Positions 1 through 64,000 of a stretch of DNA of 64,000 nt are shown here, piece by piece. The DNA lies in NCBI RefSeq assembly GCF_900119165.1, contig NZ_FPJG01000006.1:3720001-3784000 (forward strand), written 5' to 3'. Under the pieces are notes generated by a model, which searched no databases, had not been told where the DNA came from, and was given only the letters and a program-made list of their open reading frames with translations. Position 1 is the stretch's first letter, and every line of letters begins with the position of its first letter. The position numbers were made by a program, and so were the translations under genes. The stretch is from Amycolatopsis australiensis (lineage in GTDB: Bacteria; Actinomycetota; Actinomycetes; Mycobacteriales; Pseudonocardiaceae).

Positions 1-211
1 GGCTTGCAGGTCCTGCAGGGGCTTACGAAGCTGCTGGAATTCCGGTCCGAGTTCGCTGCTGATCTGCTCCTGTGCGCCCGAGGCGAAGCTTCGGGCCTTG
101 CGCAGGGGTCTGGGCCAGCCAGCGGGCGGATTCGGGCAGCCGCTCCGGGCCGAGGATGAACAAGCCCGCGACCAGCAGGACCAGAAGATGATCCAAGCTG
201 AGACCGAACAC
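1..211 (-). pseudogene. tatB: Sec-independent translocase TatB, frameshifted and cut by the window edge
   Basis: The N-terminus (MFGLSLDHLLVLLVAG, then LFILGPERLPE) is the single membrane helix and the GPERLP turn of TatB, a subunit of the twin-arginine translocase. The frame runs to residue 35 (WLAQT) and then turns to nonsense. One base over, the strand continues as a typical TatB amphipathic helix (LRKARSFASGAQEQ, then a tract containing ELGPEF and LRKPLQDL) to the window edge. One extra base in the G run at 105-108 (coding strand CCCC) explains the break. It may be a true mutation or a sequencing error. The C-terminal end lies outside the window. Confidence 0.85.
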
Positions 212-724
212 GCCAGACTCCTCGCTGCAGTGCCGCGCCGAGCCGGGCGGCGCCTGCCATGGTAGCTACCTGTCCGGACAGCGGGGGAGCGATGACGCCG
301 CGGAGTGCGCCAGAATGGCGGTTCAGTGTGCTGTGCCGGTGATCGCCGGCATTGTCGCGGGTGATCCTCGGTCGGCTCCGACCCGGCGTCGCGGGCGCTG
401 TTTCGCGAGCCGGCTGTGGCGTCGGAACCGGAAAGCGCGAGAGGCCTTCCATGGGGCTGTGTGCCGAGCCGGAACCGTGATCAACGTCGGCGGTACCTCC
501 GTGCACGGGGCTTCGCTCAGTCGGTGCAGCGAAGGCACGACGAATCGCAACCCGGGTCGCGGGCGAGGTCACCTGTTCGCGTCTGGTCGGCTGTTCATCC
601 GCATTGACGACATTCACCCGACCGAGGCCGGTCTCAGCGTCCTATCAGGACATGTAGCGGACTCTGCTCCGACAGACCTGAAGCAACGTTTCCACAAGGA
701 ACCAGGAAATTCGGCGGGGTAAGC
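212..724. other. Intergenic region, no gene supported
   Basis: About 510 bases between the start of tatB and the SEDS gene. Open frames on both strands have arginine- and proline-rich translations with no recognisable domain, and overlap each other as shadow frames do. The region should hold the tatB promoter and the promoter of the downstream gene, but no clear -10/-35 pair can be assigned by eye. Confidence 0.5.
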
Positions 725-2038
725 GTGGTCAACAGGGCCGGAGAGGGCCGGAGGGCACGGCTGCAGACTGCCACGGTCGCCTGGCTGTCCCGGCCGCTGG
801 CGTCGTTTCACCTGGTTCTGGGGCTGTGTGGCCTGCTGACTCTGCTCGGTGCAGTGATGGTGCTATCGGCATCGGCTGCTTCAGCCTACGATCCGCACAC
901 TGGATCCGGTGTCTACGGCACGTTCTACCGTCACTTGGCCTACATCGGAGCTGGGCTGTGTGCCTTCTGGGCAGCCCTGCGGACACCGTTGCCGGCACTC
1001 AGGCGAGCGTCGCCGCTGGTGATGATCGTGGCATTGGCGCTCCTGGTCCTGGTCATCACTCCGCTCGGGGTCTCTATGGACGGTGCGCAGCGGTGGTTCG
1101 CCCTCGGCCCGCTCTCTCTGCAACCGGTCGAAGTCGCCAAGGTTGCCCTCACACTCTGGGGCGCACACATCTTGGTGATCAAGTCCCGGCTGTTGCGGCA
1201 TTGGCGGCATCTGCTGGTGCCGGTGGTCCCGGCTGGGCTGCTGATGTTCGCGTTGGTCATGGCCCAGCCGAACCTGAGCGGCACGATCACGCTGGGGATC
1301 GTGCTGATTGCCTTGCTGTGGTTCGCTGGTGCGCCGAAACGGCTGTTCGCGGTTCTGGTGGCCGGCGCCGGTGTCGGATTCCTGGTGCTTGCTCTCGCCG
1401 CGCAATATCGGCTTGCGCGGGTGCTGTCGTTTGTGTCCGGCGGGGACGCTTCCGGTGCGGACTATCAGGCGCTGCAGGCGAAGTACGCCCTGGCCGACGG
1501 GGGTTTGCTGGGCGTGGGGCTCGGTCGGGGCGCCTCCAAGTGGAGATATCTCCCGAACGTCCAGAACGATTTCATCTTCGCCCTCGTCGGAGAGGAACTC
1601 GGCTTCGTCGGCTGCGTGGTCGTGCTTGTCCTGTTCGGCGGGGTTGCGAGTGTGGGTATGCGAATCGCCATCCGCAACCGCGACCCGTGGATCCGGATGG
1701 TGGCCGGGACGATCACGGTCGTGGTGGTGGCCCAGGCCGCGATCAACATCGGCTACGTCGTCAACATCCTGCCGGTCACCGGCGTCACGCTGCCGCTGAT
1801 CTCCTACGGCGGGACGTCCCTGGTGGTGACCATGTTTCTCTTCGGTGTCCTCGCCCACTGCGCCCGCCACGAACCGGACGCCGTCGCCGACCTGAGGACG
1901 CTCGGCCCCGGCCGGATAGGCAGCCTCCTCCGCCTGCCCCAACCGCGAGCCGCGTCCATGGCGACAGATCGCCACCGGCAGCCTCAGATCGCGCGCTCCG
2001 GTACCGGTCCGGCACGACGTCCGGATCTTCGGCATTGA
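725..2038 (+). CDS. SEDS-family peptidoglycan glycosyltransferase (FtsW/RodA-like)
   Basis: A 437-aa polytopic membrane protein of the FtsW/RodA/SpoVE family, which polymerises lipid II into glycan strands with a class B PBP. Visible family marks are DGAQRWFALGPLSLQPVE after about residue 117, the extracytoplasmic loop YQALQAKYALADGGLLG followed by GVGLGR, the catalytic-Asp segment NDFIFALVGEELG, and the C-terminal membrane block LPLISYGGTS. The usual QPSE motif reads QPVE here. GTG start. No partner PBP or other division gene lies alongside, so it is probably an accessory FtsW or RodA paralogue. The last 50 residues are a basic, low-complexity cytoplasmic tail. Confidence 0.9.
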   Translation: MVNRAGEGRRARLQTATVAWLSRPLASFHLVLGLCGLLTLLGAVMVLSASAASAYDPHTGSGVYGTFYRHLAYIGAGLCAFWAALRTPLPALRRASPLVMIVALALLVLVITPLGVSMDGAQRWFALGPLSLQPVEVAKVALTLWGAHILVIKSRLLRHWRHLLVPVVPAGLLMFALVMAQPNLSGTITLGIVLIALLWFAGAPKRLFAVLVAGAGVGFLVLALAAQYRLARVLSFVSGGDASGADYQALQAKYALADGGLLGVGLGRGASKWRYLPNVQNDFIFALVGEELGFVGCVVVLVLFGGVASVGMRIAIRNRDPWIRMVAGTITVVVVAQAAINIGYVVNILPVTGVTLPLISYGGTSLVVTMFLFGVLAHCARHEPDAVADLRTLGPGRIGSLLRLPQPRAASMATDRHRQPQIARSGTGPARRPDLRH

Positions 2039-2165
2039 TAGACCGGCCACACGTCCGGCACGCCGGTACCGGGGGAGTGCCCTGACCGACGCGGGAACGT
2101 CATCCAGCTCGACGTCCAGAATTGCGGGAAGTCCCATTAGGAGCGGCATCGATGATCCCGCGCCC

Positions 2166-2185
2166 GCCGGCCGGGACCGGCCGGC
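2166..2185. terminator. GC-rich palindrome between convergent genes
   Basis: GCCGGCCGG, two bases, CCGGCCGGC: a near-perfect palindrome in the gap between the SEDS gene and the convergent arsR-type gene. It could terminate either transcript. There is no U tract, which is common in actinomycete terminators. Confidence 0.4.
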
Positions 2186-2256
2186 AGGCGTCGGGAGCCG
2201 CGACCGGTGGGACTCCGGCGCCCAGGGTCGAACCGCGGCCGCGGGACGAAGGCTGG

Positions 2257-2607
2257 TCATCCAGCTTGTGTTCGTCGTCGGCGGGACTGCTCGGCGCGCA
2301 GTTCCCGGTGGTGGTCGATCGCGAGTTGGGCGATGTGGGCGACGTGGGGATTGTCGACGTAGTGGATCTGGTGCTTGCCGTGGCGGCGGGCGCGGACGAG
2401 GCCGGCGAGTTTGAGCTTGCCGAGGTGGTGGCTGACGGTGGCGACGCTCTGCCCGGTTTCCTCGGCGAGGGTGCCGACGTCGCGCTCACTGCCAGCGAGC
2501 AGCCAGAGGATGTGCAGGCGGACGGGGGCCGAGAGCAGCCCGAAGACGGCGGCGGCGTCCTGCAGCAGGTCGGGCGACAGCGGTGGCGGTGGAGGATCTG
2601 CGGCCAC
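2257..2607 (-). CDS. ArsR/SmtB-family metal sensor, NmtR/KmtR-like
   Basis: A 116-aa winged-helix repressor with the ArsR recognition helix (SVATVSHHLGKLKLAGLV). The GTG start at 2607 is chosen because AAAGGA lies just upstream; the frame extends further but loses family similarity. There is no cysteine pair in alpha3. Instead the C-terminal helix carries VDNPHVAHIAQLAIDHHREL, with Asp/His and His/Glu residues spaced much like the alpha5 nickel/cobalt site of NmtR and KmtR. It is transcribed divergently from the mgtA-type ATPase, so it probably represses that operon and is released by a divalent cation. Metal identity is inferred. Confidence 0.8.
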   Translation of the reverse strand: MAADPPPPPLSPDLLQDAAAVFGLLSAPVRLHILWLLAGSERDVGTLAEETGQSVATVSHHLGKLKLAGLVRARRHGKHQIHYVDNPHVAHIAQLAIDHHRELRAEQSRRRRTQAG

Positions 2608-2653
2608 GGAGGTCCTTTCGCGTGATGCCTTGTAGCGTGACGCACGAAGGTCA

Positions 2654-2671
2654 GTTGGACAAGTGTTTGAC
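2654..2671. promoter_or_regulatory. Possible operator in the arsR/mgtA divergent promoter
   Basis: GTTGGACAAGTGTTTGAC is an imperfect palindrome with an ACA-N2-TGT core between the divergent regulator and ATPase genes. ArsR-family repressors bind such short dyads near their own promoter. The symmetry is partial (12 of 18 positions). Confidence 0.3.
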
Positions 2672-2893
2672 TGTTGCGGGGTTGTGCGCTGTACTGGGAC
2701 CGGCCGCCCGGGTGCCGGGCGGATGTTGTTCTGTGGAGGGAGGTGAGCTGGATGACCAGCGATGGAAGTAGTAGTCACGATCGCGCGGATGTCCGGCCCT
2801 TCCCCGCCGTGCTGGGGTAGCCCTCATGCGGTCCGCGTGGTCTGTGCCGCAGTCATTCTCCACCGCTTCGGCCCCCACGGACAGGACCTCCTC

Positions 2894-5515
2894 ATGACCC
2901 GTATGTCCCTGCTGCACGCGGTCCCGGCCGGCGACGACACGTCGCTGCGTGAGCTCGGTGACGCTCCGGTGCTCGCCGTCTACCGGCAGCTGCGGAGCTC
3001 TCCGAAGGGCCTGACCGAGTCCGAGGCGGCCGAGCGGCTGCACCGCCACGGCGATAACCGGGTCGGGGCCGAGACCGGCCTCAGCGTGCCGGAGCGAGTC
3101 TGGGACGCGGTGCGCAGCCCGTTCGTGGCGCTGCTCACCGGGTTGGGCGTCGTGTTCGCGGTCGCAGGTGATCTGCGGGGCGCGATCACCGTCGGTGTGA
3201 TGATTGTGCTGAGCGTGGGTCTGCGGTGGTGGCAGCACACCCGCTCGGACCGGGCGGTGCGGGCGCTGCGCGCGCAGGTGAGCACCACCGTGACCGTGCG
3301 GCGCCGGGCTGATTCCGGGTTCGCCGGGCTCGAACGGGAAGTCCCGACAGCGGATCTGGTGCCCGGGGACGTTGTGCTGCTGCGGCGCGGCGACGTTGTG
3401 CCGGCCGACGTTCGCGTCGTGACGGCCACGGACCTGGTAGTCGATCAGTCCGCCCTGTCCGGTGAGGCCCTGCCCGTACCGAAGCGGGTACCGGCCACGC
3501 GGCAGCGCCGGCACCGGGCACCGGTCGACATCGTGGATGTGCCCGCGCTGTGTTTCGCCGGGACGTCGGTGATCGGCGGCACCGCAACCGCGGTCGTGCT
3601 CGCCACCGGGACTGCGACATATGTCGGCTCGCTGGCCACCCAGACCGCCACGCCGCGGGGGGAGTCCACCTTCGACGCCGGGGTGCGTCGCGTGGGATGG
3701 ACACTAATCCGGTTCATGGTGGTGATGGTGCCGATCGTGCTGGTGGTCAACGGCACGGTCACCGGGAACTGGGCACAGGCCGGGATGTTCGCCGCCGCGG
3801 TCGCGGTCGGCTTGACTCCGGAGATGCTGCCGGTGATCGTCACCACCAACCTGGTGCGCGGCGCGGTGCGGCTGTCACGGCAGAGGGTGATCGTCAAGCG
3901 GCTCAACGCGATCCAGGACCTCGCCGCGATGGACGTGCTGTGCGTGGACAAGACCGGCACCCTGACCGAAGACCGGGTGGCCTACGCGCACAGCATCGAC
4001 CTGGACGGGCGTCCGGACAGCGAGGCGGCGGAATACGCGTACCTGGCGGTACATTTCCAGGCCGACCGGCACGACCGGGTCGACGAAGCGATCGTGGCCC
4101 AGCTTGCCGAGGCGGATCAGGACCTGGTGACCGACGCGCTGTTCACCAAGGTCGACGAGCTCGGTTTCGACCACGACCGCCGCCGCGCCACCGTGGTGGT
4201 GCGCCGCGCCGGCCAGGACATTGTGATAACCAAGGGGGATCCGGACGAGATCCTGCCCCGCTGCACCCACGCCCGCCGGCGCGGCGAGATCGTAGCGCTG
4301 ACCGATGCCACACGGTTCGATGTCGAAGACCTGGTACGCGCGCACGCCGACCACGGCATGCGGATCCTGGCCGTCGCGGCCCGCCAGACCGCACCGCGGT
4401 TCGGCGGCTACGACGAGGGCGACGAGGCCGATATGGTGCTGGTCGGGCTCGTCGGATTCGTCGACCCGGTCCGTGAGGGCGCCGCAGAAGCGGTGAAAAC
4501 CGTTGCCGAGCAAGGAATCGCGGTCAAGATACTCACCGGCGACAACCGGCACGTGGCCGCTCGGGTCGCCGCCGAGGTTGGCGTGCCGGTCGGCGAGGTC
4601 GTGCTCGGGCACGAGATCGACACGGCCGATGACGCCGACCTGCGCGTGCTGGCCGAGCGCACGACGGTGTTCGCCAAGCTCACCCCGGCACGCAAGGCGC
4701 GCATCGTGGCCGCGCTGCGGGCGAACGGCCACGCGGTCGGATTCGTCGGCGACGGCGTCAACGACGTCACGGCGTTGCGGACCGCCGACGTCGGGATCGC
4801 GCCGGACACCGCGACCGACGTGGCCAAGGACGCCGCGGACCTGGTGCTGCTGGAGCGGGATCTCGGCGTGCTGAACCGCGGTGTCGTCGAGGGGCGGCGC
4901 ACGCTGGGCAACACGCTGAAGTATGTCAACATCACCGCCAGCTCGAACTTCGGGAACGTGCTGACCGTGCTGGTGGCGGGCGCGTTCCTGCCGTTCGCGC
5001 CGATGCTGCCGATCCAGCTGATGGTGGCGAACCTGCTCTACGATGTCGCCCAGACCGCGCTCGCGTGGGACCGCGTCGACGCGGACTACCTGCGGAAGCC
5101 ACGCCGCTGGGACGCACACGGGCTGACCCGCTTCATGCTCGTGTTCGGGCCGGTCAGCTCGCTGTTCGATCTGTCCACGTTCGCTGTGCTCTGGCAGGTG
5201 TTCGGTGCAGGCGCCGACCCTCTGCTTTTGCAGACCGGCTGGTTCGTCGAAAGTCTGCTTTCGCAGCTTTTGGTAGTGCTGATCCTGCGCAGCCGGGCCG
5301 CGCCGACCCGGAGGAATCGGCCGTCGCGGCCAGTGCTGCTCGCGGCCGCGGTCGCCGGGCTGACCGGGCTGCTGTTGCCGCTGTCGCCGCTGGCCGGTCC
5401 GTTGCAGATGCACCCGTTGCCCGGCAGCTACCTTCTGTGGCTGGCGCTCCTGCTCCTCGGCTACGGGCTGACCGCACAGCTGGCCAAGCGGCTCGATCGC
5501 CGAACCTGGTGGTAA
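2894..5515 (+). CDS. mgtA: P-type ATPase of the P3B (MgtA/MgtB) magnesium type
   Basis: An 873-aa cation pump. The ATG at 2894 is chosen because it follows AGGACCTCC; the open frame reaches further upstream into the promoter region. Seen in order: N-terminal cation ATPase domain, TGES-like actuator loop (DQSALSGEALPV), the P3B membrane motif GLTPEMLPVIVTTNLVRGAV, the phosphorylation site DKTGTLT (Asp about 352), the nucleotide-binding domain, GDGVNDV, and C-terminal membrane helices. The PEMLP segment is typical of magnesium-importing MgtA rather than heavy-metal pumps. It is followed 38 bases later by mgtC, the classic partner, and preceded by a divergent ArsR regulator. Confidence 0.9.
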   Translation: MTRMSLLHAVPAGDDTSLRELGDAPVLAVYRQLRSSPKGLTESEAAERLHRHGDNRVGAETGLSVPERVWDAVRSPFVALLTGLGVVFAVAGDLRGAITVGVMIVLSVGLRWWQHTRSDRAVRALRAQVSTTVTVRRRADSGFAGLEREVPTADLVPGDVVLLRRGDVVPADVRVVTATDLVVDQSALSGEALPVPKRVPATRQRRHRAPVDIVDVPALCFAGTSVIGGTATAVVLATGTATYVGSLATQTATPRGESTFDAGVRRVGWTLIRFMVVMVPIVLVVNGTVTGNWAQAGMFAAAVAVGLTPEMLPVIVTTNLVRGAVRLSRQRVIVKRLNAIQDLAAMDVLCVDKTGTLTEDRVAYAHSIDLDGRPDSEAAEYAYLAVHFQADRHDRVDEAIVAQLAEADQDLVTDALFTKVDELGFDHDRRRATVVVRRAGQDIVITKGDPDEILPRCTHARRRGEIVALTDATRFDVEDLVRAHADHGMRILAVAARQTAPRFGGYDEGDEADMVLVGLVGFVDPVREGAAEAVKTVAEQGIAVKILTGDNRHVAARVAAEVGVPVGEVVLGHEIDTADDADLRVLAERTTVFAKLTPARKARIVAALRANGHAVGFVGDGVNDVTALRTADVGIAPDTATDVAKDAADLVLLERDLGVLNRGVVEGRRTLGNTLKYVNITASSNFGNVLTVLVAGAFLPFAPMLPIQLMVANLLYDVAQTALAWDRVDADYLRKPRRWDAHGLTRFMLVFGPVSSLFDLSTFAVLWQVFGAGADPLLLQTGWFVESLLSQLLVVLILRSRAAPTRRNRPSRPVLLAAAVAGLTGLLLPLSPLAGPLQMHPLPGSYLLWLALLLLGYGLTAQLAKRLDRRTWW

Positions 5516-5553
5516 CCGCCACATTCTGATGACGCAAGGAAAGCGGAACGCAG

Positions 5554-6272
5554 ATGACGACTGCGGAGATTTTGCTGCGCCTGGGCGCGGGCGTCGGCCT
5601 GGGCACGGTGATCGGGTTCGAGCGCCAGTACCGGGCCCGGATGGCCGGATTGCGCACCAACGCGTTGGTCGCGGCCGGGGCGACGTTGTTTGTCCTGCTG
5701 TCGGCGCATGGGTTCACCGGTGGCAGCGCGGACCCGACGAGGGTGGCCGCGCAGATCGTGTCCGGGATCGGGTTCTTGGGCGCCGGAGTGATCTTGCGTG
5801 AGGGCCTGACCGTGCGTGGCTGAACACGGCCGCGACTTTGTGGTGCTCGGCCGCAGTGGGGTCGCTGGCCGGGGCCGGGCTCTACTCCGTCGCGGTGGCG
5901 GGCACCGCTGTGGTCGTGGTGGTGAACGTGGCCTTGCGGCCGCTGGGGCGGGTGGTGGATCGGCGTCCGGCCACTGGACGGGAGACACCGACGTCGTACA
6001 CGTTCCTCGCGGTGACCAAGGACGACGCCGAGGCGCACGTGCGGACGCTGCTGGTGCAGGCCCTGTCCCGCACCGACTTCGCGCTGCGGTCGGTGACCAG
6101 CACCAACGCCGACAGCACGGGCCTGGTCCAGGTGCGGGCGGAGCTGTCGGCCGAGCAGCGCGACGACAAGCAGATGGAATCGGCGGTCAGCAGGCTGTCG
6201 ATGGAGCCCTCGGTGACCAGCGTGCGCTGGGAAACCGAACTGTCCTACCCTGACCAGGACGGAGACAACTGA
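5554..6272 (+). pseudogene. mgtC: MgtC-family membrane protein, one-base frameshift
   Basis: The first 89 codons (LLRLGAGVGLGTVIGFERQ, MAGLRTNALVA, GIGFLGAGVILREGLTVRG) are the diagnostic MgtC membrane domain. A stop follows at once because CGTGGCTGAAC replaces the expected CGTGGCCTGAAC. With one C restored near 5819 the frame continues through LNTAAT and WCSAAVGSLAGAGLYSV into the C-terminal ACT-like domain, ending at 6272. The restored protein is 239 aa, normal for the family. MgtC proteins help cells survive low magnesium and modulate ATP synthase or MgtA. It lies between mgtA and an ABC importer, apparently in one operon. Confidence 0.85.
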
Positions 6273-6273
6273 G

Positions 6274-8013
6274 ATGTCCCTGCTGCGTACCTTCCCCACC
6301 CGGGGGGCGCTGCTGCGGCCGCGGCGCACGATCGCGGATGTGGCGGTGTTTCTCGGTGCGGCGGTGCTGCTGTGGCTGGTCGTTCGGCTCGCTCACGGTG
6401 CCGTGGTGCCGTGGAACGCCGAGACGGCACCGTCCACTGTGTCCACCGATCCGGCCGAACTTCCGTATTACGCGGGACGTTCACTGTTGCGGATGTTCGC
6501 CGCGCTGGCCTTGTCGGTGGTGTTCACCTTTGTCTACGCCACCGCTGCGGCGCGGCTGCGGCGCGCGGAGAAGGTGCTGCTGCCAGTGCTGGACATCCTG
6601 CAGTCGGTGCCGATCTTGGGGTTCCTGTCGGTGACGATCACCGGCTTCATCGCCATGTTCCCGAGTTCGGAACTGGGGCTGGAGTGCGCGTCTATCTTCG
6701 CGATTTTCACCTCCCAGGCTTGGAACATGACCTTCGCGTTCTACCACTCCCTGGTCTCCCAGCCACGCGATCTGGACGAGGCGTCGCGGCTGCTGCGGCT
6801 CTCGCGCTGGCAGCGATTCTGGCGCGTCGACGTCCCCAGCGGGATGATCCCGCTGGTCTGGAACGGGATGATGAGCTTCGGCGGCGGCTGGTTCTTCCTC
6901 ACCGCCTCCGAAGCCCTGAGCGTCAACAACCACTCCTACGCCCTGCCCGGGATCGGTGCTTACGTCGCCGCCGCCTCCGACGCGGGCGATCTGGGCAAGG
7001 TACTGCTCGCGATCGCGGTCATGGTCGTCCTGGTGGTCGGGGTCAACGTGCTGTTCTGGCGCCCGCTGACCGCCTGGTCCGAACGCTTCCGGATCGAATA
7101 CTCCGAGGCCGCGCAGGCGCCCCGCAGTCTCACCTTGGACCTGCTGCGCCGCTCGCGGATCCCGGCCCTGCTGGGCCGGGTGTTCGGACCGCTGGTGTAC
7201 CCGATCGACCGGGCGATGGCCACGTTCGGGCTCGCCGAACACCCGCTGCGGGTCTCGCCGGTGCGACGCCGTGCCGGGGACGTCGCCTTCGCCGCGACGG
7301 TCCTCGTCTTGATCGTCTACGGCCTGGTCAGAATGATCACCTTCATCGCCGGCTCGGCCGGGTTCGCCGAGGTGGCCCACGCACTGCTGCTCGGGATGAT
7401 CACCTTCGCCCGGGTGCTCGTGCTGGTCGCGGTCGCGACTCTGGTCTGGGTCCCGATCGGAGTGTGGATCGGGCTCAACTCGAAGGTGTCGCGGCTCGCC
7501 CAGCCCGTCGTGCAAGTGCTGGCGAGCTTCCCGGCGAACTTCCTGTTCCCGATCATCACCGCTGTTCTCGTCGCGACCGGTATCCCCCTGGACTGGGGCG
7601 GCATCCTGCTCATGAGCCTGGGCGCGCAGTGGTACATCCTGTTCAACGTCATCGCCGGCGCCAGCGCCGTCCCCAACGACCTACGCGAAGCCGCCACCAA
7701 CCTGCGGCTGCCGCGGAAACTGTGGTGGCGCAAGCTCATCTTGCCCGCGATCTTCCCCAGCTACGTCACCGGCGGCATCACCGCCGCAGGGGGCGCCTGG
7801 AACGCCTCCATCGTCGCGGAAATCGTCTCCTACAACGGCCTCACTCTCACTGCCACCGGTCTCGGTGCGTACATCAAGGAAGCGACCAGCGCGGGCGACG
7901 CGGGACGCATCCTCATCGGCGTTGCCGTGATGAGCCTGTATGTCGTCGGGCTCAACCGGCTGTTCTGGCGGCGACTGTATGCCCTGGCCGAACGCCGCTT
8001 CTCCCTGTCCTGA
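6274..8013 (+). CDS. ABC importer permease with duplicated membrane domain (anion-type)
   Basis: A 579-aa protein built from two tandem BPD_transp_1 permease domains (about residues 60-260 and 360-575). Each has the EAA-type loop that contacts the ATPase (DEASRLLRLSRWQRFWRVDV, and REAATNLRLPRKLWWRKLIL). This fused arrangement is known from NitT/TauT-like 'duplicated permease' systems annotated for anions. It starts two bases after mgtC ends and is followed 13 bases later by its ATPase. No substrate-binding protein is nearby. Substrate unknown; magnesium-related genes upstream are the only context. Confidence 0.85.
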   Translation: MSLLRTFPTRGALLRPRRTIADVAVFLGAAVLLWLVVRLAHGAVVPWNAETAPSTVSTDPAELPYYAGRSLLRMFAALALSVVFTFVYATAAARLRRAEKVLLPVLDILQSVPILGFLSVTITGFIAMFPSSELGLECASIFAIFTSQAWNMTFAFYHSLVSQPRDLDEASRLLRLSRWQRFWRVDVPSGMIPLVWNGMMSFGGGWFFLTASEALSVNNHSYALPGIGAYVAAASDAGDLGKVLLAIAVMVVLVVGVNVLFWRPLTAWSERFRIEYSEAAQAPRSLTLDLLRRSRIPALLGRVFGPLVYPIDRAMATFGLAEHPLRVSPVRRRAGDVAFAATVLVLIVYGLVRMITFIAGSAGFAEVAHALLLGMITFARVLVLVAVATLVWVPIGVWIGLNSKVSRLAQPVVQVLASFPANFLFPIITAVLVATGIPLDWGGILLMSLGAQWYILFNVIAGASAVPNDLREAATNLRLPRKLWWRKLILPAIFPSYVTGGITAAGGAWNASIVAEIVSYNGLTLTATGLGAYIKEATSAGDAGRILIGVAVMSLYVVGLNRLFWRRLYALAERRFSLS

Positions 8014-8026
8014 CTGGAGGTTTCCC

Positions 8027-9355
8027 GTGCCCCGTCCCGAAGTTCTCGTCGCGCTCGAGAAGGTCAACAAGAGTTTCGCCGGCTCCGCCGGCGATGAGCT
8101 GCGCGTGCTGGACAACATCACGCTCGAGCTGCGCGCCGGCGAGATCGTCGCGCTGCTCGGCCGGTCCGGCTCCGGCAAATCAACCCTGTTGCGCACCATC
8201 GCCGGCCTGATCGGCCCGACCACCGGGTCCGTCCGCTACCGCGGCACCGAGCTCAACGGCGCCAATCCCGGCACCGCCATGGTCTTCCAGACCTTCGCCC
8301 TCATGCCGTGGCTGACCGTGCAGGACAACGTCGAACTCGGCCTCGCCGCCCGCAACGTCCCACCTGCCCAGCGCCGGGAGCGCGCCCTGAAGGCGATCGA
8401 CATGATCGGCCTGGACGGGTTCGAGTCCGCCTACCCCAAGGAGCTCTCCGGCGGCATGCGCCAACGAGTAGGTTTCGCCCGCGCCCTGGTCCTCGAACCG
8501 GACCTGCTGCTCATGGACGAACCTTTCTCCGCCCTCGACGTCCTCACCGCCGAAAACCTGCGGACCGAGCTTATGTCCCTATGGGAGCAGGACGACTTTC
8601 CCACCAAAAGCATCTGCCTGGTCACCCACAACATCGAGGAAGCCGTCCTGCTCGCCGACCGCGTCCTCGTCCTCGGCGCCAATCCGGGTCACGTCCGCGC
8701 CGAAGTCCTGGTCGAGCTGGCACGCCCGCGAGACCGGAAGGCTCCGGCGTTCGAGTCGCTGGTCGACCGGCTCTACGACTTGCTCACCGGCCGTGAACCC
8801 GGGGAAACCGTGCCCGAACCCACTCACGCCACTCCCACCGCGCGACCGCTCCCCACGGTCTCGGTCGGCGGACTCGCCGGGCTCGTCGAGATCGTCTACG
8901 CCCGAGGCGGCCGCGCCGATCTGCCCGACATCGCCGCGGAGCTCAGCTTCGAAGTCGACGACCTGCTGCCGCTGGTCGACGCCGCGGCGATGCTCGACTT
9001 CCTCGTCGTCGCCGGTGGCGACCTGCACCTCACTCCGGTCGGCGAGACATTCACCACCGCCGACATCCAGGAGAGCAAGAAGATCTTCGCCGAGCAAGCC
9101 CGCGACCGGGCACCGCTGGTGCGCACCATCTACAAGGCCCTCGCCGCGAGCGCCGACGGCAGCCTGCGATCCGCATTCTTCCTCGACCTGCTTCGCCGCG
9201 GCTTTTCTCCCGCAGACGCCCAGCAACAGCTCGACACCGCCATCGACTGGGGCCGCTACGCCGAGCTTTTCGACTACGACACCGACACCGGCCAAATCAC
9301 CCTCGACCCTGCCCTGTGGTCCGGCGGCGTCATCGTCGGCCGAGCCTCCGCATGA
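8027..9355 (+). CDS. ABC transporter ATPase with C-terminal AAA-associated domain
   Basis: 442 aa. GTG at 8027 follows GGAGG. Residues 1-250 are an NrtD/SsuB-like ATPase with Walker A GRSGSGKST, signature LSGGMRQR and Walker B LLLMDEP. The extra 150 residues (about 290-435: GGLAGLVEIVYARGG onward, TFTTADIQESKKIFAEQ) match the 'AAA-associated' winged-helix domain that accompanies duplicated anion permeases. Together with the preceding gene it makes a complete membrane engine. The C-terminal domain may act as a regulatory sensor. Confidence 0.85.
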   Translation: MPRPEVLVALEKVNKSFAGSAGDELRVLDNITLELRAGEIVALLGRSGSGKSTLLRTIAGLIGPTTGSVRYRGTELNGANPGTAMVFQTFALMPWLTVQDNVELGLAARNVPPAQRRERALKAIDMIGLDGFESAYPKELSGGMRQRVGFARALVLEPDLLLMDEPFSALDVLTAENLRTELMSLWEQDDFPTKSICLVTHNIEEAVLLADRVLVLGANPGHVRAEVLVELARPRDRKAPAFESLVDRLYDLLTGREPGETVPEPTHATPTARPLPTVSVGGLAGLVEIVYARGGRADLPDIAAELSFEVDDLLPLVDAAAMLDFLVVAGGDLHLTPVGETFTTADIQESKKIFAEQARDRAPLVRTIYKALAASADGSLRSAFFLDLLRRGFSPADAQQQLDTAIDWGRYAELFDYDTDTGQITLDPALWSGGVIVGRASA

Positions 9356-9798
9356 ACAGTCGGGCAGCGGTCAGGGACACCGAACCCCGGCTTGGACCGC
9401 TGTCCGGCTGTGCCAACAGCATCGTCCTCGCCGTCACCTTCGCTGCCGCGACCCTCACGCTCAGCGCCCACACGATGCCCAGGTGGTACTCGGCGAGGCG
9501 CAGTCCGAACTGGTCCTCGACGAAAACCCGCGATGCCCGAACGCGGCGGGCAGGTCGTGGGCCAGCGTGCCAGGGCTGGTCACCGCCGGGGTCGGGGTGC
9601 ACCGTGAGCCGGCCGGAACCGCCTGCACAAGATCAAGCCAGGGAGGCGCGTGCGTCGACCTGTGTACACCCGGCCTGGCGACGTCTCAGCGCTCGGCTTC
9701 CCACCGCCGTGTCACGGAGGATGTGTCAGCGGTGACGCCTACCTACTGACATCCCGTGACGTATGCCGAGTCAGCGTGGCGACGCCTCGCAGTTGAGG
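9356..9798. other. No gene supported
   Basis: Open frames on both strands overlap here and none shows a recognisable domain. A frame beginning with ATG at 9352 gives a short hydrophobic stretch and then low-complexity sequence. It may be decayed coding sequence. Confidence 0.4.
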
Positions 9799-10082
9799 TC
9801 AGCGGGGACGCCGCCGAGTGGTGGGGCGGCGCTCGGTCGTCGGCTTCCTTGTCGTCGTCGCCGTCGGTGGATGGGCTGTCGTCTGCGTGGTCGCCGGGGC
9901 CGTCGTCGTCACCGGCGAGTCCGATGTGGTCGTCACCGGTGTGTCCGGTGTGGCCGGTGCCTCGATTGTCGCCGGGCCTTCGTCGTCGGTGGGATCACCA
10001 CGCCGGTGCCCGACCCGCCTCCCGCGCACGCCGAAACCAGCAGGCCCGCGCCCGCCGCGAAACTGCACCACCACACCTTCAC
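9799..10082 (-). pseudogene. Small lipoprotein with Thr/Pro-rich tail, probably frameshifted
   Basis: From GTG at 10082 the minus strand reads as a lipoprotein signal (VKVWWCSFAAGAGLLVSACA, lipobox VSAC) followed by GGGSGTG. That frame then becomes basic nonsense. The neighbouring frame continues with DPTDDEGPATIEAPATP and then a Thr/Pro/Ala-rich linker to a stop at 9799. One missing G near 10010 (GTGGTGAT for GTGGGTGAT) would join them into about 95 residues. Function unknown. Confidence 0.4.
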
Positions 10083-10727
10083 CGGCCGGACATTAGCGGC
10101 GGCGAGCCTGCGATGAGGGCAAAACCGGCCGGGTCCCGCGGCGGTCCAGGGCGTGGCCGGACCGCAGCTACAGCTCCTGGTGGTCCGGGTGCTCGACTCG
10201 GGTCTCCGGGACTGGACGCCCGTCGCAAGCCGTTCGAGCCGACGGTTCAGTACGCCACGGAACAAGGGGCGGTCCCGGCGAAGAAGATCACGCCGGGGCC
10301 CGCCGGCCGCGGCCCGGCCTCGGTTGCTGCACGTTTGTCCACGGCAGTGCTGTGACCGCTCGTCGCCCACGTGTCGGCCGCCAGTCCCTAGATCGACCCG
10401 GGCATTCTCAGGTGCGCCGTGGTGCCTGCGCCGAAACCTTGCAACATTACGTACCGGGCAGGGCCTCCCTTAGAGTTTCCTTATTGTTCTGTCGGGGCCA
10501 TGCATCCGTTGGAGCGTTATCCGATGCGTCTTTCCCGGCGGCGGTATTTCTGAAATAGAGCCCGTTATATCCGGATCCCGACCAAAGAACTGCGCGGATG
10601 ACCAGAGCATACCTTCGTCGGTGTCGGCGAACTCTGCGGCCGCCTTATCGTCTGCCTTGGCGCGATTCCCGGGAAGATCCGGACCGCTGCCACCTTTTTC
10701 ATAGTCTCTTGATGAGAGTGAGAAACA
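10083..10727. other. Intergenic region upstream of a secreted protease
   Basis: No convincing gene. The last 200 bases are relatively AT-rich and presumably hold the promoter of the downstream protease gene. Confidence 0.4.
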
Positions 10728-11591
10728 ATGGACGTCAAGAAAATGGTCGGCATCGTCGCCGTGGCGCTGGCGGGCATGTCGGCGACGACGGCGACCGCAT
10801 CTGCGGCCGGCGAGCAGCCCGCGCACCGGCACCTGGCCCACGGACTGGGGCTGGACCTGGCTGCGGCCCGCGCGCACCACAATGCTGCTCACCTCGTCGC
10901 GCCGCAGCCGTTGCGTGCGCCGGCGAGCTACGATCTCTCGCAGTATGCGCTGTCGCCGGGTGACCAGGGGCAAGTCGGTGCCTGTGTGACCTGGGCGACC
11001 GGTTACACCGGCTACGGCATCCTCTCCAACGAGCAGAACATCGCCGGTGCGCCGATGGCGCCGATGTACATCTATTCGCAGATCGCGCAGGGCAACGACC
11101 AAGGCACCACCGCGTCGGTCGCGCTGCCGATGGAACAGCAGCAGGGCATCGACACCAAGAGCGACTACTGGCAGGGCGACTTCGACTACACCACCCAGCC
11201 GGACGCCGCCGAGCGCGCGAACGCCGCCCATTACCGGCTTTCCGGCTTCACCGAGCTGCCCACCAGCGGCAGCTCCGCGCGCACCGCGATCGAGAACGCG
11301 ATTTCGCAGGGAGAGCCGGTACCGATTGGTTTCCAGGTGCACCAGAGCTTCATGGACCTGGACGCCCAGTCCGCTTCGGACTACAGCTACCTGCCCGGCG
11401 ACCAGTACAGCGACCCGATCGTCGGCGGTCACGAGGTCACCATCGTCGGTTACAACAGCCAGGGCGTGAAAATCGAAAACTCGTGGGGCGCCAACTGGGG
11501 CGACGGCGGGTTCGTGACGGTGCCGTGGAGCTTCTTCGACACCGGTGACGTGATGGAGATCCACGCTATGGGGGCCATCGCGCAGGGCTGA
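10728..11591 (+). CDS. Secreted papain-like (C1A) cysteine protease
   Basis: 287 aa. The N-terminus has a basic start, a hydrophobic core and an Ala-X-Ala site (TATASAAG), a Sec signal peptide. The mature part has the papain triad: catalytic Cys in GQVGACVTWAT, His in VGGHEVTIVGY and Asn in IENSWGANWGDGGF. Only about 40 residues separate the signal from the catalytic domain, so there is no room for a full I29 inhibitory propeptide. It stands alone, with a hairpin 28 bases after the stop, so it is probably monocistronic. Role may be extracellular proteolysis; substrate unknown. Confidence 0.88.
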   Translation: MDVKKMVGIVAVALAGMSATTATASAAGEQPAHRHLAHGLGLDLAAARAHHNAAHLVAPQPLRAPASYDLSQYALSPGDQGQVGACVTWATGYTGYGILSNEQNIAGAPMAPMYIYSQIAQGNDQGTTASVALPMEQQQGIDTKSDYWQGDFDYTTQPDAAERANAAHYRLSGFTELPTSGSSARTAIENAISQGEPVPIGFQVHQSFMDLDAQSASDYSYLPGDQYSDPIVGGHEVTIVGYNSQGVKIENSWGANWGDGGFVTVPWSFFDTGDVMEIHAMGAIAQG

Positions 11592-11618
11592 ACCCGGTCC
11601 ACCCTGACCAAGATAGCC

Positions 11619-11658
11619 GCCGAGCACCGATCCCGACCCCAGCCGACCGGTGCTCGGC
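11619..11658 (+). terminator. Strong hairpin after the papain-like protease gene
   Basis: GCCGAGCACCG pairs perfectly with CGGTGCTCGGC (11 bp, 18-base loop), placed 28 bases after the protease stop codon. No U tract follows, as is usual in actinomycetes. Confidence 0.75.
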
Positions 11659-11829
11659 ACCTTCTAGTGCTCGTCCGGCCGAGATCCCTGACGAAATCTT
11701 GATGCCCCACCGGCGGATATTTGCGTTTTCTTGATGCCAGCCTGATGTCACACTCGTCATTCCCGTGGGGTGATCGGAACATCCTTTCCCCGTTATGTGG
11801 CGACGCCCATTTCTTGACATGCTGTCCCA

Positions 11830-14208
11830 GTGACGGACATCGAAGAAGCAGTTCGCCGGCCTGAGCCGGGTGCGATCGGGTACGCCCTGAAACGGCTTTT
11901 CTTGGGCAAACCACTCATCACTGCCCAGTTGACCCATGAGCGGCTGTCGAACGCGACGGCCTTGGGAGTGCTGTCCCCCGACGCGATTTCGTCCTCGGCC
12001 TACGGCACCGAGCAGATCCTGGTGGAACTACTGCCCTATGCCGGTCTCGCCGCGTTCACGGTGGTCCTGCCGGTCACCGCGGTGATCCTGGTGATCCTGG
12101 TGCTGGTGACCGCGTCGTATCGCCAGGTGGTGATGGCGTACACGCGAGCCGGCGGGTCGTACGTCGTGGCCCGGGAGAACTTCGGGCCACGGGTCGCCCA
12201 GGTCGCCGCGGCGGCATTGCTGATCGATTACGTGGTGACGGTCGCGGTTCAGACATCGGCGGGTACGGCCGCCGTGATCTCGGCGATCCCCGCGCTCGGT
12301 CCGTACCACCTCGACATCACCGTCGGCATCGTCGTGCTGCTCTGTTACGCCAACCTGCGGGGCCTGCGCGAAGCGGGGCGCCCTTTCGCCGTGCCGACCT
12401 ACCTGTTCGCGGCGCTGATGGTCGCGATGATCGTGACCGGGCTGGTGGAGGCCGTGACCGTCGGCCTGCCCGCCTACGACGCGGCACACCTTCCCGGTGC
12501 GGTGCCGGTCCATCAGGAGTCCGGGCTGGTCGCCGGAGCGACGGTCATGGTCCTGCTTCGCGCGTTCGCCAACGGCGGATCGTCCCTCACCGGTGTGGAG
12601 GCGATCTCCAACACCGTGTCGGCGTTCCGGAGCCCGCGCGGCGCGAACGCCCGGAAAGTCCTGGTGATCATGGCCGCCATCCTCGGGTTCCTGGTCGCCG
12701 GTGTCTCACTGCTGGCGTACTTCACCCACGCGACTCCCTACGAGTCCGGATATCCGTCGGTGGTGTCCCAAGAAGCGCGTGCGGTGTTCGGGCACGGCGC
12801 GTTCGGGCAGGCCATGTTCGCCCTCATCCAGACGGCGACCGCGCTGATCCTCTACACCGGAGCCAACACCAGCTTCAACGGCTTCCCGTTCCTGGCGAGC
12901 TTCGTCGCCGCCGATCGCTTCCTGCCCCGCCAGCTGACCAAACGCGGTCACCGGCTGGTCTTCTCCAACGGCATCATCGTCCTCACCGTGCTTGCCGTGG
13001 TCCTCCTGCTCTTTTCCGGAGGAACCGTCACCGCGCTGGTGCCCTTCTACGCCATCGGCGTCTTCACCGGGTTCGCCGTCGCCGGCTACGGGATGAGCAG
13101 GCACCACCTCCGGCTCCGTGAGCGCGCCTGGCGGACCAAACTCACGATCAACCTCGCCGCAGGACTCCTTTCCACCGTGGTGGTGGGGATCTTCGCCATC
13201 GCCAAGTTCACCGAAGGCGCGTGGCTCGTCGTCGTGGTCTTCCCCGTCCTGGTGTTCGTCTTGATCCGCCTCAACCGCGAGTACCGCGCGGAAGCAGCCG
13301 TGCTCGAGCGCTTGACCGCCGAGGGCGCCAACCCGACCCGATACGCCCACCACCAGGTGTTCGTCCTGGTCAGCACGATCGATCTGGCTGTCGTCGAAGC
13401 GCTCCGTTACGGCCACAGCCTTCGTCCCGACAAGTTGACCGCACTGCACTTCGTCATCGATGCCCAAGCCGCGGAACGGCTGCGTTCGCGCTGGGAAGAA
13501 CTCGGCATGAACACCGCCCTGCGGCTCATCGACGTCCCCGATCGGCGGATCGCCCGAGCCGCCTACACATTCGTGCGGGAAGCCACCGAGAACACACCCC
13601 GGACCGGCGTCACCGTGCTCCTGCCGCGCCGCAGCTACGCGCCCCTGCTGGGCCGCCTGCTGCACGACCGCACAGCCGACCGTATCGCGCGGGTCGTCAG
13701 CCGCGCCCCGCACGCCGCGGCCACCATCGTGCCCTACGACGTGCAAAGCCAGATCCGCACCATGATGCCCGACCTGCCCGAAGAACGCGTCACAGCCGCC
13801 ATCGAGCGCCTCCTCGACCGGATCAGCTCAAGCGGCGAAGACGGTGCCGAGACCGCCGCCGACCGGATTCCTGCCGATCCGCTGTCCACACCGATCCGCG
13901 AACTGCGTCCCGGGACGAGCGTCGTGGTCGACGGACGGCTGCGCGAAGTAGCGATTTCCGAAGAACCCGTGGACTCCGGCGGCCCAGTCCTCACCGCCCA
14001 GCTCGCCGACGCCACGGCGACCGTCGTCCTCGAGTTCTGCCGCCCTCATCCGGACCTTGAACCAGGACAGCTTCTCCGCGTCACCGGCGAAGTTCACGAA
14101 TCCGGGTCCGAGCACAAAATGATCATGCGGGATCCCGGCTACCGCGTCCTCGACTCAGCGAACCCGGATCAAGACGACCAGCCGGACGAGGAGGACGAGA
14201 CAAGCTGA
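11830..14208 (+). CDS. APC-superfamily potassium permease (KimA-like) with C-terminal OB fold
   Basis: 792 aa. Residues 30-480 form a 12-helix APC transporter with KimA/YdaO signatures (GKPLITAQLTHERLS, LSPDAISSSAYGTEQ, YTRAGGSYVVARENFG). KimA is a high-affinity potassium importer controlled by c-di-AMP in Firmicutes. Residues 500-680 are a cytoplasmic domain. Residues about 700-780 (RPGTSVVVDGRLREVAI, then TVVLEFCRPHPDLEPGQLLR) look like an OB fold, unusual on a permease. GTG start with no clear Shine-Dalgarno sequence; the mRNA may be leaderless. No c-di-AMP riboswitch could be recognised upstream. Confidence 0.82.
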   Translation: MTDIEEAVRRPEPGAIGYALKRLFLGKPLITAQLTHERLSNATALGVLSPDAISSSAYGTEQILVELLPYAGLAAFTVVLPVTAVILVILVLVTASYRQVVMAYTRAGGSYVVARENFGPRVAQVAAAALLIDYVVTVAVQTSAGTAAVISAIPALGPYHLDITVGIVVLLCYANLRGLREAGRPFAVPTYLFAALMVAMIVTGLVEAVTVGLPAYDAAHLPGAVPVHQESGLVAGATVMVLLRAFANGGSSLTGVEAISNTVSAFRSPRGANARKVLVIMAAILGFLVAGVSLLAYFTHATPYESGYPSVVSQEARAVFGHGAFGQAMFALIQTATALILYTGANTSFNGFPFLASFVAADRFLPRQLTKRGHRLVFSNGIIVLTVLAVVLLLFSGGTVTALVPFYAIGVFTGFAVAGYGMSRHHLRLRERAWRTKLTINLAAGLLSTVVVGIFAIAKFTEGAWLVVVVFPVLVFVLIRLNREYRAEAAVLERLTAEGANPTRYAHHQVFVLVSTIDLAVVEALRYGHSLRPDKLTALHFVIDAQAAERLRSRWEELGMNTALRLIDVPDRRIARAAYTFVREATENTPRTGVTVLLPRRSYAPLLGRLLHDRTADRIARVVSRAPHAAATIVPYDVQSQIRTMMPDLPEERVTAAIERLLDRISSSGEDGAETAADRIPADPLSTPIRELRPGTSVVVDGRLREVAISEEPVDSGGPVLTAQLADATATVVLEFCRPHPDLEPGQLLRVTGEVHESGSEHKMIMRDPGYRVLDSANPDQDDQPDEEDETS

Positions 14209-14300
14209 GAGAGCGGTTCACGCAGGCGTGGACCACGGTGTCCTCCTCGCCGACGTCCGAAGAGCAGGAATCGGGCCGCCGCCCGCTGCACCTGGCCGAG

Positions 14301-15239
14301 CTACTGCGGCGCGCACTGTCCTGAACCGGTGCCCCACCACGCCGCGGCCAGCGCGTCGAGAGTCGGCTCCGGCGGAGTGGGCAGGATGTCGAGGTACCAG
14401 GTGAAGTCGCTGTAGACGTGCAGCAGCGCGTACGCCAGGCAGCGGCGAGGGTCGACCGGCTGGCCGTAGCCGTCCAGGAACCGGCGCATCAGATCGCCGT
14501 CGCCGCCGGTCACGAACAGGCCCACCGCAGCGAAGTCGTACTCCGCCGCGCCGCGCATCGCCGGTTCGAAGTCGAACAGGCCGGTGACGCGGCCGTCCGG
14601 GTCGACCATCACGTGGTCGCGCATGAACTCGGTGTGCAGCGGCACGACGGTCGGCGTGCCCAGCTCGACGGTGCCGAGGAACCCGGGTATCTGCGCCAGC
14701 CACGCCTCGTCCAGGCCCGTCCGGCGATGGTGTTCGACGACGTTTTCCCGTTGTGCCGCCACGAATTGCGCCCAGTCCGGCGGCGCCAGCACGGCCAGCC
14801 GCGGGTCGTCGACCGCGTGCAGCGCGGCGAGCAGCTCGCCCAGCTCGGGCATGAGCCGTTGCCTGTCCTCGGGGGACAGGGACGGCCACGCTTCGTTGAG
14901 CGTCCGTCCCGGAAGGCGCCGCATCAGCAGCCAGCTCCAGCCGTCCCGCTCGCCGGAGCCGGCCGGTTCCGGCGTCGGCAGCACGCCGTGCAGCACCTCG
15001 AGTGCGGTGCGTTCGGTGGTGACCTCGTCGCGGTAGAGCGGTGGGTACAGCTTGAGCACGAGGTCGTCGCCCACGGCGTACACCGGCAACGAGCCTTCGG
15101 TGAACGGGACGACGTCGGCGCGGCCGAGCAGGTCGACGACCGCGGGCAGCACGTCCTCGCGGGTCAGCGCGCGGAACTCCGCTTCGGTCGCTGCGGGCGG
15201 GAAGGACACCATGATCTCGACGGTAGGGCGGCCGTCCAC
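14301..15239 (-). CDS. Aminoglycoside/hygromycin-type phosphotransferase family protein
   Basis: 312 aa, kinase-like APH fold. Seen: a nucleotide loop region (VVPFTEGSLPVYAVGDDLVLK with the Lys of strand 3), a Brenner-type motif HTEFMRDHVMVD and the metal motif GLFDFEPAMRGAAEYDFAAV. The usual catalytic Asp of HGD is Glu here (HTE), a variant I recall from related actinobacterial proteins. GTG at 15239 is given; ATG at 15212 is an equally good start, as neither has a strong ribosome site. It may confer drug resistance or act on a small metabolite. Confidence 0.75.
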   Translation of the reverse strand: MDGRPTVEIMVSFPPAATEAEFRALTREDVLPAVVDLLGRADVVPFTEGSLPVYAVGDDLVLKLYPPLYRDEVTTERTALEVLHGVLPTPEPAGSGERDGWSWLLMRRLPGRTLNEAWPSLSPEDRQRLMPELGELLAALHAVDDPRLAVLAPPDWAQFVAAQRENVVEHHRRTGLDEAWLAQIPGFLGTVELGTPTVVPLHTEFMRDHVMVDPDGRVTGLFDFEPAMRGAAEYDFAAVGLFVTGGDGDLMRRFLDGYGQPVDPRRCLAYALLHVYSDFTWYLDILPTPPEPTLDALAAAWWGTGSGQCAPQ

Positions 15240-15701
15240 CGGTTATTCGCTGCTTCTCCACGGCGGTGGTGCGCCGCGTCATCGGCTGGTCCATCGGCGA
15301 CGACCGCGGGTAGATCAACGGATGGCGGACACGCGAATGCTGCGCCGGCCAGGGTGCAGTGGAGCTGGTAGCGGGGCTGTAGGGGCGGGTCATGCCGTAG
15401 TGCTCCAAGTACTCCCGGCGCACGCACGGGGTGGGGATGCCGGTGCCGGGTCGGATCGGCAGGGGGTTGCCGTACTCGCTGCGTGTACCGGATCGGGCGC
15501 CTGTAGGTTCTCGCCGCCGATGACATGTCGATCTTCTGCGATGTGCGGTTTTTAGTTGTCTCAGCGCGATGTCACCGTGTGCAATCTCAATGCCCGTGAC
15601 ACTCCTCGGCCGTTGCTGTCTGGTCGGAGATAGTTCCAGCCGTCGGGGCGTGTCTGTACCCGAACAGCCTCCTTGACCGCCAAACCGCTGCCTGGCGGGG
15701 C
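15240..15701. other. No gene supported
   Basis: A minus-strand frame (15240-15420) reads plausibly as protein but matches nothing recognised. The rest, towards 15700, is somewhat AT-richer and holds no convincing frame. Confidence 0.4.
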
Positions 15702-16000
15702 TCAGTGCTGCATCAGCATGGAAAGTCCCAGGTGGGTGAGGTGGTGGTGGACGGCTTGACCGAGGCGGTGGGTGTAGAGCGCGGTTGCGTCGGTGTTGGC
15801 TTCGGCGACGTGCAGGAACGGGCGCTCGTTCCGGTGGTGATCAGGGCGCTGAGCGCGCGCACGAGACGGCCGGCGTGGCGTCGGCCGCGGGCCTCAGGCG
15901 CGGTGCAGACGGCGCTGATCTCCGTCCAGGCCGGTGGGTGCAGCCGTTCGCCGCGACGGGCAAGCCAGGCTTCTTCGTCAGTACGAGGACGACGCGCTCG
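15702..16000 (-). pseudogene. GNAT acetyltransferase remnant (C-terminal half, frameshifted)
   Basis: The minus strand encodes RRGERLHPPAWTEISAVC and TAPEARGRRHAGRLVRALSA, the strand-4/acetyl-CoA loop region of FR47-like GNAT enzymes. One base out of frame it continues as ERPFLHVAEANTDATALY and HHLTHLGLSMLMQH to a stop at 15702. The 5' half of the gene is not recognisable upstream. The piece is thus both truncated and frameshifted near 15825. Confidence 0.65.
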
Positions 16001-16158
16001 AGGTCCATCAAAGCGGACCACCGACCTCGCACCGGAAGGCGCGGGAGGTGTCGCTCCCGGGGGCAGTGACGACCTGTGGTGTTCACAACGAGTGCACTAA
16101 CCGCCGGGATTTGGATCGGGAGCACCCGCCTAAGCTGACACGGCACAGCCCGCAAAGT

Positions 16159-16176
16159 TGAGAGAGGTTTCTCTCA
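16159..16176. promoter_or_regulatory. Perfect palindrome upstream of the MmpS-like gene
   Basis: TGAGAGA-GGTT-TCTCTCA is a perfect inverted repeat 90 bases before the MmpS-like gene. It has the shape of an operator for a dimeric repressor. No regulator gene is adjacent, so the partner is unknown. Confidence 0.35.
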
Positions 16177-16265
16177 GTCGCTCGCGTCCGGAGTGGGGCG
16201 GGTAACGCCCGACCCAGTTAGCACGACCTCTTGATCACCGCCCCTGTTGCAGAAGGAGATCCCGC

Positions 16266-16655
16266 ATGCTGCGCCTGCCCGCCGTCGCTGCAGTCGCTGT
16301 GGCTGTCGCTGTGCTCGCCGAGGGGTGCGGTAACCCCTCCGCGGGCCCGCTGCCGTCCGCGGTGTCGCTGCACCAGGTGCAGATCACCGTCACCGGCGGG
16401 CCGGGCACGACGTACCAGGTGATCAAGAACCGAGCGGCCGGCGCGCCCATCGTCGTGTCCGACGCGGGCAAGGACGTGATGACGCTGCCGACCGGCGACC
16501 CGCTGCCTGCGCTGCAGGTCCGGGTCACCGGGCAGCTGCGGGACACGTTCGGCTGCGAGATCAACGTCGACGGCCGCGACGCGGCACGCAAGAACCGGGA
16601 GACGAATCCGCAGAACGCGTCGACGGCCGTGGCCGTCTGCGACCTCGTCGCCTGA
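16266..16655 (+). CDS. Small secreted MmpS-like protein
   Basis: 129 aa, preceded by AAGGAG. A hydrophobic N-terminal segment ends in VLAEGCGN, a possible but imperfect lipobox. The mature part is beta-rich (VQITVTGGPGTTYQVI onward) and ends GCEINVDGRDAARK, then a second Cys close to the C-terminus (VAVCDL). The pattern of CxIxVDG plus a final Cys resembles MmpS transport-accessory proteins of mycolata. No MmpL partner is in the window. Confidence 0.6.
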   Translation: MLRLPAVAAVAVAVAVLAEGCGNPSAGPLPSAVSLHQVQITVTGGPGTTYQVIKNRAAGAPIVVSDAGKDVMTLPTGDPLPALQVRVTGQLRDTFGCEINVDGRDAARKNRETNPQNASTAVAVCDLVA

Positions 16656-16940
16656 CCTCACGCCGGTGCCTGGCCGTCCGGTGTGCAGCTGCGCGAGATC
16701 GTCGCTCGATCACGGCGAGCGTGACTTCGGTGGCGAGTGAACCGGACAAGCGGTCGATCCAGCGCCGCATCCTCGGGCGGATGGTGGGAAGCCCGACGGA
16801 GCGGCCGCCAGCGTGCCGGCGAGCTTTGTTGGGTGCCGAGACTGTTCTGGGCAGACCCGCACTGAGGCTCCCTTCGCGCAATCCGACAACGACCGGCTGC
16901 GCGCCGCCCCGCAGGTGACGCCGTGCGTGTCTGGCCGGTG

Positions 16941-17528
16941 TCAAACGGCCGATGCCCGGTAGAGGTCGAGGATGTCGGTCTCGCGGGACTCCCAGACGTC
17001 GTAGAGCGCTGCGGGGTCGTCGCCGTGTTCGCGCACAAACCGGAACTCGCTGAGGGTGCAGGGGAGCAGGGTGATGAAGCGTAGCGCGGGTTCGTTTCGA
17101 TCGTCGTGGTATAGGTCGAACTCGTCGCCGGCGAACGGGTGGGGGGCGGCGAGCAGGAACGCGATGCCGGTGCCGGGAATCAGGGGCTCGGCGTTGACGT
17201 AGCCGCTGCCGTAGGCGTAGCCGCGTTGGCGTTCGATCGCTTGGGTGGCGATGACGTGCGCGAGGTATGCGGCTTCGTCCTCGTGCTCGGGCACGGCGGA
17301 TACGACGAACTCTTGCGGCAACGAGGCGTCGATGTGTTGGAACCGCACCCCGGTGGTCACCGCGGAGACCATCCGCTGCTGCGGGTGCGTGTGGAAGCCG
17401 AGGGCGAATCCCCGGTTGCGCCCGTCTGGGCCCTGGGGGCTCTGCGCGTGAGTCACCGGCCCAAGATGGCGTTCGACGTGGGAGCGCAGCCCTTCGTACC
17501 GCGTCGGGTCAGCGTGTGGAAAGCTCAT
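16941..17528 (-). CDS. SUFU (Suppressor-of-fused) domain protein
   Basis: 195 aa, soluble, no signal. The order of blocks (TRYEGLRSHVERHLGPV at the start, MVSAVTTGVRFQHID, PQEFVVSAVP, GIAFLLAAPHPFAG, ALRFITLLPCTLSEFRFVRE) matches bacterial SUFU-domain proteins. Many of these act as immunity proteins beside polymorphic toxins. No toxin gene is adjacent here, only gene remnants, so this may be an orphan immunity gene. Seen: the domain; inferred: the role. Confidence 0.75.
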   Translation of the reverse strand: MSFPHADPTRYEGLRSHVERHLGPVTHAQSPQGPDGRNRGFALGFHTHPQQRMVSAVTTGVRFQHIDASLPQEFVVSAVPEHEDEAAYLAHVIATQAIERQRGYAYGSGYVNAEPLIPGTGIAFLLAAPHPFAGDEFDLYHDDRNEPALRFITLLPCTLSEFRFVREHGDDPAALYDVWESRETDILDLYRASAV

Positions 17529-17588
17529 CGCCTGATCCTAGGGAAGACGACATTCTGGCGCGGCGAAGCGAGCAGGCGACGTCACTGG

Positions 17589-17700
17589 ATGTCCACTGAA
17601 GTTCCTGGCGACGAGGCAGCTAAGCAGCAGTACCTGGCCGCGATCGCGGACGGCAGCCTGATCGCCACCGTCGCGTTGACCGAAGAGGACGGTCGCTCGG
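17589..17700 (+). pseudogene. Acyl-CoA dehydrogenase fragment
   Basis: About 37 codons, with EAAKQQYLAAIADGSLIATV then ALTEEDGR, match the N-terminal domain of acyl-CoA dehydrogenases just before the substrate loop. The similarity ends abruptly at about 17700 and the rest of the gene is missing. The break lies just before the four-gene cassette at 17922 and may mark an insertion boundary. Confidence 0.5.
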
Positions 17701-17709
17701 AATCGACAG

Positions 17710-17743
17710 GAGCTTGCCCGCGGTGTCGGCTGCGGGCAAGCTC
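17710..17743. terminator. Perfect 12-bp hairpin
   Basis: GAGCTTGCCCGC and GCGGGCAAGCTC form a perfect 12-bp stem with a 10-base loop. It lies at the end of the acyl-CoA dehydrogenase fragment and would insulate the cassette that starts downstream. Confidence 0.6.
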
Positions 17744-17921
17744 TGTTCGGCTTCCGGACCGAGGTGCGGCACGCGCGCTCGCTGTAGCGCCGGCGCCAGA
17801 GCATGCCCTGCCTGGGCAATAGCCAGGTGCGCGTGGAGGAGCGGCGGCTCGCGAATTGTCCATGCTCGACTGGATGTCGTGACCGCTCTCGTTCGGTGTC
17901 TCGCCTGGTGCCTGCTATCCG

Positions 17922-18335
17922 GTGGCGCGGAGAGCTTCATCGAGGGGTGCCCTGACATCACGCCTCGACCACCGCCGGACGGCCCTGACGACGTCCCTCG
18001 ACATCCTGGAACAGGTGTCCGAGCCAGCACCCGCCGCGGCAAACCCAGCGACCAGAACGATCGTCGAGCTACATGCCGCCGACATCTTCGCCACCCTTTC
18101 CGACCGCGAGCGCATCGTCCTCGCCGACCCCGAGGCCACGGTCCGGGACCTCGCGCGCCGGCTCGGCCTAGGCAAGTCGCAGGCCGACACGATCCGGCAC
18201 CGGCTCTTCGAACGGCTCCGCCGGGAGTTCGCCGACGACCAGGACGCCGGCCAGGTGATCTCACGGCTATGCGAATTTTGCGATCATTGGCTCCGAGGCC
18301 GGACAGAGGTGGAGGGTGCGACGTCTGATGACTGA
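17922..18335 (+). CDS. Small protein with sigma-70 region-4-like helix-turn-helix
   Basis: 137 aa. The C-terminal half (LSDRERIVLADPEATVRDLA, then RRLGLGKSQADTIRHRLFER) resembles region 4 of sigma-70 factors or a related HTH. No region 2 is present, so it is not a complete sigma factor. The frame is open back to 17883 and the true start is uncertain; GTG at 17922 is one choice. It lies 24 bases upstream of a gene with an anti-sigma-like zinc motif, which suggests a regulator pair controlling the cassette. Confidence 0.6.
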   Translation: MARRASSRGALTSRLDHRRTALTTSLDILEQVSEPAPAAANPATRTIVELHAADIFATLSDRERIVLADPEATVRDLARRLGLGKSQADTIRHRLFERLRREFADDQDAGQVISRLCEFCDHWLRGRTEVEGATSDD

Positions 18336-18359
18336 CGCGTCCAATGAACGGGGTGAACA

Positions 18360-19472
18360 GTGATGACCGCGAACATCCATCCCACCTCCAGTGAGCTCGC
18401 GACAGCCGTCACGGAGCCTGGCCAGGCGGGGCCTACACTCGCGCACGTCGACGAGTGCCTGGCCTGCCGCGTCCTTCTCTCACGAATCCGCCACGATCTG
18501 AGGCTCCAACCGCCGGACGACGACAGCGTTCAGCGCATCCTGGCGGCGTCGGCGCCGCTGCCCGAGGGCTTGGGTGAACTCCTCCAGGCACCGCGGCAAG
18601 GTGATCCCCGACCTGGTGAAATCTGGCGGGTCGGGCGAGACGAGGCACTGCTGGTCTGGGTCAGGCAGATCTTCGATGACGGTGTAGCCGACGTCGTTCC
18701 GCTGCTCCTCGACATCGAGCTCGCCGATCAAGAAACGGTCGTGATCGAAGCCGATGCGACTCCACTCGCTTCGGAACTCGCGGCAATGGTGGCTCTCCGC
18801 ACACACCTCGACTTCGGCGCCTTCATCAACCGGATCGGCGTTCTCAACATCCAACGAGAGGTGAAAGAAGTGATTACGGCCGTCAAGGAGGGGCGGCGAC
18901 CCAGTGGCATCCGGGTGGGACCACCGATCGACGATGACGATGACCAGCGGATCGAGTATCGGCAAGCACTTCGTGACCTCCTGGGCGAACTCACACCCAG
19001 TGCGTGGGCCATGGCCGGGTCCGCAACCGGGCAGGCCCTCGAGGACAAGTCTCCCGAACATCTCGCCGACATCAAGACTCGGCTCGGCGAGCGCGTGGAC
19101 GGAGTGCAGTTCCGAGGCGTCGACGAGCAGGTGATCACCCTCAGCGGCGGGACCCGACTTAGTGCCGCGCTGAAGGTCACCTGCTTGGACACCGCGATCC
19201 TTGTCGTGACAGCCGATGCGTTTCTCCCTGACTACGCCGAGGTCGTCGAGGCCTGCAACAGGATGGTCATCCGGGAAAGCGACGCCGACGCGGTCGCGGT
19301 GGCGGTGCCGGCCGAGGACTGGGAGACGTCACTCTTCACGCGAGCGCACCTGCGTCCGGCGATCGAACTACCCGGGGGAGCGTCCGTCGGCCCGAAGGTA
19401 ACCATGAGTGGCCACGGTCTCGTCGACATCCTCGTCAAATACCTCGAAGGAGTGACTTCTCCGTGGAGGTGA
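18360..19472 (+). CDS. Unrecognised protein with anti-sigma-like zinc motif and SH3/MazF-like middle
   Basis: 370 aa. The N-terminus carries HVDECLACR, the HxxxCxxC motif of zinc-binding anti-sigma (ZAS) domains. Residues about 80-160 (GDPRPGEIWRVGRDEALLVW, then VADVVPLLLDIELADQETVV) look like the SH3-like barrel seen in MazF/PemK proteins, without obvious catalytic residues. The last 200 residues are not recognised. GTG at 18360 or ATG at 18363. The stop overlaps the next gene by 10 bases, so translation is probably coupled. A sensor or adaptor for the Rad50-like ATPase is my inference. Confidence 0.65.
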   Translation: MMTANIHPTSSELATAVTEPGQAGPTLAHVDECLACRVLLSRIRHDLRLQPPDDDSVQRILAASAPLPEGLGELLQAPRQGDPRPGEIWRVGRDEALLVWVRQIFDDGVADVVPLLLDIELADQETVVIEADATPLASELAAMVALRTHLDFGAFINRIGVLNIQREVKEVITAVKEGRRPSGIRVGPPIDDDDDQRIEYRQALRDLLGELTPSAWAMAGSATGQALEDKSPEHLADIKTRLGERVDGVQFRGVDEQVITLSGGTRLSAALKVTCLDTAILVVTADAFLPDYAEVVEACNRMVIRESDADAVAVAVPAEDWETSLFTRAHLRPAIELPGGASVGPKVTMSGHGLVDILVKYLEGVTSPWR

Positions 19473-19717
19473 CGGAACCCGTCGCCGAGCACCTACCACA
19501 GCGCAGTGTGCGCCAGATCGCGCTGAGGTACGCGGAGGCGGAGATCGGGCGGATCTCGCAAGACGGACGTCTTGCCCGTCAACCCGCGAAAAAGGCCGGC
19601 TGGCAGACGCTTCCCACTGGCCTCGGGGAGCAGGTCGCCAGGTTCATCGACGCGATCGTCAACGGGAAACCGGTCGACGAGGCACTGCCTGAAATAGATC
19701 TCGGTGACCCGCGATGA
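19463..19717 (+). CDS. Small 84-aa protein of the Rad50-like cassette
   Basis: 84 aa, GTG start after GAAGGAG. Charged, helical, with SVRQIALRYAEAEIG and LGEQVARFIDAIVNGKPVDE; no known domain recognised. It overlaps the gene before it by 10 bases and the ATPase after it by 4 (ATGA), which makes co-translation and a stoichiometric complex likely. Confidence 0.65.
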   Translation: MEVTEPVAEHLPQRSVRQIALRYAEAEIGRISQDGRLARQPAKKAGWQTLPTGLGEQVARFIDAIVNGKPVDEALPEIDLGDPR

Positions 19718-21483
19718 TCAGGAACCTGATTCTGAAGAACTGGCGGAGCTACGAAGATGCCAGTATCGGATTCAAGCCCGGAACGACCTTTGTCGTTGCC
19801 TCCAACGGCATAGGGAAGACTTCCCTGGTCGAAGCTGTTCGTTGGGCCCTTTTCGGGAAGATTGAGGGGAATGGCCACGCGGCGGTTCGTGTCGGCGCTG
19901 AGGTAGCCACCGCGGAGGTGGAGCTGGAGCTCCCCGACGGCAAAGTTCTCTCAGTCGAGCGAAGCATCGACCCGAAGGTCCGTGGCATCCCCGGACCCAC
20001 TGTGCGGTCCGATGGGCATACCTTGACCGACGAAGATTTCGGCCGCCGACTGAATGACGCCTATCGCACGGATCCCGCTTTCCTGGCCGGTCTCACTATG
20101 CCCGGCCTAGGCCGCGATCCGGCGGCACCGACCACGCTCGGTCTCGCCGAGCACCTGGGCCGCTATTACGGGATCGACGGGCTGAAGGGAGCGGCCGACA
20201 GGCTCGGTGTACTCCTGAAGGAAACCCAGGCAGGCATCAGAAGGATCAAGGTCGGCAACGCGGCAACTGCGAAGCAGCTCGAAGAGCTGCGGGAAACGCT
20301 TGAGGACGCCGCGGGCAAGGTATCGGTCGCCGTGACCAAGCACGAAATCCTCCAAGCCCGGCTCGTTCGGGCGCAAGAACGGGAACGCTTCGAAAGCGCG
20401 CTGCATCGATGGCAGGAAAGCCGGGATGCTTGGGCCGAGGGAGCGGCGGAACTGGCTCGCACGGCATCGCGAGAGATCGGCCGCGACGTACCGGTGGAGG
20501 ACGTCGAAGACACCGTGGAACACCACGTGGGTGACCTGACACAGCAGCTCGAAACAGTTCGGGTGGAGATCGGCGTCAGCCAGAGCAGTCTGTCCACTTT
20601 GACCGGCAACGACGCGCGCCTCAGTGCAGCACACGACGACTGCCCGGTGTGCCGTCGGCCCCTCGATGAAGCGGCCATCGAGGCGGCGCACCAAGCCAAC
20701 CAACAGGAAATCGAGCTCGTACGCTCCTCGATCCAGGAGCTCGAAGCAAAGGCGGGCACGCTCGGAGCCCAGCGCGACCGCCTAGTGGCGGTCCGCGAGG
20801 CATGGCGAAAACTGCCGCGTCCCGGCGAGCGGCCGACACCCCCGGAGGATGAGGATGAGCAAGTCGCGTCCGCTCTCCTGGCGGCAAAGGTTGCGGAGGC
20901 CTTCGAGATAGTGGTCAAGGCGCGCACCGCGCACGCCCGGGCCGAGGAAAAGCTGGCAGAGGCTGAAGGCGCCGACCAAGCGATGCGAGACCTCGGACGG
21001 CTGTTCCGGCGGGAAGCCGTGCTGACCGTCGCCGTGAACACCACTACGGCGACACTAAACAATCTGCTTGCGGAGACGGTTCTTCCGCTAGCCGGCGAAG
21101 TGAACCAACGATGGAAAACGCTGTTCCCCGGCCGTGGCGACGTGGCCACCGACGCGAGCGGTGACATGACGAGGTCGATCCAGGGGCACTCATTGCCGTT
21201 CGGCTCGTTCAGTACGGGCGAGAGCATGGGGGCCACTATCCTCATCCGGCTGCTGGCCGCCCAGATGGCAACCAAGGCGGACTTCTGCTGGTTCGACGAA
21301 CCCCTCGAACACCTAGACCCCGACGTCCGCCGCCGCGTGGCCAACATCCTGTCGCGTGCGACGAGTGGCGAGGGACAGCTCAGGCAGGTCGTCGTGACCA
21401 CCTACGAAGAACAACTCGCACGCCACCTGCGAGCGAGGGACGAGGAGCGAATCCACCTGATCGACGTACGTCCAGCAACGTGA
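19714..21483 (+). CDS. Rad50/SMC-like ATPase with zinc hook
   Basis: 589 aa. Residues 1-45 hold a Walker A variant (VASNGIGKTSLVEA) right after the Rad50-type start (MIRNLILKNWRSYED). Coiled coils flank a zinc-hook motif DCPVCRRPLDEAA at about residue 310. The C-terminal lobe has an ABC signature (FSTGESMGA), Walker B plus D-loop (FCWFDEPLEHLDPDVRR) and an H-loop region (VVVTTYEEQLAR). It is much shorter than true Rad50 (about 900-1300 aa), as in RecF-like and defence-associated SMC proteins. No Mre11 nuclease is adjacent. Last gene of the coupled cassette. Confidence 0.85.
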   Translation: MIRNLILKNWRSYEDASIGFKPGTTFVVASNGIGKTSLVEAVRWALFGKIEGNGHAAVRVGAEVATAEVELELPDGKVLSVERSIDPKVRGIPGPTVRSDGHTLTDEDFGRRLNDAYRTDPAFLAGLTMPGLGRDPAAPTTLGLAEHLGRYYGIDGLKGAADRLGVLLKETQAGIRRIKVGNAATAKQLEELRETLEDAAGKVSVAVTKHEILQARLVRAQERERFESALHRWQESRDAWAEGAAELARTASREIGRDVPVEDVEDTVEHHVGDLTQQLETVRVEIGVSQSSLSTLTGNDARLSAAHDDCPVCRRPLDEAAIEAAHQANQQEIELVRSSIQELEAKAGTLGAQRDRLVAVREAWRKLPRPGERPTPPEDEDEQVASALLAAKVAEAFEIVVKARTAHARAEEKLAEAEGADQAMRDLGRLFRREAVLTVAVNTTTATLNNLLAETVLPLAGEVNQRWKTLFPGRGDVATDASGDMTRSIQGHSLPFGSFSTGESMGATILIRLLAAQMATKADFCWFDEPLEHLDPDVRRRVANILSRATSGEGQLRQVVVTTYEEQLARHLRARDEERIHLIDVRPAT

Positions 21484-21639
21484 GGCGTCCTACTAGGGCG
21501 AGTCTTGCGCGCCATGATCCTGTGCCGGTTCAAACGTAGCTGACGCAGTCGCTGTCATCGGCACGTCGAGGGGGTACTGGACCTGGTACGCAACCGCTGA
21601 TCGAACAGTTACCTCTCATGCGTAACACTCCAGCTGCGT

Positions 21640-22770
21640 ATGACGTCTTTGTGGTGTGCCTCGTATCATGGTCCAACGGTTCCCGGCGTGACCCCGCGAC
21701 ATCGGAAAGCCGTCATCCTAGCTATGTGGGGGTTGGCGTGCTACGTGGCGCTCCGTGCCCGAAGTAAGACCAGACTTAGCACTCCGGCGAGGGCTCGACA
21801 TGCATGTCTGCGCATACATCGCAATGTTGTTCGGAAACCTTCGGATCCTGCGCCGCAGGCGAGAGTTGGTCTGATTTTTCTTGGCGTGTGTCTAGTGGTC
21901 GTTTCCGCTGTTCTCGGGTACGCATCGTGGATCTTGTATCTGGATGGTCGACCTGCGGTGATCGCCTCTGCTGGTCACCATCTTGGGATTGGTCTCGAAG
22001 TGTATACGCCGACTAACGTGTCAGTTGACCTCTATGTCGTATTTTCTCCAGGTGTGGTCGGTGGTACGGGCGTCGTCGTGATTCCGCGGTTTCGGACTCA
22101 GCGGCAATCGCCGTTTGTGGTTGGAATCGAATTCACAGGTGATGCCAGACTTAGGTCAGATGGCCTCACTGCCGGCTCTCGTCCCATATATATTCCACAG
22201 AAAGATGTTGGGTTACCATTTGTTACGCGGCGACAAATATTTGTGTCTACCGTTGATCCGAAGCAGTTGAACGAGTCTGGGTACGGTAACGCTGGTATCA
22301 GTGGGGAGACGTTTGGATCTTATGTTCAGCGCTCGGGGTTCCGGGTGTCGGCCCATCTGCCGGCGATCAATAGTCCCATAAGTTGCAATCGGCTCGACCA
22401 GGTAGACGCCGAAATGCTTCAAACTGCGGCAGTGTCCGAAGAGGATTGGGATGAGTTGATCGGCCCATGTGACGCAGATTCTGGCGAAAGGGGTATGATC
22501 GAGATCGAGTTGAGGTACCTTATTTTGGATCCTCGTATTGATTCCGCCAGTCCATCGCCGGTTATCACGCAGAATGGCGGCCTGAGCTGGCTGGCAGGGG
22601 TATCGGATGTCCTAATTGAGGCCCAGGCGAACTTCACTAGTATATCGTTGGAGGCGGAAGCACAGCGGAAGCTCTTCCTGGCTGGGGTCGGCCTTGGTGG
22701 ATCGATAGCGCTACTTCCGATAGGAGTTCAGGCTGGATGGGCTGGTCGTCGGTCAAAGCCTAGGTCATGA
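21640..22770 (+). CDS. Membrane-anchored protein of unknown function, paralogue of the gene at 25876
   Basis: Up to 376 aa; the first about 75 residues are doubtful and a start nearer 21850 is possible. One N-terminal helix (LIFLGVCLVVVSAVLGYASW, then ILYLDGRP) and one C-terminal helix (LFLAGVGLGGSIALLPIGVQ) frame a beta-rich extracytoplasmic region with two cysteines. Third codon positions are clearly richer in A/T than in neighbouring genes, a sign of recent transfer. It shares architecture and the GxASWxLYxxGRP and VQxG motifs with the frameshifted gene at 25876-24933. Function unknown. Confidence 0.6.
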   Translation: MTSLWCASYHGPTVPGVTPRHRKAVILAMWGLACYVALRARSKTRLSTPARARHACLRIHRNVVRKPSDPAPQARVGLIFLGVCLVVVSAVLGYASWILYLDGRPAVIASAGHHLGIGLEVYTPTNVSVDLYVVFSPGVVGGTGVVVIPRFRTQRQSPFVVGIEFTGDARLRSDGLTAGSRPIYIPQKDVGLPFVTRRQIFVSTVDPKQLNESGYGNAGISGETFGSYVQRSGFRVSAHLPAINSPISCNRLDQVDAEMLQTAAVSEEDWDELIGPCDADSGERGMIEIELRYLILDPRIDSASPSPVITQNGGLSWLAGVSDVLIEAQANFTSISLEAEAQRKLFLAGVGLGGSIALLPIGVQAGWAGRRSKPRS

Positions 22771-23083
22771 TGCTCTATGCATAAACGACATCTCGAGAGG
22801 CCAGAGCGCCGAGCAAAGGTAGCCATGGCTGCGGGATGGTAGACCGACCGCGGGCTGAGGATGTCGTAGACCTCCAACGAGCCACCCGCGAACCCCCGAA
22901 AGCGGCCAAGGAGTCCCGCATAACTGTCGTCGCACGACGCGCTTTCCTGGGTGGTCGGGGTAGTGACGGCACCTGGGAGGATGTCGGCCGCCTCTATCTA
23001 TGCAAACGCCGTTGCACTGTACGGCACGACTGCCAGCGATGTTCGCCAGCGAAGCCGATTGCAGCAGATGGCGGGGCCGCTGG
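22771..23083. other. Remnant-like region, no gene supported
   Basis: Holds only short frames. One, ATG at 22981 to a stop at 23088, encodes 35 residues (starting MSAASIYANAVALYG) and could be a surviving gene tail. It runs into the first copy of the 81-bp repeat. Confidence 0.35.
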
Positions 23084-23164
23084 CCTGACTTGGCTCACGA
23101 TCGCTGATCTTGGGTAGGTCCTGGCTGTTGAGCTGCGGTTTCGTCGTGTGAACGGCGAAAATCT
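23084..23164. repeat. 81-bp direct repeat, copy 1 (possible IS end)
   Basis: From CCTGACTTGGCTCACGATCG to ACGGCGAAAATCT. It is repeated with a few changes at 24323-24405. Inside is GATCGCTGATC, part of a small hairpin. Together with the adjoining 24-bp inverted repeat this looks like the 3' end of an insertion sequence lying on the minus strand. Confidence 0.7.
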
Positions 23165-23188
23165 GCGCACTAAGCGGCCGGTTCTAGG
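23165..23188. repeat. 24-bp inverted repeat, left copy
   Basis: Begins GCGCACTAAGCGGCCGG and ends TTCTAGG. It is perfectly inverted at 24524-24547. Read on the minus strand it encodes LEPAA and a stop. The epoxide hydrolase remnant begins right after it, which places a junction here. Confidence 0.8.
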
Positions 23189-23950
23189 GGTCTGCCCATC
23201 GCTTCCCGGTTACGGCTTCAGCGACAAGCCGGCCGCGCCGGGGTGGGGGATCGAGCGGATATCCGACGCGTGGTGCGAGCTGATGGCCCGGCTCGGCTAC
23301 CGGCGGTTCGGCGCCCAGGGCAGCGACTGGGGCACCAGCATCGCCGCGAGCATCGGTCAACGGCAACCCGATCGGGTCGCCGGCATCCATCTCATGCCGC
23401 CGCTCGCACCGCCCGATCCGGCCACGTTGGACGACCTCACCGGTGCCGAGCGGGCGGCGCTCGCGACACTGCGGGAGGCGGACGAATGGGGCTCCGGATA
23501 CTCGGCGCAGCAGTCGACCCGGCCGCAGACGGTCGGCTACGGCTGGTCGACTCGCCGGCCGCCCTCTGCGCCTGGATCGTCGAGAAGTTCTGGTCGTGGA
23601 CCGACTCCGGTGGCGACCTGCATCGGGTTATTACCCGGGATGAGCTGCTCGACAACCTGATGCTCTACTGGCTGCCCGGCACCGGTGCCTCATCCGCCCG
23701 GCTGTACTGGGAAAGCCTCCGGCAGGTCAACGAATGGATCTCCGGGCCGGCCGGCGCGCCGGTGACCGTACCCACCGGCTGTTCGGTCTTCCCCAAGGAG
23801 CTGCAGCGCCCGTCTCGGCGGTGGGCGGAACGCCGGTTCCCGAACATCCGGTACTGGAACGAGCCTGGCAAGGGCGGTCCCTTCGCGGCGTTCGAGCAGC
23901 CGGCGTTGTTCGTCGACGAGGTCCGGTCATTCTTCCGGCTGGTCCGCTGA
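23189..23950 (+). pseudogene. Epoxide hydrolase remnant: 5' truncated, frameshifted, catalytic His lost
   Basis: Alpha/beta-hydrolase fold epoxide hydrolase starting abruptly at PSLPGYGFSDKP, so the N-terminal third is missing. The nucleophile motif QGSDWGTSI is present. At about 23545 the frame breaks: TACGGCTGGTC replaces the expected TACGGCCTGGTC. The other frame then continues VDSPAALCAWIVEKFWSW to the stop. Near the end the usual GGHFAA motif reads GGPFAAFEQP, so the catalytic His is Pro. It is bounded by the inverted repeat on its left. Confidence 0.8.
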
Positions 23951-23953
23951 TGG

Positions 23954-24310
23954 TCACCCGGACTCGGTAAGCGGCTGGCTAAAGATCAACAAGTGCCCAT
24001 CGGGTGTCCGTACGTTGAAGTCGCGCATCCCGTAGGGCCGGTCAGCCAGTGGCTCGACGATGTCGGCGCCGCGGGCGCGCAGCTCGTCGTGGCAGGAATC
24101 GACGTCGTCGACGACAACCGTCACCCTGGCCGGGCCGACGCTGCTTTCGGCGTACAGGTGGAACTCGGCGGTGTCGCGGATCACGGCCGCGTAGCTAGGT
24201 GGGGTCTCCCAGGTGAAGATGGTGTCGAATCCGAGCACGTCCGTGAAGTACGACCGCGCTGCCTGCACATCTCGGCACGGCAGCACGGGAATCGCCACCC
24301 GCATGACCAT
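23954..24310 (-). CDS. VOC-family (glyoxalase/bleomycin resistance-like) protein
   Basis: 118 aa with one vicinal-oxygen-chelate domain: MRVAIPVLPCRDVQAARSYF at the start, VTVVVDDVDSCHDELRARGA in the middle and MRDFNVRTPDGHLLIFSQP at the end. The C-terminal metal Glu expected in active VOC enzymes is not obvious (IFSQP), which is common in bleomycin-binding-type members. It lies between the two copies of the 81-bp repeat. Confidence 0.75.
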   Translation of the reverse strand: MVMRVAIPVLPCRDVQAARSYFTDVLGFDTIFTWETPPSYAAVIRDTAEFHLYAESSVGPARVTVVVDDVDSCHDELRARGADIVEPLADRPYGMRDFNVRTPDGHLLIFSQPLTESG

Positions 24311-24322
24311 TCCGTCACCTTA

Positions 24323-24405
24323 CCTGACTTTGGCTCAAGATCGCTGATCTTGGGTAGGGTGCTGGCTGTTGAGCTGCGGTTTTGTCGTGTGAACGGCGAA
24401 AATCT
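24323..24405. repeat. 81-bp direct repeat, copy 2 (possible IS end)
   Basis: Near-identical to 23084-23164. Here the internal dyad is complete, CAAGATC-GCT-GATCTTG. It sits just upstream of the VOC gene start. Confidence 0.7.
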
Positions 24406-24542
24406 CATGCGCCGAGCCGATGTGCTCGATGTCCCACGACCCGCGACGCGAGGAGTGCACGATCTGCACCGCCCTGGCCCCCGACGCCGTCTTCACCGTG
24501 CGCACATACGCCACGAGAGACAGCCTAGAACCGGCCGCTTAG
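24406..24542 (+). pseudogene. Gene tail, possibly transposase C-terminus
   Basis: One frame reads RREECTICTALAPDAVFTVR, TYATRDSLEPAA and a stop at 24542. The last codons lie inside the 24-bp inverted repeat and also occur, reversed, at the left copy. This would fit the end of a transposase gene, but the family cannot be named from so short a piece. Confidence 0.35.
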
Positions 24543-24547
24543 TGCGC
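24524..24547. repeat. 24-bp inverted repeat, right copy
   Basis: Starts CCTAGAACCGGCCGC and ends TTAGTGCGC; perfect inverse of 23165-23188. The alcohol dehydrogenase fragment stops within it. Confidence 0.8.
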
Positions 24548-24690
24548 GAAGGACGACTGACGGAAGAACTCCGAGCCCAGTGGCGTCCCCTCGCGGTGCA
24601 GGGTGCTGCGGCCGTCCTGGCGGGCGCCGCCGAAGTTGTACGCCATGAACTCGTGGCAGTACGCGGGTTCGCCGCGTCGGCACTCGTGGC
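24539..24690 (-). pseudogene. Zinc-dependent alcohol dehydrogenase fragment
   Basis: About 50 codons on the minus strand: CHECRRGEPAYCHEFMAYNF and TPLGSEFFRQSSFAH. This is the structural-zinc lobe of medium-chain alcohol dehydrogenases. Both ends are lost: one runs into the inverted repeat, the other into an oppositely oriented hydrolase fragment. Confidence 0.65.
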
Positions 24691-24853
24691 ACTCGCCGAG
24701 CGCGGTTTCGCGGTCTACGGGCAGGACCACCACGGCCACGGCGCGTCGATCACCGGCGAGCCGGGCGACCTCGGCCCGGGCGGCTGGCCGACGCTGGTGG
24801 CCGACATCGGCGTGCTGACCGCCCGGGCGCCGCTGTCTGCGGGGTGGCCATAA
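24686..24853 (+). pseudogene. Alpha/beta hydrolase (lysophospholipase-like) N-terminal fragment
   Basis: LAERGFAVYGQDHHGHGASI, then GEPGDLGPGGWPTLVADIGV, matches the oxyanion-loop region of monoacylglycerol-lipase-like hydrolases. The nucleophile elbow and all downstream sequence are missing. Confidence 0.55.
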
Positions 24854-24932
24854 CGCGACGCTAGCACTGCTGCGAGTCGCGGTGAGGCGATCGTCGACGA
24901 GTCAAGCGGTCAAGTCGTACGCGTGGGACGAG

Positions 24933-25876
24933 TCATGTGCTCCGGCGGCGTATTCGGCCGGCTGTCTGCACGGCGAACGGGAAGACGGCTGCGGCGAGGC
25001 CGATGAGGACCCCGGGCAGGAACTGGTAGTTCTGCCTGACTGCTTCCTCGGTGATGAGGGCGTAGCTGACGTCGATGGCTTCGCCGTCGCTGGGTTTGGC
25101 TTCCCACTCCATTTTTCCCGGGTCTGAGGGTGGTGGTGAGGCGAAGTCGATGCGGACCGGTTCCCGGTGGGCGTCGATGCGGACGCGAATCCCAGGCATG
25201 TCGGGGACGGGCTCGGCGGCCGCGCAGGTGTTGTTCACGTAGGCGAGGGTGGGGTTGAACGCCAGGATTTCACCGCGGTCGATGACCCCGTTCGCGGCTG
25301 CTGGCCGCGGGCAGGTCAGAGGCCAGAACAGAGTGGGCAGCGCGCCAGCGATCCTAGCTCGGTCTTTGGCCAGAAGGTTCTCGCGGAAGTGCAGGCACAC
25401 CGAGCGGCCTGCCCGGGTTCCCTGGAAACTGGCGGTCTTGCAGCCGGTGTAGGTGTCGCTCGCGGGCGGGGCCAGGTTGACCACCCCGACCTGCCGGTCG
25501 ACTGGCGAAGCTGGGTCGTGTTCGGTTTCGAAAAAGTCAAAGCCGGTCGACTCGGCGCTGTCCTGGGTGATAAGCGCCCGGTTGTAGAGGTTGACCGGGA
25601 CCGGGGCGTCGCCCGTCGGGTTGTCGGTCCACAGGGCCAGCTCGGCCTCGCTAAGCCGGTCGCCGGAGAAGTCAGGGCGGCAGAAACCCTGGCCCCAGAG
25701 GGTGCGGAGATGAAGATCAGGCCACGTGCGGCTTCGTCGTCGAACGGGGATGGCACGGGCATGCCGGGCCGCCCTTCCTCGTACAGCCACCAGGAAGCCC
25801 ATCCGATCGCGGCAGTCAGCGCGAGCAGGGTCGCGGTCACAGTGGCCCATCTGATGGAGATAGTCCGCCGCTGCAC
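24933..25876 (-). pseudogene. Membrane-anchored protein, paralogue of the gene at 21640, one-base frameshift
   Basis: GTG at 25876 opens VQRRTISIRWATVTATLLAL and a membrane helix with GWASWWLYEEGRPG. The frame breaks near 25700. One base over it resumes as WGQGFCRPDFSGDRLSEAEL and runs through an extracytoplasmic domain with several cysteines to a C-terminal helix (FLPGVLIGLAAAVFPFAVQT) and RIRRRST. Restoring one C (TCCGCCACC for TCCGCACC) would give about 314 residues. Shared motifs with 21640-22770 show common ancestry. Function unknown. Confidence 0.6.
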
Positions 25877-26152
25877 GGCTTGATCATCGGGTGTGATGCG
25901 CGGCGCGGCGGCAGTTTGCGGCGCAGTCGAAGGTTGCCAGGCTGGACGCGCAGGGAGGTGCGCCTGGAGCGTTGATGTCGATCATGGCGGCGCATGGCCT
26001 GACACTGTAGGGCTTGCAAGGGGTGGTGCGAGCCTGATTGAGAGGGTGTGACGCATCGATTTAGCGAGTGGGGCAGCTTCCGGAGGGGCTGTGGCCGGCT
26101 TGGGCAGTCGGGCAGAGCCCTCCGGAAGCGGCGATTTATCCCGCCGACAGCG

Positions 26153-26320
26153 TTAGCAGTCGATGTTGGTCAGGTAGACCACGGGCGACAGGCCGTAGAC
26201 GCGGGCCCACTGACCTGGGGGATACCAAGTGCCCTGCACGAAAAGCCAGCAGCCGGGCATTTGCACCCAGTCCACGTCGTAGACGTCGTTGCCGGTGTAG
26301 GTGCGTGACCAACGCGGCGC
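26153..26320 (-). pseudogene. C-terminal fragment of an unrecognised Trp/Cys-rich protein
   Basis: The minus strand reads RTYTGNDVYDVDWVQMPGCW, LFVQGTWYPPGQWARVYGLS and ends LTNIDC. The composition is strongly protein-like, but no start lies in frame. It may be the tail of a secreted protein carried by the element that ends at the tRNA remnant. Confidence 0.4.
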
Positions 26321-26355
26321 CTGACTGGCGATTTAAGGGCGAAATTGCAGGTCGA

Positions 26356-26430
26356 ACGAGGTCGACTGGCGTCGACTGAGGGCATAAGCGATTGCAAACG
26401 TCCCAGCTAGATCGACTGACGTCGACTCGA
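26356..26430. repeat. Two direct repeats of TCGACTGRCGTCGACT next to a tRNA end
   Basis: TCGACTGGCGTCGACT (about 26363) and TCGACTGACGTCGACT (about 26413) lie within 60 bases, just upstream of the tRNA 3' half. Such short repeats beside a tRNA end are typical of integrase arm-binding sites. Confidence 0.5.
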
Positions 26431-26439
26431 AATGACTCA

Positions 26440-26485
26440 AACCAGTAACCCGGAGGGTTCTTGGTTCGAGTCCAAGCGGGGGAGC
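26440..26485 (+). other. 3' half of a tRNA gene; candidate attachment-site core
   Basis: A complete T arm is visible: CTTGG, TTCGAGT, CCAAG, followed by the acceptor strand CGGGGGAG. Upstream GTAACCCGGAGG could be the 3' side of an anticodon stem, but no D arm or 5' acceptor strand is present. This is what integration into a tRNA gene leaves at the distal att site. Amino-acid identity cannot be assigned. Confidence 0.6.
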
Positions 26486-26487
26486 GC

Positions 26488-26515
26488 AGGCCCAGGTCAA
26501 CGACCTGGGCCTTTT
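26488..26515 (+). terminator. Rho-independent terminator behind the tRNA remnant
   Basis: AGGCCCAGGTC-AAC-GACCTGGGCCT followed by TTTT: a perfect stem with a U tract. It is a normal tRNA terminator and shows that the flank to the right is original chromosome. Confidence 0.85.
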
Positions 26516-26584
26516 TCGCGTTCTCGACGTCGGGTCCCGGCCGCGCGCGGCGTGGCGCACCCACGAGCCGCTCGGTGCCCGGGT

Positions 26585-27319
26585 TCAGCCGTTGACGACG
26601 TCGGCGACAAACTGCTCTGCGACGTCGTGCAACTTCACGTTCCGTTGCTGCGATTGGGTGATCAGCAGGCCGAACGCTTCGTCGGCGGTGATGCGGTGCA
26701 GGGCCATCAGGATGCCTTTGGCCTGGTCGATCACCGCGCGGGAGACGAGCGCGGCCTGTAGTTGGCCGACGGTGACCTGAGCGCGCCGGTAGCGGCGCGC
26801 GCTGCGGAGGGCGGCTTCGGCGGCGGTGGTGTAAAGCTCCAGCAGGGCCTCGTCGAGGGTGCTGAATCCCTCGTCGCCGGTTCCGTAGAGGTTCAGTGAG
26901 CCCTGGTACTGACGGTCGATGAACAGCGGCGCGGAGAGGTAGCTGGCAACGGCGGCCTCGCCGGCGGCCGCGGCGAAGTCCGGCCACCGCTGGGCGGCCT
27001 CGCTCACCTTCACCCGTTGGATGTGGCCAGTGCGGGAGGCTTCCAGGCAAGGGCCTTCTCCGGCGTCGTACTGGGCCTGGTCGATGCGGAGAGCGCCGTC
27101 TCCGGTGGCGGTCACGGTGTACGGGACGTCGTCGCGCAGCAGCGTGATGCTGGCCATGCCGGTGTCCGGCACCGCGCGCACCACTTGCCGGCACAGCCGC
27201 TCCAACACCACCGCCAGCTCTTCGTCCTGCTCGAGGGTGCCGGTCAGCTGTTCCAGGGCGCTGGTGACCTCGTCGACCCGCTGCGCGACGTCGGTCTCGT
27301 GCAGCAATCTCTCGTGCAT
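26585..27319 (-). CDS. GAF-ANTAR regulator
   Basis: 244 aa. Residues about 20-165 form a GAF sensor domain (LVVLERLCRQ-like start, GEGPCLEASRTG, YLSAPLFIDRQYQGSLNLYG). Residues 180-240 are an ANTAR RNA-binding domain (LQAALVSRAVIDQAKGILMA then LHRITADEAFGLL). ANTAR proteins bind paired hairpins in nascent RNA and prevent termination. The ligand of the GAF domain is unknown. It is the first ordinary chromosomal gene to the right of the tRNA remnant. Confidence 0.9.
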   Translation of the reverse strand: MHERLLHETDVAQRVDEVTSALEQLTGTLEQDEELAVVLERLCRQVVRAVPDTGMASITLLRDDVPYTVTATGDGALRIDQAQYDAGEGPCLEASRTGHIQRVKVSEAAQRWPDFAAAAGEAAVASYLSAPLFIDRQYQGSLNLYGTGDEGFSTLDEALLELYTTAAEAALRSARRYRRAQVTVGQLQAALVSRAVIDQAKGILMALHRITADEAFGLLITQSQQRNVKLHDVAEQFVADVVNG

Positions 27320-27518
27320 CTGAAGTCCTCCGGCCTCGACGTATGCGGTGAACGTTACCTAGCAGGACGGGCGAGGCCGGGGAACTCAGGCAAGCCGCGC
27401 AGCCGTTCGGGTTGTTCTTGTGCGCCCAGTCCGGACCTTCGCGGCGCCGGCCGCGGATCGGGGCTGGCTGGTGCTCCGCGGTCACAGCGCTGCCCGGCGC
27501 GGTGGTCAACCGGTGACG

Positions 27519-27812
27519 TCAATAGAGGTAGACGTCCACGATCAGGGCCGAGAGTGCGGCCAGTAGCGCGGTGAGGGCGACCCGCCTTCCGGGTTCGCGG
27601 GCCAGAGGTCCGACGGCGAGCAGCAGCGCGGCGGTTGCCAGTGCGAACACTCCACTGCCGGTGTCCTGCCAGCTCACGGGAAACACCGGGATGGGCGCGT
27701 CGGTGAAGAAACCGGGCGCGTGGACGGTATCGAGAATGGCGTTCCAGGCCGCCGGTCCCAGCCCGGCCGCGAGCCCGGCGGTGATGATCACGAGCGGCCG
27801 GCGTGGTCGCAC
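27519..27812 (-). CDS. Small membrane protein
   Basis: 97 aa from GTG at 27812, with three hydrophobic helices (LVIITAGLAAGLGPAAWNAI, SGVFALATAALLLAVGPLA, VALTALLAALSALIVDVYLY). The open frame extends to 27905 but the extra residues are basic and not membrane-like. Function unknown. It lies downstream of the VIT1 gene on the same strand. Confidence 0.5.
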   Translation of the reverse strand: MRPRRPLVIITAGLAAGLGPAAWNAILDTVHAPGFFTDAPIPVFPVSWQDTGSGVFALATAALLLAVGPLAREPGRRVALTALLAALSALIVDVYLY

Positions 27813-27949
27813 CAGCAGTGCGACCAGAAGTGGACGACGGCGTCGACGGTGGTGGCTTGGAGGTCGTCGGGCAGGCCGCTGAGGAAGGCCGGGTCGATGC
27901 CGCACGTCGTCGGCACCGGCCGGGCGGGCACGCCGGCCCAGGAGTCCTG

Positions 27950-28690
27950 TCAGGCCGGTGGGGTGCCGATGAGCCGGCCGATGCCGAAGGTGACGGCGAC
28001 GGCCAGCCCGCCGAGGAGCAGCTGGCGCAGTCCCGAGCGCAGGAGCGGACGGCCGGTGAGCTTGCCGACCGTCATCCCGCCGGCCAGCAGGGCGATCGCG
28101 GTGATGACGAGCGGCGCGATGAGGGTGTGGCCGCCGAACAGGTAGGGCAGCAGCGGCAGCAGGGCGCCGATCGAGAACGCGATGAACGACGCTCCGCCGG
28201 CCAGCACGCCGGATGGCAGGTCCTGGGGATCGACGCCGAGTTCTTCGCGGGTGTGCAGGCGCAGTGCCTGTTCCGGGTCGCGTGCGACGGCCTCGGCCAT
28301 GGTCGAGGCCGTCTGCCGGTCGGCACCGTAGGAGACGAACCGGTCGACGAGTTCGTCGTGTTCCTGCTGCGGGAACCGGGCGTGCATGTCGGCCTCGAGG
28401 GCGACTTCGGCGTGCACGAGCTCGTTCTGGTTGGTGACCGAGACGTACTCGCCGGCACCCATGGAGAACGCGCCGGCGACCAGCCCGGCCAGGCCGGTCA
28501 GCAGGATCGTGTGCGGCGCGACTCCGCCGCCGCCGACCCCGGCGATCAGGGAGGCGTTGGTGACCAGCCCGTCGACGGCCCCGAAGACGGTGGGACGCAG
28601 CCAGCCACCGGACACGTCGCGGTGGCGGTGTGCCCAGCCGGAACCGGGCGCCGGCCTCGGTGAGCGCTGAGCCGGGTCACGTTCGGTCAT
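27950..28690 (-). CDS. VIT1/CCC1-family iron/manganese transporter
   Basis: 246 aa. ATG at 28690 (GTG at 28693 is adjacent). The family core is clear: TVFGAVDGLVTNASLIAGV in helix 1, AGAFSMGAGEYVSVTNQNEL in helix 2, a cytoplasmic acidic/His region, and helices 3-5 (FIAFSIGALLPLLPYLF onward). These proteins export or compartmentalise Fe(II)/Mn(II). No regulator adjacent. Confidence 0.9.
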   Translation of the reverse strand: MTERDPAQRSPRPAPGSGWAHRHRDVSGGWLRPTVFGAVDGLVTNASLIAGVGGGGVAPHTILLTGLAGLVAGAFSMGAGEYVSVTNQNELVHAEVALEADMHARFPQQEHDELVDRFVSYGADRQTASTMAEAVARDPEQALRLHTREELGVDPQDLPSGVLAGGASFIAFSIGALLPLLPYLFGGHTLIAPLVITAIALLAGGMTVGKLTGRPLLRSGLRQLLLGGLAVAVTFGIGRLIGTPPA

Positions 28691-28806
28691 CACCCCGTGA
28701 TTCTGGCTGAGAGCGCTGCGTTTCGCGCGCCGATCACCGGTACTCCGCTGAACGGGTGCTGGGACGGCGGGATCGCGGAGTCCGTCCCATGTGGAGTGTC
28801 CGGAAA

Positions 28807-28832
28807 GGGCCGCCCGGCTGACCGGACGGCCC
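28807..28832 (-). terminator. Hairpin after the V8-like protease gene
   Basis: GGGCCGCCCGG, loop CTGA, CCGGACGGCCC: 10 of 11 positions pair. Placed 7 bases after the protease stop on the minus strand. Confidence 0.6.
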
Positions 28833-28838
28833 GGTGAC

Positions 28839-29561
28839 TCACTTCCAGGACTCGATCTCTTCGATCACCTCACGTGTCAGCCGGACGGCTTCGTTGGACT
28901 TCTTGTCGGCCGCGACCCCGGCGTGCACGCCCACGGCGGCGGGCGAACGCTCGTCCAGGTACGGCGACACCGGTGCCCCGCTCTGGCCGCCGGAGGTGGA
29001 GATGCGGTAGCGCAGGATCCGGGTGCCCGGCGGGCTGAGCAGCTTGCCGCTGTCGTACCACAACGAGTTCTCCGGGGACTTGTCGTCAGGGTAGCCGGCG
29101 ACCTGCCACGTGCCGGCTTCGAGGTCGCGGTCCGGCGCCGCGGTCAGCCGGTACGAGGTGACCTGTGACGGCAGCGGGGCCGCGAGCCGCACCAGGCAGT
29201 AGTCGTACGGCCGGCCGCCCGACGGGTACTGGCCCGGGTAGGTCCACGTGGTCGCCTTGACCACGCCGAACGGGGTGCGGCCGGCGTCCCGCGCCGCCGC
29301 GAACGTCACGCCGACGGCTCGGCCGCCGTAGTCGTGGTCATACACGGCGTGGGCCGCCGTCACGACGTACTGGGGTGCGATGGCGAACGCCGTCGCTTCG
29401 AGCACCTCGCCGTCGGGCATCGTCGCCGACAGCAGGCCGAGGCCCGACCACGGCGGCTGGGTCGTCTGCTGCACCCGCTCGCGGCCGTCCGGCGGGAACG
29501 GCATTCCCACCTGGGCGTGGCCGCGGACCGGCTGGTGGAACACGGGCAATGTGGTGGTCAT
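28839..29561 (-). CDS. Trypsin-fold (V8/glutamyl-endopeptidase-like) serine protease without signal peptide
   Basis: 240 aa; ATG at 29561 follows GGAGGAA. The catalytic triad is visible: His in VVTAAHAVYD, Asp in YDYCLVRLA, Ser in TSGGQSGAPV. The N-terminus (MTTTLPVFHQPVRGHAQVGM) is not a signal peptide, so the enzyme would be cytosolic unless exported another way. It begins 26 bases after a 467-aa protein of unknown function and is probably co-transcribed with it. A protease paired with an unknown target or carrier is the simplest reading. Confidence 0.85.
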   Translation of the reverse strand: MTTTLPVFHQPVRGHAQVGMPFPPDGRERVQQTTQPPWSGLGLLSATMPDGEVLEATAFAIAPQYVVTAAHAVYDHDYGGRAVGVTFAAARDAGRTPFGVVKATTWTYPGQYPSGGRPYDYCLVRLAAPLPSQVTSYRLTAAPDRDLEAGTWQVAGYPDDKSPENSLWYDSGKLLSPPGTRILRYRISTSGGQSGAPVSPYLDERSPAAVGVHAGVAADKKSNEAVRLTREVIEEIESWK

Positions 29562-29587
29562 GGTGTTTCCTCCCGAGGGTTGCGTGG

Positions 29588-30991
29588 TCAGACCTTGACC
29601 CGGCGCGGGGCGGCCGAGCGGCTCGCGCGCTGCGTGGGCACCAGCCCGCCGGTCACCGCTTCTTCGATGCGCGCCAGCACCCGCTCGACTTCTTCCGGTG
29701 CCGCGGCGACGATCTCCGGGCTGCCGTCGGCGCGGATGCCGCCCACCGACGGGTATTCGGTGAGGGTGATGGTGTTCAGCACCGCGACCATGGCGGAGTA
29801 CTGCTGCGGCGTCCATTCCCCGGACTCGACCTTCGCCATGTAGACGAGCAGCCGCTGCCGCTTGGCCTCCTTTTCGGTGTTGATCCGGTTTTGCAGGCCG
29901 TCGTGCTTCTCGCGGGTGACGCAGCCCTGCTGCATCAGCTGCAGGTCGTAGAAGTGGCTTTCGGTCGTCGCGGCGCACGGCACCGCCAGCGCCATCGAGC
30001 TGTTCAACCGGACCGGCATCATGCCTTCGAAGGTCACCGTCTGGTCGAAGGTGATTTCCTGCTTGAAGAAGTTGCTGACGTAACCGACGTTGACCGAGGT
30101 GGTGAACGGCAGCAGCTTCGACGCCCACTTGTCGTCTTTCGCCGGCTCCTGCGGGGTCGGGTTCGGTTCGAACTTGAACAGCCCCTCCCCGGCCGTGACC
30201 TGCTTGTTGATCGCCTCGAACAGCGTCTTGGTGGTGTTGAGCATCTGCCAGCCGAACTCGTTGCCGCCGCCGCCCTGGACGTACCGGATCGTCACGACGT
30301 TGTTCGTGATCAGCTCCTGGGTGATCTTGTCGATGCTGGTGCCGAGGTTGAACCAGCCGATGTTCAGCCCGACGTCGACCTTCGTGCGGGTGTACTCCCA
30401 GACCCGCCGCAGGTCGGCGTGGATCTCGGCCACCCATGGGTCCGCGTACAGCTCCGTCTCGCCGGAGATGTTGATCGCGAAGTCCGGTCTCGGCGCCGAC
30501 TGGTCCTGTTCGTTGCCGACCAGCTCGGCGAACAGGCTGTTGCCGCTGCCGATCTGGTAGCCGGTGCTCGCGCCCAGCGTGACTTCGCTGGGGAAGGTGG
30601 CCGAGCCGCCGGTACCCATGTCGACGATGTGCTTGGCGAAGATCGGCTGCACCGTCGTGCCGGTGAGCACGAGCGGCACCAGGTTCGGCTTCTTGACGCC
30701 GTAGACGTCGCCGATGACCTTGCTGATGTTGGCCCGCTGGGTGGTGGTGATCTCGGGCACGGCGGTGCCGGACAGGTTGCCGCCGACGCAGCTCTGGTAG
30801 TTGCCGCCGCCCATGTCGACCCAGTACGGCTTCGCGTTGATGCCGTAGTAGTCGACCTTGAAGTTCTGCAGCGTCTCCCCGAGGACCGAGTCGATCCGCA
30901 GCGGGAAGTAGTGGAACATGTCCTGCTTGTCCTTGTCCTGGTACGCGACGACGCCATCCGCCGCGGCGGGACGGTTGAGCCTGCCAGCCAT
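29588..30991 (-). CDS. Unrecognised 467-aa protein paired with a serine protease
   Basis: ATG at 30991 is chosen for the GGAG six bases upstream. No signal peptide or membrane helix. The N-terminal 350 residues are beta-rich with repeated aromatic/Gly strands (YYGINAKPYWVDMGGGNYQ, GASTGYQIGSGNSLFAEL, VDVGLNIGWFNLGTSIDK). The rest is helical and charged, with a basic tail (RASRSAAPRRVKV). I do not recognise the family. It is translated just ahead of the V8-like protease and may be its substrate or partner. Confidence 0.7.
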   Translation of the reverse strand: MAGRLNRPAAADGVVAYQDKDKQDMFHYFPLRIDSVLGETLQNFKVDYYGINAKPYWVDMGGGNYQSCVGGNLSGTAVPEITTTQRANISKVIGDVYGVKKPNLVPLVLTGTTVQPIFAKHIVDMGTGGSATFPSEVTLGASTGYQIGSGNSLFAELVGNEQDQSAPRPDFAINISGETELYADPWVAEIHADLRRVWEYTRTKVDVGLNIGWFNLGTSIDKITQELITNNVVTIRYVQGGGGNEFGWQMLNTTKTLFEAINKQVTAGEGLFKFEPNPTPQEPAKDDKWASKLLPFTTSVNVGYVSNFFKQEITFDQTVTFEGMMPVRLNSSMALAVPCAATTESHFYDLQLMQQGCVTREKHDGLQNRINTEKEAKRQRLLVYMAKVESGEWTPQQYSAMVAVLNTITLTEYPSVGGIRADGSPEIVAAAPEEVERVLARIEEAVTGGLVPTQRASRSAAPRRVKV

Positions 30992-31355
30992 GGGAACTCC
31001 AGAAATGGGAAACAATGGTGGTCGCTGCGCACGAGATTCGACGGCCGCCGGTTTCGCACGCCTCCGCCACGTTACGCAGAACCCTTGTGGCCCATCAGTC
31101 CACGAACTGATGACCTTCCTTCACCGCGGGTCACCACCTTTTTCCGAAATCGCGGTAATTCCCCCGGTCCGGCAGGATCATGCGGCCAAGCGGACCGATC
31201 CGGAATTGCCGGTCCGCCAAGAACGGCGGCTGAACGGGTGACCCGCACGGTTTCGCGCCGGCGGTGGTTCCGCTGGTTCGGCGGCGCGCGCTACCGATTT
31301 CGCCGCCGGAACAGGGCGCGATCACGGTGCCGATCCGGTGCCGGAGGGAGATCCG
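30992..31355. other. Intergenic region between divergent units
   Basis: No gene supported. It should contain the promoter of the 467-aa/protease pair (minus) and of the arsR remnant (plus). No ATCGAY-N4-GTCGAT site like those of the right-hand arsenic cluster is present. Confidence 0.4.
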
Positions 31356-31731
31356 ATGAACAGCTGCGCCGGGCGGTGCCCGAGCCTCGGTTCCGCGGCC
31401 TTCGGATCGGGAGACTGCCAAGACCTTCGCCGGGTGGTTCCGGACGCTTGCGGACCCGACGCGGGTGCAGATCCGCACCCTGCTCGCCGAGGCCGGTGGC
31501 CCGACGACGGTGGGGGAGGTCGTCGAGCAGGTCACGGTGGGGCAGCCGACTGTCTCCGCACACCTCAAGGTCCTCGCCGACACCGGGTTCGTGCTGGTGG
31601 AGCCGCGGGGGACCGCCCGGCTTCACCGCGTGAACGAAGAGTGCGTCTCCTGCTTCCCGAGCGCCACGGACGTCGTCATGGGGCGTGGGGTCCGGTCGTT
31701 CGCCGAGACCGTCGACAAGGAGGCCCGATGA
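31356..31731 (+). pseudogene. arsR: ArsR-family repressor, probable N-terminal frameshift
   Basis: From ATG at 31356 the frame gives MNSCAGRCPSLGSAAFGS, a typical Cys-containing N-terminus. The body of the repressor (ETAKTFAGWFRTLADPTRVQ, GQPTVSAHLKVLADTGFVLV) is in the next frame. A one-base insertion near 31415 would explain this. GTG at 31465 would give an N-terminally shortened 88-aa protein. The C-terminus has CVSCFPSATDVVMG, the same subfamily signature as the ArsR proteins at 42189 and 43799. It would have controlled the arsM remnant that overlaps its stop. Confidence 0.65.
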
Positions 31732-32020
31732 ACCCGACCGCTACGCCACCGCCGCCCGGCGGGCACTGGCCGGCGAGGGGACCCGGAAGCTTTCCGGCGA
31801 CGGGGACACCGACCGGCTCGGTGCCGTCCACTACGCCGGCGCGGACGTCCCGGACGAGGTCACCGCGACCAGCCTCGGCTGCGGCAATCCCCTGGTCGTC
31901 GCCGAGCTGAAGCCCGGTGAGACCGCGCTCGACCTCGCTCCGGCGGGGGGGCTGGACGTCCTGCTCTCCGCGCGTCGCGGGCAGGCTTTGGCCGCGCTGA
32001 TCGCCTCGGCCGGCATCACG
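31728..32020 (+). pseudogene. ArsM-like arsenite methyltransferase remnant
   Basis: YATAARRALAGEG, TSLGCGNPLVVAELKPGETA and LDLAPAGGLDVLLSARR match ArsM through SAM motif I, one base out of frame with the ATG at 31728. After LSARR the similarity ends, so the catalytic half is deleted. Motif I itself is altered (LDLAPAGGLDV for LDLGSGxGxD). An intact arsM lies at 40353. Confidence 0.7.
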
Positions 32021-32110
32021 GCGTCTGGCGCGACGTCGTCACGATCGATCGCGCGTCGGCACCTGACCGGGGCCGGTGCGCCCCTCGATTGCGCACCGGC
32101 TCTCGATCCT

Positions 32111-32581
32111 TCAGCCGCAGCAGCCCTCCGGCTTGGCCGTCGCGCCGGTTTCGGCGTCGGGTGTGCAGCACGTCGCCGGGGTGACCGGCGCCGCGCTCTC
32201 GGTTCCGAAGGTCGTCGAGTCGGCCTTCACTGTGTAGACCTCCCACGGCTCCTTGCCTGGACCGTGGACCCACACTTTGTCCTGCACCGCGTAGCAGCAC
32301 GTGGTGTCGTCCTCGGTGAGCGTCTCGAGCCCTTCGCCGGTCAGCCGCTTCGTCGCCGCGTTGACCTGGTCGGTCGACTCGACCTCGACGCCGAGGTGGT
32401 CCATCACCGTCTCCTGGCCCGGCTCGCCCTCCAGCAGCACCAGCTTCAGCGCGGGCTCTTCGATCGCGAAGTTCGCGTACCCCGGCCGGAGCTTCGCCGG
32501 CTCGGTGCCGAACAGCTTCGAGTAGAAGTCGATCGATCCGGCCAGGTCTCCGACCCGCAGCGCCAGCTGTACCCGTGACAT
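32111..32581 (-). CDS. arsI: ArsI/CadI-family dioxygenase-fold protein (C-As lyase type)
   Basis: 156 aa with one VOC domain. Metal ligands fit those reported for ArsI: Gln in MSRVQLALRV, His in VMDHLGVEVES, Glu in PWEVYTV. The vicinal thiol pair that binds trivalent organoarsenicals is present (DDTTCCYAVQDKVWV). ArsI breaks the carbon-arsenic bond of trivalent methylated or aromatic arsenicals. A Cys-rich tail (ATCCTPD, EGCCG) extends past the domain. Divergent from arsR at 32665, with shared operator-like dyads. Confidence 0.85.
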   Translation of the reverse strand: MSRVQLALRVGDLAGSIDFYSKLFGTEPAKLRPGYANFAIEEPALKLVLLEGEPGQETVMDHLGVEVESTDQVNAATKRLTGEGLETLTEDDTTCCYAVQDKVWVHGPGKEPWEVYTVKADSTTFGTESAAPVTPATCCTPDAETGATAKPEGCCG

Positions 32582-32598
32582 GTCCGCTACCTCCTTGA

Positions 32599-32640
32599 AT
32601 AGACGTCTGTCTAAGTAGACGAGTCTAGATGGCCGTCTAT
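32599..32640. promoter_or_regulatory. Operator-like dyad between arsI and arsR
   Basis: ATAGACG (32599) and CGTCTAT (32634) are inverted repeats; more GTCTA/TAGAC elements lie between them (AAGTAGACGAGTCTAGATGG). The site lies in the only space available for both divergent promoters and is the likely binding site of ArsR at 32665. It differs from the ATCGAY-N4-GTCGAT sites further right. Confidence 0.55.
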
Positions 32641-32664
32641 ATGCGAATCTGTCAATATAGAGGT

Positions 32665-33027
32665 ATGTCGAAGCAACTGCCGCTCGTCGCGATGGACGCC
32701 TGCTGCGCGCCGTTGGCGAGGGAGCCGCTGACGCAGGACCAGGCAGCCGAGCTGTCGCACCTGTTCAAGGCGATGGCCGACCCGGTCCGGCTGCGGTTGC
32801 TCTCGCTGATCGCGTCCCACGCCGGCGGCGAGGCGTGCGTCTGCGACCTGACCGACGCCTTCGACCTGACCGGCCCGACCATCTCCCACCACCTGAAGGT
32901 GCTGCGCGAGTCCGGGCTGATCACCGGCGACCGGCGCGGCACCTGGATCTACTACCGCGTGCACCCCGAGGTGCTGGCGCGGCTGTCGGCGGTGCTCACG
33001 ACCACGGGCGAAGCGGTCACCGCGTGA
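32665..33027 (+). CDS. arsR: ArsR arsenite-responsive repressor
   Basis: 120 aa from ATG at 32665; the frame extends upstream into the operator region. Winged helix with recognition helix GPTISHHLKVLRESGLI. Arsenic-binding cysteines are visible: ACCAP near the N-terminus, as in corynebacterial ArsR, and ACVCDL in the alpha3 region. It heads the arsR-acr3-arsC operon and faces arsI. Confidence 0.88.
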   Translation: MSKQLPLVAMDACCAPLAREPLTQDQAAELSHLFKAMADPVRLRLLSLIASHAGGEACVCDLTDAFDLTGPTISHHLKVLRESGLITGDRRGTWIYYRVHPEVLARLSAVLTTTGEAVTA

Positions 33028-33700
33028 CGACGATCGTGGCGCCGCCGCGACTGTCCGGCTGGACAAGTTCCTGCCGGTCTGGATCGCGGCCGCGATGGTC
33101 GCCGGGCTGCTGGCCGGGCGCCCGGCCTGGACACCGTGCTGTCCGCGGTCCAGGCCGACGGCATCTCGCTGCCGATCGCGCTGGGGCGCGGCAACCGGGA
33201 AGCAGCGGCCGTGCTGGTGGCGCTGAACTCGATGTTCCAGGTGATCGCGTTCGGGCTGCTGAGCTGGGTCTACCTCGCGGTCCTGCCGGGCTGGCTCGGC
33301 CTCCCGCAGGCCGGCTTCACCGTGTTCGAATGGCAGATCGCCAAGAACGTGCTGATCTTCTTCGGCATCCCGCTGGTCCTCTTCGCCTTGCGGGGCGACC
33401 AGATCACCAGCCGCCCGCTGGACGTCGCGCGCATCGCGATCCCGCTGACGGTCTACTTCGGACTGATGGGGGCCGGCTCCTGCGCACTCGGCAAAGCCCC
33501 GGAACTGAACTACGAGCGGACCGCCACGCCGGCGTTCACCGCCGTGGGCAACAACTTCGAACTCGCCCATCGCCACCTTCGGCGCCGCCAGCGGCCAGGC
33601 GCTCGCCGGGGTCGTCGGCCCGCTGGTCGAAGCCCCCGGGCTCGTCGCGCTCGTGTACGTCTCTCTCGCGCTGCGGCGCCGCTTCGCTGAGAACACTTGA
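33024..33700 (+). pseudogene. ACR3 arsenite efflux permease with several internal deletions
   Basis: Family segments appear in order but with gaps: LDKFLPVWIAAAMVAGLLAG, PGLDTVLSAVQADGISLPIA, then a jump of roughly 100 residues to NREAAAVLVALNSMFQVIAF, then WQIAKNVLIFFGIPLV, a second jump of about 40 residues to LFALRGDQITSRPLDVARIA, and AFTAVGNNFELA. A last 10-base loss between GCCATCGCC repeats shifts the frame before GVVGPLVEAPGLVALVYVSL. Further shifts occur near 33045 and 33120. The conserved Cys of the transport site lies in the first missing block. The pump cannot be functional as read. Confidence 0.8.
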
Positions 33701-33723
33701 TGACCCGCACCTGGAGAACACCC

Positions 33724-34134
33724 GTGACCGGCAAGCCTGAAGTCCTCTTCGTCTGCGTGCACAACGCCGGCCGCTCCCAGATGGCCGCCGCGCTGCTCGC
33801 CCACCACGCCGACGGCGCGGTCGACGTCCGCTCGGCCGGCTCCGCGCCCGCCGGCAGCATCAACCCGGCCGTGCGCGAGGCGATGGCCGAGATCGGGCTC
33901 GACCTCTCCCGCGAGGTCCCGAAGAAGCTGACGACCGACGCGGTCGAGGCCGCCGACGTCGTGATCACGATGGGCTGCGGCGACGCCTGCCCGGTCTTCC
34001 CCGGCAAGCGGTACCTGGACTGGCAGCTCGACGACCCCGCGGGCAAAGGCGTCGAGGACGTCCGGCCGATCCGGGACGAGATCGACCGCAGAGTGCGGGA
34101 ACTGCTCACCGAGCTCTTGGCTGCGGAGGCCTGA
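33724..34134 (+). CDS. arsC: Arsenate reductase, low-molecular-weight phosphatase type
   Basis: 136 aa from GTG at 33724 (TGGAG upstream); ATG at 33700 is an alternative. P-loop VCVHNAGRSQM holds the catalytic Cys and Arg of the CX5R motif. MGCGDACPVFPGKR carries the second cysteines, and DWQLDDPAGK the general-acid Asp loop. It reduces arsenate to arsenite with thioredoxin or mycothiol. Follows the broken acr3 directly. Confidence 0.88.
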   Translation: MTGKPEVLFVCVHNAGRSQMAAALLAHHADGAVDVRSAGSAPAGSINPAVREAMAEIGLDLSREVPKKLTTDAVEAADVVITMGCGDACPVFPGKRYLDWQLDDPAGKGVEDVRPIRDEIDRRVRELLTELLAAEA

Positions 34135-34283
34135 GCGTGCTGGGTTGACCCGGGAGGTGTGGGATCAGCTGGCGGGAATCCAGCGCGAAGGCCGACGCAG
34201 CTGAGCGTGATCGGGTCGGTGCGCTCCCGGTCACCGCGCAGGTCGACAAGGGCATACAGAAGGGCTGCCAGCTGGTCGACGCC

Positions 34284-34815
34284 GTGCGGACGACCCCGTC
34301 CTCGGATCCGTCGTGGGCGTATCCGCCGGCGTCCGCCGTGCTCACCCGCTGGTACGGGTGCCGCCGCGGGCGAGCCCTGACGACGTTGACGCTGGTCGCC
34401 GGGTTCGCCGGCACGGTGTTCGCCCCCCTGACCGAGCACCTGAGCTGGTGGACCAGCTACCTCGTGCTCGTGGCCTGGTTCGCGCCGGTCAGGCCGCCAG
34501 GCGGCTGGGGTTCGCGACGCTGGTGAACCGCACCGGCGTACGGACGCGCACCGCCGTCGTGATCGTCCGGCTCGCGGCGACCACCACCTTGCTGGGCGCG
34601 CTGACGTCGGCGGTGGCTCTGGTCTGCGCCTCGGTCCTGGCGGGAATGGCCCGCGGCCTGTTCACGCTGCCGCAGGCGACCGCCGTCGCGGATCGGTGGG
34701 GCACCGCCGGGTACGGACGGCTCAGCGGCCTGCTGTCCACGCCGCTGGTCACCATGTCGGCGGTCGCGCCCTACGCCGGTGCGGCGCCGGCCGCGCTCAC
34801 CGTCGCCGCGGCCCC
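34284..34815 (+). pseudogene. MFS transporter remnant with internal deletions
   Basis: Pieces of one major-facilitator protein lie in different frames: PASAVLTRWYGCRRGRALTT, LVAGFAGTVFAPLTEHLS, TSYLVLVAWFAP, then NRTGVRTRTAVVIVRLAATT and GMARGLFTLPQATAVADRWG, GYGRLSGLLSTPLVTMSAVA. The N-terminal third and the C-terminus are missing. Its 3' end overlaps the tail of the convergent arsC. Such MFS genes are frequent in actinobacterial ars operons. Confidence 0.65.
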
Positions 34816-35208
34816 GGTCAGCTCGGACAGCAGCTCCTGAACCCGGCGCTCGATCTCGTCCCGGATCGGGCGGATCTCCCCGGCCGGGCGCCCGGCGGGG
34901 TCGTCCAGCTTCCAGTCCAGGTAGCGCGTCCCGGGTACCACCGGGCACGCGTCGCCGCAGCCCATCGTGATGACGACGTCGGACCGTTCGACGCTTTCGG
35001 TGGTGAGCTTCTTCGGCTGCTCGCCCGAGAGGTCGATGCCGCGTTCGGCCATGACTTCGACGACGGCGGGGTTGACGGTGTCGGCCGGCGCGGAGCCCGC
35101 CGAGCGGGCGATGACCCGGTCGCCGCCGTGGTGGCGCAGGAACGCCGCAGCCATCTGGGAGCGGCCGGCGTTGTGGACGCAAACGAACAGAACTTTGGGT
35201 ACGGACAC
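34771..35208 (-). CDS. arsC: Arsenate reductase, low-molecular-weight phosphatase type (second copy)
   Basis: 145 aa. P-loop VCVHNAGRSQM, MGCGDACPVVPGTR and DWKLDDPAGR as in the other copy. The last 15 residues (AAATVSAAGAAPA) run over the MFS remnant and are probably an extension caused by deletion of the original 3' flank. It lies downstream of the ArsP-type permease gene on the same strand, 70 bases after it. Confidence 0.88.
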   Translation of the reverse strand: MSVPKVLFVCVHNAGRSQMAAAFLRHHGGDRVIARSAGSAPADTVNPAVVEVMAERGIDLSGEQPKKLTTESVERSDVVITMGCGDACPVVPGTRYLDWKLDDPAGRPAGEIRPIRDEIERRVQELLSELTGAAATVSAAGAAPA

Positions 35209-35278
35209 GAGAAGTCCCTTCCGAGCGGGGGATGTGCCGGGCGGTCCGCTGGGGGAGGGGCGGCCCGCCCGGCACGAG

Positions 35279-36331
35279 TCACAGGAGCAGCTGGGCGAGG
35301 AAGCCGAGCAGGATGCTGCCGAGCATGCCGAACGCCAGGTACAGCGCGAACACCTTGTTGTTGACCACGCTGCGGACCGCGACCATCGCCGGGATGGTCG
35401 TCACGGACCCGGCGAGCAGGAACGTCACCGCCGCGCCCTGGGCCATGCCCTTCGCGAGCAGGCCGCCGACGATCGGGATCGCGCCGACGCCGTTGAGGTA
35501 GAGCGGGATGCTGATGACCGCGGCGAGCGGGATGGCCAGCCAGCCCTTGTCGCCGCCGAGGATGCTCGTGATGATCCCGTTGGGCACATAGACCCGGATG
35601 ACGCCCTCGAAGACGCACGCGAAGACGAGCCACTTGCCCAGGGACACGGTGTCGCGCAGGAAGTTCCGGCCCGTGATGCGCCAGTTCCGCTTCGACTTCA
35701 AGCTGGCCTTGGCCTGCGGCCACCACGGTGCTCCGTCGTCGTCCTCATCGGGGCCGCAGCCGCCGCCGGCGCAGGAGCCGGTCGACGCGGGCGCCTCGGT
35801 GAGCACGGTCGAGCCGCCGCCGCCGGCGGCCACCGCCACCTGGGCGGGCGCCGCCTGCCGTTCACGCTCGTCGACCGCCGGTTTCTTCTCCGGGCGCAGG
35901 ACGTCCTTGAACCCGCCGCGCTTCTCCACCAGCAGGATGATGACGCCGGCCCCGATCGCCAGCACGAGCGCGCCCAGCAGGCGGGCGGTCGCCAGCGGCA
36001 CGCCGATCTCCTTCGCGGTCAACGCGAAGATCGGCGGGTCCATGGCAGGGGAGGCGATCCAGAAGGACATCACCGCGGACAGCGGCACGCCGCCGCGCAG
36101 CAGCTTGCGGATCAGCGGAATGACGGTGAAAGAGCAGAACGGGCTGAACGCGCCGAGGCACGTGGTGAACAGGACGCCCAGCAACCCGTGCTTGCGGAAC
36201 GAGCGGCGGGCGACGATGTCGAGGTAGAGCAGGTCGACGGTCGCGGCGATGGCCAGGGCGATGAAGAAGAAGATGCTCAGGTCGACCAAGTTCTCCCAGG
36301 CCAAGCGCAGGACCTCGAGGATCTTGTCCAT
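35279..36331 (-). CDS. ArsP/DUF318-type permease (organoarsenical efflux candidate)
   Basis: 350 aa in two membrane halves. The first has the family motif GAFSPFCSFTVIPLIRKLLR, the second VISIPLYLNGVGAIPIVGGL. The central cytoplasmic loop contains SCAGGGCGP, a thiol pair suited to arsenic. ArsP members export trivalent organoarsenicals; the arsinothricin cluster also has a permease (ArsQ). It is divergent from arsL with the palindrome at 36398 between them. Efflux of the cluster product is my inference. Confidence 0.78.
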   Translation of the reverse strand: MDKILEVLRLAWENLVDLSIFFFIALAIAATVDLLYLDIVARRSFRKHGLLGVLFTTCLGAFSPFCSFTVIPLIRKLLRGGVPLSAVMSFWIASPAMDPPIFALTAKEIGVPLATARLLGALVLAIGAGVIILLVEKRGGFKDVLRPEKKPAVDERERQAAPAQVAVAAGGGGSTVLTEAPASTGSCAGGGCGPDEDDDGAPWWPQAKASLKSKRNWRITGRNFLRDTVSLGKWLVFACVFEGVIRVYVPNGIITSILGGDKGWLAIPLAAVISIPLYLNGVGAIPIVGGLLAKGMAQGAAVTFLLAGSVTTIPAMVAVRSVVNNKVFALYLAFGMLGSILLGFLAQLLL

Positions 36332-36397
36332 GCCACCATCCTTGACATCGGGGACCGGTCTCGCGGTGCCGAGGACGCGCAGCTTCCCCCAGCCTTC

Positions 36398-36413
36398 ATC
36401 GATGCTAGTCGAT
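36398..36413. promoter_or_regulatory. Operator ATCGAT-GCTA-GTCGAT, site 1 of 3
   Basis: A 16-bp inverted repeat between the divergent ArsP-type permease (start 36331) and arsL (start 36664). The same pattern, ATCGAY-N4-GTCGAT, recurs at 43754 and 47183, each time in front of an arsenic-cluster gene. Likely bound by one of the cluster ArsR proteins. Confidence 0.7.
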
Positions 36414-36663
36414 GAACGGGGCTCGGTCCATACCTCGTCTGCCGCGGCGAACCACGCTCCAGGGAGCCCGCCGAGGGGGTGATCACAACGTCCGAAAGGA
36501 TGATTCTGGAGCTGAAAACCGTAATCTACCTGCGTTTATCGATCCATTGACATGTATCGCTGAAGCATGCCATCGTGATGCTCGCGTACGAGACGAGGCC
36601 CTCCGCCGGGCCGGTTCCGCTGGGGGAGCCAATCCTTTTGTCCGATTCAGTTGTGGGGGAAGC

Positions 36664-37917
36664 ATGCCCGCTGCGCGTGTACTGGTCGCATCCGCCTTCG
36701 AAGCCGAGCTGCAGCCGCTGACCTCCGCGTGCGCCGGTGCCGCGATGCGGGCGCAGGGCGCCGACGTCGCGGGCTGGGACGCCCACAAGAACCCGGACGC
36801 CGTACCGGACGGCGAGTTCGACCTGATCCTGCTGTCGGTGCAGCAGTTCGAGGGTGTCGAGCGTGGCCTGAACCTCGCCGCCCGGCTGCGGGAATCCTTC
36901 GGTGGAGCCAAGCTGGTCGCCTTCGGGCAGTACGCCCAGATGAACCACCGCCGGTTCCTCGAAACGGCCGACGCGATCGTGATGGAAGAACCGGAGCTCG
37001 TCGCGGCCGAACTGGCCGAGGTGGCGCGAGGCGAGCGCGAGGTCGCCGCCGTGCCGGCATCGATGACCGCGCGGGGGATGCGGCCGAAACCGCCGCACCG
37101 GCGCATCACCGTTCCGGCCCCGGCTCGTGACCTGTTCCCGTCCTTGGTGCACTACCCGGCCCACCACTCACCGTACGGGTTGATGGGCAACGTCGAGGTC
37201 ACCCGTGGCTGCCACCACAAGTGCACGTACTGCTCGGTGTACGGCGCCTATGACGGCGGAGTCGCCGCCTACAACGCCGACACCGTCCTGGCCGACTGCC
37301 TGCAGCTGGCCGAGGAAGGCGTCCGGCACTTCTGCTTCATCGACGCCGAATTCTTCAACTCCCGCACCATCGGCGCCGGCGTCGTCCGCCGCCTGGTCGA
37401 CGAGATCGGCCCGATCACCTTCGAGTTCACCACCCGCGTCGACCACATCCTCAGCTACCGGAAGGAACTCACCGAACTCGTGTCGCTCGGGCTGGTGAAG
37501 GTGACCTCGGCGCTGGAGTTCCCCTCGAACCGGATCCTGCGGATCTTCGACAAGCACATCGACGTCGACCACATGCGCGCCGCGATCGCCGAAGCCGAAC
37601 GCCTCGGGTTCGTGCTGTACCCGACGTTCATCCCGTTCACGCCGTGGGTGGAGTACGACGAGCTGCTCACCTTCGAAGACTTCCTCGTCGACACCGGGCT
37701 GGCGAAGGTCACCGACCCCACCGCCCTGCAGACAAGGCTGCTGCTGTTCAAGGGCTCGCCGCTGCTGTCCTCGCCGTGGATGGAGGACATCGCCACCGTC
37801 GACCGCGGGCTGTGGGTCGAGTGGACCCATCCGGACCGCCGCGTCGAGGAGCTGTGGACCGAGCGCCGCGCGGACGCCGAGGACGTCGGCAAGGTGCGCT
37901 GCTGCGTGAAGTGCTGA
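36664..37917 (+). CDS. arsL: ArsL-like radical SAM enzyme
   Basis: 417 aa; ATG at 36664 after GGGGGAAG is preferred, though the frame is open further back. Residues 1-130 are a cobalamin-domain-like Rossmann segment (ILLSVQQFEGVERGLNLA). The radical SAM cluster motif is TRGCHHKCTYCSV (Cys about 183, 187, 190). The protein ends RCCVKC, matching the C-terminal RCCxKC described for ArsL of the arsinothricin pathway, which transfers the SAM 3-amino-3-carboxypropyl group to arsenite. That match and the ars context make the assignment. First gene of a run of seven. Confidence 0.82.
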   Translation: MPAARVLVASAFEAELQPLTSACAGAAMRAQGADVAGWDAHKNPDAVPDGEFDLILLSVQQFEGVERGLNLAARLRESFGGAKLVAFGQYAQMNHRRFLETADAIVMEEPELVAAELAEVARGEREVAAVPASMTARGMRPKPPHRRITVPAPARDLFPSLVHYPAHHSPYGLMGNVEVTRGCHHKCTYCSVYGAYDGGVAAYNADTVLADCLQLAEEGVRHFCFIDAEFFNSRTIGAGVVRRLVDEIGPITFEFTTRVDHILSYRKELTELVSLGLVKVTSALEFPSNRILRIFDKHIDVDHMRAAIAEAERLGFVLYPTFIPFTPWVEYDELLTFEDFLVDTGLAKVTDPTALQTRLLLFKGSPLLSSPWMEDIATVDRGLWVEWTHPDRRVEELWTERRADAEDVGKVRCCVKC

Positions 37918-37943
37918 AGACCGATCGGGAGGGACAGCGAGCA

Positions 37944-39203
37944 ATGGGTGGAGCGCCGCGCGTCGTGGTGAAAACCGGGCAGGGACTGCCGGATCTGGAC
38001 TGGGAAGGAGAACTGGCCGACCTCACCGACGTCTTCCCCTATCTCGGCCCGACCTGGCTGGGCGCAAGCGAGAAGGCGCTCACCGACCTGCAGCCGTGGC
38101 ACACGGTCGCGACCCGTGCCCGCGGCGAGCTGGCGTTGCTGCCCGGGTACGTGATGACCACACCGCCGGTCGTCGACCACGAGCCGCGCACCTACCTGGG
38201 CTGGCAGGCCCCGACGGGCGAGGAAGTCTGCTGCGGTGCGCAGACCGACGCGTGCATCAGCGGCGAAGTCGACGCCCTCGGCACCGAGCCGTTCTTCCCC
38301 GCGCTGCTGCTCGGCTCCCCGCTGGGCTACCGCACCGAAGTGGCCTACAACTTCTGGACGCCCAGCCTGATGGCGCAGCTGGTGTCCGAGCTGGTTCCGG
38401 CGGCGTTCGAGCAGGGCATCAAGTGCATCGTCGCGCCGTGGATCTCCGGCCGCAGCGGCAACGACGCGCTCGTCACCGCGCTGGAACAGGCCGGTGGGCA
38501 CAGCACCTTCTGGGGCTACGAGGACTACCTGCGCCTCGACGCCGGCTCCTGGGACGGGCACCTGGCCGCATTGCCGCTGAAGAAGCGCCAGCGGATCAAG
38601 AGCGACGTCCGCCGCGCCGAGGCGGCCGGGGTGCGCGTCGAGCGCGTCGACGGCGAAGCCATCCGCCCCTACGTCACCCGGATCGCCGAATTGACCTGCC
38701 TCAACCGGGAGAAGAACGGCGCCGGCGAAGAACCCGCGCACATCATCGACGTGCTGACCGCCCTGCTGGACGCCCGCGCGGACGTGCGGGCCTACCTCGG
38801 CACGAAGGACGGCGCACTGGTCGCGACCTGCGTCGTGATCCGCAAGCACCACCGGCTGTTCCCGAAGTGGGCGGGCTTCGACTACGCCGCCATCGGCGAG
38901 CGCAGCGGCATCTACTTCGCCCTCGTCCTCGACGCCCCGGTCCGCGACGCCTACGCCGAGGGCCTGCGCACCGTCGAGTTCGGCGCGGGCGCGCACCAGG
39001 CGAAGGTGCTGCGCGGCTGCACCCCGCGGCCGGTCACCACCGCGATGGTGGTGTCCGATCCGCAGCTGCGCCCGCAGGTGGCGAAGTGGATGGACGCCTT
39101 CGGTGCCAGCCGCCGCGTCGCGTTCGGGGACGCCCCGGCTGCCACCCGCACCCCGCTGCCGATCGTCTCCGGAGGGTCCGGCGCCTGCTGCTCGGACGGC
39201 TGA
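37944..39203 (+). CDS. GNAT-fold protein (Acetyltransf_6/BioF2-like) of the arsenical cluster
   Basis: 419 aa, ATG after GGGAGGGAC. N-terminal region with FPYLGPTWLGASEKALTDL; the C-terminal 200 residues have the FemAB/BioF2-like acetyltransferase layout (LPLKKRQRIKSDVRRAEAAG, then GIYFALVLDAPVRDAYAEGL and VEFGAGAHQAKVLRG). It ends SGACCSDG, a vicinal Cys pair. Family members acylate amino groups with acyl-CoA or aminoacyl-tRNA. Possible roles are N-acylation or aminoacylation of the arsenical. It lies 26 bases after arsL. Confidence 0.7.
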   Translation: MGGAPRVVVKTGQGLPDLDWEGELADLTDVFPYLGPTWLGASEKALTDLQPWHTVATRARGELALLPGYVMTTPPVVDHEPRTYLGWQAPTGEEVCCGAQTDACISGEVDALGTEPFFPALLLGSPLGYRTEVAYNFWTPSLMAQLVSELVPAAFEQGIKCIVAPWISGRSGNDALVTALEQAGGHSTFWGYEDYLRLDAGSWDGHLAALPLKKRQRIKSDVRRAEAAGVRVERVDGEAIRPYVTRIAELTCLNREKNGAGEEPAHIIDVLTALLDARADVRAYLGTKDGALVATCVVIRKHHRLFPKWAGFDYAAIGERSGIYFALVLDAPVRDAYAEGLRTVEFGAGAHQAKVLRGCTPRPVTTAMVVSDPQLRPQVAKWMDAFGASRRVAFGDAPAATRTPLPIVSGGSGACCSDG

Positions 39204-39224
39204 CACCACTGGGAGGACATGCTC

Positions 39225-40337
39225 GTGATCACCTTCGTGCCGCTGACCGGGTTCCTCGGGGCCGGCAAGACCACCACGATGATCGCCACCGCGCAGGCGC
39301 TGCAAGCGCGGGGCCGCCGCGTCGCGGTGATCACCAACGACCAGGGCGTCGAGCTCGTCGACACCGCGTTGGTGCGCAGCCAGCTCGACTCCGTCGCCGA
39401 AGTCACCGGCGGCTGCTTCTGCTGCCGCTTCGAGGACCTCGTCGACACCATCCGCGCGCTCGTCGACGGCGCCGGCGACAGGCCGGTCGACACGGTGATC
39501 GCCGAGGCCGTCGGCTCGTGCACCGACCTGCAGGCCACCGTCGTCCGGCCGCTGCGCGCCCACTACGGCGACAGCATGGTCGTCAGTCCGCTCACGACAG
39601 TCATCGACCCCTTGCGGTACTTGGCTTTCGACCGCGCCGCCCAGCGCGGTGAGCCGGAGTCGGACCTGTCGTACCTGTTCCGGCAGCAGCTGACCGAGGC
39701 CGACGTCATCGCCGTGAACAAGCTCGACACGATCGCGCCGGACCGCGCCACCGAGCTGATGACACGGCTGGCCGCCGACTACCCGAACGCGGCGGTCGTC
39801 GGCTACAGCGCCAAGTCGGGCGACCGCGTCGACGAGCTGGTCGAGGCGTGGGACGGGCCGTCCGGCAACCAGGCGGTCGACCTGCAGGTCGACTACGACC
39901 GCTACGCCGCCGCCGAAGCTCAGCTGGCCTGGATGAACCAGGACGTGCAGCTGACCTCGGAGGCGCCGCTCGACCTCACGGCATGGGGCAGGCAGATGCT
40001 CGCCGCACTCGGCGCCTGGGCGAACTGCGCCGGTGCCGTCGTCGGTCACGCCAAGCTGACCGTCGAGGCCGGCGACGGCGACTTCGCCAAGCTCAGCCTC
40101 ACGGCCGCCGGCGCGGAACCGACGGTCGACCGGGCATCCGAGAAACAGGCGACCTCAGCTCGGGTGATCGTCAACGCCCGCGTCGCCTGCGAGCCCGCCG
40201 AACTCGACGCCGCCGTCCGCGACGCCGTGGCCACGGCGAACGCCGCCACCGGAGCCCGTTCCGCGGCCACCGCGCCGGTGTCGTTCAAACCCGGCTACCC
40301 CACCCCGGTCCACCGGCTCGCCGCCACCGGCGCCTGA
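39225..40337 (+). CDS. CobW/COG0523-family GTPase
   Basis: 370 aa; GTG at 39225 gives proper spacing from GGGAGGA, while the ATG at 39219 is too close. Walker A GFLGAGKTT, the metal-binding motif GGCFCCRF (CxCC), and the guanine-specificity motif VNKLD. The family supplies metals to enzymes using GTP. The C-terminal half (FKPGYPTPVHRL at the end) is less conserved. In this operon it may serve a metal centre or handle As(III) through the CxCC thiols; both are inference. Confidence 0.78.
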   Translation: MITFVPLTGFLGAGKTTTMIATAQALQARGRRVAVITNDQGVELVDTALVRSQLDSVAEVTGGCFCCRFEDLVDTIRALVDGAGDRPVDTVIAEAVGSCTDLQATVVRPLRAHYGDSMVVSPLTTVIDPLRYLAFDRAAQRGEPESDLSYLFRQQLTEADVIAVNKLDTIAPDRATELMTRLAADYPNAAVVGYSAKSGDRVDELVEAWDGPSGNQAVDLQVDYDRYAAAEAQLAWMNQDVQLTSEAPLDLTAWGRQMLAALGAWANCAGAVVGHAKLTVEAGDGDFAKLSLTAAGAEPTVDRASEKQATSARVIVNARVACEPAELDAAVRDAVATANAATGARSAATAPVSFKPGYPTPVHRLAATGA

Positions 40338-40352
40338 CCCCGAAAGACGACC

Positions 40353-41108
40353 ATGACCGACACCACGACCGAGATCCAGGACTACTACCGCGGAAAAGCC
40401 GCCGAGGCCGCGGAGGCGAAGAGCTGCTGCGCTCCGGACCCGACGCGATTCGGGCCCGGTGCCTACAGCGACATCGGCCCCGGTGAAGCCTCCGACGCCG
40501 CGCTGCTGGCCAGCCTCGGCTGCGGCAATCCCACCGCCGTGGCCGAGCTGCGCGAGGGCGAAACCGTCCTGGACCTCGGCTCCGGCGCCGGGCTGGACCT
40601 CATCCTGTCCGCGCGCCGCGTCGGCCCGGACGGGCAGGTCTTCGGCCTGGACTTCCTCGAGGAGATGCTCGCCGTCGCCCGGCAGAACATCGAGGACGCC
40701 GAGATCGACAACGTCGTCCTGCTCAAAGGCACCATCGAGCAGATCCCGCTCCCCGCCGCCACTGTCGACGTCATCATCTCCAACTGCGTGATCAACCTGT
40801 CGGTGGACAAGCCGGCGGTGTTCGCCGAAATGGCGCGCGTGCTCGCGCCCGGCGGCCGGCTCGGGATCACCGACGTCGTCGCCGAGGACCACCTCACGCC
40901 CGCCGACCGGGCCGAGCGCGGCGGCGTCAGCCAGTGCATCGCCGGCGCCCTGTCCCAGGCCGAATACCTCTCGCTGCTGGCCGAGGCCGGGCTGATCGAC
41001 GCCGAGGTCGTGTTCACCCAGGACGCCGCGGACGGCATGCACTCCGCCATCATCCGCGCCCGCAAGCCGGGCACCGGCGAGTGCGGGCCCGGCAGCGGCT
41101 GCTGCTGA
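40353..41108 (+). CDS. arsM: Arsenite S-adenosylmethionine methyltransferase
   Basis: 251 aa. SAM motif I VLDLGSGAGLDLILSARRVG, the ArsM hallmark ISNCVINLSVDKPAVFAEMA, and QCIAGALSQAEYL supply the conserved cysteines; an N-terminal pair (KSCCAPDP) is also present. It ends SGCC. ArsM methylates As(III); in arsinothricin synthesis it methylates hydroxyarsinothricin. Fifteen bases after the CobW gene. Confidence 0.9.
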   Translation: MTDTTTEIQDYYRGKAAEAAEAKSCCAPDPTRFGPGAYSDIGPGEASDAALLASLGCGNPTAVAELREGETVLDLGSGAGLDLILSARRVGPDGQVFGLDFLEEMLAVARQNIEDAEIDNVVLLKGTIEQIPLPAATVDVIISNCVINLSVDKPAVFAEMARVLAPGGRLGITDVVAEDHLTPADRAERGGVSQCIAGALSQAEYLSLLAEAGLIDAEVVFTQDAADGMHSAIIRARKPGTGECGPGSGCC

Positions 41109-41144
41109 CCACCGAGGTTTCCGACCACTGAGGGGAGTACCTGG

Positions 41145-42179
41145 ATGTCTTTCACCGCCATAGTCGTGTTCGTCCTGGTCGCCGCGCTGGCGGCGGTCAA
41201 CGGCAGCAACGACGTCCCCAAGGGCGTCGCCACCCTGGCCGGGGCCGGGGTCACCAAGTACCGGTCGGCGATCCTCTGGGGCACGATCACGACGCTGGCC
41301 GGCTGCGTCTGCTCGCTCGGGCTGGCGTCGAAGATGACGGCCCTGTTCTCCAAGGGCATCATCACCGGCGCCACGACCGACGCGTTCGCCGTCGCCGTGC
41401 TCGCCGGCGCCGCGTTCTGGGTCGGCCTGGCGACCGTGCTGCGGCTGCCCGTCTCCACGACCCATGCCCTCATCGGCGGCATGGTCGGCGCCGGCCTGCT
41501 GATGAGCACCGGCGGTGTCTCCTGGAGCGCCGTCGGCAGCAAGCTCGTCACGCCGCTGCTGGTCAGCATCGTCGTCGCCTACGCCGTCACGCTCGTCCTC
41601 ACCGTGGCCACCGGTGCCACGAACAAGCGCCGGTCCGCGAGCACCCCGCCGGTCACCCCCGCCTCCGACGGCGGCGACGTGGCCGTGAAGACCGCGCCGG
41701 CGCCGGAGAAGACCTCGTCCCGGTTCATCACCGGGGCCCACTGGTTCACCAGCGGCGCCACCGGCTTCGCCCGCGGCCTCAACGACACCCCGAAGATCGT
41801 CGCCATCGGCGCGTTCGCCCTGGTCCCGGCCGGGATGAAGCCGTGGCACATCATGGTACTGGTGACCGCCGCCATGGCCGCCGGATCGCTGCTGGGCGGG
41901 ATGCGGGTCGCGGAGAAGCTCGGCGAAGGCGTGGTCAAGATGAACCACCGCGAAGGCTTCCTCGCCAACCTCACCACCGCCGCCCTCGTCGGCGTCGGCG
42001 CGGGTGCCGGCCTGCCGATGTCGACCACGCACGTGTCCACCGGTGCGATCGCGGGATCCGCCGGCCCGAACCTCAGCCGGATTTCCGGCGGGACGGTCCG
42101 GAACTTCCTGATCGCCTGGCTGGTCACCCCGCCCGTCGCCGGGGTCGTCGCGGCCCTGGTGTTCATCTTGGCTCGCTAG
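41145..42179 (+). CDS. PiT-family inorganic phosphate (possibly arsenate) transporter
   Basis: 344 aa with the duplicated PiT signature: NGSNDVPKGVATLAG and RLPVSTTHALIGGMVG in the first half, RGLNDTPKIVAIGAF and LPMSTTHVSTGAIAG in the second. PiT carriers import phosphate, and arsenate by mimicry. Its place between arsM and arsR suggests it brings in arsenate as raw material, or replaces phosphate uptake under arsenic stress. Both are inference. Confidence 0.85.
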   Translation: MSFTAIVVFVLVAALAAVNGSNDVPKGVATLAGAGVTKYRSAILWGTITTLAGCVCSLGLASKMTALFSKGIITGATTDAFAVAVLAGAAFWVGLATVLRLPVSTTHALIGGMVGAGLLMSTGGVSWSAVGSKLVTPLLVSIVVAYAVTLVLTVATGATNKRRSASTPPVTPASDGGDVAVKTAPAPEKTSSRFITGAHWFTSGATGFARGLNDTPKIVAIGAFALVPAGMKPWHIMVLVTAAMAAGSLLGGMRVAEKLGEGVVKMNHREGFLANLTTAALVGVGAGAGLPMSTTHVSTGAIAGSAGPNLSRISGGTVRNFLIAWLVTPPVAGVVAALVFILAR

Positions 42180-42188
42180 CCTGGCGGA

Positions 42189-42539
42189 GTGAGCGAGCAC
42201 AAGCTGGAGCGGGAGACCGCCGAGTCCTACGCCCGCTGGTTCCACGCGCTGTCGGACGCGAACCGGGTCATGATCGTGCACTTCCTGGCCCAGCAACGCG
42301 ATCCGGTTCCCGTCGGCGCGATCGTGGAGCATCTCGGCATCGCCCAGCCCACGGTCTCCCACCACCTGAAGATCCTGTCCCAGGTCCGGTTCGTCACCCG
42401 CCGCCGAGCCGGGACCAGCATCCTCTACGCGATCAACCACAGCTGCGAAGTCGGCCTGCCCACCGCCGCCAACGTCGTCCTCGGCCTGCTGGCCACGCGT
42501 GACGGCGACGGCCAGGTTCCCCTGGAAAGGACGTCGTGA
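42189..42539 (+). CDS. arsR: ArsR-family repressor inside the arsenical operon
   Basis: 116 aa, GTG start ten bases after the PiT gene. Recognition helix AQPTVSHHLKILSQVRFV; C-terminal NHSCEVGLPTAANVVLG with a single conserved Cys. This subfamily (Cys plus PxAAxVVxG) also includes 31356 and the ArsR half of 43799. It overlaps the ATP-grasp gene by four bases. One of the two cluster ArsR domains probably binds the ATCGAY-N4-GTCGAT sites. Confidence 0.85.
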   Translation: MSEHKLERETAESYARWFHALSDANRVMIVHFLAQQRDPVPVGAIVEHLGIAQPTVSHHLKILSQVRFVTRRRAGTSILYAINHSCEVGLPTAANVVLGLLATRDGDGQVPLERTS

Positions 42540-43750
42540 CCGAGCACCCGGCGCTGTTGCTGGTCGGCAGCGGGGACCGCCGCTACCGCGAATACATCCT
42601 GGCCGCGCTGCGGCCGCACTTCCGGTTGTGGCTGCTCGACTCGGTCGAGCCGACCTGGCAGACCGCCCACGTCGATGGCGTCACCGTCGTCGACACCCGC
42701 GACCCCTCGGCCCTCGCCGAAGCCGCGGACAAGCTCGGCTTCCAGCCGGACGGCGTGCTGACCTACGACGAATCCCTGGTCACCGCGGTCGCCGCCTTCG
42801 CGCGGGACGCCGGGCTCCCGGGGAGCCCGCCGGAGGCCGTCCGGGCTTGCCGGGACAAGGCCGCGACCCGCGCCGTGCTCGCCGACGCCGGGGTGCCGCA
42901 GCCCGCGTCCCGGCCCGTCGCTTCCGCCGAGGACGCCGTCGCCGCGGCCGAGGACATCGGCTACCCGGTGGTGGTCAAGGCCCGTGGCCTGGCCGGCAGC
43001 CTCGGCGTCCTGCGCGCCGGCACCGCCGGGCAGGTCGCCGAGGCGTTCACCGCCGCCGCCGGAGCGTCCTGGCCCGGCGTGCCGCGCTACGAAGCCGACG
43101 TGCTGGTCGAGGAGCTGCTCACCGGGCCGGAGATCAGCGTCGACGCCGTCGTCGGCCACGGCGTCTGCCACCCGCTCGTCATCGCCCGCAAGCAGACCGG
43201 CTTCGAGCCGTTCTTCGAGGAGACCGGCCACGTCGTCGCCGCGGACGACCCGCTGTTCGACGACGCCGCCCTGCTCGACCAGCTCGACCGGGTCCACAAG
43301 GGCATCGGCTTCACCCACGGCGCCACCCACACCGAGTTCAAGCTGACCCCGCGCGGCCCGCGCCTGGTCGAGATCAACGCTCGCCTGGGCGGCGACTTCA
43401 TCCCGCGGCTCGGCATCCTCGCCGGCGGCGCCGACCCGGTCGTCGCGGCCGGCCAGGTCGCCGTCGGCCGCCCGCCGGCCCCGCGTCGCACGCTGCGCCG
43501 GACCGCCGTGATCCGCTTCCTCTACCCGGCCCGCGACTGCGAGGTCGCCGCCACCACCGTGCACCCCGAGCGGTTCGGCCCCACCGTCCACGAGGCCCTC
43601 GGCACCGCCGGGCCCGGCACCGAGCTCGCGCTCCCGCCGCGCGCCTACCTCGCCCGCTACGGGCACGTCATCACCGCCGGCGACGACCACGACCGGGTCA
43701 TCGCCGACCTGGCCCACGCCGGGGAGCTCGTCGAGCTGCACACCGCCTGA
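42536..43750 (+). CDS. ATP-grasp ligase, L-amino-acid-ligase-like
   Basis: 404 aa, GTG start overlapping arsR (GTGA). N-terminal preATP-grasp domain, then the ATP-grasp core with GYPVVVKARGLAGSLGV and the metal motif VEINARLGGDFIPRL. The C-terminal domain (LALPPRAYLARYGHVITAGD) resembles the LAL_C2 domain of BacD/L-amino-acid ligases, which join two amino acids through an acyl phosphate. A substrate with a free amino group, such as arsinothricin, would fit. I infer formation of a dipeptide or similar conjugate. Confidence 0.78.
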   Translation: MTEHPALLLVGSGDRRYREYILAALRPHFRLWLLDSVEPTWQTAHVDGVTVVDTRDPSALAEAADKLGFQPDGVLTYDESLVTAVAAFARDAGLPGSPPEAVRACRDKAATRAVLADAGVPQPASRPVASAEDAVAAAEDIGYPVVVKARGLAGSLGVLRAGTAGQVAEAFTAAAGASWPGVPRYEADVLVEELLTGPEISVDAVVGHGVCHPLVIARKQTGFEPFFEETGHVVAADDPLFDDAALLDQLDRVHKGIGFTHGATHTEFKLTPRGPRLVEINARLGGDFIPRLGILAGGADPVVAAGQVAVGRPPAPRRTLRRTAVIRFLYPARDCEVAATTVHPERFGPTVHEALGTAGPGTELALPPRAYLARYGHVITAGDDHDRVIADLAHAGELVELHTA

Positions 43751-43753
43751 ACC

Positions 43754-43769
43754 ATCGACGGCCGTCGAT
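43754..43769. promoter_or_regulatory. Operator ATCGAC-GGCC-GTCGAT, site 2 of 3
   Basis: A perfect palindrome 30 bases before the arsR-arsN fusion gene and 4 bases after the ATP-grasp stop. Same pattern as sites 36398 and 47183. Probably autoregulation by the fusion protein. Confidence 0.75.
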
Positions 43770-43798
43770 CGCCCACCTGGGTGAGGCACAATCGGGAC

Positions 43799-44641
43799 AT
43801 GACGACGACCGCGCCCGCCGCCGCGCTGCTGCCCGTCGAGGACGCCGCGACCTACGCCGAATGGTTCGCCTGCCTCGCCGACACGACGCGGGTGCGGATC
43901 CTGCACGCCGTCGCGGCCGCGGGCAAGGCCGTCACCATCGGCGAGATCACCGAGCAGATGGCGATCAGCCAGTCCAACTGCTCCCACCACGTCCGCAAGC
44001 TCGCCGACGTCGGCTTCGTGCGGCTGCGCAAGGTCGGCACCGCCACTCTCGTGTCGGTCAACGCCTCCTGCGCCGTGAGCCTCCCGCACGCCGCCGACGT
44101 CGTCATGGGCCTGCTCGCCCCCAAGCCCGCCGAGCCCGGCGACCTCGCCCCGGACCTCACCGTCCGGCCCCTGCGCGCCAAGGACTGGCCGGCGGTGCGG
44201 CGCATCTACGGCGAAGGCATCGCCACCGGCGACGCGACCTTCGAAACCGAGGTCCCGCCGCGCGCCGAGCTGGAGGCGAGGTGGTTGCGCGGGCACCGCT
44301 GGGTCGCCGAGGTCGACGGGCAGGTCGCCGGCTGGGCCGCCGCGGCCGCGGTGTCCACCCGCGACTGCTACGCCGGCGTCGCCGAAACGTCGGTGTACGT
44401 GGGCGAGAAGTTCCGCGGCCGCGGCGTCGGCAAGGCCCTCATGCACCGGCTCGTCGCCGTCGCCGACGAAGGCGGCCTGTGGACGCTGCAGACCTCGATC
44501 TTCCCCGAGAACCGCAACGGCGTCGCCCTGCACCACGGCGCCGGGTTCCGCACTGTCGGCATCCGCGAGCGCATCGGCGAGCACAACGGCCGGTGGCGCG
44601 ACACCGTCCTGCTCGAACGGCGCCGCGCCTCCCAGCTGTGA
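43799..44641 (+). CDS. ArsR-ArsN fusion: repressor domain joined to an N-acetyltransferase
   Basis: 280 aa; ATG at 43799, with little leader. Residues 1-110 are an ArsR domain (AISQSNCSHHVRKLADVGFV; SCAVSLPHAADVVMG). Residues 118-280 are a Pat/ArsN1-type GNAT (VRPLRAKDWPAVRRIYGEGI, YVGEKFRGRGVGKALMHRLV, FPENRNGVALHHGAGFRTVG). ArsN1 acetylates the amino group of arsinothricin, and related Pat acts on phosphinothricin, giving resistance. Joining sensor and resistance enzyme on one chain points to self-protection. Converges on the molybdoenzyme gene, three bases apart. Confidence 0.85.
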   Translation: MTTTAPAAALLPVEDAATYAEWFACLADTTRVRILHAVAAAGKAVTIGEITEQMAISQSNCSHHVRKLADVGFVRLRKVGTATLVSVNASCAVSLPHAADVVMGLLAPKPAEPGDLAPDLTVRPLRAKDWPAVRRIYGEGIATGDATFETEVPPRAELEARWLRGHRWVAEVDGQVAGWAAAAAVSTRDCYAGVAETSVYVGEKFRGRGVGKALMHRLVAVADEGGLWTLQTSIFPENRNGVALHHGAGFRTVGIRERIGEHNGRWRDTVLLERRRASQL

Positions 44642-44644
44642 CCT

Positions 44645-47137
44645 TCAGGCCTTGCTGATCCGGCAGGCGAAGCACTTGTACGCCTGCTGGCCGGACAGGT
44701 TGTCGTAGAACGCGTCGTCGACCAGCCCGTTGACGGCCTCGTAGCGCGGGTCGCCGAACTGGTCGCCGACCTGCTGGGCTGGCCCGAAGGTGTTCGGCAC
44801 GAAGATCGTGTCCGGCCGGATCGCCGGCCAGAACAGCGCCGTGCCGGTCACCTTCCCGCGCGGGCTCTCCACGACGACGGTGTCGCGGTCGCCGATCCCG
44901 AACCGCCGCGCGGTATCCGGGTGCACCTGGACCAGGCGGATCCCGTTGAGCTGCTCGCCGGTCGGCGTCCAGTGCGTCACCGACGCGAAGTGCACGACGC
45001 TCGGCCGCCCGGTCATGCCCATCAGCGGGAAGTCGCGGTGCACCGCGTCCGAGCCCGGGACGCCGAGGCGCACTTTGTGCGTCACCGCCTGCGGATTGAC
45101 CGGGTTGGTGACGAACCCGGGCTCGTACGCGATCGTCGGGTTCGCACCGGTGACCTCGGGGTGGGTGTAGAACACCGGGAGCGCCCGGTGCCCGGCCGCG
45201 GCGAGCTTGCGGTCCAGCTCCGGGGTGAAAATCTCGACGTTCCCGCTCGGCGTGAGGAATCGCTTGCCCGGCGCGCCGAGCGCGGCCGCCGCCTCGTACC
45301 AGGAGGGGTGGTCGAGGTAGAGCGTGCTGACGCCGGGGTGCGACGGCGCCGGGCACGGCCAGCGCAGCGGCTCGGCGCGGGCGTCCATGCGCTGCTGCGT
45401 CATCCCGCCCATCGCCGGGGTGTGCTCGACGAACTCCGCCCACAGCTGCGAATAGTCCTTCCAGCTTTGCGGGAAGGCGTCGGTCCAGTAGCCCGCGGGC
45501 TTCTTCCGGTCAAGGCGGCCGAAGGCGTGGGCGAGGTCGATCCAGATTTCCCAGTCCGGCTTGCACTGCCCGGCACGTGGCACGGCGGCGTGCTGCCAGC
45601 GGATCGCGCGGTCGTCGCGTCGCATGTAGACGCCGTCCAGCTCCAGACCGCTGCACACGGGCAGGATGACGTCGGCGTAGTAGGCGGCCTCCTCCATGAA
45701 CAGGCCGGTGTAGACGTAGAAGTCCAGCTTCTCGAACGCCTCGCGGACCTTGTTGGTGTTCGCTGACGAAATCAGCGGGTTGCCCTCGGTGATGACGGCC
45801 TTCAGCGGATATGGGCGGCCGGTGAGGATCGATTCGGCGAAGTAGTCCGGCCCGACCGGCAGCGCCTGCTCCAGCGGCGGCGTGGCCACCGTCAGCTCGG
45901 GCAGCCGCAGGTCGCCGGGCCAGGTGTTGTGCATGAAGTTGCACCCGCCGCCCGGGACGCCGATGTTGCCGGTGACCGCGGCCAGGAACGTCAGGACGCG
46001 GTAGGTGTCGAAGGCGCCGAGCTGGTGGGAGATCCCGGCGTTGCAGAAGATCGCGGCGGGCTTGGCCGTGGCGTAGTCCTCGGCGAGCTGGCGGATCGTC
46101 GCGGCCGGCACGCCGGTGACGCCGGCCGCCCAGTCGGGGGTGTAGTCCTTGACGTGGTCGCGTAGTTCGGCGAACCCGAGCACCCAGCGCCGCACGAACG
46201 CCTTGTCGTGGAGGTCGCGGGCGATGATGTGCTGGAGCATGCCGAGCACGAGCGCCAAGTCGGTGTGCGGTTTCGGCGCGACCCAGGTGTCGGCGGCCGC
46301 GCCGGTCGGGGTCCGGCGGGGGTCGACGACGACGAGCTTCGCCTTGGTTTTCGCTCTGCTTCTGAGCAGGTAGTCGAAGGTGACCGGGTGCGTCTCGGCC
46401 TGGTTGGTGCCGAGGAACAGCAGGTACTTCGCCGCACCGAGATCCTCCCGGCCGGTGGCGGCGTCGACGCCGTAGCCGTTGGTGAAGTTCCCGAGCCCGA
46501 AGGTCGTGGCGAGGGCGTCGCCGCCGGCGTCGTTGCAGACCGGGCCCACGTCGGTGTTGTTCGGGCTGCCCAGCAGCGCGAACAGGCGTGCGACCAGCGA
46601 GCCGGTGCCGCGGGGAAGCCGCCCGGTGGTGCGGTTGGCGATCGACTTCACCTGCCCGCTGTCGCGCAGCCGCAGGAGCCGGTCGGCGATGAGGTCGAGG
46701 GCGTCGTCCCAGGAGACCGGCTCGAACCTGGAGTCCTTCGAGCCCTTGGCGCCGGACACCCGGCGCAGGGGAGTGGTCAGCCGCAGCGGGCTGTAGGCCA
46801 GCTCCGGCATCATCGACGCCTTCACACAGAAGTTGCCGGCCTGGACCGGATCGTCCGGATCACCGGAGACGCTGATGACCCGACCGGCCCGGATGCCGAC
46901 CTTGAGGCGGCAGTTCGAGTTGCAGAACTGGCAGGCCGTCGAGACGACGGTGTCCGGGTGAAGGGCGGCCGAATCGGTGGTGAAGTTGAGCGCTCCTCCG
47001 CCGATCGGGCCGCCGTGGTGGGCGTCCGGCTGCGCGGGATCGGCGGCAGCGGCGGCCGGGTCGACGAACAGGGACGCGCCGCTGATCACGGCACCTTGCA
47101 CGAAACCTCGGCGTGACAGACCGGTGAAATCGTCCAT
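44645..47137 (-). CDS. Tat-exported molybdopterin oxidoreductase (DMSO reductase family), ArrA/ArxA-like cluster spacing
   Basis: 830 aa; ATG at 47137. Twin-arginine signal LSRRGFVQGAVISG. The [4Fe-4S] motif is CQFCNSNC plus a further Cys 27 residues on: CX2CX3CX27C, the spacing of arsenate respiratory ArrA and arsenite-oxidising ArxA, though also of some PsrA/PhsA-like enzymes. Molybdopterin-binding blocks follow (FLGTNQAETHPVTFDYLL, VVDPRRTPTGAAADTW). It ends YKCFACRISKA with an extra CxxC. No iron-sulfur or membrane subunit is adjacent. The operator at 47183 places it in the arsenical regulon. Confidence 0.75.
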   Translation of the reverse strand: MDDFTGLSRRGFVQGAVISGASLFVDPAAAAADPAQPDAHHGGPIGGGALNFTTDSAALHPDTVVSTACQFCNSNCRLKVGIRAGRVISVSGDPDDPVQAGNFCVKASMMPELAYSPLRLTTPLRRVSGAKGSKDSRFEPVSWDDALDLIADRLLRLRDSGQVKSIANRTTGRLPRGTGSLVARLFALLGSPNNTDVGPVCNDAGGDALATTFGLGNFTNGYGVDAATGREDLGAAKYLLFLGTNQAETHPVTFDYLLRSRAKTKAKLVVVDPRRTPTGAAADTWVAPKPHTDLALVLGMLQHIIARDLHDKAFVRRWVLGFAELRDHVKDYTPDWAAGVTGVPAATIRQLAEDYATAKPAAIFCNAGISHQLGAFDTYRVLTFLAAVTGNIGVPGGGCNFMHNTWPGDLRLPELTVATPPLEQALPVGPDYFAESILTGRPYPLKAVITEGNPLISSANTNKVREAFEKLDFYVYTGLFMEEAAYYADVILPVCSGLELDGVYMRRDDRAIRWQHAAVPRAGQCKPDWEIWIDLAHAFGRLDRKKPAGYWTDAFPQSWKDYSQLWAEFVEHTPAMGGMTQQRMDARAEPLRWPCPAPSHPGVSTLYLDHPSWYEAAAALGAPGKRFLTPSGNVEIFTPELDRKLAAAGHRALPVFYTHPEVTGANPTIAYEPGFVTNPVNPQAVTHKVRLGVPGSDAVHRDFPLMGMTGRPSVVHFASVTHWTPTGEQLNGIRLVQVHPDTARRFGIGDRDTVVVESPRGKVTGTALFWPAIRPDTIFVPNTFGPAQQVGDQFGDPRYEAVNGLVDDAFYDNLSGQQAYKCFACRISKA

Positions 47138-47182
47138 CGGGACCACCCCCAGAAGAGAGGAAGGGACACAGCGCGCGACTCC

Positions 47183-47198
47183 ATCGACACGCGTCGAT
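47183..47198. promoter_or_regulatory. Operator ATCGAC-ACGC-GTCGAT, site 3 of 3
   Basis: A 16-bp inverted repeat 46 bases upstream of the molybdoenzyme start. Same half-sites as sites 36398 and 43754. Confidence 0.75.
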
Positions 47199-47354
47199 CC
47201 ACACTAAGGAGTGGCGGAACCATTGCATAGCAACGAATGTCGCAACCGATTGGTGATGACCGATGGTTGCAGCGAACTTTCCGCGAATGCGGCACTCGTG
47301 AGCGGGGGGCCGACGAACGGGTGAATGTCCACAGCTTCATGGGGACTTACCGTC

Positions 47355-47755
47355 ATGACGCAAGGGAGTGAGGTGGACGCGGCCGCCCCAACGCTCCTCG
47401 GCGCGAGCATCGGCCTCGCGGGCACCCTTGATCGTTACCGCCTGCCAAGCCGGCCGGGCTGAGCGCCAAGATCTCCTGCGCGAGGCCGACGCTCGCGGCT
47501 TCGCCTGCCTGACGAAGATCCGCGCCGCGAGACGGCGGCGATCACAAGAAGACGCTCGACGCGCTGGCCCGCATCACCGACACGGAGTTCGGGGAGGTCG
47601 CCGAGAAGTTCGGAAATCCTGCGCGTTCGGACATCGGCTCAAGCGACGTCGTCGGTACGTCCACGCCACTTCAGGTTGTGCGCCTGGTCGCCTCCGTGCT
47701 TGCCTTGGCGATCTACTGGTGGACTCGGTTTCCGTGGCGATCCGCGGTCATGTGA
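47355..47755 (+). pseudogene. Small unrecognised gene broken by frameshifts
   Basis: Protein-like pieces lie in three frames: MTQGSEVDAAAPTLLGAS from 47355, ERQDLLREADARGFACLTKI around 47470, and GGDHKKTLDALARITDTEFG onward to a C-terminal membrane helix (LVASVLALAIYWWTRFPW) with a stop at 47755. Two one-base changes would join them into about 133 residues. No family recognised. Confidence 0.4.
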
Positions 47756-48106
47756 TCAGGTATAGCTTCCGAACGCATGCCGGACGTCGCCGGTTCGAAC
47801 GCTGTGACCAGCTGCTCGCACGCCCAGTGCGTCGAGGTCGATGCCGAGTGGAGCAACGGTCGTGGCGTCGCCTGATACCGACTCCGAAGTAGCAGCACCC
47901 GGGGCACGGAGCAACTCATCAGCGGTCATCCCTTCTTGCGCAGCAGTCTCGTCTGGGCCGACTCGCTGCCCTGGGCCTTGCCGACCGCCGCGGTCATCGG
48001 TGCCCGCGCCGCATGTTCGTAGCCACTGAACCTGCCGTCTGGGGAAGGCGGCCCATCCGCTGTGCACAGCCGTGCCGGGCGGGCCGGTGGGTACTGCGGG
48101 CGGTGG
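47756..48106. other. No gene supported with confidence
   Basis: A minus-strand frame from 48067 to 47756 includes GMTADELLRAPGAATSESVS and LGIDLDALGVRAAGHSV, possibly a gene tail, but has no ribosome site or known domain. The region follows the lacI stop. Confidence 0.35.
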
Positions 48107-49114
48107 TCAGGCGGATTCGCGGACAGTGAGCTTCAGTATTCCGTCGTGTGTGGAGCGAGGGGGGCGTTTGCCGGTGATTCCCGCGACGATGATCGCCGCC
48201 AGCTGGGCGCTGATCCGCTCGATGTCCTGGTCCACTGTGGTCAGCGGTGGTGCCGCGAACGGCGCGGTCGGGATGTTGTCCACGCCGATCACGGCGAGGT
48301 CGTCCGGGGCGGTGAGACCCAGCTTGCGCATTCCGGCGAGCAGGGCGAACGCGACTTCGTCGTTGTAGGCGCACACGGCGGTCACCCGCGGTCGCGCCGC
48401 CTGCCAGGTGGCGGCCGCTTCCGCGGCGCCTTCGGTGTCGGGCGGGACGAGCCGGACGTCCGGTTCCGGCAGGCCGAGTTCCCGGCAGGCGGCGGCCACG
48501 CCGGCCAGGCGGACCTCGGCGATCGGTGTCAGCCTGGCGTCGGCGGGCATCGCGTAGCCGAGGTTGTGGTGACCGGTGCTGTGCAGGTGACGCACCTGGA
48601 TTTCGCCGATCTCCTCGTTGGGCACGAGCAGGACGTGCGCTTGCCGCTCGGTGGACGCCGGGCTGCGCAGCAGGTTCGCGAGGAACACGCCGGCGGCGCG
48701 CATCGCGCGCTGCTCGGCGGGGTCGACCGGGGTGAACGTCACCACCGCACCGGGCTCCAGTTCGCGCCAGAGCTGGGCGAGCGGCCGGGTGGGCAGCTCG
48801 ACGTGGGTGACCAGGGTCAGGTTCTGCTTGCCCAGGTCCTCGGCGAGCGCTTCGATCAGGTGCGCGACGTGGGGGCCGATGGGCAGGCCGGGCATCGCCA
48901 GCAGCACGGTGTCCGCACGGCCCCGGCTCAACGCGCGTGCGGCGGCGGACGGGGTGTAGCCCAGCCGCGAGACCGCGTCGTGCACCCGCTGCCGGGTGGC
49001 GTCCGGGATCTTCTGGTGCGGGGTGTTGTTCAGCACGTAGCTGACGGTGGTCTTGGAGACCCCCGCCTCCCGCGCGACGTCGGCGACCGTGGCCCGCCCT
49101 CGGTTCGTCCCCAC
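48107..49114 (-). CDS. LacI-family transcriptional repressor
   Basis: 335 aa; GTG at 49114 after GGAGGAG. LacI HTH at residues 8-30 (ATVADVAREAGVSKTTVSYV) and hinge (LGYTPSAAARALSRG), then a periplasmic-binding-like sensor domain (CAYNDEVAFALLAGMRKLGL, AVIGVDNIPTAPFAAPPLTT). It is divergent from a maltose/trehalose-type ABC operon and separated by three operator copies, so it should repress both and be released by a sugar. Confidence 0.9.
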   Translation of the reverse strand: MGTNRGRATVADVAREAGVSKTTVSYVLNNTPHQKIPDATRQRVHDAVSRLGYTPSAAARALSRGRADTVLLAMPGLPIGPHVAHLIEALAEDLGKQNLTLVTHVELPTRPLAQLWRELEPGAVVTFTPVDPAEQRAMRAAGVFLANLLRSPASTERQAHVLLVPNEEIGEIQVRHLHSTGHHNLGYAMPADARLTPIAEVRLAGVAAACRELGLPEPDVRLVPPDTEGAAEAAATWQAARPRVTAVCAYNDEVAFALLAGMRKLGLTAPDDLAVIGVDNIPTAPFAAPPLTTVDQDIERISAQLAAIIVAGITGKRPPRSTHDGILKLTVRESA

Positions 49115-49180
49115 TGACGGCTCCTCCCTGAGACCTTGACCACGACTGTAGTCGGACCTACTCTAGCTGACGCGCTCCAC

Positions 49181-49218
49181 TGAACCGGATCAGTGAAACG
49201 GATCACTGAGCCGATTCA
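49181..49218. promoter_or_regulatory. Three tandem LacI-type operators
   Basis: TGAACCGGATCA (49181), TGAAACGGATCA (49194) and TGAGCCGATTCA (49207) are 12-bp palindrome-like sites with a strict 13-base period, between lacI and the ABC ATPase gene. They match the general TGAAxCGxTTCA form of actinomycete LacI operators. Tandem copies suggest cooperative binding. Confidence 0.8.
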
Positions 49219-49270
49219 CCGGAGCGGGACCTGCCGGAAACGCGACGTGGCGAGAGGACGGCGACTGGCG

Positions 49271-50371
<1,101 letters not shown>

Positions 50372-50400
50372 ACCGGCCTTTCCGAGCAAGGAGAACCCCC

Positions 50401-51675
50401 GTGAACACCAGCACCAGAAGGCTCGCCGCCGCGGCGGCGGCCGCGTTGATCGTCCTCGCCGTGCCCGCCTGCGGATCCGGCGGCGACGACCCGGCCGCGC
50501 AGAACCGGACCGGCCGCGGCCCGATCACTTTCGTGCAGGGCAAGGACAACACCGGCGACGTGAAGAACATCGTCGCCAAGTGGAACACCCGGCACCCCGA
50601 CCAGCCGGTGACGCTCAAGGAGCAGACCGACAACGCCGACCAGCAGCACGACGACCTGGTCCAGCACTTCAAGTCCCAGGACGCGGGCTACGACGTGGTG
50701 ACCGTCGACGTGGTGTGGACCGCCGAGTTCGCCGCGCAGGGCTGGCTGCAGCCGCTGGAAGGCGACTTCGCGATCGACACCCGCGACCTGCTCAAGGCGG
50801 CGGTGGCCGCCGCGACGTACCAGGGCAAGCTGTACGCCGCGCCCGCCACTTCCGACGGCGGCATGCTGTACTACCGCTCCGACCTCGTCCCCAAGCCGCC
50901 GGCGACCTGGGACGAGCTGCGGGCCGACTGCGACATCGCCAAGGTGCACGGGATGGCCTGCTACGCGGGACAGTTCGCGAAGTACGAGGGCCTGACGGTC
51001 AACGCGGCGGAAGCCATCCACGCCGCGGGCGGCCAGATCGTCGGAGCGGACGGCAAGACCGCCGCCGTCGACAGCCCGGAAGCCAAGCGGGGACTGGGTT
51101 TCCTCGCCGACGCCTACCGCCGTGGTGACATCCCGAAGGAGGCCGTCACCTACCAGGAGGAGCAGGGCCGGCAGGCCTTCGAAGACGGCAAGCTGCTGTT
51201 CCTGCGCAACTGGTCCTATGTGTACAACCTGGCCACCGAAGACGGCGCGTCGAAGGTGAAGGGCAAGTTCGCCGTCGCCCCCGAACCCGGCCCCACCGGC
51301 ATCGGGACCAGCACGCTCGGCGGCCACAACCTCGGCGTGAACGTCTACTCGGCGCACAAGGCGACCGCGATCGACTTCATGCGGTTCATGGAGACTCCGG
51401 AAATCCAGCGTCAGGTTCTGGTCAACGAGTCCAACGCGCCGGTGCTGGCCTCCCTCTACGCCGATCCGCAGCTGCTCGCGGATCCGAAACTCGGCTACCT
51501 CAAGACGCTCGGGGAAAGCCTGAATTCGGCGCGCAGCCGTCCCGTCACGCCGTTCTACCCCGCGGTGACCAAGGCGATCCAGGACAACGCCTACGCCGCC
51601 ATCAAGGGGGACAAGAGCGTCGACCAGGCGCTGCACGACATGCAGGCCGCGATCAACTCCGCCGACGGCAGCTAG
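50401..51675 (+). CDS. Sugar ABC transporter substrate-binding lipoprotein
   Basis: 424 aa, GTG start after AAGGAG. Lipoprotein signal with lipobox VPAC followed by GSGGDD. The type I/cluster B sugar-binding fold shows in ITFVQGKDNTGDVKNIVAKW, VVTVDVVWTAEFAAQGWLQP and LGGHNLGVNVYSAHKATAID. This resembles trehalose/maltose binders of the LpqY type. Sugar identity inferred from the linked GH13 enzyme. Confidence 0.9.
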   Translation: MNTSTRRLAAAAAAALIVLAVPACGSGGDDPAAQNRTGRGPITFVQGKDNTGDVKNIVAKWNTRHPDQPVTLKEQTDNADQQHDDLVQHFKSQDAGYDVVTVDVVWTAEFAAQGWLQPLEGDFAIDTRDLLKAAVAAATYQGKLYAAPATSDGGMLYYRSDLVPKPPATWDELRADCDIAKVHGMACYAGQFAKYEGLTVNAAEAIHAAGGQIVGADGKTAAVDSPEAKRGLGFLADAYRRGDIPKEAVTYQEEQGRQAFEDGKLLFLRNWSYVYNLATEDGASKVKGKFAVAPEPGPTGIGTSTLGGHNLGVNVYSAHKATAIDFMRFMETPEIQRQVLVNESNAPVLASLYADPQLLADPKLGYLKTLGESLNSARSRPVTPFYPAVTKAIQDNAYAAIKGDKSVDQALHDMQAAINSADGS

Positions 51676-51685
51676 GGGGAGTGTC

Positions 51686-52675
51686 ATGACCACCACCTTG
51701 CCGAAGCCGGCCGTGGCCCGGCCGAAGGCCCGCCGCCGGGTGCGTCTCGGCGCCGGTGAAGGCCGCCTCGCGGCCATGCTGATCGCCCCGACGATCGTGC
51801 TGCTGGCCGTCGTCATCGGCTACCCGGTCGTCTCCGCCGTCATCACCTCGTTCACCCGGGACCAGTCGCTGCACAGCGGATTCTTCACCCGCGGCGGCGG
51901 ATTCGCCGGGCTGGACAACTACATCCACTGGCTGGCCCAGCGGTGCGGGAACGCGGCGTGCCCGCCGGGCACGCTCGGCAGCCAGTTCTGGAGCGCGATC
52001 GGCGTCACCGTGTTCTTCACGGTCACCACGGTGGTGCTGGAGGTCGTGCTCGGCACCGCGATGGCGCTGGTGATGAACCGGTCCTTCGCCGGCCGGGCGA
52101 TCCTGCGGGCCAGCGTTCTGGTCCCGTGGGCGATCCCGACCGCGGTCACCGCCAAGCTGTGGTTCTTCATGTTCGCCTACGACGGCGTCGTGAACCACGT
52201 CCTCGGGACGCACATCCTGTGGACCGACGGCGAATGGGCGTCGCGGTTCGCGGTCGTCATCGGCGACGTGTGGAAGACGACCCCGTTCGTCGCGCTGCTC
52301 GTCCTCGCCGGCCTGCAGATCATCCCGGGCGAGGTCCACGAGGCGGCGCGGGTCGACGGGGCCGGCGCGTGGCGGCGGTTCACCAGCGTCACGCTGCCCC
52401 TGCTGCGCCCGGCGCTGCTCGTCGCCGCGCTGTTCCGGCTGCTGGACGTGCTGCGGATCTACGACCTGCCGGCCATCCTGACCCACGGCGGCGGCGGTGA
52501 CGGGCACGCCACCACCACGCTGTCCATCCTGGTGATCCAGCAGATCCAGCAGGGTTACGGCGGCGCGTCCGCGTTGTCCACGATCACGTTCCTGTTCATC
52601 TTCGGGATCGCCTTCGCGCTCGTGAAGCTGTTCAACCTCAACGTGGTCCGGTCCCAGCAACGGGCGGTGAACTGA
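51686..52675 (+). CDS. Sugar ABC transporter permease (MalF/SugA-like)
   Basis: 329 aa, six membrane helices, with the EAA loop EVHEAARVDGAGAWRRFTSV. Starts ATG after AGGGGGAG, 11 bases after the binding-protein gene. Confidence 0.9.
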   Translation: MTTTLPKPAVARPKARRRVRLGAGEGRLAAMLIAPTIVLLAVVIGYPVVSAVITSFTRDQSLHSGFFTRGGGFAGLDNYIHWLAQRCGNAACPPGTLGSQFWSAIGVTVFFTVTTVVLEVVLGTAMALVMNRSFAGRAILRASVLVPWAIPTAVTAKLWFFMFAYDGVVNHVLGTHILWTDGEWASRFAVVIGDVWKTTPFVALLVLAGLQIIPGEVHEAARVDGAGAWRRFTSVTLPLLRPALLVAALFRLLDVLRIYDLPAILTHGGGGDGHATTTLSILVIQQIQQGYGGASALSTITFLFIFGIAFALVKLFNLNVVRSQQRAVN

Positions 52676-52676
52676 C

Positions 52677-53534
52677 ATGGCCGTCCCGCACGCACTCGCC
52701 AGGTTCTCCTGGCGCCGGCTCGGGCTGTACGCGGGCATCGCGGTCATCGCCCTCTGGTGCCTCGGCCCGTTCTACTGGATGGTGGTGACCGCCTTCCGCG
52801 ACGTCGGGTTCACCTTCGACACCACCCCGTGGCCGACGCACCTCACCCTGGACAACTTCCGCACGGCCTTCGACACCAGCCGCGGCAACCACCTCGGCCA
52901 GGCGCTGCTCAACAGCCTCTTCATCGGGGTGGCCACCACCACGCTGGCGATGGCCATCGGCGTGGTCGCCGCCTACGCCCTCGCACGGCTGCACTTCCGC
53001 GGCAAGTTCCTGATCCTCGGCACGGTGCTGGCGGCGTCGATGTTCCCCGGCGTCGCGCTGGTGACGCCGTTGTTCCAGCTGTTCACCGAGATCCGGTGGC
53101 TCGGCACCTACCCGGCCCTGATCGTGCCCCAGATCTCGTTCGCCCTGCCGCTGACCGTCTGGATCCTGACCAGCTTCTTCGCGGAGATGCCCTGGGAACT
53201 GGAGCAGGCGGCGCGCATCGACGGCTGCGGCCCGCTGCAGGCCTTCCGCCTGGTCATCCTGCCGCTGGCCGCACCCGCCCTGTTCACCACGGCGATCCTG
53301 GTGTTCATCTCCAGCTGGAACGAGTTCCTGCTGGCCAACCTGCTGTCCAACGGCAAAGCCGGCGTCGCGCCGGTGACCGTGGCGATCGCCGACTTCACCG
53401 GCAGCCTGCCCCACCAGGAGCCCTACACCGCGGTCATGGCCGCGGGCACGGTCGTGACCGTTCCGCTGGTCGCGCTGGTCCTGCTCTTCCAGCGCCGCAT
53501 CATCTCCGGCCTCACCGCCGGAGCCGTGAAATAG
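52677..53534 (+). CDS. Sugar ABC transporter permease (MalG/SugB-like)
   Basis: 285 aa, six helices, EAA loop ELEQAARIDGCGPLQAFRLV. Begins one base after the stop of its partner permease, so translation is probably coupled. Confidence 0.9.
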   Translation: MAVPHALARFSWRRLGLYAGIAVIALWCLGPFYWMVVTAFRDVGFTFDTTPWPTHLTLDNFRTAFDTSRGNHLGQALLNSLFIGVATTTLAMAIGVVAAYALARLHFRGKFLILGTVLAASMFPGVALVTPLFQLFTEIRWLGTYPALIVPQISFALPLTVWILTSFFAEMPWELEQAARIDGCGPLQAFRLVILPLAAPALFTTAILVFISSWNEFLLANLLSNGKAGVAPVTVAIADFTGSLPHQEPYTAVMAAGTVVTVPLVALVLLFQRRIISGLTAGAVK

Positions 53535-53565
53535 CCCGGAAAACCCCGAGAAAGGCGAACGCACC

Positions 53566-55227
53566 GTGTCGATACAGCACCGCCGTCTCCCGTGGTGGCG
53601 CACCGCCGTCGTCTACCAGGTCTACCTGCGCAGCTTCGCCGACGGCAACGGCGACGGCATCGGCGACCTGGCCGGCCTGCGCTCCCGCCTGGACTACCTG
53701 GCCGACCTGGGCGTGGACGGCATCTGGCTCAACCCGTGCTACCCCTCCCCGCAGGCCGACCACGGCTACGACGTGGCCGACTACACCGGCATCGAGCCCG
53801 CCTACGGCAGCCTGGCCGAATTCGACACCGTCGTCGACGACGCCCACGCCCGCGGCATCCGGGTGCTCATGGACCTGGTGCCCAACCACTGCTCCAGCGC
53901 GCACCCCTGGTTCCAGGCGGCGCTGGCCGCCGCCCCCGGCTCACCGGAGCGCGACCGGTTCGTCTTCCGCGACGGCCGCGGCGAGCACGGAGAGCTGCCG
54001 CCGAACAACTGGCGCTCCGAGTTCGGCGGCCCCGCCTGGACCCGCGTCCCGGGCCCGGACGGCGAACCGGACCAGTGGTACCTGCACTTCTTCGACGCCG
54101 GACAGCCGGACTTCAACTGGCGCAACCCCGAAGTCCCGGCGATGTTCGAGAAGGTCCTGCGGTTCTGGTTCGATCGCGGCGTCGACGGCTTCCGCATCGA
54201 CGTCGCCCACGGCCTGTACAAGCACGCCGACCTGCCGGACTGGGAAGGCGCGCACTACAACGAATTCGCCTGGGACCAGCCCGAGGTGCACGACGTCTAC
54301 CGCAGCTGGCGCGCCATCGCGGACTCCTACGGCCCCGAACGCGACATCACGCTCGTCGGTGAGGTCTGGGTCCCGGAGGTCACCTCGCTCGCGGCCTACC
54401 TGCGAGACGACGAACTGCCGCAAGCCTTCTTCTTCGACCTGCTGCTGCAACCATGGTCGGCGACGCTGTTCCGCGCCTCGATCGACCGGGCGTTCGCCGA
54501 GATCGGCGCCACCGGCGCGACCATCACCTGGACGCTGGCCAACCACGACGTCCACCGGACCGTCACGCGCTACGGCATCGTGCGCCCCGAATCCCTGCCC
54601 GCGGAGGTGGACGCCCAGGCCGCGCGGTCGCGGCCGCGCGGCGAGGTCGACGTCGCACTGGGACAGCGCCGAGCCAGGGCGTCGACGATGCTGCTGCTCG
54701 CGCTGCCTGGCTCCCAGTTCCTCTACCAGGGCGAAGAGTTCGGCCTGCCCGAGGTGCTCGACTTCCCACCCGGACTACGCCAGGACCCGACCTGGCACCG
54801 GTCCGGCGAGGTCGACTACGGCCGCGACGGCTGCCGCGTCCCGCTGCCCTGGTCCGCCGGGGGAGCGAACTTCGGGTTCTCGCCGGCCGGAACAGCGGCC
54901 GCGCCCTGGCTGCCGCAACCCGGCTGGTTCGCCCAGCACGCGGTGGACACCCAGATCGGCGTCGAGGGCTCCACCCATTCGTTGTACCGCGCGGCCCTGC
55001 AGCTCAAGCGGACGATCTTCCCGGCGGCGGACACCGCGGTCACCTGGCTGCCCGCCCCCGGCCGTGACGACGTGCTCGCCTTCCGTCGCGGCGAGGCCAC
55101 CTGCGTCGTCGTCTTCGGCGGCGAACCGTTCACCCCGCCCGCCGAGTGGGGAACGATCCTGCTGCGCAGCGAGCCCGCCGACACCGGGGGAGAACTCCCC
55201 GGCAACTCGGCGGCGTGGCTCCGGTAA
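53566..55227 (+). CDS. GH13 alpha-glucosidase (oligo-1,6-glucosidase/trehalose-type)
   Basis: 553 aa, cytosolic. GH13 conserved regions: DLVPNHCS, GFRIDVAHGL (nucleophile Asp), LVGEVWVPE (acid/base Glu) and ANHDVHRTVTR (third Asp). The start WWRTAVVYQVYLRSFADGNG and the GIGDL loop are those of oligo-1,6-glucosidase/alpha-glucosidase subfamilies. It would split the imported maltose-, isomaltose- or trehalose-type sugar. Confidence 0.9.
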   Translation: MSIQHRRLPWWRTAVVYQVYLRSFADGNGDGIGDLAGLRSRLDYLADLGVDGIWLNPCYPSPQADHGYDVADYTGIEPAYGSLAEFDTVVDDAHARGIRVLMDLVPNHCSSAHPWFQAALAAAPGSPERDRFVFRDGRGEHGELPPNNWRSEFGGPAWTRVPGPDGEPDQWYLHFFDAGQPDFNWRNPEVPAMFEKVLRFWFDRGVDGFRIDVAHGLYKHADLPDWEGAHYNEFAWDQPEVHDVYRSWRAIADSYGPERDITLVGEVWVPEVTSLAAYLRDDELPQAFFFDLLLQPWSATLFRASIDRAFAEIGATGATITWTLANHDVHRTVTRYGIVRPESLPAEVDAQAARSRPRGEVDVALGQRRARASTMLLLALPGSQFLYQGEEFGLPEVLDFPPGLRQDPTWHRSGEVDYGRDGCRVPLPWSAGGANFGFSPAGTAAAPWLPQPGWFAQHAVDTQIGVEGSTHSLYRAALQLKRTIFPAADTAVTWLPAPGRDDVLAFRRGEATCVVVFGGEPFTPPAEWGTILLRSEPADTGGELPGNSAAWLR

Positions 55228-55237
55228 CAGCGGCGGA

Positions 55238-55278
55238 GCGGAAGGTGAACCGGCTACACCGTGCCTGTCACCTTCCGC
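55238..55278 (+). terminator. Hairpin ending the sugar operon
   Basis: GCGGAAGGTGA and TCACCTTCCGC form a perfect 11-bp stem with a 19-base loop, 10 bases after the glucosidase stop. Confidence 0.7.
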
Positions 55279-55484
55279 CCGAGCTGATTCGGTGGCCGAC
55301 AACTGAGACCTCCGTCCCGTTGCCCGGCGCGGCATTTCGTGGCCTGCGCCGGTGGCGTCGGCCCCGTCCGGCGGGTGACCTGGGGTAGGTCGCCTTCGGC
55401 GGCAGAACCCGAGGGCGAATTCGGTTTCTCGTTGCACGAACCGGAATTTCGTGCCTCACCAGACGGGCCGTTAGCTTCGCAGTC

Positions 55485-56939
55485 ATGGAATGGAGCTTTC
55501 GGACGGCCGAAGCACTTGTCGCCGCAATGCGGGACGGTGCGGTGACGTCGGTGGAACTGACCGAAGAGGCGATTGGCCGGATCGAGCGCGACGACGAGGT
55601 GGTCAACGCGATCTGCGTGCCGGACTTCGACCGGGCGCTGGCCGCCGCGCGGCGGGCCGACCAGGCGCGGGCGCGGGGTGCGGACCGGCCGCTGCTCGGG
55701 GTTCCGGTCACCGTCAAGGAGTCGTACGACGTCGCCGGGTTGCCCACCACCTGGGGCATGCCGCCGCACCGGAACCACGTTCCGGCCGAGGATGCCGTGC
55801 AGGTGGCGCGGCTCAAGGCCGCCGGCGCCGTGGTGCTCGGCAAGACCAATGTGCCCCTGGGGCTGCAGGACATCCAGACCTTCAACGACATCTACGGCAC
55901 CACCACGAATCCGTGGGATCCGGCGCGCACGCCGGGCGGATCCTCCGGCGGGTCGGCGGCGGCGCTGGCGTGCGGGTTCGGAGCGTTGTCCATCGGCTCC
56001 GACCTCGCCGGCTCGCTGCGCACCCCCGCGCACTTCTGCGGCGTCTACGCCCACAAGCCGACGCTCGGGCTGGCGGCCGTCCGCGGCATGGTCCCGCCGT
56101 CCGAGCCGGCCCTGCCCGTCGAGCCCGACCTCGCCGTCGCCGGGCCGATGGCGCGGTCCGCCCGCGATCTCTCGCTGCTGCTCGACGTCATGGCCGGGCC
56201 GGACCCGCTGACGTTCGGCGTGGCGCACCGGGTGACGCTGCCGCCCGCCCGGCACGAGCGGCTCGGCGATTTCCGGGTCCTGGTCCTCGACGAGCATCCG
56301 TGCATCCCGACCGGGGCCGCCGTGCGGGCGGGTGTGCACCGGGTGGCCGACGCGCTCGCCGACGGCGGTGCCCGCGTCGGACGGCACAGTTGCCTGCTGC
56401 CCGACCCGGCCGAAGCCGCGACGCTGTACATGCAGCTGCTGATTTCCGGTTCGGTGGCGCGGTTCCCCATCGAATCGGAGGAGGAGCTGCGCGAACGCGC
56501 CGACGAGGGCAGTCTCGACGCCGTACGGCTGCGCGCCATGGCGTTGAGCCACCGCGACTGGACGGCGGCGAACAACCGCCGCGAACTGCACCGCCACGGC
56601 TGGCGGCAGCTGTTCGCCGAATTCGACGCCGTCGTGTGCCCGATCACGCCGACGCCCGCGTTCCCGCACGACCACCACCCCAATCCGATGGAACGGCGCA
56701 TCGACATCGACGGCGCCGGTCACCCGTACTTCGACCAGCTCGTCTGGGCCGGGCTGGCGACCATGCCCGGCCTGCCGGCCACCGCCGTCCCGGCAGGCCG
56801 GTCGCCCGAGGGCCTGCCGGTCGGCGTGCAGCTCGTCGGCCCGATGTTCGAAGACCGCACCCCGCTGCGGCTGGCCGAACTGCTCGAGCCGAAGCTCGGC
56901 GGCTTCCGGGCACCTGAAGGTGGTCGTCGGCTATCGTGA
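55485..56939 (+). CDS. Amidase signature family hydrolase
   Basis: 484 aa. The Lys-Ser-Ser triad is visible: Lys about 78 in VTVKES, the cis Ser in TPGGSSGGSAAA, and the nucleophile Ser about 176 in GSDLAGSLRTPAH. Length is normal. It may hydrolyse small amides; nothing nearby shows the substrate. The following gene remnant starts five bases after its stop. Confidence 0.9.
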   Translation: MEWSFRTAEALVAAMRDGAVTSVELTEEAIGRIERDDEVVNAICVPDFDRALAAARRADQARARGADRPLLGVPVTVKESYDVAGLPTTWGMPPHRNHVPAEDAVQVARLKAAGAVVLGKTNVPLGLQDIQTFNDIYGTTTNPWDPARTPGGSSGGSAAALACGFGALSIGSDLAGSLRTPAHFCGVYAHKPTLGLAAVRGMVPPSEPALPVEPDLAVAGPMARSARDLSLLLDVMAGPDPLTFGVAHRVTLPPARHERLGDFRVLVLDEHPCIPTGAAVRAGVHRVADALADGGARVGRHSCLLPDPAEAATLYMQLLISGSVARFPIESEEELRERADEGSLDAVRLRAMALSHRDWTAANNRRELHRHGWRQLFAEFDAVVCPITPTPAFPHDHHPNPMERRIDIDGAGHPYFDQLVWAGLATMPGLPATAVPAGRSPEGLPVGVQLVGPMFEDRTPLRLAELLEPKLGGFRAPEGGRRLS

Positions 56940-56943
56940 CCGC

Positions 56944-57418
56944 GTGACTCCGCCGCCGGAGGGCGCTGTCGGCAAGGACTTCGCGGCGGCCGACGCCGAT
57001 GCGCTGGCCCTCCAATCCGCGGAACACGCGATGCGCATCGACATCGAGCGAACCGTGACCGGTCTACTGGGCGGTACCGATGTCGCCACCGCGGTTCGCG
57101 CTGCCGGGCGCCGTCGACGTCGTGGCCCGGTACGACCTCCCGCACCAGGCGAGCTGGACGAGCCCCACCCGCTACACCGCCATGCCGAGCATGCACGTGG
57201 GCTGGTCGCTGCGGTGCGCGTATGCGGCGTGGTCCGAGCTCCGGAGCACCCGTCCGCGCCTGGCGCTGCTGCCGTGGTTGTTGCCGCCGCTCATGACGGC
57301 CGACGTGCTCGCCACGGGGAACCACTACGTGGTCGACGGCGCGGGCGGTGTCACGTTGCCGGCGGTCTCCGTTCCGGCCGCGTCGGCGTGGGGCCGTCTT
57401 GCCGCACGCCGGTCATGA
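56944..57418 (+). pseudogene. PAP2-like phosphatase/inositolphosphotransferase remnant
   Basis: From GTG at 56944 one frame gives ADALALQSAEHAMRIDIERT, like the N-terminal helix region of PAP2_3 proteins. Another frame from about 57080 gives PTRYTAMPSMHVGWSLRCAY and ADVLATGNHYVVDGAGG, the two catalytic His motifs. The membrane segment between is missing, so there is both a deletion and a frameshift. Its 3' end overlaps the convergent glutamate decarboxylase stop. Confidence 0.7.
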
Positions 57419-58843
57419 CGTCGGCTGGTGCTGGGCTTGAGGGCTGTCGGCGCCGTGGCTGAAGCCGGCCGATTCCCGGCCGTGCTGGGGTTTGTCCTGG
57501 CCGCGCAGGCGGGGGAGGGCGCGCTCGAGGGCGTCGATGAGCAGGTCTCCGAGGTCGTGGCTGAAGCCGTTGCGGACGACGATCCGCAGGACGGCGAGGT
57601 CTTCGCGGTTCCGGGGGAACGTGTAGGCGGGCACGAGCCAGCCTTGTTCGCGTAGTGCCGCGGAGACGTCGAAGACGGAGTAGCCGGTTTCGTCGTCGGC
57701 GAGGGTGAAAGCGAAGACCGGCAGGTGGCTGCCGTCGGTGATGAGGCGGAACGCGCCGAGCCCGGCGATGCGGCGGGCGAGGTCGGTGGCGACGTCGCGG
57801 CAGTACTGCTGGATGCGGCGGTAGCCGTCGTGGCCGAGGCGCAGGAAGTTGTAGTACTGGGCCACGACCTGGGCGCCGGGGCGGGAGAAGTTGAGGGCGA
57901 AGGTGGGCATTTCGCCGCCGAGGTAGTTGACGCGGAAGACGAGGTCGTCGGGCAGGGCGGCGGCGTCGCGCCAGACGACCCAGCCGACGCCGGGGTAGAC
58001 GAGGCCGTACTTGTGGCCGGAGGTGTTGATCGAGGCGACCCGGGGCAGCCGGAAGTCCCATTCGAGGTCCGCGTCGCAGAAGGGGGCGATCATGGCGCCG
58101 GACGCGCCGTCGACGTGGACGGGGACGTCCCAGCCGTGCTCCTCGTGGAGCCGGTCGAGGGCGGCGCAGATCCCGGCGACGGGTTCGTAGCTGCCGTCGA
58201 AGGTGGAGCCCATGATCGCGACCACGCCGATGGTGTTTTCGTCGCAGTAGCGGACGGCTTCTTCGGCGGTGAGGTGGAACCGGTCGCCGTCCATCGGGAC
58301 CAGGCGGGCTTCGACGTCCCAGTAGTTGGCGAACTTCTCCCAGCAGACCTGGACGTTGATGCCCATGACGATGTTGGGCCGGTCGGCGGGCTGCCCGGCG
58401 GCGCGTCGGCGGTGCTGCCAGCGGCGTTTGAGGGCGAGCCCGGCGAGCATGCAGGCTTCACTCGATCCGGTGGTCGAGCAGCCGGTGGCCTCGGCGGGGT
58501 CTTCGGCGTGCCAGAGGTCGGCGAGCATGCGGACGCAGCGTTGTTCGAGATCGGCGGTGCGCGGGTACTCGTCCTTGTCGATCATGTTCTTGTCGGCGCA
58601 CTCGGCCATCAGGTCGCGGGCCTTCGGTTCCATCCAGGTGGTGACGAAGGTGGCGAGGTTGAGCCGGGCGTTGCCGTCGAGCATCAGCTCGTCGTGGACG
58701 ACCTGGTAGGCGGTGTCGTTGTCCAGTTCGCCGTCCGGGATCCGGTCGCGCGGGATGACGACGGGTTCGCGGGTGAAGACGGGGTTGACCGCGACCTCGG
58801 CGCGGCGCCGGTCCTGGCGGTGGGACGGGTGGCTGAGCGGCAT
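57413..58843 (-). CDS. gadB: Glutamate decarboxylase
   Basis: 476 aa, full length; ATG at 58843 after CCGGAGGA. PLP-dependent group II decarboxylase: TGCSTTGSSEACMLAGLALK, HVDGASGAMIAPF and the PLP lysine in SINTSGHKYGLVYPG. The His of SGHK and the bacterial GadB-like C-terminus support glutamate as substrate, giving GABA. The last about 25 residues (after ERALPRLRGQDK) are a non-conserved tail. The amidotransferase gene lies 16 bases upstream on the same strand. Confidence 0.92.
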   Translation of the reverse strand: MPLSHPSHRQDRRRAEVAVNPVFTREPVVIPRDRIPDGELDNDTAYQVVHDELMLDGNARLNLATFVTTWMEPKARDLMAECADKNMIDKDEYPRTADLEQRCVRMLADLWHAEDPAEATGCSTTGSSEACMLAGLALKRRWQHRRRAAGQPADRPNIVMGINVQVCWEKFANYWDVEARLVPMDGDRFHLTAEEAVRYCDENTIGVVAIMGSTFDGSYEPVAGICAALDRLHEEHGWDVPVHVDGASGAMIAPFCDADLEWDFRLPRVASINTSGHKYGLVYPGVGWVVWRDAAALPDDLVFRVNYLGGEMPTFALNFSRPGAQVVAQYYNFLRLGHDGYRRIQQYCRDVATDLARRIAGLGAFRLITDGSHLPVFAFTLADDETGYSVFDVSAALREQGWLVPAYTFPRNREDLAVLRIVVRNGFSHDLGDLLIDALERALPRLRGQDKPQHGRESAGFSHGADSPQAQHQPTS

Positions 58844-58859
58844 GGGTCCTCCGGGTGGG

Positions 58860-59729
58860 TTACTGGCCGTGCTGGGACGCGGCGGCGTGCGCGCCGAGGT
58901 CGTCGAGGCTGAGCGGGTGCTCCGGCGGCTGGTCGACGACGACGCGGCGGGTGGCGACCTGGTCCGGCCCGACGTGCAGCAGCTGCCCGGGTTCGAGGTT
59001 CTGCCAGCCGGGGTCCTCGTCCATGCGTTCGCTGGCGACGACGACGGCGCGGTGGTGGGCCAGCGGCCCGGAACGGGCGCGGATGCGGCCGGCGGCGCTG
59101 GCGTGCTCGAGGTGGCGGTCGCCGTGCGGGCCGCCGGGCGAGCGTTGCAGCACGAACAGGTCGTGGGTGTCCGGGTAGCGCAAGGCCCACAGCTCGGTGG
59201 CGGTGGTGAGGATGAGGTTGATCGCGTAGACCGGCAGGTGCCGCGCGGCCCAGCGGGCGGCGGCGGCGATCCCGGCGCCGACGTCGCCACCGTGGGCGTC
59301 GGTCTCCTTGGTGACGAGGGCGAAGAACCGTTCGGAGTCGGTGTCGCCCTCGACGAGGGCGCGGTAGTCGCCCAGCCGGTGCTCCAGCGCCGGGAGGTCG
59401 CCGATGACGCCGTTGTGGGCGAAGAGACGATCGTGCTGGGTGAACGGGTGGGTGTTGCGGGTTTCGAGGCCGCCGGTGGAGGCGTAGCGGATGTGGGCGA
59501 GGAAGGTGGCCGATTCGCACTGTTTGGCTTCGTAGGCGAACTTTTCGTCCTGGTAGGCCGCCAGCGGCTGCTTCGACACGTGCGGCTCGCCGTCACCGCC
59601 GAAGAAGCCGAGGCCGGTCCCGTCGGGTTCCCGGCGGCTTTGCGCGGCGAGGCTGTCGGGGGCTTCGAGCAGCCAGAAGGTGGCACGCACCCGCTCAGGC
59701 GCGGCGGACAAACCGAACAGACGACACAT
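58860..59729 (-). CDS. Class II glutamine amidotransferase
   Basis: 289 aa; ATG at 59729 after AAGGAG. N-terminal nucleophile Cys2 (MCRLFGLS), AHIRYASTGG and NTHPFTQHDRLFAHNGVIG are the YafJ/GATase_4 fold. It hydrolyses glutamine to glutamate and ammonia. Placed directly before glutamate decarboxylase on one transcript, it may feed glutamate to GABA formation or acid resistance. Confidence 0.88.
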   Translation of the reverse strand: MCRLFGLSAAPERVRATFWLLEAPDSLAAQSRREPDGTGLGFFGGDGEPHVSKQPLAAYQDEKFAYEAKQCESATFLAHIRYASTGGLETRNTHPFTQHDRLFAHNGVIGDLPALEHRLGDYRALVEGDTDSERFFALVTKETDAHGGDVGAGIAAAARWAARHLPVYAINLILTTATELWALRYPDTHDLFVLQRSPGGPHGDRHLEHASAAGRIRARSGPLAHHRAVVVASERMDEDPGWQNLEPGQLLHVGPDQVATRRVVVDQPPEHPLSLDDLGAHAAASQHGQ

Positions 59730-59852
59730 CCCGTACTCCTTCCCGCGCTGCGGATACGCCGACCGGGGCGCGCGAACCATCCGTTGTGCTGTCAAACTTT
59801 TGTGTCGGCCAAGCGTGTGGTTGACCGCTTCGGCGGCGGGTAATCCGGGCGG

Positions 59853-60104
59853 GTGAACGTGAAGGTCTTCATCCGCGAGTTCCCGGCCGTCCACCTCGCC
59901 ATCGGAGTGATCGGCAACGTCATCTTCTTCGTCGGCAGCGTGCTGTTCATCTGGCACGCGACCGAGGATGTCGCGATCTGGCTGTTCATCATCGGCTCGG
60001 CCGGGATGATGCTCGGCGCGGTCGGCCAGGCGTTCTACACGTACGAGCGGCACCGCCTCAACGGCGCGCCGGGCGAGGCCGCCGAGGCGCGGCTGCGCGG
60101 GTGA
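59853..60104 (+). CDS. Small YrhK-domain membrane protein
   Basis: 83 aa, GTG start. Two helices: VHLAIGVIGNVIFFVGSVLF and AIWLFIIGSAGMMLGAVGQA. The spacing and the F/W-rich helices match the YrhK domain family of unknown function. Confidence 0.7.
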   Translation: MNVKVFIREFPAVHLAIGVIGNVIFFVGSVLFIWHATEDVAIWLFIIGSAGMMLGAVGQAFYTYERHRLNGAPGEAAEARLRG

Positions 60105-60493
60105 CCTCGCTGCCGGCGCTGTGAACCGGCCGGACAGGGGACGCACCATCCGTCCGTCCGGATGACGTATCGGCTGCGGACAACCGATCCCGGCGGCCAA
60201 GGAACTGCGGCGTCGGCTCGCCACAGCCGGTGCGGCTGCTGACTTGGATTCGCGACAACCACCACCAACACTGCGTGCACTCCGATGGCGGCATCCTCGA
60301 CGGTGTCGTCCCCAGGACGTGTGGCAGCGAATCCTCCCGTTGGATCTTCGTGGCGGCCTGACGCGCCGACGGCCGGCTGGTGCCGCGGGCTGCCGGTCGC
60401 CCGGTGCCGGCCACAGCCGCACACGCGGGCGGTCGTGGCCGGCCCGTCGGCTACCGTGAGCCGTGTCCGTTTCGGCGAACTGGTGGGGGTCCC
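60105..60493. other. Intergenic region, no gene supported
   Basis: Open frames here are basic and without domains. It presumably holds the promoter of the STAND-like ATPase. Confidence 0.45.
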
Positions 60494-63269
60494 GTGCACC
60501 GCAGATCCGTCAGCCTGCAGGAACTCATCCGGCGGCGGCAGTCCGGCGGCTTCGTCGGCCGTCAGGAGGAGCTCGCGCAGTTCCAGGACAACCTGCGCCT
60601 GCCCGTCGACGACGTCCGGCGGCGATTCCTCTTCAGCGTCCACGGTGACGCCGGCATCGGGAAGACCTTCCTGCTGCGGCAGTTCATCCGGCTGGCCCGC
60701 GAGGCCGGCTGCCTCACCGCCTACGTCGACGAAACCGTCTACGACATTCCCGCCGCGCTCGAGGCTGTTTCCGCGGACCTCGCCCAGCAGGACGCGCACT
60801 GCAAGGAGTTCGCGAAGCGGGCCGAGACCTATCGGAAGCACCAGTACGAGCTCGATTCGGACCCCGCCGCCCCGGAGGGCCTCTCTTCCGCGCTGACGCG
60901 GTCGGCCGTGCGCATCGGGCTGCGGGCCGCCGAGGACATTCCGCTGGTCGGGCCCTTTGCGAAGGAACTGAACACCGACGCGGTCGCCGGCCAGGTCGAC
61001 CGGCTGCGGTCCTACCTCAACGGCAAGCTGCGCAACCACCACGACGTCCGGCTCATGCTGTCGCCGGTCGAGGTTCTGACGCCGCTGTTCGTCGCCGACC
61101 TCGGCGAGATCGCCGCCGAGCGGCCCGTCGTCCTCTTCTTCGACACCTACGAGCGGACCGGTGCCTTTCTCGACGCCTGGCTGCGCACGCTGCTGTCCGG
61201 CCGCTATGGGGACCTGCCGGCGAACCTGGTCCTCGTGCTCGCGGGACAGCACCCGCTGGACGTCAACGCCTGGGGCGACTACCTGGCCGTCCGGTCGGAC
61301 ATCGCGCTGGAGGTGTTCACCGAACCCGAGGCGGTGCAGCTCCTGGCCGCGCGCGGCGTGACGGACAAGGGTGTCGTCGACGTCGTCCTGGGCCTCACCG
61401 GCCGGTTGCCCGTCCTGGTCGCGATGCTCGCCGAAGCGCGGCCGGGCAACGTCGAGGAGGTCAGCGACCCGAGCGACAACGCCGTCGAGCGCTTCCTGAA
61501 GTGGGAGAGCGACTCGCGCCGGCGGGAGTCGGCCCTGCTCGGCGCCCTGCCCCGGCGCCTCGACCGGGAGACCTACGCGGCGGCGACCGGCGCGGACGAG
61601 GACTTCGCGTGGCTGCTGAGCCTGCCGTTCGTCGCCGAGCGCGCCGGGGGCTACCGCTACCACGACGTGGTCCGCAACGCGATGCTGCGCGTCCAGCGCC
61701 GTCGCTCGTCGGCGGAATGGCGCGCGCGGCACGAGAAGCTGGCGGAGCACTACCGCGTGAGCGTGGAGTCGCACGACCTCGCCGGTGCCTGGAGGGACGA
61801 ACGGTTCCAGGTGCTCGCCATCGAGGAGGCGTACCACCGGCTCTGCGCGCACCCGTCCGCCGCCCTGCCGCCGGTACTGGAGTCGCTGGTCGACACGCTC
61901 GACGAAAACCCGGAGTTCGTCCCGCGGTGGACGGCGATGATCCGCCAGGCAGGCGAGGACAGCGGGACACCGGCCCTCGCCCGGCACGGCGAAGAGCTGA
62001 CGACGTCGTACGCCGACGAGAAGCGGGGCCGGCTCGCGTTCTGCACGAGCTTGGCGGAGAACACCGCACTCGACTCCGCGCACCGCGCGCTCGCGTACGG
62101 GGAGCGCGGCGCGTTGCACCAAGGCATGAAGGAGTACGAGAAGGCGGTCGCCGACTTCACCCGGGCGCTCGAACTCGACGAAAACCTCGGCTGGGCGCGC
62201 GCGTTCCGCGGTGACACCTACCGTGACCTCAACCGGTACGACGATTCGGTCGCCGATCTGAGCCGGGTCATCGAAGCGAAACCGGACTACCGGTGGGCGA
62301 TCGGCTCCCGCGGCAGCACCTACCGGCTGATGGGGCGGTATGCCGAGGCGCTGGCGGACTTCGAGCGGGTACTGGAGCTCGATCCGGAGTTCGACTGGGC
62401 GAAGGTCAACCGCGGGATCGTGCTGCGCGTCACCGGCCGGTTCACCGAGGCGCTCACCGTGTTCGACGACGTCCTGGCGCACGGACGCGGACAACTCGTG
62501 GGTGCTCGCTCACCGTGGCGAGACCTTCCGGCTGATGGGACACCGGGACGCGGCACTCGCCGACTTCGAGCGCGCGCTCGAATCCGCGCCGGACGACGAC
62601 TTCGTGCTGGCGTCCCGTTCCCAGGTGTACCGGAACCTCGGCCGCTACGATGCCGCGTTCGGCGACTTGACCCGCGCGATCGAGCTGAACCCCGGTTACC
62701 GGTGGGCATTGCTGGAGCGGGGGAGCCTGTCACGGATCTGCGGCAGGCACGAAGAAGCCCTCGCCGACTTCGAGCGGGCTCACGTGCTCAGTCCGGAATC
62801 ACTCGACGTCGTCGTCGAGCGCGCCGAGACCTACCGGGTGATGGGACGGCACGACGACGCACTCGCGGTGTTCGCCGAACTGCTGCGGAACGATCCGGCA
62901 GACGGCTGGATCCGATACCAGGTCGGTCTCGTGCGGTGGGCCCGAGGTGACCGGGACGCCGCGGGCACGGAGTTCGCCGCGGCGCTGGAGATCGAGCGCG
63001 CGGCCGCGGAAGCGAACGCGGGCGACAGCTGGCGAGCGTTCAACGTCGCCGTCTTCCTGGCCGCGCGCGGCCGCCACGAGGAAGCGCTCGCGCAGCTCCG
63101 GACGGCGCTGGACGGCAAGCACGACGCCGACGACGTCCAGGCCGCCGTCGAAGACTTCGCCGAGCTGCACCGGGTCACCGGATGCGACGTCGACGCGGCT
63201 CTGGCGACGCTCCGCGCGGATGGCCCGTCCGGGGGCGGGGTTCCGCGGGCCCGGGTGGATGGACCATGA
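60494..63269 (+). pseudogene. STAND-like ATPase with TPR repeats, one-base frameshift
   Basis: GTG at 60494 after GGGGGT. Residues about 20-330 form a P-loop NTPase (Walker A HGDAGIGKTFLL, Walker B RPVVLFFDTYERTG), then a winged-helix-like linker. From about residue 530 a series of TPRs begins (YGERGALHQGMKEYEKAVAD, ADFTRALELDENLGWARAFR). The frame breaks near 62490: an extra G in GCGCACGGACGCGG puts the remaining TPRs (VLAHRGETFRLMGHRDAALA onward) in the next frame to 63269. The restored protein is about 925 aa. NTPase-TPR proteins act as signalling or defence switches. Confidence 0.8.
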
Positions 63270-63311
63270 TGGCGGCGACAACGCGGTGGGGCTGACCGCA
63301 AAGGATTTCGT

Positions 63312-63908
63312 GTGGTGCTGGAGTCGGTCCCTTACCGTGGTGGGCGGCCGTCGGCGGAGGTGCTGACCGGCGACGGGCTGTCGGCGGCGCTCGGGCGGGC
63401 GCAGCGCGGCGACGAGGACGCCTTCCGCGTCCTGTACCGGGCGATCCAGCCGGGGCTGTGCCGCTACCTGCGGGTTCTGGTGGGGCAGGACGCCGAGGAC
63501 GTCGCCTCCGAAGCGTGGCTGCAGATCACCCGGGACCTCGCGTCGTTCCGCGGCGACGCGGACGGCTTCCGGGCCTGGACCGCCACGATCGCCCGCCACC
63601 GGGCCCTCGACCACCTGCGGCGGCAGCGGCGCCGCCCGGTCGCCGAGGCGCCGGCCGAGTGGTTTCCCGAGCGGCCCGCGCCGGACGACACCGCCGGGGC
63701 CGCGATCGAGGCGGCGGCCACCGAGGCGGCACTGGCGCTGATCGCGACGCTCCCGCGTGACCAGGCCGAGGCGGTGGTGCTGCGCGCCGTGCTCGGGCTC
63801 GACGCCAAGGCGGCCGCGGCCGTGCTCGGGAAGCGTCCCGGCGCCGTCCGCACCGCCGCCTACCGGGGACTTCGCACGCTCGCCGACCGGCTCGGCGGGC
63901 AGGTGTGA
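63312..63908 (+). CDS. ECF-type RNA polymerase sigma factor
   Basis: 198 aa, GTG start. Region 2 (DEDAFRVLYRAIQPGLCRYL, EDVASEAWLQITRDL, FRAWTATIARHRALDHLRRQ) and region 4 (LPRDQAEAVVLRAVLGLDAK, AVLGKRPGAVRTAAYRGLRT). Followed 34 bases later by a small gene start that is probably its anti-sigma factor. Confidence 0.9.
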   Translation: MVLESVPYRGGRPSAEVLTGDGLSAALGRAQRGDEDAFRVLYRAIQPGLCRYLRVLVGQDAEDVASEAWLQITRDLASFRGDADGFRAWTATIARHRALDHLRRQRRRPVAEAPAEWFPERPAPDDTAGAAIEAAATEAALALIATLPRDQAEAVVLRAVLGLDAKAAAAVLGKRPGAVRTAAYRGLRTLADRLGGQV

Positions 63909-63942
63909 CACTTTCGGGGGGCGCGACGCTGAGGGGTGTGTG

Positions 63943-64000
63943 ATGAGCAAGCACGAAGGGCGCCGGCTCGACCGGCACACCGCGGAGCAGCTGCTTCGGG
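63943..64000 (+). CDS. Start of a gene, probably the anti-sigma factor; cut by window edge
   Basis: ATG at 63943 opens MSKHEGRRLDRHTAEQLLR, which runs off the window. Position directly after an ECF sigma gene and the charged start fit a cognate anti-sigma factor, but only 19 residues are visible. Confidence 0.5.
   Translation, partial: MSKHEGRRLDRHTAEQLLR

Follow-up and report, generated by a model that had tools for sequence, protein, structure and literature searches.

An arsL-centred gene cluster of Amycolatopsis australiensis as a candidate operon for an arsenic-containing peptide

Arsinothricin is an inhibitor of glutamine synthetase, and its known gene set comprises two enzymes and an exporter. 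In a 64-kb stretch of the Amycolatopsis australiensis genome (contig NZ_FPJG01000006.1, positions 3,720,001 to 3,784,000; hereafter the window), a gene for an ArsL-type radical SAM enzyme heads a much longer series of genes, including a FemX-like transferase and an ATP-grasp ligase. What does this larger set make? The reading that we favour is that the locus is probably a biosynthetic operon under arsenic control whose product is a peptide containing arsenic.

Operon layout and the identity of ArsL

The ten genes from arsP to a molybdoenzyme that an earlier note had listed are all intact open reading frames at the positions it gave, and their identities are backed by Pfam and NCBIfam profiles (14 proteins scanned, 32.1–47.1 kb). 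Eight of them, from arsL to arsRN, run along the plus strand with gaps of 9–36 nt or a single 4-nt overlap, with 37944 as the start of the FemX-like gene. Their grouping is non-random, because its core is found again in 24 actinobacterial loci. Divergent from the operon lies an ArsP-type permease (35279–36331, minus strand; PF03773, 156.4 bits, cut-off 32.3), which is a candidate exporter.

The 417-residue radical SAM protein (36664–37917) is ArsL according to the curated model NF040542 (506.8 bits, cut-off 450) and carries the motif CHHKCTYC (CX3CX2C) and a C-terminal RCCVKC. Most of its homologs are 414–418 residues long, so the true start of arsL should lie near 36664 and not at 36412, where the longest open frame begins. 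The protein is 34.5% identical to ArsL of P. amygdali, which is encoded in a plasmid arsQ-arsL-arsM locus. The earlier note had proposed phylogeny as a check, and the placement away from ArsL that would have spoken against its reading is not seen. In a quick-search tree of 56 rows (L009–L059, plasmid loci and the window; L060–L088 omitted, the partial match L038 dropped), with long branches flagged, the window protein sits on a long branch and groups with RCCxKC-tail proteins, not with those having CUAEP- or CCAEP-like tails. The characterised type of ArsL makes hydroxyarsinothricin, as described in the part of PMC8552651 consulted, and the window's ArsL is predicted from its sequence to form the same compound, with SAM as donor of the 3-amino-3-carboxypropyl group and As(III) as acceptor.

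The remaining operon genes include a CobW/COG0523-type GTPase with a GCFCC motif (39219–40337; PF02492, 96.8 bits, cut-off 20.7), a 251-residue ArsM-type methyltransferase (40353–41108), a PHO4/PiT-family carrier (41145–42179; PF01384, 186.9 bits, cut-off 33.7) and an ArsR-family repressor (42189–42539; NF033788, 76.7 bits, cut-off 55), whose gene overlaps that of the ligase by 4 nt. The CobW protein belongs to an arsL-linked subfamily found across three phyla and is 40.7% identical over its full length to its counterpart at a plasmid-borne arsL locus in Priestia. ArsM matches Pfam and NCBIfam profiles and falls below both curated cut-offs for the arsinothricin ArsM type (NF040538, 112.3 of 500 bits; NF040539, 76.5 of 240 bits). 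The last gene (43781–44641) encodes an ArsR domain (NF033788, 56.6 bits, cut-off 55) fused to an ArsN1-like acetyltransferase, which is a candidate for self-resistance and scores below the cut-off for ArsN1 family A (NF040503, 140.2 of 170 bits). Convergent with it is a profile-matched molybdopterin oxidoreductase (44645–47146, minus strand) whose start shows the twin-arginine stretch SRRGF. Upstream on the minus strand lie an ArsI/CadI family metalloenzyme, possibly a C–As lyase (32111–32581; NF041414, 206.9 bits, cut-off 116), and an ArsC-like protein with a low-molecular-weight phosphatase fold (34771–35208), likely an arsenate reductase (PF01451 over cut-off; NCBIfam arsenate reductase models below cut-off, 86.5 of 157.6 bits). 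No tRNA gene was found in the 64-kb window.

The FemX-like transferase and the ATP-grasp ligase

The gene following arsL (37944–39203; 419 residues) is named ‘GNAT family N-acetyltransferase’ in the source annotation and had been called a GNAT in the earlier note. Its Pfam assignment is FemAB_like/Acetyltransf_6, with matches at E 0.001 to PF04339 (51.1 bits, cut-off 27) and PF13480 only, and none to the classical FemAB family (PF02388). Neither a single-sequence nor a profile search found a meaningfully related solved chain. The AlphaFold2 model has a tandem GNAT fold nearest to FemX and its natural-product relatives: the top 22 rows of its comparison with the Protein Data Bank are aminoacyl-tRNA-dependent families, ahead of CoA enzymes. 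TM-scores are moderate (0.53–0.70 by target length for the ten best). In Foldseek, CoA-dependent VipF acetyltransferases (1.1e-8) outrank S. aureus FemX (2.5e-8) and FemA (1.7e-7). A fold held in common with FemX proteins is no proof of aminoacyl-tRNA use.

Lys354 is kept in all rows of an alignment of 36 hand-picked sequences (31 from the 120 listed among 153 matches) and lies 45 residues after Trp309, the same spacing as in DhpH-C. Its equivalence to the catalytic lysines Lys305 of FemX and Lys329 of DhpH-C, which are named in the consulted part of PMC12945691, would follow from this spacing alone, and Asn325 and Phe328 of DhpH-C have no positional equivalent here (Ala350 and Ala353). The protein also has a Cys pair at 96–97 and a terminal CC.

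Taken at its source name, the protein would instead transfer an acyl group from CoA, giving an N-acylated product and leaving the ligase to act elsewhere. We regard this as distinctly improbable: the leading fold matches are aminoacyl-tRNA-dependent, no match to the Q/RxxGxG/A motif occurs at any one position common to the 36 aligned rows, and the invariant lysine has DhpH-C-like spacing. A plain N-acetyltransferase was set aside, since aminoacyl-tRNA-dependent enzymes top both fold comparisons and CoA enzymes come next. The protein is thus, on its predicted structure, most likely an aminoacyl-tRNA-dependent transferase; what stands of the GNAT claim is that the gene is extra to the arsQML set and recurs with arsL.

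The ATP-grasp protein (42536–43750; PF13535, 51.4 bits, cut-off 27) is of the L-amino-acid-ligase type. The solved chains nearest to it by sequence are the L-amino-acid ligases BL00235 (PDB 3vot, 9.3e-19) and BacD (PDB 3vmm), and the LAL_C2 domain (PF18603) scores 23.2 of 29.4 bits. In phylogenetic analysis, a single common origin of all arsL-linked ATP-grasps was rejected (p-AU 0.000328). Ligase-type ATP-grasps apparently entered arsL clusters twice, in a tree whose background consists of actinobacterial paralogs alone. The nearest paralog outside arsL loci, at 60%, is found in S. litmocidini (L198/L204), where no further match to the query proteins of the window lies nearby, and this context says little about the substrate of the ligase. 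In Amycolatopsis anabasis (L023), ATP-grasp and ArsR share one open frame.

Recurrence of the gene set in actinobacteria

The FemX-like gene lies 9–37 bp downstream of arsL in 24 of 24 actinobacterial loci. The survey covered the best 80 of 137 arsL loci, and Streptomyces accounts for 14 of its 23 actinobacterial loci. A second amide-forming gene, either an ATP-grasp or another FemX-like gene, is present in 20 of the 24, the latter at three loci without an ATP-grasp. The four loci with neither are L028 and L031, which have long flanks, and L027 and L025, whose contigs end 9.7 kb and 2.5 kb past arsL, respectively. Among 390 Pseudonocardiaceae genomes, arsL and the FemX-like gene occur in the same nine (two ArsL proteins score just under the 450-bit cut-off, at 441.6 and 441.4); six of these genomes are from one genus, so locus counts are not independent. 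A phylum-wide sample of 396 genomes yielded ArsL over the cut-off only in the genome of the window, and ArsL is therefore rare. The earlier claim that the ligase and the ‘GNAT’ are additions to arsQML is borne out, since both recur with arsL in other actinobacterial loci, and this extension is not peculiar to the present strain. FemX-like genes are missing from all seven proteobacterial arsL loci, of which Vogesella alone has an ATP-grasp nearby, and none is annotated in seven plasmid arsL records.

The product might instead be plain arsinothricin or hydroxyarsinothricin, with the FemX-like protein and the ligase capping its amino or carboxyl group to shield glutamine synthetase and the cap being lost on export. 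The direct coupling of the FemX-like gene to arsL would fit, as would the ArsN1-like domain in the cluster, given that NCBIfam lists ArsN1-type acetylation as arsinothricin resistance. We nevertheless consider such a cap unlikely, because a usual second amide-forming gene drawn from two unrelated families is more than a single cap requires, and the 14 profile-scanned proteins include no recognisable peptidase. It is very improbable that the locus is a detoxification island, in which arsenic is sequestered or volatilised by ArsL, ArsM and other proteins, and the peptide built by the FemX-like protein and the ligase serves as an arsenic carrier rather than as a secreted metabolite. Ars resistance genes in the vicinity, the Cys pairs of the FemX-like protein and the fact that all Acr3 matches in the genome are fragments speak for this explanation; against it stand the hydroxyarsinothricin made by the characterised kind of ArsL and the sporadic occurrence of the gene set in Pseudonocardiaceae, as in accessory metabolite clusters.

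Relatives of the FemX-like gene in Streptomyces adjoin bsnM/bsnN-like genes, and homologs of the molybdoenzyme (71–72% identical) adjoin bsnM-like genes in five Streptomyces loci. In the part of PMC12159101 consulted, bsnM/bsnN is the other known actinobacterial carbon–arsenic pathway, forming the C–As bond without SAM enzymes; our labels follow the EPSP synthase and phosphoglycerate mutase pair given there and not a comparison with the S. lividans sequences. Neither enzyme was matched among the 14 proteins scanned in the window. These associations allow a broader and more tentative proposal: there may be a widespread, unrecognised class of bacterial arsenic peptides. Its FemX-like transferase, dependent on aminoacyl-tRNA and adapted to arseno-amino acids, would act in the ArsL and the BsnM/BsnN routes alike, and on at least two occasions (Actinomycetota; Bacillota/Pseudomonadota) ATP-dependent ligases for amino acids would have been acquired to lengthen arsinothricin. 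Among the matches listed, no title or abstract opening on arsinothricin places a FemX-like gene or an ATP-grasp gene in an arsL cluster; the fuller texts of J Am Chem Soc 2024 (ArsL in vitro), J Am Chem Soc 2023 (bisenarsan) and Genome Biol Evol 2016 may do so.

Proposed pathway and comparison with known systems

The chemical steps in this organism, their order and the amino acids added are read from the genes alone. PiT would import arsenate, ArsC would reduce it, and ArsL would convert As(III) to trivalent hydroxyarsinothricin, which ArsM may methylate to arsinothricin. The FemX-like enzyme would then transfer an amino acid from aminoacyl-tRNA to the arseno-amino acid, its Cys pairs perhaps partly holding the trivalent arsenical, and the ATP-grasp ligase would attach a second amino acid at the expense of ATP. 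ArsP would export the product, with the ArsR–ArsN1 fusion and ArsR providing self-protection and control. If actinobacterial relatives of arsinothricin are indeed peptides, they would form a new class of arsenic natural products and tie aminoacyl-tRNA and ATP-grasp chemistry to arsenic metabolism. The FemX-like gene would then mark organoarsenical clusters whatever route makes the C–As bond, and would help to explain the products of bsnM/bsnN-like clusters without a PKS.

Bialaphos (phosphinothricin tripeptide) is a glutamate-mimic amino acid in peptide form made by NRPSs. The product proposed here would be of the same kind but reached by a different route, as no NRPS was found among the genes scanned at 32–47 kb. 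The arsQML cluster of Burkholderia gladioli GSRB05, as far as it is described in the consulted part of PMC8552651, shares an ArsL-type radical SAM enzyme, ArsM, a permease, and ArsR and PiT nearby. In the window, ArsP takes the place of ArsQ next to arsL (no GntP-like ArsQ permease was found among the 14 proteins scanned, 32.1–47.1 kb), ArsM is of another type, and FemX-like, CobW and ATP-grasp genes are additional. The bsn (bisenarsan) type is likewise an actinobacterial organoarsenical route, with the FemX-like family at some bsnM-like loci and the molybdoenzyme at others, but it has a PKS at one such locus (L213). BL00235 and BacD belong to the same ATP-grasp family as the window ligase, which differs in sitting in an arsL operon. 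Like DhpH-C and DhpK of dehydrophos and Orf11 of BD-12 (consulted part of PMC12945691, where the DhpH-C substrate is a phosphonate amino acid) and like Sbb17/Sba18 (PDB 9wqw, 9wqy), the FemX-like protein is predicted to have two GNAT domains in tandem and to form an amide bond on a small molecule, and it may share their conserved Trp and Lys. Unlike these enzymes, it carries extra Cys pairs, and its proposed substrate would be an arseno-amino acid.

The arsL operon of Amycolatopsis australiensis

All ten genes named by the earlier note are present in the window. The surrounding genome is 9.3 Mb in size, and at this locus its closest named relatives are Amycolatopsis. For the radical SAM gene, 36664 is the better start, giving a protein of 417 residues, the length of its close homologs. 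From this position eight genes run on the plus strand, separated by 9–36 nt or, in one case, overlapping by 4 nt: arsL (36664–37917), a FemX-like gene (37944–39203; the ‘GNAT’ of the earlier note, a predicted aminoacyl-tRNA-dependent transferase), cobW (39219–40337), arsM (40353–41108), pit (41145–42179), arsR (42189–42539), an ATP-grasp gene (42536–43750) and arsR-arsN1 (43781–44641). The arsP gene is divergent from this run, and the gene of a molybdoenzyme with a twin-arginine stretch is convergent on its right side. A search of the genome for the arsenite-efflux gene Acr3 matched only three fragments, all below cut-off (window 33181–33661), so this gene looks decayed.

The radical SAM protein scores 506.8 bits against the NCBIfam ArsL model (cut-off 450). 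A quick tree built from 56 proteins groups 24 actinobacterial ArsL rows ending in RCCxKC (RCC-tail) with a support of 99; their branch is long, at 2.23 changes per column. On the same side fall 11 RCC-tail rows from other phyla (support 79), opposite 21 CUAEP/CCAEP-like rows (support 100). The phylogeny proposed earlier as a check thus places the protein with RCC-tail ArsL, apart from the CUAEP/CCAEP-like group. Its identity to ArsL of a Pseudomonas amygdali plasmid carrying arsQ, arsL and arsM is 34.5%. By the sequence tests made it is ArsL, from which we infer the reaction itself; according to PMC8552651, Burkholderia gladioli ArsL and ArsM expressed in E. coli yield hydroxyarsinothricin and arsinothricin.

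Genes that accompany arsL

Among the best 80 of 137 loci in a collection scan, 23 are actinobacterial; L157, a locus from a whole-genome search, brings these to 24. The FemX-like gene lies 9–37 bp 3′ of arsL in all 24, CobW is present in 23, and ArsM follows CobW in 21. None of the seven proteobacterial RCC-tail loci among the same best 80 has a FemX-like gene. In Pseudonocardiaceae, 9 of 390 genomes contain an RCC-tail arsL (seven above the model cut-off, two just under) and 9 of 386 the FemX-like gene; both sets consist of the same nine genomes, and the two genes are adjacent every time. With relatedness ignored, chance would produce this about once in 5e17, a figure whose true weight is smaller because five of the other eight carriers belong to the genus of the window.

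The closest solved chains to the ATP-grasp protein are L-amino-acid ligases (PDB 3vot, 9.3e-19; BacD). Of the 24 actinobacterial loci, 17 have an ATP-grasp gene no more than ~12 kb from arsL, 13 inside the retrieved stretches and four extending just past them (L012, L013, L014, L020). Three of the other seven carry a second FemX-like gene (L029:7266–8393, L030:15106–16266, L157:16350–17501), and no retrieved stretch of the 24 holds both. Neither gene is found in L028 and L031, which have long flanks, or in L025 and L027, where the sequence stops 2.5 and 9.7 kb past arsL, respectively. In Amycolatopsis anabasis, ArsR and an L-amino-acid-ligase-type ATP-grasp form one open frame of 536 residues (L023:15465–17075).

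Related ATP-grasp genes occur in arsL loci of Priestia (two records), Alicyclobacillus, Pantoea (two), Klebsiella and Vogesella, the plasmid survey covering 7 of 16 RCC-tail plasmid records; none lies near arsL in the P. amygdali plasmid locus or in the six proteobacterial loci other than Vogesella among the best 80. A single group of actinobacterial and non-actinobacterial arsL-linked ligases is rejected (p-AU 0.000328); against the tree's actinobacterial-only background they are two separate sets.

COG0523 proteins, to which CobW belongs, are usually guessed to deliver metal. The window CobW shares 40.7% identity with that of the Priestia arsL locus in a full-length alignment (275 bits), 40.8% with that of Alicyclobacillus and 35–36% with those of Pantoea and Klebsiella. 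In the five actinobacterial genomes examined, no other CobW-like match exceeds 56.5 bits, over partial length. On this basis, arsL-linked CobW proteins form a subfamily that spans three phyla.

Several arsL loci have further features. A Klebsiella pneumoniae plasmid (L176; typed conjugative, IncFIA, IncFII) carries arsL, ATP-grasp, MFS, arsM and CobW-type genes together. Among L171, L172 and L174, the Priestia and Alicyclobacillus loci share two kinds of small Cys-pair protein, one annotated as carboxymuconolactone decarboxylase family, and the Pantoea locus has one with a terminal CCS that matches no other. Similar large open frames lie upstream of arsL on the opposite strand in L021, L024, L025 and L026; that of L024, the one scanned, encodes a radical SAM protein and has a sub-cut-off B12-binding match. 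Ten Streptomyces loci (L011–L014, L016–L020, L022) encode, upstream of and divergent from arsL, an ABC-transporter permease together with a binding protein of the phosphate type (one of each scanned).

Proposed product and other organoarsenical pathways

The simplest account of these clusters is an arseno-amino acid extended to a peptide, the chemical steps being predicted. ArsL would make the arseno-amino acid, ArsM would perhaps methylate it, and one or two amino acids would lengthen it, one supplied by aminoacyl-tRNA and one joined by the ATP-dependent ligase. A peptide is favoured over a simple cap mainly because two unrelated amide-forming families recur, with apparent replacement of one by the other at some loci. 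Among the literature matches listed, most of them judged by title and opening lines of the abstract, no paper deals with the extra genes in arsL clusters.

Bisenarsan synthesis requires bsnM and bsnN, according to PMC12159101. Genes resembling bsnM (E < 1e-150) are found in 11 of 121 Streptomyces genomes, six with and five without a FemX-like gene. The same 121 genomes contain ten FemX-like matches: three adjoin arsL (G393, G396, G879), six (49–52% identity) are separated by ~2 kb from a bsnM-like gene that has a bsnN-like neighbour, and one is weak and has stops (G856). Those six loci also have a gene for a class I aminotransferase, an enzyme that would fit an arseno-amino acid. All five bsnM-like loci without a FemX-like gene (L209–L213) have a nearby molybdoenzyme homolog, 71–72% identical to that of the window, and one has a PKS beside it (L213). 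In Microbispora (L028), a molybdoenzyme homolog (72% identity) lies beside CobW. Because the FemX-like family is found beside both arsL and bsnM/bsnN-like genes, it tracks, among the loci examined, organoarsenical synthesis and not any single route.
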